Of a stretch of 36,063 bases of DNA, positions 1 to 36,063 are shown piece after piece (the stretch's first letter is position 1; every line of letters begins with the position of its first letter). A program made the translations under genes and the position numbers. Under the pieces are notes generated by a model, which was given only the letters and a program-made list of their open reading frames with translations, made no database searches and was not told the origin of the DNA. The stretch is taken from assembly GCA_903927745.1 (NCBI GenBank), contig CAIYOH010000019.1, forward strand, positions 1 to 36,063, in the 5' to 3' direction. This DNA comes from an uncultured Mycobacteriaceae bacterium. Its GTDB lineage: Bacteria; Actinomycetota; Actinomycetes; Mycobacteriales; Mycobacteriaceae.

Positions 1-86
1 CACGACGCCAGCCAATACGTGAGAAACGACGCGAGTAGCAGCAGCACGAGGTAGCTGAGCAACCGGCGCGCCAGGAATCGCGTCAT
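1..86 (-). CDS. oppB: Oligopeptide/dipeptide ABC transporter permease, N-terminus only (truncated by window edge)
   Basis: Minus-strand ATG at 86 reads MTRFLARRLLSYLVLLLLASFLTYWLAS, typical N-terminus of OppB/DppB permeases; divergent from canA as in other mycobacteria. Confidence 0.75.
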   Translation of the reverse strand, partial: MTRFLARRLLSYLVLLLLASFLTYWLAS

Positions 87-276
87 GCGCGATCACGCCG
101 CCCGCGCCGCCCGTGCTGCATCCAGACAGGTTAGCGAGCGGCCCATACTTATTTTAGGATCCGGCTGATTTTAGAGCGTGAGTCGCCGGCCGCCGACTGT
201 TATGGTCGGCCGCGGCACCGTGCTGTCTATCGAACGCAGCTGACGTCGGGCCGTCTTTGCCGCCGAGGAGGCATGC

Positions 277-768
277 GTGACCGTCACCGAGACCTATCTG
301 GGCAACAACGCCAACTACGCGGGGTCATTCAAGGGCCCGCTGCCATTGCCGCCCAGCAAGCACGTCGCTGTGGTCGCGTGCATGGACGCCCGACTCGACG
401 TCTACCGGGTGCTCGGTATCAACGAGGGCGAGTCGCACGTGATTCGCAACGCCGGCGGGGTGGTCACCGATGACGTGATCCGGTCGCTGGCGATCAGCCA
501 GCGGCTGCTGGGAACGCAGGAGATCATCCTGATCCATCACACCGACTGCGGGATGCTGACCTTCCACGACGACGACTTCAAGCGGGCCATCCAGGAAGAA
601 ACCGGCGTCAAGCCGCCGTGGTCGGCCGAGGCCTTCCCCGACGTCGCGGAGGACGTCCGGCAGTCGCTTCGTCGGATCGAGAACAGCCCGTTCGTCACCA
701 AGCACGTGTCGCTTCGTGGGTTCGTCTTCAACGTCGCCACCGGCAAGCTCGAGGAAGTCACCCTCTAG
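277..768 (+). CDS. canA: Beta-class carbonic anhydrase
   Basis: 163 aa; CMDARLD and HHTDCG motifs of beta-carbonic anhydrases; upstream GAGGAGG ribosome-binding site; position before cysD. Confidence 0.9.
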   Translation: MTVTETYLGNNANYAGSFKGPLPLPPSKHVAVVACMDARLDVYRVLGINEGESHVIRNAGGVVTDDVIRSLAISQRLLGTQEIILIHHTDCGMLTFHDDDFKRAIQEETGVKPPWSAEAFPDVAEDVRQSLRRIENSPFVTKHVSLRGFVFNVATGKLEEVTL

Positions 769-791
769 CGGCATCGACACCACGCCACCGC

Positions 792-819
792 GACACCGCA
801 TTGACACCGCCGGGACACC
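792..819 (+). promoter_or_regulatory. Three GACACC direct repeats with 11-bp period upstream of cysD
   Basis: GACACC at 792, 803 and 814 (a fourth at 776). Confidence 0.4.
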
Positions 820-844
820 CCTGGTTAAATTGGGCATAGCCAGT

Positions 845-869
845 AAATATGGTCAACTAGACCATATTT
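845..869 (+). promoter_or_regulatory. Perfect inverted repeat AAATATGGTC-aacta-GACCATATTT, candidate operator of cysD
   Basis: 10-bp perfect arms, 5-bp spacer, ending 17 bp before the cysD start codon. Confidence 0.65.
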
Positions 870-885
870 GTGAGGAAAGCCAGGG

Positions 886-1821
886 GTGCCCGTGACCGCC
901 ACAGTGACGACTGGCCCGGCCGTCGGCCAGTACGAAGTGAGCCAGCTGCGCTCGCTGGAGGCGGAGGCCATCCACATCATCCGGGAGGTGGCTGCGGAAT
1001 TCGAGCGGCCCGTGCTGCTCTTTTCGGGCGGCAAGGACTCGATCGTGATGCTGCACCTGGCGATCAAGGCGTTTCGCCCCGGTCGGCTGCCCTTCCCGGT
1101 GATGCACGTCGACACCGGACACAATTTCGACGAGGTGATCGCGACCCGCGACCAGTTGGTCGCCGAGCACGGATTGCGTCTGGTGGTCGCCTCGGTGCAG
1201 GAGGATATCGACGCGGGACGCGTTGTGGAGACGATCCCGTCGCGCAATCCCATCCAGACCGTGACGCTGCTGCGCGCCATCCGGGAGAACAGGTTCGACG
1301 CCGCGTTCGGCGGGGCGCGCCGCGACGAGGAGAAGGCCCGCGCCAAGGAGCGGGTGTTCAGCTTCCGCGACGAGTTCGGCCAGTGGGACCCCAAGGCCCA
1401 GCGGCCGGAGCTGTGGAACCTCTACAACGGCCGGCACCACAAGGGTGAGCACATCCGCGTCTTCCCGTTGTCCAACTGGACCGAGTTCGATATCTGGGCC
1501 TACATCGGAGCCGAGAAGATCACGCTGCCGTCGATTTATTTCGCGCACCGCCGCGACGTGTTTCGCCGCGACGGCATGCTGGTGGCGGTCGACCGTCACA
1601 TGCGCCCACGCCCCGACGAGCCGGTGTTCGAGGCCACTGTGCGGTTCCGCACCGTCGGGGACGTCACCTGTACCGGATGCGTCGAGTCGCGCGCCGCCAC
1701 CGTGTCGGAGGTCATCGCCGAGACCGCGGTGTCCCGCCTGACCGAGCGGGGCGCCACCCGGGCCGACGACCGGATCTCCGAGGCCGGAATGGAAGACCGC
1801 AAACGAGAGGGCTACTTCTGA
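886..1821 (+). CDS. cysD: Sulfate adenylyltransferase subunit 2
   Basis: 311 aa; LLFSGGKDSIVMLHLAIKAF PP-loop and conserved CysD C-terminus (MEDRKREGYF). Confidence 0.95.
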   Translation: MPVTATVTTGPAVGQYEVSQLRSLEAEAIHIIREVAAEFERPVLLFSGGKDSIVMLHLAIKAFRPGRLPFPVMHVDTGHNFDEVIATRDQLVAEHGLRLVVASVQEDIDAGRVVETIPSRNPIQTVTLLRAIRENRFDAAFGGARRDEEKARAKERVFSFRDEFGQWDPKAQRPELWNLYNGRHHKGEHIRVFPLSNWTEFDIWAYIGAEKITLPSIYFAHRRDVFRRDGMLVAVDRHMRPRPDEPVFEATVRFRTVGDVTCTGCVESRAATVSEVIAETAVSRLTERGATRADDRISEAGMEDRKREGYF

Positions 1822-3671
1822 TGGCCGGGTCGTCCACGCTGTTGCGCCTCGCCACCGCGGGGTCCGTCGACGACGGCAAGTCGACCCTGATCGGCCGCCT
1901 GCTCTACGACTCCAAAGCCGTGATGGAGGATCAGTGGGCGGCGGTGGAGAAGTCGTCGAAGGACCGCGGCCACGATTACACCGACCTCGCGCTGGTCACC
2001 GACGGCCTGCGGGCCGAACGTGAACAAGGCATCACCATCGATGTCGCCTACCGTTACTTCGCCACGCCGAAGCGCAAGTTCATCATCGCCGACACCCCGG
2101 GCCACATCCAGTACACCCGCAACATGGTGACCGGCGCCTCGACCGCCCAGCTGGTGATCGTGCTCGTCGACGCCCGTCACGGCCTGCTCGAGCAGTCGCG
2201 CCGGCACGCGTTTCTGGCGTCGCTGCTGGGCATCCGCCACGTCGTGCTCGCGGTCAACAAGATGGACCTCATCGGCTGGGACAAGGCCACGTTCGAGGCC
2301 ATCCGCGACGAGTTCCACGCCTTCGCCGCGCGGCTGGACGTCCACGACGTCGCCACCATCCCGCTCTCGGCACTGCATGGCGACAACGTGGTGACCAAGT
2401 CCGATGCCGCGCCCTGGTACGAGGGTCCGTCGCTGCTGTCGCACCTCGAGGGGGTGTACATCGCCGGCGACCGCAACATGGTCGACGTGCGGTTCCCGGT
2501 CCAGTACGTCATCCGGCCCCACACCCTCGACCACCAGGATCACCGCAGCTACGCCGGCACGGTGGCCAGCGGGGTGATGCGCCCGGGAGACGAGGTGGTG
2601 GTGCTGCCGGTCGGCAAGACCACCCGGATCACCGCGATCGACGGCCCGAACGGTCCGGTCGAGGAGGCGTTCCCGCCGATGGCCGTATCGGTGAGTCTGG
2701 CCGACGAGATCGACATCTCGCGCGGTGACATGATCGCCCGCACTAACAACCAGCCCAGGATCGCCCAGGACTTCGATGCGACCGTGTGCTGGATGGCCGA
2801 TGGCGCGGTGCTCGAGCCTGGCCGCGACTACGTCATCAAGCACACCACCCGCACCACCGGAGCCCGGGTGACCGCGCTGGACTACCGGCTCGACGTCAAC
2901 ACCCTGCACCGCGACAAGACCGTCAAGGCATTGCAGCTCAACGAACTTGGCCGCATCTCGCTACGTACCCGGGTTCCCCTGCTGCTCGACGAGTACACCC
3001 GCAACGCCAGCACCGGTTCGTTCATCCTCATCGACCCCAACACCAACGGCACGGTGGCGGCGGGAATGGTGCTGCGCGACGCCTCGGCGCAGGCGGCCAG
3101 CCCGAACACCGTGCGGCACCAGTCGTCGGCCGTTGCCGACACCCGGACGCGGGGCACGACGGTCTGGTTCACCGGCTTGTCCGGCTCCGGGAAGTCGTCG
3201 GTGGCCATGATGGTGGAGCAGATGCTTCTCGAAGCCGGCACCCCCGCCTATGTTCTCGACGGCGACAACTTGCGGCACGGCTTGAACTCCGACTTGGGCT
3301 TTTCCATGCCCGACCGCGCCGAGAACCTGCGCAGGCTCGCGCACGTCGCCGCACTGCTCGCCGACTCCGGCCAGATCGTGTTGGTGCCCGCCATCAGCCC
3401 GCTGGCCGAACAGCGCGAACTGGCGCGCACTGTGCACGACGACGCCGGTTTGGCCTTTGTCGAGGTGTACTGCGACACCCCGATGGACGAGTGCGAGCGC
3501 CGCGACCCCAAGGGTCTGTATGCCAGGGCGCGGGCGGGGGAGATCGCGCAGTTCACCGGTATCGACAGTCCGTATCAGCCGCCGGCGAACCCCGAACTGC
3601 GGCTCACCCCGGATCAGACCGTGGAGGAGCAGGCGCAACGCATCCTCGACATGCTGGGAGCGCGGGGCTAG
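1821..3671 (+). CDS. cysN: Bifunctional sulfate adenylyltransferase subunit 1 / adenylylsulfate kinase (CysN-CysC fusion)
   Basis: ATG overlaps cysD stop (TGATG); GTPase motifs [37 protein letters not shown]-terminal APS kinase P-loop GLSGSGKSS. Confidence 0.95.
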
Positions 3672-3676
3672 CTGTC

Positions 3677-4162
3677 GTGCGTATGTCAGCCAAGGCGGAG
3701 TACGCGGTGCGGGCCATGATCCAGCTCGCCACGGCCGAGAGCGGTGTCCTGGTCAAGACCGACGATCTGGCCCAGTCCCAGGGGATACCGCCGCAATTTC
3801 TCGTCGACATCCTCACCAACCTGCGCAACGACCGCCTGGTGCGCAGCCACCGCGGGCGCGAGGGCGGGTACGAATTGGCCCGGCCCGCGGACGACATCAG
3901 CCTTGCCGACGTGCTGCGCTGCATCGACGGGCCGCTGGCCAGCGTGCGCGACATGGGTCTGGGCGACTTACCCTACGTCGGCCCCACCCAGCCGCTGGCC
4001 GACGTGTGGCGGGCCCTACGGGCCAGCATGCGGTTGGTGTTGGAAGACACCACCATCGCCGATGTCGCGAGCGGCACTCTGCCCGAGCACGTCGCCCGGC
4101 TGGCGAGCGATTATCGGGGCCAAGAGAAGAAGCGGCACGGACCGACCCGCGGCGGCGCGTAG
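3677..4162 (+). CDS. Rrf2 family transcriptional regulator
   Basis: [18 protein letters not shown]...[35 protein letters not shown]; typical Rrf2 wHTH; start GTG 3677 (alternative ATG 3683). Confidence 0.9.
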
Positions 4163-4170
4163 CTGTCGTC

Positions 4171-4245
4171 GCGAGCGTGCCCACGCCCTGCGCGAGCGTG
4201 CCCACGCCCTGCGCGAGCGTGCCCACGCCGTGCGCGAGCGTGCGT
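4171..4245. repeat. 21-bp tandem repeat GCGAGCGTGCCCACGCCCTGC, 3 copies plus a partial fourth
   Basis: Copies at 4171-4191, 4192-4212, 4213-4233 (one mismatch), partial from 4234. Confidence 0.85.
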
Positions 4246-4263
4246 GTCTGCTCAGCGACACGC
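4244..4263. terminator. Dyad CGTGTC-tgctcagc-GACACG, possible intrinsic-like terminator or intergenic repeat hairpin
   Basis: 6-bp perfect arms just after the tandem repeats and downstream of the Rrf2 gene; no U-tract. Confidence 0.35.
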
Positions 4264-4353
4264 CGCCAAGGCCGTAATTCTGGGCACCCTCGCGGGGCGA
4301 CGCGCCTGGCGCCGGAGCGAGCCGATATCGGCCGGCATGCCAGAATCTCGGTC

Positions 4354-5244
4354 GTGCGCATAGCGATGACGATGCCGGTGATGGAGCCCGACCTGGATGC
4401 GACGGTCCTGCAGACGTGGGCGCACGCGATCGACGAGGGCCCCTTCTCGTCGCTGTGCTGGGGCGAGCGGATCGCGTTCGACAATCCCGACAACCTGACG
4501 CTGCTGGGTGCGCTGGCCGCCTGGACGAGCCGGGTGCGGCTGGTGACCACTGTGATCGTGCCGCAGTTGCATCACCCGGTGATGCTGGCCAAGGCCCTGG
4601 CCACCGGCGACGTGCTGTGCGGCGGGCGCCTGTCGGTGGGCATCGGGGTGGGCGGCAGGCGGGAGGACTACCAGGCCGTGGATGCCGACCCCGCGACGCA
4701 GACCATCCGCGGTATGGCCGACCGGGTGGCCGTGATGAAACGGGTGTGGGCCGGCGAGAAGGTCAGCGACTCGGTGCTGCCCGTCGGACCGCCGCCGGTC
4801 CAGCCCGGTGGACCGCCGTTGTTGATCGGCACCATCGGGCCCAAGACCGTGCGTCGCGCCGCGGAGTGGGCCGACGGGGTGGCCGGCATCACCCTGGACC
4901 TCAACGCCGCCACACAGAACGATCTCTTCGAGGTCGCGCGCGACGCGTGGGCGCAGGCCGGCAAGCCCAAACCCCACCTGGCGACGTCGTTTTGGTTCGC
5001 GTTCGGTACCCCCGAGCAGTCGCGGGCCCAGATGCACCGTCACCTGCGGCACTACATGAACTGGATTCCGGCCGAGTACATCGACGCGATGGCGCCGACG
5101 ACGGGTTGGGCCGGCACCGAGGACGAGCTGCTGGCTGTGTTGCGAAGATTCGAGGCCATCGGCACCGACGAGGTTCAGCTCATCCCGACGAGTTCGGACA
5201 TCGATCAGCTGCGGCGCGCGGCCGACGTCGCGGCGCGGCTGTAG
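4354..5244 (+). CDS. LLM class F420-dependent oxidoreductase
   Basis: Luciferase-like fold signatures (LAAWTSRVRLVTTVIVPQLHHPVMLAKALATGDVLCGGRLSVGIGVGGRREDY); start GTG 4354. Confidence 0.85.
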   Translation: MRIAMTMPVMEPDLDATVLQTWAHAIDEGPFSSLCWGERIAFDNPDNLTLLGALAAWTSRVRLVTTVIVPQLHHPVMLAKALATGDVLCGGRLSVGIGVGGRREDYQAVDADPATQTIRGMADRVAVMKRVWAGEKVSDSVLPVGPPPVQPGGPPLLIGTIGPKTVRRAAEWADGVAGITLDLNAATQNDLFEVARDAWAQAGKPKPHLATSFWFAFGTPEQSRAQMHRHLRHYMNWIPAEYIDAMAPTTGWAGTEDELLAVLRRFEAIGTDEVQLIPTSSDIDQLRRAADVAARL

Positions 5245-5292
5245 TCCGCGCGGGGGCTGGCCGCGCGGTCGCACCGTCGAGATACTGACGGG

Positions 5293-5829
5293 GTGCCTTT
5301 CATCGAATGCGTGGCGTCCCGCGAGATCTACCGGAATCCGTGGCTGGTGCTCCGGGAGGACGACATCCGCCGCCCGGACGGCAGCGCAGGCATCTACAGC
5401 GTGGTCGACAAGGGGACATACGCGCTGGTGTTGCCCTACGACGGTGGCCGTTTCCGGTTGGTCGAGCAATTCCGGTATCCGCTCGGCGCGCGGCGGTGGG
5501 AGTTTCCGCAGGGCAGCGCCCCTGATCGTGCCGAGGTCGAGCCGGCCGAGCTGGCTGCGCGCGAGCTGCGGGAGGAGACCGGATTGCGCGCGACGTCCTG
5601 GGAGGCGCTCGGCCTGCTCGACGCCGCCGCGGGCATGACCAGTCAGCGTGGCTGGGTCTACCTGGCGACCGGGATCGTCGAGGGGGAGGCGGATCGCGAA
5701 CACGAGGAACAGGACATGCGCAGCGCGTGGTTCACCCGCGATGAGGTCGAGGAGATGATCCGCTCGGGAGTCATCACCGACGCGCAGTCGATCGCCGCCT
5801 ACGGCCTGTTCCTGCTGAGCGGGCAGTGA
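5293..5829 (+). CDS. NUDIX hydrolase
   Basis: 178 aa; NUDIX box region GSAPDRAEVEPAELAARELREETGL. Confidence 0.88.
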   Translation: MPFIECVASREIYRNPWLVLREDDIRRPDGSAGIYSVVDKGTYALVLPYDGGRFRLVEQFRYPLGARRWEFPQGSAPDRAEVEPAELAARELREETGLRATSWEALGLLDAAAGMTSQRGWVYLATGIVEGEADREHEEQDMRSAWFTRDEVEEMIRSGVITDAQSIAAYGLFLLSGQ

Positions 5830-5835
5830 CGCTGT

Positions 5836-6237
5836 CTACCTGCCCCTCGCAGTGCGCCACGTCCCGGTCACGGGGTCGTATTCCGGGTGCAGGTATCCCA
5901 TGGACGTCAGATGCCCCTGCGCCGCCGTCACGGCCTCGTCGACAGCGGTCAGGTCGACGATCCCGGTGACGTACTCCTGCGGGTTGCTGCCGGGCACGCC
6001 GGGCGGCTCGCCCACCTCCCGGACGTCGTCGCACCAGGACGCCTCGTAGTGCAATACCCACCCGTCGGGAAGGTCATCAGCGTGGGGCTTTTGGGCGCGC
6101 AGCCGTTCCAGGTTGGATAGCTGATGCTCAGTCGGGTTGCGGTAGAACAGTACCGGCTCGAAAACGGCTAACGGCTCGCCGGCCATCTCATCCTCGGGCC
6201 GGTAGTCGACGTGGATGGTCGGTAAGGCCGGATGCAT
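5836..6237 (-). CDS. Conserved hypothetical protein, 133 aa
   Basis: Intact ORF, no competing better frame, composition consistent with coding. Confidence 0.6.
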   Translation of the reverse strand: MHPALPTIHVDYRPEDEMAGEPLAVFEPVLFYRNPTEHQLSNLERLRAQKPHADDLPDGWVLHYEASWCDDVREVGEPPGVPGSNPQEYVTGIVDLTAVDEAVTAAQGHLTSMGYLHPEYDPVTGTWRTARGR

Positions 6238-6642
6238 ACCCTATTATCGCACGCCCGTGTTCCCGTATGGCAGTGCGCGAATTGACGGTTGTTCGATTTG
6301 GTCATCGATCGGATCGTGTTGAAAAAATCACCAACTCAGAATTTTTCGCCAGTCTGCGCTACCGTCAGGATTCCGGCGGCGACGCCGCCGCGGTTATGGC
6401 GGTTTAGCCGAATGTCTGCGATGTCATTCCTGTCCACCGCGTGGCAGATCAGCGCCGCCATTGGCACCGACGAGTCGTTCGTCCTCAACATGCCTACTTC
6501 TCTCGACAACTACGACCGAAGTAAGCCCATCGGTCCTCCTGGTCCACCCTGACCGAGCAGGGCGCCGGTGAGGTCGCCGAGCACCTGGCCGGGCGCCGTG
6601 ACGAGTAGGCCAAGCGTGTCGAACTGCTGATCTTGCGTGTGC

Positions 6643-7659
6643 TCATGCGCTGGTAGCGGTTGCCAAGGCTTCGAGCCACTCGTCAACCATGGGAAGTTCT
6701 TGCGGAGGAAGGATGTGCCTTGCTACCAGCCGCTCGTAGGCTTCTGTCAGGAGTGCGGGCATGGTGGACGCCGAGAGAGACCTCAGGCAGTCCCATGCCG
6801 CGGCGACGTTCTGATACATCGGAAGTTCGTCGATGAAGTCGCGAAAAAGGTCGTGCTCGTTCCTGCGCTGGTAACCAGCAGGATCCCCGAATGCGACGCG
6901 CAGATCCAGGGCGTCAAGGACACGCTTGGCGATCACGCTGCGCAGGATGTCTGTGAACCTGAAGCTCACGTGCGTGGGCAGGTACAGCAGCGGGAAAGCG
7001 ACGGCGCTCACCAGGGTCAACTGGGTGTTGAAAGGGCAGAAGGCGCCGGCGGGCAGCACCTGGAGCCTCCCAACGCGAATGAAGTTGACGTCTCTCGCCC
7101 CAAAGACGAGCCGATGGATGGCATCCACGTCGGTGTCTCCGTCGATGAGGAACTGCACCACGGCTACTGGGCCTGCCACGAGTTCGCGCTCCGGCTTCTC
7201 GATCTCTGCGGCGACACGTTCCAACTCGCCGAGCGGAAACCCGCGCGGCCAGATCCGACTCCCGGGCAGACGCAGTGCGAAGACGTTGACGTACTCGGAG
7301 TCAGGGCAGTGGACGAGGCTTCGGTGAGCCTGCTCAATCTCCAGGAACGACGGGCTGAGGGTGGGCCATGTGTCGTCATCGGTGTCGATGATGGCATTGT
7401 GTCCCGCCTCAATGGCCTGCAGATACCCGAGGTTCTTGCGCGAGTAGTGGTTGTGCGGACTTGAGGCGAGCCGGTGCGTGCCCTCGAAGCCCAGGAGGTG
7501 GAAGCGGGTGCCCTCGTAGTCCACCTCCGGGGTCTTGCGATCCGCCACGACGATCACCGGGAAGTGAGCGGCCCACTGTTGCAGCGCGTCACTGGGCGCG
7601 TGGATGCTCGTGATCACCACAGCAGGATTGATCACCGCAGGATTGGACACGGCCGACAC
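6643..7659 (-). CDS. STELLO-type (former DUF288) putative glycosyltransferase
   Basis: 338 aa; YSRKNLGYLQAIEAGHNAIIDTDDDTWP motif resembles STELLO RK-x-GYL-x-AI-x-G-A...D-x-DD; WPRGFPL motif; start GTG 7659 or slightly downstream. Confidence 0.75.
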   Translation of the reverse strand: MSAVSNPAVINPAVVITSIHAPSDALQQWAAHFPVIVVADRKTPEVDYEGTRFHLLGFEGTHRLASSPHNHYSRKNLGYLQAIEAGHNAIIDTDDDTWPTLSPSFLEIEQAHRSLVHCPDSEYVNVFALRLPGSRIWPRGFPLGELERVAAEIEKPERELVAGPVAVVQFLIDGDTDVDAIHRLVFGARDVNFIRVGRLQVLPAGAFCPFNTQLTLVSAVAFPLLYLPTHVSFRFTDILRSVIAKRVLDALDLRVAFGDPAGYQRRNEHDLFRDFIDELPMYQNVAAAWDCLRSLSASTMPALLTEAYERLVARHILPPQELPMVDEWLEALATATSA

Positions 7660-7660
7660 G

Positions 7661-8578
7661 TCATACCAGTTTCGACCACTTGACCGGGTGGATGCCGATG
7701 CAATACGGGTTCTCGTTGAAATACCTGAGTAACGCGTCGACTCCGGAAAAGTCGAACTCGTTTCGCGATTCGAGCCACCTGATGTCGAGCCGTCCGTGCA
7801 GGAGCGTCGTCGGAAGTCCTGACCACGTCAGCATGGTGGGTATTGCCACCTCGACAAACAGTTTCGCGCGCACCGTCCTGGCGAGGAAGTCGGCGATCAT
7901 CCCCGCGTGGGCGTTGGGGAAGACAAGGAAGTCGGAATAGCCGAAGAAGAGGGGGATCTCGATCGACACGTGCCCGGATTCGTCAACCAACTGCGCCACA
8001 TGGAGTTGCACCCATTCCGAGCTGCGCCCAGCCAGGGGCGCCCAGCGGGTATCAGGCATTGCGTCAAGCCGCGCACTATTCGCGCGCCAGATCCCACTCG
8101 TCCGCAGGATGGCGGTCGGGTCCATCTCGCCACTTCCCGCCTCGAGACCAATCGGATCCAACATCGCGATCGCCACATTGTTGGTCCACGCCCACGCCGG
8201 GGCTTCATCTAAGCGCCGCGGGGACGAGGGATCAGTCCTCGCAGTGCAGAATCTCTCGACGGGCAAGACTCCGTCGCCGGCGAATAAAAACTGATCCGCG
8301 TCAGGAACCCGCTTCAGAGCCTCGAGGTCGAAGGTGGGATTCAACACCAGATCGTCGCTGACAACGATCGTGTAGCCCTCAACTGGTCTGGCAGCCTTCA
8401 GGAACTCGACTACGGCTGCCTGGAAGAGATACGGGCCGGTGTAGTACTCGACGTCTCCGCCACCGCCTGGGGGGGCCACGATGGTCACGTCGCCGAACTG
8501 GCTGTTCCAATCGCGGACAGCATCAACCGTCTCCGGAAATGGGTGGTTGTAGACGACACAAACCAGAGGTCGATTCAA
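7661..8578 (-). CDS. Putative glycosyltransferase-like protein paired with the STELLO gene
   Basis: 305 aa; GYTIVVSDDLVLNP (GT-A-like DD motif), FGYSDFLVFP, AKLFVEVAIPTMLTWSG; ends 1 nt before the STELLO ORF start; apparent TTG start. Confidence 0.65.
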   Translation of the reverse strand: MNRPLVCVVYNHPFPETVDAVRDWNSQFGDVTIVAPPGGGGDVEYYTGPYLFQAAVVEFLKAARPVEGYTIVVSDDLVLNPTFDLEALKRVPDADQFLFAGDGVLPVERFCTARTDPSSPRRLDEAPAWAWTNNVAIAMLDPIGLEAGSGEMDPTAILRTSGIWRANSARLDAMPDTRWAPLAGRSSEWVQLHVAQLVDESGHVSIEIPLFFGYSDFLVFPNAHAGMIADFLARTVRAKLFVEVAIPTMLTWSGLPTTLLHGRLDIRWLESRNEFDFSGVDALLRYFNENPYCIGIHPVKWSKLV

Positions 8579-8878
8579 CGTGCTCCCGCGGTCCGTGGCC
8601 AGTGGCAGTGAAACCGTACCCCACCCTCACCCGACTTACCCGCGTCGCCGGTGTCACAGCGACGCGAATCGCACCATGGATGTCTGAGCTTTGTGGGTTG
8701 TTGAGGTGCGGGCCGGCGACCGCGCTCCGGATGGAGTTGGGGTCTTTTTTTATACGTCCGATCAGCCCAAATGAGGAAAGCCGCACTACCCCAAGGCGCT
8801 TTGCTGCCTAGGCCATGATGCGGCTGATATGTCTGTTGCACCCCAGCAACGGGTCCGGTCAACACCCCACGGCTTAGA

Positions 8879-9628
8879 TCATGTGCCCGCTGCGGGTCGC
8901 GGCCAGGGGAGCCAATACGGGACCCGGCGCGAGTAAGCCTCGAATTCCGGTCCATGTCTGCGGCGGTAGCGCGCCTCCTTGAACCGCGGCGCCACCACGC
9001 AGTACGCCGTCAGCGCGATCGCGACCACGAGCTGGTCGGGCGTCCAGGTGGGCGCCGTCCACAGCGTCAACGTGAATGCGACGTAGATCGGTTGGCGAGT
9101 GAGTCGAAACAGGCCCTTCACAGGCAAGCCGGGGTAGGTGGGAGTCCGGTCGCACCACAGCGCGAACCACCCCAGTGTCCCCGTCTGCAGCGCCAAGCCG
9201 GCATCAACCATCGCCTTGAACAACAGCAGCCATGCCGAGGCGTACAGAACCGTCATCGCGAGCAGTGCGGTCCCGCCGGCCTGCCACCAGATCGTCCCGC
9301 TGGGCGTCCAGAGCGTGAAGAGGACAAGCAGTTGCACCGCCGCGACCATCACATAGGTGGTGGCCGCCAGCGTCCGCCCGTGGCCGCCTGGCGCTAAACG
9401 CGTCAACCGCGCTCCGCCTCGGGCGGTGAGTAGCGACGAATGTCCCAGCGTGAACTGCGCCAGCAGTCCCGCATTGACGACCCAGTTCCACGGTTGCGGA
9501 ACACACCCCCAAGAGCTGCTCATGCCGACAAACATCGCGGCTGTCATTGCGGCGATCCCGAGGACGAAAACGCTGAGGGATATCGTGCCGTAGCTGATCG
9601 CGAGGACCCGCCTCGACGTCGACGTCAC
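8879..9628 (-). CDS. Isoprenylcysteine carboxyl methyltransferase-like / MddA-like membrane methyltransferase
   Basis: 249 aa multi-span membrane protein; C-terminal LTRQPIYVAFTLTLW...RFKEARYRRRHGPEFEAYSRRVPYWLP typical of ICMT/PEMT-like fold; N-terminal half resembles MddA family. Confidence 0.65.
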   Translation of the reverse strand: MTSTSRRVLAISYGTISLSVFVLGIAAMTAAMFVGMSSSWGCVPQPWNWVVNAGLLAQFTLGHSSLLTARGGARLTRLAPGGHGRTLAATTYVMVAAVQLLVLFTLWTPSGTIWWQAGGTALLAMTVLYASAWLLLFKAMVDAGLALQTGTLGWFALWCDRTPTYPGLPVKGLFRLTRQPIYVAFTLTLWTAPTWTPDQLVVAIALTAYCVVAPRFKEARYRRRHGPEFEAYSRRVPYWLPWPRPAAGT

Positions 9629-9828
9629 CGTGCGGGCACCTCGGCGTCTGGCGAAACCCTGGCGGCAGGCCCCCCGGGCTTACTGTCTCGTTCTCTCCCC
9701 ACGACTCTTAGCCCCACGACTCGTTGACGACACGCACGGGTTCTTGGTTCATTGCCGCCTCTGCCCGTAGAGCGGACGCGCGTCAATGCCCCCTGCAGGC
9801 GTGCGATATCGCGGGGGATATGGACTGG

Positions 9829-10359
9829 CTAGGCGGCCCGGGTGGGCTTGTCGTCGATAGCTGCGCCGGATTTCTGCCCGCTGTAGCGGATCAGGAAGAT
9901 GGCTGCGGCGATGGACAGAACGAGCAGAGCCAATGCGCCGAGTTCGAGCAGCAGACGGGTGAGGGCGGCGTCCGTCTGCGGTTCCTCGAAGGCGGCGGTG
10001 ACGATGAGGATGCGGCGGACCCCGGCGATCAACCCGACGAAGAGAAACGGTTCCGCGGCGATTTGGTGGCTTTCGGTCACGGTCCGAAGGGTGTAGGCCA
10101 GTTCGGCGATGATGAGGGCAAGCAGGACTCGATCGAGGACGAGGACGGCGCCTTGCACCACATCCTGCTTCCCGGCCGCCACGTCAACGACGGCTTCCAC
10201 ACTGCCGATGACCACCAATACGGCCGCGGCGCCGAGCAAGAGAAACGCGAAGAGGTAGATCGCGGTTTCGCAGAACGTCGCCAGCCGACGGATGAGTGTG
10301 GACAGACCGTCACCTGGGATGTCGCTCTGTCCGTCATCCGTTTCAGTCAGCTCAGGCAT
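9829..10359 (-). CDS. PsiE-family (phosphate-starvation-inducible) membrane protein
   Basis: 177 aa from ATG 10359; LDRVLLALIIAELAYTLRTVTESHQIAAEPFLFVGLIAGVRRILIVTA typical PsiE core. Confidence 0.8.
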   Translation of the reverse strand: MPELTETDDGQSDIPGDGLSTLIRRLATFCETAIYLFAFLLLGAAAVLVVIGSVEAVVDVAAGKQDVVQGAVLVLDRVLLALIIAELAYTLRTVTESHQIAAEPFLFVGLIAGVRRILIVTAAFEEPQTDAALTRLLLELGALALLVLSIAAAIFLIRYSGQKSGAAIDDKPTRAA

Positions 10360-10387
10360 GGCGTTCCTCTCATCTGCGATTCGCGCG

Positions 10388-10775
10388 TCACACCGGCACA
10401 CCCGCATCCGCGGCCATGCCGCGGTGCATGATGCGATCGCCGACGACGTCGGCATGGTCTGCGCGATGCAATACGCAACGGTTGTCCCACATCACCACGT
10501 CTCCGGGTGACCATACGTGGCGGTAAATGTTGTCCGCTCGCGTGCAGTGGTCGAAGAGGTATGCGATGACGGATGCCGCCTGCGATGGCTCCATTTCGCT
10601 CACGTCGACGCATCGCTGCGGTGTAGAGAGATACAGCGCCGTCCGATCCGATGTCGGGTGGCGCAGGAAAATCGGATGGATCGCCGCTGTCTCCGCATCT
10701 TCGGGTGAGTCCAGGTGTGCCCGGAGCGGCGTCGCCCGCTCGCGCCCGCGCGGGACAGACGATCAAATCCACGTG
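10388..10775 (-). pseudogene. TauD/TfdA family Fe(II)/2OG dioxygenase, C-terminal remnant
   Basis: Minus frame reads ...IHPIFLRHPTSDRTALYLSTPQRCVDVSEMEPSQAASVIAYLFDHCTRADNIYRHVWSPGDVVMWDNRCVLHRADHADVVGDRIMHRGMAADAGVPV*; N-terminal half with HxD missing, in-frame stop upstream near 10778. Confidence 0.75.
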
Positions 10776-10852
10776 GGTTGTGTCGACCTCGTGACCGCGA
10801 GGGCAGCCCGACCGCCGGCTGAGCAGGCGCGGTGAGGCGGATGCGTTGAAAA

Positions 10853-11197
10853 CTACGCGGCGAGACCGAAATCGTCTTGGTGTCCAAGCGGTTCTGCGCC
10901 CTTGGGGTCAGCCGGGCCGGGTCCGTCGGGGCCTCCGCGGCCACCGCCGGGTCCACCGGGGTCCTCCCCCTTTCGGCTCGACCGATTGGCGATGGCGACG
11001 ATCAGGGCGTGCGCGCCGAGTCCAAGAGTGACGAGCCAGAAGACGATCACGACAGCCAAATGCAGCGACGCAATCCAGTCCTGTAGCGCCAGATTCAACA
11101 GGACTGCTAACCCCGCCATCGACCCCAAGGCCCACCATTTGACCCAGGCATGGGGATTTTTGGGCTTGTTGCTCTTGGGCCTGTTGTTCTTGAGCAT
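10853..11197 (-). CDS. Small membrane protein with Gly/Pro-rich C-terminal tail, hypothetical
   Basis: From ATG 11197: MLKNNRPKSNKPKNPHAWVKWWALGSMAGLAVLLNLALQDWIASLHLAVVIVFWLVTLGLGAHALIVAIANRSSRKGEDPGGPGGGRGG...; two predicted TM segments. Confidence 0.6.
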   Translation of the reverse strand: MLKNNRPKSNKPKNPHAWVKWWALGSMAGLAVLLNLALQDWIASLHLAVVIVFWLVTLGLGAHALIVAIANRSSRKGEDPGGPGGGRGGPDGPGPADPKGAEPLGHQDDFGLAA

Positions 11198-11627
11198 GGG
11201 GCCGCCTTGCTGCTGTCTGGTCCGGAGTGTCTCCTGACCACAATGGTAGCAACGGGGTCCCGCCGCAACCGGAGAAGCCCGGTGGCCCCACTCACGAGGG
11301 GAGGTCAATGTCGCCCAACCAGCGTCGCGGTGCGGCCACTCGCACTCAGAAGGGGTGGTTGTTGTCGTGCCATTCGGCGGATTGCGGGCGCTCCCCGAGG
11401 CGCTGGAGGTACGTCTCGTTTGGCCAGCATGATCGGCAAGCGTCCAGATAAAAATGGGTGCCGTCATCTCGATGTGTACGGCCAACGACCCCGGCAGCAG
11501 CCAGAACGGAGCGATCACGACTAGCGGGGGGATGGCGAACGCAACCACGGCGCGCTTGATGGCGCCGAGACCGGTCAGGCGCCAGCCCCGGGCAGCTGAA
11601 CACGTACGTGAACTGCCGTGATAGCGG

Positions 11628-11700
11628 TGCCCCCGGCAGGATTCGAACCTGCGGCCTTCTGCTCCGGAGGCAGACGCTCTATCCCCTGAGCTACGGGGGC
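11628..11700 (-). tRNA. tRNA-Arg (anticodon CCG)
   Basis: Minus strand GCCCCCGTAGCTCAGGGGATAGAGCGTCTGCCTCCGGAGCAGAAGGCCGCAGGTTCGAATCCTGCCGGGGGCA; full cloverleaf, 7-bp acceptor stem, loop CTCCGGA. Confidence 0.95.
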
Positions 11701-11841
11701 GCTGGGACTCGTCGCTAGATGACTAGCTGCTGCGCCGTCGGGCTGTTCAACGAGCTACTTGAGACTAGCGCATCGACGTGGCTGGGCGGCCACCGCGATG
11801 GATTCGGGGCAGACGTGCCTCAACTAATAGGATGATCGCTC

Positions 11842-13494
11842 GTGACACCCGCTGACCTGGCTGAGTTGCTCAGGACCACCGCTGCCGCGGTGGTGGCCGA
11901 GCACGGGCTCGACGCCGCGGCGCTGCCATCGCCGGTGACGGTGGAGCGGCCGCGTAGTCCCGAGCACGGCGATTACGCCAGCAACCTGGCGTTGCAGCTG
12001 GGTAAGAAGGTCGGGGTGAACCCGCGAGAACTGGCCGGCTGGCTCGCCGAGGCCCTGGCGCAGGCTGACGGTGTCGCTTCGGCGGAGGTGGCCGGGCCGG
12101 GCTTCATCAACCTCAGACTCGAGGCGTCGGCGCAGGCCGTGATCGTCGACAGCGTGCTGGGTGCCGGCGACGCGTTCGGCTGCTCCGATGCGCTGGCCGG
12201 TGAGAGGGTCAACCTCGAGTTCGTGTCAGCGAACCCGACCGGGCCCATCCACATCGGCGGCACCCGCTGGGCGGCCGTCGGTGATGCGCTGGGACGGTTG
12301 CTGTCCACCCAGGGCGCCGACGTGGTGCGCGAATACTATTTCAACGACCACGGCGCCCAGATCGACCGGTTCGCAGACTCGCTGGTCGCCGCCGCCATGG
12401 GTGAACCCACCCCCGATGCGGGCTACGCGGGCGCCTACATCAGCGACATCGCGGCGCTGGTCCTGCAGAAGGCTCCCGACGCCCTGAGCCTGCCCGATGC
12501 CCAGATGCACGAGACCTTCCGCGACATCGGCGTCGACATGATGTTCACCCACATCAAACAGTCCCTGCACGAGTTCGGCACCGACTTCGACATCTACACC
12601 CACGAAGACTCGATGCACACCAGCGGCCGCGTCGGGCAGGCCATCGACCGGCTGCGCGCAACGGGCAATGTCTACGAAAAGGACGGCGCCACATGGTTGC
12701 GCACCAGCGCGTTCGGTGACGACAAAGACCGCGTCGTGATCAAGAGCGACGGCAATCCGGCCTACATCGCCGGGGACATCGCCTACTACCTCGACAAAAG
12801 GCAGCGCGGCTTCGACCTGTGCATCTACATGCTCGGTGCCGACCACCACGGATACATTGCCCGTCTCAAGGCAGTCGCCGCCGCCTTCGGCGAAGACCCG
12901 GCCACCGTCGAGGTGCTGATCGGGCAGATGGTCAACCTGGTCCGCGACGGCCAGCCCGTGCGGATGAGTAAGCGCGCCGGAACGGTGATCACGCTCGACG
13001 ACCTGGTCGAGGCGATCGGCGTCGACGCCGCCCGCTACAGCCTGTTGCGCTCGTCGGTCGATACCCCGATCGACATCGATCTCGCACTGTGGTCGTCGGC
13101 GTCCAACGAAAACCCTGTCTATTACGTGCAATACGCGCACGCCCGGCTCTCGGCGCTCGCTCGCAACGCCGCCGAACTCGGCCTGATCCCCGACACCGGG
13201 CACCTCGAACTGCTTAGCCACGACAAAGAGGGTGCGCTGCTGCGCACCATCGGCCAATTTCCGCAGGTGTTGAAAACTGCTGCGGAGCTGCGGGAACCTC
13301 ACCGGGTCTGCCGCTATCTGGAAGACCTGGCCGCCGACTACCACCGGTTCTACGACTCCTGCCGGGTGTTGCCCCAGGGAGACGAGCCGCCCACCGACCT
13401 GCATACCGCGCGGCTGGCGCTCTGCCAGGCCGTCCGGCAGGTGATCGCCAACGGGCTGTCCATTCTCGGCGTCAGCGCCCCGGAGCGGATGTGA
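11842..13494 (+). CDS. argS: Arginyl-tRNA synthetase
   Basis: 550 aa; [26 protein letters not shown] and [15 protein letters not shown]. Confidence 0.97.
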
Positions 13495-14909
13495 ACGTCC
13501 ACCCCGCCGGCCCCCGGCACGCCGCGGAGACCCGACCCGCCGCCAGCCCCCCGCAGCCGCAAATGGCCGGGGAGGTGTTGCGGCTGGCTCCTAACGTGTG
13601 GCCGCGCAACGTGGTTCGCGACGACGACGGTGTAGTCACCGTCGCCGGGGTCGCGGTGACGCGCCTGGCCCACGACTACGGCACTCCGCTGTTCGTCATC
13701 GACGAGGACGACTTCCGGTCGCGGTGCCGGGATATGGCGTCGGCGTTCGGCGGCGGAGGAAACGTGTACTACGCCGCCAAAGCCTTCCTGTGCGGCGAGA
13801 TTGCGCGATGGGTCGGCGAGGAGGGCCTATCGCTCGACGTGTCCACCGGCGGGGAACTGGCCGTCGCGCTGCATGTCGGCTTCCCACCGGAGCGCATCCT
13901 CTTCCACGGCAACAACAAGTCCGTCGCGGAGCTCACCGACGCGGTCACAGCAGGTGTGCGCTACCTGGTGGTGGACTCGATCACCGAGATCGAGCGCTTG
14001 GATGCGATCGCGGCCGCCACGGGTGTGGTGCAGGACGTTTTCGTGCGTCTCACCGTGGGCGTCGAGGCGCACACACATGAGTTTATCTCGACCGCCCATG
14101 AGGATCAGAAGTTCGGGTTGTCCATCGCCAGCGGCGCAGCGATGGCGGCGGTGTGCCGGGTCTTCGCCTCCGATCACCTGAGACTGGTCGGCTTGCACAG
14201 CCACATCGGTTCGCAGATCTTCGACGTCGACGGATTCGAAGTGGCCGCGCATCGCGTCATCGGCTTCCTGCGCGACATTTGCGGCGAGTTCGGTCCCGAG
14301 AAGACAGCCCAGCTGTCGACCGTCAACCTCGGTGGTGGCCTGGGTATCTCGTATCTGGCGACCGACGGACCGCCGCCGGTGAGGGAGTTGGCGGCGACGC
14401 TGAGCGCGATCGTGCGCAGGGAATCCACAGCTGTTGGGCTGCCCACCCCCACGCTGGTGGTCGAGCCAGGCCGCGCCATCGCGGGGCCGGGCACCATCAC
14501 GCTCTACGAGGTCGGCACCGTCAAGGACGTCGACGTCAGCGCCACCGCGCAGCGCCGCTATGTCAGCGTTGACGGCGGCATGAGCGACAACATCCGCACC
14601 GCCCTCTACGACGCCCAGTACGACGCCCGGCTCGTTTCCAGAAACAGCGACGCGCCCGCGGCGCTCGCCCGCATCGTCGGAAAGCATTGCGAGACTGGTG
14701 ACATTGTCGTACGCGACACCTGGGTGCCGGGCGACCTGCGGCCCGGCGACCTGCTCGGGGTGGCCGCCACCGGCGCCTACTGCTATTCGATGTCGAGCCG
14801 GTACAACATGGTCGGACGGCCCGCCGTGGTGGCAGTACGCGATGGTCGTGCTCGGGTCATCCTGCGCCGCGAAACCGTCGACGATCTGCTCGGTCTGGAA
14901 GTGAGGTGA
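13491..14909 (+). CDS. lysA: Diaminopimelate decarboxylase
   Basis: 472 aa; [12 protein letters not shown]-lysine region, [26 protein letters not shown]. Confidence 0.96.
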
Positions 14910-14912
14910 GCT

Positions 14913-16249
14913 GTGCCCAGTGACGAGAAGATGAGAGACGAAAAGCCGGTCGGCGTGGCGGTGCTGGGATTAGGCAACGTCGGGCGCGAAGTTGTGGGCA
15001 TCATCAATAACAGCGCCGATGACCTCGCGGCCCGCGTCGGTGCGCCCCTGGTGTTGCGCGGCGTCGGGGTTCGCCGCGTTGCCCCCGACCGGGGCGTGCC
15101 TATCGGTCTGCTCACCGCCAACATCGAAGAACTGGTCTCACGCGAGGACGTCGACATCGTGGTCGAGGTGATGGGGCCGGTCGAGCCGGCACGCAAGGCG
15201 ATCATGTGCGCGCTCGAGCACGGCAAGTCCGTCGTGACCGCGAACAAGGCCCTGCTGTCCACGTCCACCGGGGAACTGGCGCAGGCGGCCGAAAACGCCC
15301 ATGTCGATTTGTATTTCGAGGCGGCGGTCGCCGGGGCCATCCCGGTGATTCGTCCGCTCACCCAGTCGCTGGCCGGCGATACGGTGCTGCGGGTGGCCGG
15401 GATCGTCAACGGCACCACCAACTACATCCTGTCCGCAATGGACAGCACGGGGGTCGATTACGCCACCGCGCTGGCCGAGGCCAGCGCCCTCGGTTACGCC
15501 GAGGCCGACCCGACTGCCGACGTCGAGGGCTATGACGCCGCCGCGAAAGCCGCGATCCTGGCTTCCATCGCCTTCCACACCAGGGTCACCGCCGACGATG
15601 TCCACCGCGAGGGAATCACCACGATCACCCCCGCCGATATCACCTCGGCGCGGGCCCTTGGCTGCACGATCAAACTACTGGCAATCTGCGAGCGCATCGC
15701 GGGAAGCGATGGCCAGGAACGGGTGTCGGCTCGCGTCTATCCGGCGCTGGTACCGCTATCCCATCCGCTGGCCACCGTCAGCGGGGCGTTCAATGCGGTC
15801 GTGGTCGAGGCCGCGGCCGCGGGGCGGTTGATGTTCTACGGCCAGGGCGCCGGCGGGGCGCCCACCGCGTCGGCGGTGACCGGCGATCTGGTGATGGCTG
15901 CCCGCAACCGGGTCCTTGGCAGCCGTGGGCCCAAGGAGTCCAGGTACGCCCAACTGCCCGTGGCCCCCATGGGGATGATCTCCACCCGCTACTACGTCAG
16001 TATGAACGTGGCCGACACGCCGGGTGTATTGGCCACGGTGGCAGCCGAATTCGCCCGGCACGACGTCAGCATCGCCGAGGTCCGCCAGGAAGGCGTGGTG
16101 GACGGGGCGGGGCGGCACGTCGGAGCTCGTATCGTGGTGGTGACCCATAGCGCGACCGATGCCGCGCTGTCCGAAACTGTGGACGCACTCGCCGATCTGG
16201 ACGTGGTGCGTAGCGTCGCCAGCGTGCTGCGAATGGAGGGAACCAGCCT

Positions 16250-16253
<4 letters not shown>
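14913..16253 (+). CDS. hom: Homoserine dehydrogenase
   Basis: 446 aa; [34 protein letters not shown]-terminal ACT domain. Confidence 0.97.
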
Positions 16254-18273
<2,020 letters not shown>

Positions 18274-18288
18274 TGCACCTCCAGCACG

Positions 18289-18334
18289 GAGCGGGCCAGG
18301 AGCGTGGCCAGGAGCGGGCCAGGAGCGTGGCCGG
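18289..18334. repeat. 23-bp tandem repeat (2 copies) GAGCGGGCCAGGAGCGTGGCCAG in the thrB-rho intergenic leader
   Basis: Direct reading; second copy has one mismatch; contains GGCCA-ggagcg-TGGCC dyads. Confidence 0.8.
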
Positions 18335-18343
18335 AGCCGTTGC

Positions 18344-18372
18344 TTGCTTCCTCCAGTGATGCAGGCTATTCT
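18344..18372 (+). promoter_or_regulatory. Candidate sigma-A-type promoter for rho: TTGCTT-17 bp-TATTCT
   Basis: -35-like 18344-18349, -10-like 18367-18372. Confidence 0.35.
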
Positions 18373-18579
18373 CGGAGCGGCTGAGCAAACGCAGCATCTG
18401 CACATTGCACTGCGGCTCGGACAACACCAGCTTCCTCTCATGGTCGAGGTTTGCCATAATCCCCGCCCGGTCGAGGCGATCACCCTTTGCAGAGTCGGTT
18501 ACCGGGGGCACACAGCCACTCTGCTGGACGCAAGAAACCTCCCCGTATGAACTGATCAGCGGGGTAAGAAAGGAAATCC

Positions 18580-20304
18580 GTGACTGATACGGACCTGTTC
18601 ACCGTGCCTGTCGGCAAAGCCGCAGACGACGTCGCAGAAACCCCGGACACGAAAGCGAAGGCTTCCCTGTCCGCCATGGTCCTGCCCGATTTGCGCGCTC
18701 TGGCCAATCAGGCTGGCGTCAAGGGGACGTCGGGCATGCGCAAGAACGAATTGATCGCCGCCATCCACGAGGTCAGGGGAAACGGGAACGGCACGTCAGC
18801 ACCCGCGGCGGCTACCGCTGCCCCGGCGGCTGCCGCCGCCCCGGAGGCCCCCGCCGAGCCGGCGGCAGCCGCCGCCCCGGAGGCGGAGGGCGAGCCGAAT
18901 CACTCAGCCGGCCGCGAACGGCGCGGCGAGTCCCGCGGAGCCGGATCGGCCCGTGCGGCCGAACGGCCCGACCACGAGCGCGCGCACGATTCCGGCGGCG
19001 ACCGGAGCGGCGATCAGCAGAGGTCGGGCGGGCAGCAGCCCCGGGGCGACGACGACGGCGATGGTCGTCAGGGCCGGCGGGGACGACGGTTCCGCGACCG
19101 TAAACGCCGCGGGGAGCGCCCGGGCGACGGCGCCGACACCGAGCTGCGCGAGGACGACGTCGTCCAGCCGGTCGCCGGCATCCTCGACGTCCTCGACAAC
19201 TACGCATTCGTCCGCACCTCCGGCTACCTTGCCGGCCCGAACGACGTCTACGTCTCGATGAACATGGTGCGCAAGAACGGCCTGCGCCGCGGCGACGCCG
19301 TGACCGGAGCGGTGCGGGTATCCCGCGAGGGCGATCAGCCCAACCAGCGGCAGAAGTTCAACCCGCTGGTTCGCCTCGACAGCGTCAACGGCGGCCCTGT
19401 CGAGGAAGCCCGTAATCGGCCGGAGTTCAACAAGCTGACGCCGCTATACCCCAATCAGCGGTTGCGGCTGGAGACTACGTCCGAACAACTGACCACCCGC
19501 GTGATCGACCTGATCATGCCGATCGGCAAGGGCCAGCGCGCGCTCATCGTCTCCCCGCCCAAGGCGGGCAAGACGACCATCCTGCAGAGCATCGCCAACG
19601 CGATCACCAAGAACAACCCGGAATGCCACCTCATGGTCGTGCTCGTCGACGAGCGCCCCGAGGAGGTCACCGACATGACGCGCTCGGTCAAGGGCGAAGT
19701 CATCGCCTCGACGTTCGACCGGCCGCCGTCGGACCACACCTCGGTCGCCGAACTGGCGATCGAGCGGGCGAAGCGGCTGGTCGAGCAGGGCAGGGATGTC
19801 GTGGTGCTGCTGGACTCGATCACCCGCCTCGGGCGTGCCTACAACAACGCCTCGCCCGCCTCGGGCCGGATCCTGTCCGGCGGTGTCGACTCCACCGCGC
19901 TGTACCCGCCCAAGCGATTCCTGGGCGCCGCCCGCAACATCGAGGGCGGCGGTTCGCTGACCATCATCGCCACCGCGATGGTCGAAACGGGTTCCACCGG
20001 TGACACGGTGATCTTCGAAGAGTTCAAGGGCACGGGTAACGCCGAGCTGAAGCTGGATCGCAAGATCTCCGAACGACGGGTGTTCCCGGCCGTCGACGTC
20101 AACCCCTCAGGCACCCGCAAGGACGAGCTGCTGCTGTCTCCCGACGAGTTCGCGATCATGCACAAGCTGCGGCGGGTGTTGTCGGGCCTGGATTCGCACC
20201 AGGCCATCGACCTACTGATGTCGCAGCTGCGCAAGACGAAGAACAACTACGAGTTCCTGGTGCAGGTGTCCAAGACCACGCCGGGGTCGATGGACAACGA
20301 CTAG
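18580..20304 (+). CDS. rho: Transcription termination factor Rho
   Basis: 574 aa; PIGKGQRALIVSPPKAGKTTILQSIA Walker A, VLLDSITRLGRAYN; extended Arg/Gly-rich N-terminal insertion typical of actinobacteria. Confidence 0.97.
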   Translation: MTDTDLFTVPVGKAADDVAETPDTKAKASLSAMVLPDLRALANQAGVKGTSGMRKNELIAAIHEVRGNGNGTSAPAAATAAPAAAAAPEAPAEPAAAAAPEAEGEPNHSAGRERRGESRGAGSARAAERPDHERAHDSGGDRSGDQQRSGGQQPRGDDDGDGRQGRRGRRFRDRKRRGERPGDGADTELREDDVVQPVAGILDVLDNYAFVRTSGYLAGPNDVYVSMNMVRKNGLRRGDAVTGAVRVSREGDQPNQRQKFNPLVRLDSVNGGPVEEARNRPEFNKLTPLYPNQRLRLETTSEQLTTRVIDLIMPIGKGQRALIVSPPKAGKTTILQSIANAITKNNPECHLMVVLVDERPEEVTDMTRSVKGEVIASTFDRPPSDHTSVAELAIERAKRLVEQGRDVVVLLDSITRLGRAYNNASPASGRILSGGVDSTALYPPKRFLGAARNIEGGGSLTIIATAMVETGSTGDTVIFEEFKGTGNAELKLDRKISERRVFPAVDVNPSGTRKDELLLSPDEFAIMHKLRRVLSGLDSHQAIDLLMSQLRKTKNNYEFLVQVSKTTPGSMDND

Positions 20305-20387
20305 ACAGCAACGTGGTGTGGGCGAGCTTCGCGCGAACTGGCATAATCGGAGCTCGTCGAGGGCGATAAACGACATACGAGGACAGC

Positions 20388-20636
20388 ATGAGAACTGACA
20401 TTCATCCTGAATACGCGGAGACCACGATCGTCTGCGGTTGCGGTACCACGTTCCAGACGCGCAGCACCAAGCCCGGCGGCCGGATCACAGTCGAGGTCTG
20501 CTCGCAGTGCCACCCGTTCTACACCGGCAAGCAGAAGATCCTCGACAGCGGTGGCCGGGTGGCCCGATTCGAAAAGCGGTACGGAAAGCGCAAGGCCGAC
20601 GCGGCCTCGGAGAACGCGGACAACACCGACGCGTAG
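20388..20636 (+). CDS. rpmE: 50S ribosomal protein L31 (zinc-type)
   Basis: [27 protein letters not shown]...[14 protein letters not shown]; CxC and CxxC present. Confidence 0.97.
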
Positions 20637-20713
20637 CTGGCTTGCCGACGCCCGAACTGTGCGCCACACGCACGGGCCGGGCGTCGGTTCGCGTGTGCGG
20701 TAGGAGCTCAGAT

Positions 20714-21787
20714 ATGACGCAGCCGGTGCAGGCAATCGACGTGCTGCTTGCCGAACACGCCGATCTCGAGCGTGCCCTGGCGGACCCCGGCCTGCACAGT
20801 AACCCCGACGAGGCACGCAAGGTCGGCCGCCGGTTCGCGCGGCTGGGGCCGATCGTCGCCGTCTACCGCAAGCTGGTGTCGGCCCGGGGCGATCTGGAGG
20901 CGGCGCGCGAGCTGGCCACCGATGACGCGTCGTTCGCCGACGAGGTGGTGCAGCTGGAATCGCAAGTGGCCCATCTTGACACCCAGCTGACCGACATGCT
21001 CGCGCCGCGCGACCCGCACGACTCCGACGACATCGTCCTCGAGGTGAAATCGGGCGAGGGCGGCGAGGAGTCGGCGTTGTTCGCGGCCGACCTGGCCAGA
21101 ATGTACATCCGCTACGCCGAACGGCATGGCTGGACGGTGACGGTCCTGGACGAGACGACGTCGGATCTCGGCGGCTACAAGGACGCGACGCTGAGCATTG
21201 CGAGCAAGGGTGACACGACCCACGGGGTGTGGTCGCGAATGAAGTTCGAGGGCGGGGTGCACCGCGTGCAGCGGGTCCCCGTCACGGAATCCCAGGGTCG
21301 CGTTCATACCTCGGCGGCAGGCGTGTTGGTGTACCCGGAGCCTGAGGAAGTCGCCGAGGTGCAGATCGACGAGTCCGATCTGCGCATCGACGTCTACCGG
21401 TCGTCGGGGAAGGGCGGCCAGGGTGTCAACACCACCGACTCGGCCGTTCGGATCACGCACCTGCCCACCGGCATCGTCGTCACCTGTCAGAACGAACGCT
21501 CCCAGCTGCAGAACAAGGCCCGCGCGTTGCAGGTGCTCGCCGCCCGACTGCAGGCGCTGGCCGAGGAACACGCGTCGGCCGATGCGTCGGCCGACCGGGC
21601 CAGCCAGATCCGCACCGTGGACCGCAGCGAGCGGATCCGCACCTACAACTTCCCCGAGAACCGGATCACCGACCACCGGATCGGTTTCAAGGCGCACAAT
21701 CTCGATCAGGTACTCGACGGCGATCTGGACGCGCTCTTCGACGCGTTGGGCGCCGCCGACAAGCAGGCCCGGCTGCAACGCACATGA
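20714..21787 (+). CDS. prfA: Peptide chain release factor 1
   Basis: GGQ motif in [22 protein letters not shown]. Confidence 0.95.
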
Positions 21788-22659
21788 CTGCGCTGCGCCA
21801 TGAGATCGACCGGGCGGCGGCGCGACTCGCCGCGGCCGGAATCGACTCCGCGCGTTCCGACGCCGAGCAACTCGCCGCTCACCTCACGGGGACCGAGCGC
21901 GGTCGGCTCGCCCTGTTCGACTCACCCGACGGCGAGTTCTTCGGCCGTTACCGCGCGGCGGTGGCCGAGAGGTCGCGGCGAGTGCCGCTGCAGCACCTCA
22001 CCGGGACCGCGGCGTTCGGGCCGCTGACGCTGGAAGTCGGTCCCGGCGTGTTCATTCCGCGGCCGGAGACCGAGGCCATGCTGGCCTGGGCGACCCAGCA
22101 GCAGCTCCCGGCGCGGCCCCTGATCATCGACCTGTGCACCGGCAGCGGCGCGTTGGCGCTCGCGTTGGCCCGCCACGCGGCCGAGATTGGGTTGCAGGCG
22201 CGGGTCATCGGCGTCGATAACTCGGAGGCAGCCCTGGAATACGCCCGCCGCAACGCCGCTGGAACATCCGTGGAATTCCTGTGCGCCGATGTCCGCGAGC
22301 CGGACCTGCTGCCCGAGCTGCAGGGACTGGTGGATCTGCTCGTGGCTAACCCGCCATACGTTCCCGACGACACGGTCGTCGAACCCGAAGTGGCCGAACA
22401 TGATCCGCACCACGCGGTGTTCGGGGGCCCGGATGGTATGGCGGTGATCGAACCCGCCGTCCGCCTCGCTCAGCGGTGGCTGCGTCCTGACGGTCTGTTC
22501 GCCGTTGAACACGACGACACGACGTCGACGCGCACAGCCCAGATGATCTATCGCACAGGGAGTTTTGTTGATATCGAGGCTCGGCTGGATCTGACCGGTC
22601 GGCTGCGTTTTGTGACGGCCCGCCGGTGCGCAGCTCCGTCGGAGCTGCGACATGACTGA
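21784..22659 (+). CDS. prmC: Release factor glutamine methyltransferase
   Basis: [14 protein letters not shown] and VANPPYVP motifs; overlaps prfA stop. Confidence 0.95.
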
Positions 22660-23302
22660 GGTGTTCGACTGCACCGACCCGCAGCGGCGCTCCCGCGGAA
22701 TCGCCTCGGCGGTGACGGCGCTCAAGGACGGTCGGCTCGTCGTACTGCCCACCGACACCGTCTACGGCATCGGTGCCGACGCCTTCAATAGCGCTGCGGT
22801 GTCCGCCCTGCTGTCGGCGAAGGGCCGGGGCCGGGATATGCCGGTGGGCGTGTTGGTCGGCTCATGGCACACCATCGAGGGGCTTGTCTACACCATGCCC
22901 GACGGGGCCCGCGACCTGATCCGAGCCTTTTGGCCCGGCGCGCTGAGCCTGGTGGTGCCGCAGGCGCCGTCCCTTCAGTGGGATCTGGGCGACGCGCACG
23001 GCACGGTGATGCTGCGCATGCCGCTGCACCCGGTGGCCATTGAACTGCTGCGTGAGACGGGGCCGATGGCGGTGTCCAGCGCCAACGTGTCCGGCCGACC
23101 ACCGGCGGTGAACGCCACCGAGGCGCGCGACCAACTCGGCGATCTCGTGGACGTCTATCTCGACGCGGGTGTGGCCCCGCAGCAGGCCGCGTCAACGATT
23201 GTCGACCTGACGGGAACCGGTCCGCGCATCCTGCGGGAGGGCCCGGTCAGGGCCGATCGGATCGCGGACGTGCTGGGCGTCGACCCGGCGCAGTTGCAGT
23301 AG
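22652..23302 (+). CDS. L-threonylcarbamoyladenylate synthase (Sua5/YciO/YrdC family)
   Basis: LVVLPTDTVYGIGADAFN, VSSANVSGRPPAVNATEARDQLG. Confidence 0.92.
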   Translation: MTEVFDCTDPQRRSRGIASAVTALKDGRLVVLPTDTVYGIGADAFNSAAVSALLSAKGRGRDMPVGVLVGSWHTIEGLVYTMPDGARDLIRAFWPGALSLVVPQAPSLQWDLGDAHGTVMLRMPLHPVAIELLRETGPMAVSSANVSGRPPAVNATEARDQLGDLVDVYLDAGVAPQQAASTIVDLTGTGPRILREGPVRADRIADVLGVDPAQLQ

Positions 23303-23313
23303 GGTCTGTCGAG

Positions 23314-24579
23314 ATGCATAGCGATCTGGTCGGCCTTGCCGGTGGGTTGCTCGCCTTCTCTGATCGCGGCACCGGGGTCCCGCTGCGCGAGCTGGCGCTC
23401 GTGGGGCTGACCGCGGCGATCGTCACCTACTTCGCAACCGGGCCGGTGCGGCTGCTCGCCACCCGTGTTGGGGCGGTCGCCTATCCGCGGGAACGCGATG
23501 TACACGTGAACCCCACCCCGCGAATGGGCGGGCTCGCGATGTTCCTCGGTGTGGTGTCGGCCGTGTTCCTGGCGGCTCAACTGCCCGCGCTCACCCGCGG
23601 CTTCGTCTACTCCACCGGCATGCCTGCGGTGCTGGTGGCCGGCACGGTGATCTTGGGTATCGGCCTGCTCGACGACCGCTGGGGTCTCGATGCGCTGACG
23701 AAGTTCGCTGGTCAGATCACCGCGGCCAGCGTGCTGGTCACCATGGGTGTCGCCTGGAGCGTGCTCTACGTCCCGTTCGGAGGCGTCGGCACGATCGTGC
23801 TCGACCAGGCCTCGTCGATCCTGCTCACCCTGGCGCTGACGGTGGCGGTGGTCAACGCGATGAACTTCGTCGACGGTCTCGACGGGCTGGCCGCCGGTCT
23901 TGGCCTCATCACTGCTCTGGCGATCTGCATGTTCTCGGTCGGCCTGCTTCGCGATCATGGCGGCGACGTCCTGTTCTATCCGCCCGCCGTGATTTCGGTG
24001 GTTCTGGCGGGAGCCTGCCTGGGCTTTTTGCCGCACAACTTTCACCCGGCCAAGATCTTCATGGGCGATTCCGGCTCCATGCTGATCGGTTTGATGCTCG
24101 CCACGGCTGCGACCACGGCGGCGGGTCCGGTCTCGCAGACCGCGTACGGCACGCGGGACGTGTTCGCCCTGCTGTCGCCGTTCCTGCTGGTGCTCGCCGT
24201 CATCTTCGTGCCGATGCTCGACCTGCTGCTGGCGATCGTCCGCCGCACCAGGGCCGGGCGCAGCGCCTTCAGCCCCGACAAGATGCACCTGCACCACCGC
24301 TTGCTGCAGATCGGCCATTCGCACCGCCGGGTGGTGCTGCTGATCTATGTCTGGGTCGGCATCGTCGCGTTCGGCGCCGCCGGCACCATCTTTTTCAGCC
24401 CCCGCGCCACGGCAATGGTGATGCTGGCCGCGATGGTGGTAGCCGGAGTTGCGACGGTGATCCCGCTGTTGCGCCGTGATGAAGCCGCCCACGAAGCCGC
24501 CCACGAAGCCGCCCGCGACGACAACCACAGCGACGACCATCACGGCGCCCGCGGCGGTGAACCGGACGACCGCCTGTAG
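23314..24579 (+). CDS. wecA: Undecaprenyl-phosphate GlcNAc-1-phosphate transferase (decaprenyl-phosphate in mycobacteria)
   Basis: 421 aa; NAMNFVDGLDGLAAGLG, HPAKIFMGDSGSMLIGLML, KMHLHHRLL. Confidence 0.93.
   Translation: MHSDLVGLAGGLLAFSDRGTGVPLRELALVGLTAAIVTYFATGPVRLLATRVGAVAYPRERDVHVNPTPRMGGLAMFLGVVSAVFLAAQLPALTRGFVYSTGMPAVLVAGTVILGIGLLDDRWGLDALTKFAGQITAASVLVTMGVAWSVLYVPFGGVGTIVLDQASSILLTLALTVAVVNAMNFVDGLDGLAAGLGLITALAICMFSVGLLRDHGGDVLFYPPAVISVVLAGACLGFLPHNFHPAKIFMGDSGSMLIGLMLATAATTAAGPVSQTAYGTRDVFALLSPFLLVLAVIFVPMLDLLLAIVRRTRAGRSAFSPDKMHLHHRLLQIGHSHRRVVLLIYVWVGIVAFGAAGTIFFSPRATAMVMLAAMVVAGVATVIPLLRRDEAAHEAAHEAARDDNHSDDHHGARGGEPDDRL
24481..24516 (+). repeat. 12-bp in-frame tandem repeat (GAAGCCGCCCAC, 3 copies) in wecA 3' end
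   Basis: Encodes EAAH-EAAH-EAAR followed by a DDNHSDDHHGARGGEPDD tail. Confidence 0.9.
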
Positions 24580-24684
24580 CCCGGAGACCTCCCAGGGCAT
24601 GGCACTTTGATGTGCGATACGCTCCCCCTGCCACCGATCGTTTGGCAGCGGTGTTCCGGGTCCACCAGGGATTGAGGTGCTGCA

Positions 24685-25173
24685 GTGACGACACCAGCGC
24701 ACGATGCGCCGTTGGTGTTCCCCTCCGTTGCTTTCCGACCCGTTCGGCTTCTGGTGATCAGCGTCGTCATCACAGCGCTGGCCATGCTGGCCGGCGGTTT
24801 TTCCGGTCGACTCCAGCTCGGGATGTTCTTCGGTGTCGGGTTGCTCCTAGGCCTGCTCAACGCGCTCCTGGTGCGCCGATCCGTCGAGTCGATCACCGCC
24901 GGGGATCACCCGCTGAAACGAAACATGGCGGTCAACTCGGCGTCCCGCCTGGCGATCATCACCATCCTCGCGCTGATCCTCGCGTTCGTCTTCCGGCCCG
25001 ACGGCCTGGGCGTCGTCTTTGGGTTGGCGCTGTTCCAAGTGCTGCTGGTGGTAACAACCACGCTGCCGATCCTGCAGAAGATCCGCTCTTCGGAGGCGCC
25101 CGTGTCGGTGCTGCCCTCCTCCGCGGAACAGCCGCTTGACTCGCACGGCGAAAGGAGCCCGGGGGATGCCTGA
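24685..25173 (+). CDS. ATP synthase subunit I-like membrane protein
   Basis: 162 aa, four predicted TM segments, immediately upstream of atpB. Confidence 0.8.
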
Positions 25174-25921
25174 CATGGTTCTGGCCGACGCAAAAATCGA
25201 AGTTGGCGAGCACACCACGGCCACCTGGCTCGGCATGACCGTCAACACCGACACGATCCTGTCGACCGCGATCGCCGCGGTGATCGTGATCGGGCTGGCC
25301 TTCTTCCTGAGGGCGAAGATCACCTCGACCGGCGTGCCCAGCGGGGTCCAGTTGTTCTGGGAGGCGATCACCGTTCAGATGCGCGACCAGATCGAGAGCG
25401 CGATCGGCATGCGGATCGCCCCCTTCGTGCTGCCGCTCGCGGTCACCATCTTCGTGTTCATCCTGATCTCCAACTGGCTGTCGGTGCTACCGCTGCAATA
25501 CACCGATGCGTCCGGGCACACCACCGAGGTCCTCAAGTCCGCGGCCGGGGACATCAATTACGTGCTGGCGCTGGCCCTGTTCGTCTTTGTCTGCTACCAC
25601 GTGGCGGGCGTCTGGCGCCGCGGCATCGTCGGGCACCCGATCGCCGTATTGAAGGGGCACGTGGCGTTCCTGGCGCCGATCAACCTCGTTGAGGAGCTCG
25701 CCAAGCCGATCTCGTTGTCGCTCCGGCTTTTCGGCAACATCTTTGCCGGCGGCATCCTGGTCTCCCTGATCGCTCTCTTCCCGCCCTACGTGATGTGGTT
25801 GCCGAACGCGATCTGGAAGTCCTTCGACATGTTCGTCGGCGCGATCCAGGCGTTCATTTTCTCGATTCTGACGATCCTGTACTTCAGCCAGGCCATGGAG
25901 ATCGAGGATCACCATGACTGA
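25166..25921 (+). CDS. atpB: F0F1 ATP synthase subunit a
   Basis: [23 protein letters not shown]..., conserved [21 protein letters not shown]; start ATG 25166 (25175 possible). Confidence 0.95.
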
Positions 25922-25971
25922 CGGCATCATCCACGTGGTCTGATCCCCAGACCATTGCAGAAGCCTGGTAG

Positions 25972-26250
<279 letters not shown>

Positions 26251-26253
26251 CTC

Positions 26254-26787
26254 GTGGTGATGGGCGACGCAAGCGTCATGGTCCTAGCCGCCGGCCAAGG
26301 CGGCGAAGGAGGAAAAGGCACCAGCAACTTCCTCGTGCCCAACGGCACGTTCTTTTTCGTGCTGGCCATCTTCCTGATCGTGCTTGCGATCATCGGCACG
26401 TTCGTCGTCCCGCCGGTGCTGAAGGTGATGCGCGAACGGGATGCCATGGTCGCCAAGACCGCCGCCGACAGCAAGAAAGCGGCCGAGCAGTTTGCGGCCG
26501 CCCAAGCCGACTACGACGAGGCCCTCAAAGAGGCCCGCGGGCGCGCGTCGGCACTTCGTGACGACGCCCGTGCAGAGGGACGCAAGGTGGTCGACGATGC
26601 ACGCGCCCAGGCCGAGCAGGACGTGGATGTTGTCCTGCAAGCCGCCGCCGAGCGATTGAAGCTGGAGAGGGATGCCGTGGAATTGGATTTGCGCGGCAAC
26701 GTGCCCGCCATGGCGGCGACCCTGGCCAGTCGAATCCTCGGCGTCGAGGTCGCCCCCGCCGCGGCAACCGGAACGGCGGGACGGTAA
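26254..26787 (+). CDS. atpF: F0F1 ATP synthase subunit b
   Basis: N-terminal TM then charged coiled coil; position. Confidence 0.93.
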
Positions 26788-26793
26788 CCGCGC

Positions 26794-28134
26794 ATGTCGA
26801 CTTTCCTAGGACAGCTGGTGGGTTTCGCGCTCATCGTGTACCTGGTGGCGCGTTACGCCGCGCCGCCGGTGCGTCGGCTCATGGTTGCCCGGCAGGACAC
26901 GGTCCGCCACCAGTTGGACGACTCGGTTGCGGCGGCCGGCCGGTTGACCGAGTCCACCACCGCCCACACCAAGGCCGTCGGGGACGCCGCGTCGGAGGCC
27001 GAGAGACTGGTCGACGAGGCACGGATCGACGCGAGCCGCATCACCGAGCAACTCCAGGCCCAGGCCGGGGTCGAAGCGCAACGCATCAAGGCGCAGGCCG
27101 ACCGCCAGGTGGAGCTGCTGCGCAGCCAGCTGACGCGCCAGCTCCGCCTGGAGCTGGGCCACGAATCCGTGGGCCAGGCCAGGGAACTGGTGCGCGACCA
27201 CGTGTCCGATGCGGCCCAGCGCGCCGCCACCGTCGACCGATTCCTGGGTGAGCTCGACGCCATGGCGCCGGGCTCCGCCGACGTCCAGAACCCCCTGGCG
27301 GCATCACTGCACTCGGCCAGTCGGCAGGCCCTGCGCACTGTGTCGGACCGCTTCGACGCCCTCGCGGCGAACCTGGACAGCGCTGGGCTTTCCACGCTGT
27401 CCGCCGAGTTGGCGTCGGTGGCCAAGATCCTTGTCTCCGAACCCGTCCTAGCCCGGCACCTCACCGCGCCCTCCGAGGATGCGGGCCCCCGGGTCCGGCT
27501 GGTCGAGAGCTTGCTGACCGGCAAGGTCGGCGACGCGACGCTGGACGTCCTGCGATCGGCCGTCTCGCAGCGGTGGTCGGCCCACTCCGACGTGATCGAC
27601 GCCGTTGAGTACGTCTCGCAGCAAGCCCTCCTCGAGGTCGCCGAACGGGAGAACACCGTCGACGAGGTCGAAGACCAATTGTTCCGATTTTCCCGCCTCC
27701 TGGATGCGCAGCCGCGGCTCGCCAGCCTGCTGGGTGACGAGTCCACCGGTGCCGAACGGCGGGTGGGGTTGCTGCGCGCCGTGCTGAAGAACGCCGGCGG
27801 GCAGGTCAACCCGATCGCGGCCACACTGCTGTCCCAGACAGTGGAGCTACTCCGGGGTGCGCCCGCCGAGACGTCGATGAAGAACCTGGCCGAAGCCGCT
27901 GTGGCGCGGCGCGGCGAAATCGTCGCGCAGGTCAGCGCCGCGGCCGACCTCACCGATGCCCAGCGCGCCCGGCTCGTCGGGGTGCTTGGCCGCATCTACG
28001 GTCATCCCGTGTCGCTGCAGCAACAGGTCGATCCCGATGTGCTGGGCGGGCTGCTGATCTCCGTCGGCGACGAAGTCATCGACGGGACGCTCTCGTCGCG
28101 TCTGGCCGCGGCTGAGGCGCAGTTGCCGGACTGA
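26794..28134 (+). CDS. atpH: F0F1 ATP synthase fused b'-delta subunit
   Basis: 446 aa; N-terminal b-like TM and helix, C-terminal delta domain ([43 protein letters not shown]). Confidence 0.95.
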
Positions 28135-28192
28135 CCACCAACCTTTCACCGAAAACCCGATGCGACAAGATCGAAGAGGAAGACGATAAGCC

Positions 28193-29842
28193 ATGGCCGA
28201 GTTGACAATCTCCGCTGACGCCATTCAGGGCGCCATCGAGGAGTACGTGGGGTCCTTCACCTCCGACACCTCTCGCGAGGAGGTCGGCACCGTCGTCGAC
28301 GCCGGCGACGGCATCGCGCATGTCGAAGGCCTGCCGTCCGTGATGACCCAGGAGCTGCTTGAGTTTCCCGGCGGAGTGCTCGGCGTCGCGCTCAACCTCG
28401 ACGAGCACAATGTGGGCACGGTGATCCTGGGCGACTTCGAGCACATTCAAGAGGGCCAGCAGGTCAAGCGCACCGGTGAAGTGCTGTCGGTGCCCGTCGG
28501 CGACGCGTTCCTGGGCAGGGTGGTCAACCCTCTGGGCGTGCCGATCGACGGCCAAGGGGACATCGTGCCCGACGGCCGGCGCGCATTGGAGATCCAGGCG
28601 CCTTCCGTTGTGCAGCGCCAGGGCGTGAGAGAGCCTCTGCAGACCGGGATCAAGGCGATCGACGCGATGACCCCGATCGGCCGTGGGCAGCGCCAGTTGA
28701 TCATCGGCGACCGCAAGACCGGCAAGACCGCCGTGTGCGTGGACACGATCCTCAATCAGCGGCAGAACTGGGAGAGCGGCGACCCGAGCAAGCAGGTGCG
28801 CTGCGTGTACGTGGCCATCGGGCAGAAGGGCACGACCGTGGCCTCCGTCCGGCGCGTGCTCGAGGAGGGAGGCGCGATGGCCTACACATCCATTGTCGCG
28901 TCCCCCGCCTCGGACTCCGCGGGCTTCAAATGGCTAGCCCCGTACACCGGTTCGGCGATTGCGCAGCACTGGATGTACGACGGCAAGCATGTCCTGATCG
29001 TGTTCGACGACCTGAGCAAGCAGGCTGAGGCCTACCGTGCGATCTCGCTGTTGCTGCGCCGCCCGCCCGGCCGCGAGGCTTACCCGGGTGATGTGTTCTA
29101 CCTGCACTCGCGGCTGTTGGAGCGGTGCGGCAAGCTCTCCGACGAGCTCGGCGCCGGCTCGCTGACGGGCCTGCCGATCATCGAGACCAAAGCCAATGAC
29201 ATCTCGGCCTACATCCCGACCAACGTCATCTCGATCACCGATGGGCAGTGCTTCCTGGAAGCCGACTTGTTCAACCAGGGCGTCCGGCCGGCGATCAACG
29301 TCGGCGTCTCGGTCTCCCGCGTCGGTGGGGCCGCGCAGACCAAGGCGATGAAGGAAGTGGCCGGCTCGTTGCGTCTGGACCTGTCGCAGTACCGCGAGCT
29401 GGAAGCCTTCGCCGCGTTCGCCTCCGACCTGGACGCGACATCCAAGGCGCAACTGGCGCGCGGTGCGCGGCTGGTCGAACTGCTCAAACAGCCTCAGTAC
29501 CAGCCTATGCCGGTCGAGGAGCAAGTGGTCTCGATCTTCCTGGGTACCGCCGGGCACTTGGACTCGGTGCCGGTCGAAGACGTCCGACGTTTCGAGACCG
29601 AGCTGCTGGACCACCTCCGCGGCTCCGGTGCAACGATCCTGGCGACCATCCGGGACAGCCAGAAGCTCACCGACGAAACCGCCGATGCGCTCACCGAGGT
29701 GATCAACAACTTCAAGAGGGGCTTCGCCGCAACAGGTGGCGTCTCGGTGGTACCCGACGAGCACGTCGGGGCTCTCGACGAGGAGAAGCTGGGCAAGGAA
29801 TCAGTGGAAGTCCACCGGCCAGCGCCGCCGAAGAAGAAGTAG
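28193..29842 (+). CDS. atpA: F0F1 ATP synthase subunit alpha
   Basis: 549 aa; [18 protein letters not shown] Walker A. Confidence 0.98.
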
Positions 29843-29848
29843 GACAGC

Positions 29849-30763
29849 ATGGCTGCCACACTTCGCGAATTACGCGGCCGGATCCGCTCCGCCGGCTCGA
29901 TCAAGAAGATCACCAAGGCCCAGGAGCTGATCGCGACGTCCCGTATCGGCCGGGCCCAGGTGCGGCTCCATGCCGCGCGACCGTACGCGAGCCAGATCAC
30001 CCGGATGCTCACCACTTTGGCCGATGAGGCGGCGTTGGATCATCCCCTGCTGGTGGAGCGTCCGCAGCCGAAGCGGGCCGGCGTCTTGGTGGTGTCCTCC
30101 GACCGCGGTCTATGCGGCGCCTACAACGCCAATGTCTTCCGGCGTTCCGAGGAGCTGTTCTCCCTGCTGCGCGCGGATGGGAAGGCTCCGGTCCTCTACG
30201 TCGTGGGCCGTAAAGCCCTGAAGTACTACACCTTCCGCAACTGGAACGTCGCCGGGTCCTGGGGCGGGTTCTCCGAACAGCCCACCTACGACAGCGCGGC
30301 CGAGATCGCCTCGACGCTGGTCGACGCGTTCCTGCTCGGCAGTGACGGCGAGGCCGACGGCGGGCAGGGCCAGGGCGTCGACGAACTGCATATCGTCTAC
30401 ACCGAGTTCAGGTCCATGCTGTCGCAGTCGACGCAGGCACTACGGATGGCCCCGATGGTCGTCGAGTACGTCGGGGAGGAAACCACGGTGCGCACCCTGT
30501 ACTCCTTCGAACCGGATGCGACGACGTTGTTCGAGTCGCTGCTGCCGCGTTACCTGACCACCCGCGTGTACGCGGCCATGCTCGAGTCCGCAGCATCGGA
30601 ACTGGCGTCGCGCCAGCGGGCGATGAAGTCGGCCACCGACAACGCCGACGACCTCATCAAGGCCCTGACGCTTGAGGCCAACCGCGAGCGCCAGGCCCAG
30701 ATCACCCAGGAAATCAGCGAAATCGTCGGGGGCGCGAACGCCCTCGCCGGCGCCGCTAAGTAG
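29849..30763 (+). CDS. atpG: F0F1 ATP synthase subunit gamma
   Basis: [33 protein letters not shown]...; [11 protein letters not shown]. Confidence 0.97.
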
Positions 30764-32239
<1,476 letters not shown>

Positions 32240-32296
32240 GTCGGGGTTGGATGTTCTGGATCGTCGGGATTGGGCGGTGTCGAAAGGTTCTGTGGT

Positions 32297-32662
32297 ATGG
32301 CTGAGTTGAACGTCGAGATCGTTGCCGTCGACCGGAACATCTGGTCGGGTGAGGCGACGTTCCTGTTCACCCGCACCACTGTCGGCGAGATCGGCATCCT
32401 GCCCCGCCACATCCCGCTGGTCGCGCAGTTGGTTGACGACGCCATGGTCCGCGTCGAGCGGGAAGGCCAGGATGACCTGCGGATCGCGGTCGACGGCGGG
32501 TTTTTGTCGGTGACCGAGGATTCGGTCACCATCCTCGCTGAATCGGCCGAACTCGCTTCGGAGATCGACCACGATGCGGCCCGGGAGGATTCGGAGTCCG
32601 ACGACCCCCGGATCGCGGCACGCGGACGCGCACGGTTGCGTGCCGTCGGCGCGATCGACTGA
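32297..32662 (+). CDS. atpC: F0F1 ATP synthase subunit epsilon
   Basis: [45 protein letters not shown]. Confidence 0.95.
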
Positions 32663-32680
32663 TCGCCGGTAAGCGCGCCC

Positions 32681-33121
32681 ATGAATGGCATGGTCGTGCT
32701 CGTCGTGCTCACCGTGGCGCTGGGGACGGCCGTCGCCGGACTGAGTTTCCGGTTGTGGAAGCTTCGCCAGGGCGGTACGGCAGGAATCATGCGGGATGTT
32801 CCCGCGGTCGGCGGTCACGGCTGGCGTCACGGTGTGATCCGCTATCACGGCGGCGAGGCCGCCTTCTACCGGCTGTCCAGTGTGCGATTGTGGCCCGACC
32901 GTCGGCTGAGCCGCGGGGGCGTGGAGATCGTGGGCCGGCGCGCCCCACGCGGCGACGAGGTCGACCTCATGACCCACGAGATCGTCGTACTGGAATTGCG
33001 CGACACGAGGCAGGACCGCAGAGCCGGCTACGAGATCGCCCTTGACCGCGGTGCGTTGACGGCGTTCCTGTCCTGGTTCGAGTCGCGTCCGTCTCCGCGC
33101 GCCCGCCGCCGCAGCGTCTAG
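32681..33121 (+). CDS. DUF2550-family protein
   Basis: N-terminal TM followed by conserved domain; position between atpC and the ATR gene as in other mycobacteria. Confidence 0.85.
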   Translation: MNGMVVLVVLTVALGTAVAGLSFRLWKLRQGGTAGIMRDVPAVGGHGWRHGVIRYHGGEAAFYRLSSVRLWPDRRLSRGGVEIVGRRAPRGDEVDLMTHEIVVLELRDTRQDRRAGYEIALDRGALTAFLSWFESRPSPRARRRSV

Positions 33122-33717
33122 GTGGTGGCGCTGGGGCCGCCGCTGCCCTGCGTTCCTCCCGGCTGCCAGAGCACGTCGCCCTCGGGGTTGGCCGTGCGGG
33201 CCAGGATGAACAACAGGTCCGAAAGCCGGTTGAGGTATTTCGCCGGTAGCGAGCCCACCGTGTCGGGCGCGGCCTTGACGGCGGCCCATGCCGAGCGCTC
33301 GGCCCGGCGAACCACGGTGCGCGCGACGTGCAGCAGCGCAGATAGCGGTGAACCACCGGGCAGCACAAAGGAATTGAGTGGCGCCAACGATTCGTTGTAG
33401 AGGTCGCACCAGCGTTCGAGCCGGTCGATGTAGGGCTGGGTGATTCGCAGCGGGGGGCGTTTCGGGTTGTCCACCACCGGAGTGGACAGGTCCGCACCGG
33501 CGTCGAACAGGTCGTTCTGGATCTGGCGCAACACTTCGGCGACGTCCTCGTCGGGCCGGCCCAGGGCGATCGCGACCCCGATCGCGGAGTTGGCCTCGTC
33601 GCAATCGGCGTACGCCACCAGACGGGGGTCGTTCTTGGAGATCTGCGAGAAGTCGCTCAAACTGGTCGTTCCGTCATCGCCGGTGCGCGTGTAGATGCGG
33701 GTCAGGTGTATCGCCAT
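33118..33717 (-). CDS. Cob(I)alamin adenosyltransferase, PduO type
   Basis: MAIHLTRIYTRTGDDGTTSLSDFSQISKNDPRLVAYADCDEANSAIG...YLNRLSDLLFILAR. Confidence 0.92.
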   Translation of the reverse strand: MAIHLTRIYTRTGDDGTTSLSDFSQISKNDPRLVAYADCDEANSAIGVAIALGRPDEDVAEVLRQIQNDLFDAGADLSTPVVDNPKRPPLRITQPYIDRLERWCDLYNESLAPLNSFVLPGGSPLSALLHVARTVVRRAERSAWAAVKAAPDTVGSLPAKYLNRLSDLLFILARTANPEGDVLWQPGGTQGSGGPSATT

Positions 33718-33787
33718 ACGCAGAACCGTACTCGTCTGTCTGCCATGCCCGACTGACAAGCGCCTGCCCGTTCACTAAACTATCGAG

Positions 33788-35041
33788 GTGGCCCAGCGAT
33801 TCGTGGTGACTGGCGGTCACCGATTGTCCGGCGAGGTCGCGGTGGGCGGCGCCAAGAACAGCGTGCTCAAGCTCATGGCCGCGACGCTGTTGGCAGAGGG
33901 AACCAGCACCATCACCAACTGCCCCGACATCCTCGATGTGCCGCTGATGGCGGAGGTGTTGCGGGGCCTGGGCGCCACGGTCGAACTCGACGGCGACGTC
34001 GCCCGGATCACCTCGCCCGACGAGCCGAAGTATGACGCCGACTTCGCGGCAGTGCGGCAGTTCCGCGCCTCGGTGTGCGTGCTGGGTCCTCTGGTCGGCC
34101 GCTGCAAGCGGGCCAGGGTTGCGCTCCCCGGCGGCGACGCAATCGGGTCGCGGCCCCTGGATATGCACCAGGCGGGGCTGCGGCAACTCGGCGCGCAGTG
34201 CACCATCGAGCACGGGTGTGTGGTCGCCCGGGCCGACACGTTGCGCGGGGCGGAAATCCAGCTGGAATTCCCTTCGGTCGGGGCGACCGAGAACATCCTG
34301 ATGGCCGCGGTCTTGGCCGAGGGAGTCACCACCATCCGCAATGCGGCGCGCGAACCCGACGTCGTCGACCTGTGCACGATGCTCAATCAGATGGGGGCCC
34401 AGGTCGAGGGGGCCGGTTCGCCCACCATGACCATCACCGGCGTTCGGCGGCTGCACCCGACCGAACACCGGGTGATCGGCGACCGCATCGTCGCCGCCAC
34501 CTGGGGGATTGCCGCGGCGATGACGCGCGGGGATATCTCCGTTACCGGCGTAGACCCGGCGCACCTTCAGGTGGTCCTGCACAAGTTGCACGCCGCCGGC
34601 GCCACCGTGACTCAGACCGACGGCAGCTTCCGGGTGACCCAATACGAGCGGCCCAAGGCCGTCAACGTCGCCACCCTGCCGTTCCCCGGGTTTCCGACCG
34701 ACCTGCAGCCGATGGCAATCGCCCTGGCGGCCATCGCCGACGGCACGTCGATGATCACCGAGAACGTGTTCGAGGCCCGGTTCCGTTTCGTCGAGGAGAT
34801 GATCCGCCTGGGCGCCGACGCCCGCACCGACGGGCATCACGCAGTGGTGCGGGGTCTGCCGCAACTGTCCAGCGCGCCGGTCTGGTGCTCCGACATCCGC
34901 GCCGGCGCGGGCCTGGTGTTGGCTGGGCTGGTCGCCGACGGCGACACCGAGGTCCACGACGTGTTCCACATCGACCGCGGTTACCCGTTGTTCGTGGAGA
35001 ACCTGGCGATTTTGGGAGCTGAGATTGAGCGAGTACAGTAG
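33788..35041 (+). CDS. murA: UDP-N-acetylglucosamine 1-carboxyvinyltransferase
   Basis: 417 aa; [49 protein letters not shown]. Confidence 0.97.
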
Positions 35042-35144
35042 GCGAAGTCAGCGCCCCGCAAGCGCGGCCGCCTCACGAGAAGAGGCCACGACCGGGGCAT
35101 TCGCCTCATAGCGTCCACTTTTCTCAGGTGGCCGAAACTGGGGC

Positions 35145-35174
35145 TTGACATCCTGACCAGAGAAGTATTAAGCT
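35145..35174 (+). promoter_or_regulatory. rrn promoter (PCL1/P3-like): TTGACA-18 bp-TAAGCT
   Basis: -35 at 35145-35150, -10 at 35169-35174, followed by conserved GGCAGGGTTGCCCC leader start. Confidence 0.8.
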
Positions 35175-35205
35175 GGCAGGGTTGCCCCAAAATGGGTCGA
35201 GCGAG

Positions 35206-35236
35206 TGTTGTTTGAGAACTCAATAGTGTGTTTGGT
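35206..35236 (+). promoter_or_regulatory. rrn leader antitermination/processing element (TGTTGTTTGAGAACTCAATAGTGTGTTTGGT)
   Basis: Near-identical to the conserved mycobacterial rrn leader element. Confidence 0.8.
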
Positions 35237-35366
35237 CTTTTTATTTTATTGTTGTTTTTTTGGCCACATTCAAGCACCCCGTGTGAGGATGTGGCTCTTT
35301 TTGATGCCAGATTTATGGCGTCTTGTCAGGTATCTCTAATTTGATTTCACCTCGGTTTCGAGGAGA

Positions 35367-36063
<697 letters not shown>

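Follow-up and report, generated by a model that had tools for sequence, protein, structure and literature searches.

A GT75/STELLO-like enzyme and an undescribed partner protein, encoded side by side in a Mycobacteriaceae genome, probably make and attach an unusual sugar

Normal cellulose deposition in plants requires the STELLO proteins, for which, to our knowledge, no enzymatic activity is known. Bacteria possess relatives that carry the name STELLO by automatic annotation only, and no paper on the activity of these proteins was found in the open-access literature. One such relative is encoded in the window analysed here, i.e. the whole stretch of 36,063 nucleotides of contig CAIYOH010000019.1 from an uncultured bacterium of the Mycobacteriaceae family, where it abuts a second gene without an assigned family. 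An earlier assignment of the DNA to a mycobacterium is backed by gene order only. The locus raises the question of which reactions the two proteins catalyse, and whether they constitute a single functional unit, as an earlier note on this DNA had proposed.

Both genes reside on the minus strand. P2 (7661-8578) encodes a protein of 305 aa, starts with TTG and is preceded by GGGAG, while P1 (6643-7659) encodes a protein of 338 aa with a GTG start. At their junction, the TGA stop codon of P2 (7663-7661) and the GTG of P1 at 7659 are separated by a single C. The arrangement of two frames with a 1-nt gap given in the earlier note was found unchanged, and all motifs quoted there are present in the respective frames. 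The length of an open reading frame is weak proof of coding in GC-rich DNA, given that 7 of 500 Markov shuffles yielded a frame of at least 338 aa. P1 and P2 are considered genuine genes because the GC content at the three codon positions is of the coding type (0.67/0.43/0.785 for P1 and 0.61/0.45/0.75 for P2) and because conserved homologues of both exist in distant bacteria.

A Pfam search, which the earlier note had suggested and expected to return STELLO for the 338-aa protein, did match the STELLO model (PF03385), but only weakly, at 24.3-25.2 bits against a curated cut-off of 27.8, and solely within residues 234-329, the C-terminal third of P1. Most relatives of P1 score above this cut-off. 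The model comprises 387 positions (the DUF288 region), of which P1 and all tested relatives match only positions 1 to about 100, so that the last 100 residues of P1 correspond to the first 100 positions of PF03385. In comparison with proteins of solved structure, P1 is closest to those of MtdL (E 4e-18), and a family profile built from 49 homologues aligns with MtdL across P1 residues 7-323 (E 4e-45). The AlphaFold2 model derived from the same 49-homologue alignment (pLDDT 88.9, pTM 0.91) has a GT75 fold: in a Foldseek search, MtdL ranked first (E 1e-22, TM 0.79), followed by rice UAM2 (E 2.8e-13), while ordinary GT-A enzymes appeared only at 2e-4 or weaker, far behind these two.

MtdL is a GT75 NDP-pyranose mutase from Marinactinospora, acting on GDP-L-fucose and GDP-L-galactose (PDB 7xpr-7xpv, 7yua, 8hl8), for which an arginine-nucleophile mechanism has been proposed; unlike P1, it stems from an antibiotic cluster (PMC9937993). 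It resembles P1 in fold over almost the whole length. For plant STELLO proteins (STL1/STL2), a GT75-related region has been described, and these share with P1 a DXD element, a DVD motif and, at the position known from RGP, an arginine (PMC4906169). They differ from P1 as Golgi membrane proteins with about 287 further Pfam positions. Neither family label applies strictly: GT75 fails because the curated RGP model PF03214, to which MtdL itself scores 46.9 bits, matches neither P1 nor its relatives, and STELLO fails because of the length of P1. On the basis of sequence and predicted fold, P1 is a member of the GT75/STELLO superfamily whose nearest characterised relative is MtdL and not plant STELLO. 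The STELLO kinship named in the earlier note stands, below threshold for P1 and above it in most relatives, while the closer kinship to GT75 MtdL had been overlooked.

The active site of P1 was surveyed in an alignment of 85 bacterial and phage homologues using MtdL numbering. Asp94-Asp95-Asp96 (7372-7380, minus strand), equivalent to MtdL Asp109-111, form the putative DXD/DDD metal site; Arg139 within WPRG (7243-7245, minus strand) is equivalent to Arg159, the autoglycosylated, nucleophilic arginine of MtdL (PMC9937993); and Arg234 together with Asp237 (6949-6960, minus strand) is equivalent to Arg257 and the proposed general base Asp260. All of these residues are present in 85 of 85 homologues, and the same is true for the counterparts of MtdL Asp195, Gln229 and Arg289. 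His292 is conserved in 83 of the 85, the position of Ser228 is occupied by Ser or Thr, and the invariant Thr17 of P1 is the counterpart of Thr13, which takes part in recognising guanine. Most MtdL residues retained in the P1 family were shown to be essential in MtdL (PMC9937993). P1 differs from MtdL, apart from its STELLO-matching C-terminal part, as follows: Gln264 (6868-6870, minus strand) replaces the Mn2+ ligand His287 and is Gln in all 85 homologues, Asp87 is replaced by Tyr in 83 of 85, and Ser86 is mostly His. As judged from this alignment, the residues proposed as nucleophile and base in MtdL are retained in the P1 family, while changes affect a second-shell acid and one of the metal ligands. 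The exchanges D87N and D87S abolish MtdL activity and S91Y at the matching site abolishes the mutase activity of AtRGP2; moreover, the inactive AtRGP5 displays the Tyr state at the Asp87 site, and His287 is likewise not conserved there (PMC9937993). Because Asp87 and His287 are altered as in inactive AtRGP5, mutase activity of P1 is rated as likely and not higher. A few residues of the window P1, Thr97 and Thr212, are atypical of the family.

P2 yielded no match in Pfam, NCBIfam, PHROGs or among PDB sequences. Invariant residues in its alignment include NH near the N-terminus, DD..NP, G..DF, F.E.A.P and HP.K.S. The second of these elements contains Asp75-Asp76 of VVSDDLVLNP (8351-8356, minus strand), a DXD-like pair at the end of the third strand that is invariant in P2 alignments and kept in a viral fusion protein described below. 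In FVEVAIP (7838-7858, minus strand), F, E, A and P are invariant and viral fusions read FLEIAIP, while in HPVKWS (7673-7690, minus strand), H, P, K and S are invariant in the bacterial alignment and viral fusions read HPIKF or HPLKF. The structural model of P2 is of low confidence (pLDDT 56) and its matches reach an E of about 0.01 with low TM, but the named top PDB matches and most of the named BFVD matches are GT-A glycosyltransferases or related nucleotidyltransferases. P2 is probably an undescribed glycosyltransferase of the GT-A type, as far as this model can be relied on. The earlier note had read SDDLVLNP as a GT-A-like motif; the motif belongs to a family devoid of a database model, a novelty that was missed, and a GT-A fold is indicated only by the low-confidence model. 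The idea that P2 represents the C-terminal half of STELLO that P1 lacks was not supported, as neither P2 and its homologues nor the N-terminal domain of the viral proteins matched PF03385 at E values of up to 10 in a search of distant sequences with HMMER filters in place.

Homologues of P1 became visible in genome contigs by an alignment-based scan, while a scan with the single P1 sequence returned nothing. P2 homologues were found at nine bacterial loci, all nine of which also encode P1, adjacent in eight cases and 2 kb away in Caulobacter (L052). Apart from the window, these loci comprise plasmids of Sphingomonas insulae (L003) and Azospirillum brasilense (L004), Novosphingobium (L057), Sphingomonas (L063) and three members of the Sphingomonas family (L093-L095). 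The last three emerged from a search of 301 genomes with P2 only. The pairs from Sphingomonas, Novosphingobium, Azospirillum and Caulobacter resemble that of the window in possessing both genes, with 33-38% identity for P1 and 21-26% for P2, but differ in gene order, and they are annotated merely as STELLO and 'hypothetical protein'. At one locus of the Sphingomonas family (L093:1498-2499), the P2 homologue is broken by one in-frame TAG and the neighbouring P1 is intact.

Furthermore, the viral contig L106 contains a P2-like and a P1 domain in one frame of 602 aa, in the domain order of the window, and a second P2-P1 fusion on the viral contig L113 is disrupted in frame, the P2 start lying in another frame. 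The P2 profile matches the fused viral N-termini with an hhalign E of 5.6e-9, compared with 0.28 for the reversed control, and with a HMMER E of 1e-7 for L113. A direct P2 scan of viral contigs gave no match, and P2 was seen in viruses only as a fused or adjacent N-terminus in contigs bearing P1. The two-component coupling claimed in the earlier note is thus borne out by the constant company of P1 and by the viral fusion. Other viral P1 homologues were also encountered. The Synechococcus cyanophages Sf-CH8 and S-T4 (L006, L007) encode a divergent one with 24% identity to that of the window, located in a heptose/glycosyltransferase cluster and annotated as hypothetical or membrane protein. The 735-kb uncultured huge-phage record LR756501 (L005) holds a full-length homologue with 35% identity, the start of which is overlapped by a GT2-methyltransferase ORF.

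Where P2 is missing, P1 commonly has a different companion. Among 70 genome loci that encode P1 only and have at least 1 kb of upstream sequence, a GT2 gene (Pfam Glycos_transf_2, about 250 aa) lies upstream of P1 in 58 and abuts it in 46, while none of the six P2 loci with adequate flank carries such a gene (Fisher p 8e-5, with relatedness ignored). These loci include the bacterial 'STELLO glycosyltransferase family protein' of Bacteroidota, Acidobacteriota, Geobacteraceae and others, in which a P1 homologue is tightly coupled to one glycosyltransferase gene as in the window, although the partner is GT2 and not P2. Some other P1 loci feature different GT2 genes or other neighbours. P1 is accompanied by one transferase, and P2 is an alternative kind to GT2; the presence of either one or the other would be anticipated if every P1 required a single transferase dedicated to it. 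Rare adjacency of the two genes, which the earlier note had named as an argument against its proposal, is found in one direction only: P2 was not found without P1, whereas P1 mostly neighbours another glycosyltransferase.

With respect to the origin of the pair, P2 was detected in none of 300 other genomes of the Mycobacteriaceae family, in agreement with the earlier view that the pair lies outside the family core. Of 397 genomes of the phylum, 3 contain PF03385, including the window's own, which is also the only one of the 397 matched by the P2 profile. GC3 of P1 (0.785) and P2 (0.748) is the lowest of the window genes compared, the others ranging from 0.79 to 0.89. The pair is located in a hypervariable interval, one edge of which is formed by a tRNA-Arg(CCG) gene (11626-11700, minus strand): between a NUDIX gene (5293-5829) and tRNA-Arg/argS, congeners differ in the length of this interval, with values of about 5.5 to 19 kb; in the window it spans 5829-11626, and it looks like an insertion hotspot. 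The P1-P2 pair is laterally acquired, and contamination is an unlikely source since both flanks match relatives in order, although an assembly error is possible. In the P1 tree, the window P1 groups with viral sequences (97/92 with L108); both are long branches whose joining may be false, and for this reason no donor is claimed. A recent phage origin of P2 is not supported, as no phage sequence matched it; the only pairs found on plasmids were those of Azospirillum and Sphingomonas.

Two further features of the window were noted. At positions 4170-4243, a 21-bp unit (CGCGAGCGTGCCCACGCCCTG) is repeated in tandem 3.5 times, and short repeats similar to those immediately next to this array recur on several further contigs of the genome and, in one instance, in a congener. 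Positions 8879-9628 hold an ORF related to the methanethiol S-methyltransferase MddA (81.5 bits, equivalog cut-off 270), with a second copy-like match elsewhere in the genome.

The reading that we prefer, at a probability of roughly 0.45, is a laterally acquired glycan-modifying cassette in which P1 would perform MtdL-like NDP-sugar chemistry and P2 would transfer the product; the pair would thus probably make and attach an unusual sugar. P1 with its GT75 fold would bind an NDP-sugar via the DDD metal site, and Arg139 and Asp237 would act on the anomeric carbon in the manner of MtdL, giving rise either to pyranose-to-furanose interconversion or to an arginine-sugar intermediate. P2, as a putative metal-dependent transferase of the GT-A type, would then pass the product of P1, taken to be its donor, to a glycan or lipid acceptor. 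A GDP-type sugar is slightly favoured for P1, as an invariant Thr occupies the site of MtdL Thr13 and gmd, encoding GDP-mannose 4,6-dehydratase, is directly next to P1 in L063 and in its vicinity in L004; the CDP-glucose 4,6-dehydratase gene present instead at the P2 locus of L057 speaks against it. UDP-galactopyranose mutase and the GlfT transferases offer an analogy only, in that a ring-contracting mutase feeds a GT-A furanosyltransferase; the mutase is a flavin enzyme of unrelated fold and is not homologous to P1 (PMC9937993). The cassette reading is opposed by the replacement of Asp87 and His287, the former being a position at which exchanges inactivate MtdL, and its P2 part is weakened by the low confidence of the P2 model and of its matches.

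The same replacements would suit a possible, tentatively held alternative, according to which both proteins are ordinary glycosyltransferases adding successive sugars to one surface glycan, with P1 using an outside acceptor and forming neither a mutase product nor an arginine intermediate. In plant STELLO1, the arginine is dispensable (R271A), unlike the DXD residues, which are required (PMC4906169); this speaks against arginine chemistry in the plant STELLO branch. Many P1 loci also have other sugar-polymer genes in their vicinity. On the other hand, a plain transferase needs no arginine, yet Arg139 and its MtdL surroundings are invariant in 85 homologues; moreover, the partner varies between P2 and GT2 while P1 stays constant, a pattern more in keeping with a donor-making step than with a fixed second linkage. 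It is improbable that P1 is a catalytically altered, GT75-like NDP-sugar binder serving mainly as obligate partner or scaffold of P2, by analogy with what was proposed for the non-mutase AtRGP5 and rice UAM2. The Tyr at Asp87 and the loss of His287 as in inactive AtRGP5 (PMC9937993), the rank of rice UAM2 as second-best fold match, and a physical association of P1 and P2 as suggested by fusion and coupling would agree with such a role, but Arg159, Asp260 and Arg257 are invariant, the last being the residue named as lost in AtRGP5 (PMC9937993), and a degenerate pocket is not expected to stay invariant over many phyla. Lastly, the lowest GC3 of the genes compared, the singular occurrence in the family, the hypervariable interval and the atypical Thr97 and Thr212 of P1 could denote a decaying remnant devoid of present function in this organism; this is highly doubtful, given that neither frame is interrupted or shortened, that the stop and start codons adjoin closely and that all family motifs are retained.

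The P2 family and its obligate pairing with P1 appear to be undescribed, and P2 possibly represents a new transferase family; it is an unnamed group of proteins that genome annotation now calls hypothetical. As single-domain proteins with an intact GT75 nucleophile that are naturally paired or fused with one transferase, the bacterial STELLO relatives provide a tractable entry to the chemistry of the STELLO/GT75 superfamily. A bolder proposition, which we consider rather unlikely, is that P2 founds a new GT-A family whose members depend on a STELLO-type GT75 enzyme as their sole partner, both being parts of a single machine in which an activated furanose or an arginine-linked sugar is made and handed over directly. 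If this were true, the two-module viral fusion would constitute the simplest model for plant STELLO, which is likewise larger than its GT75 region.
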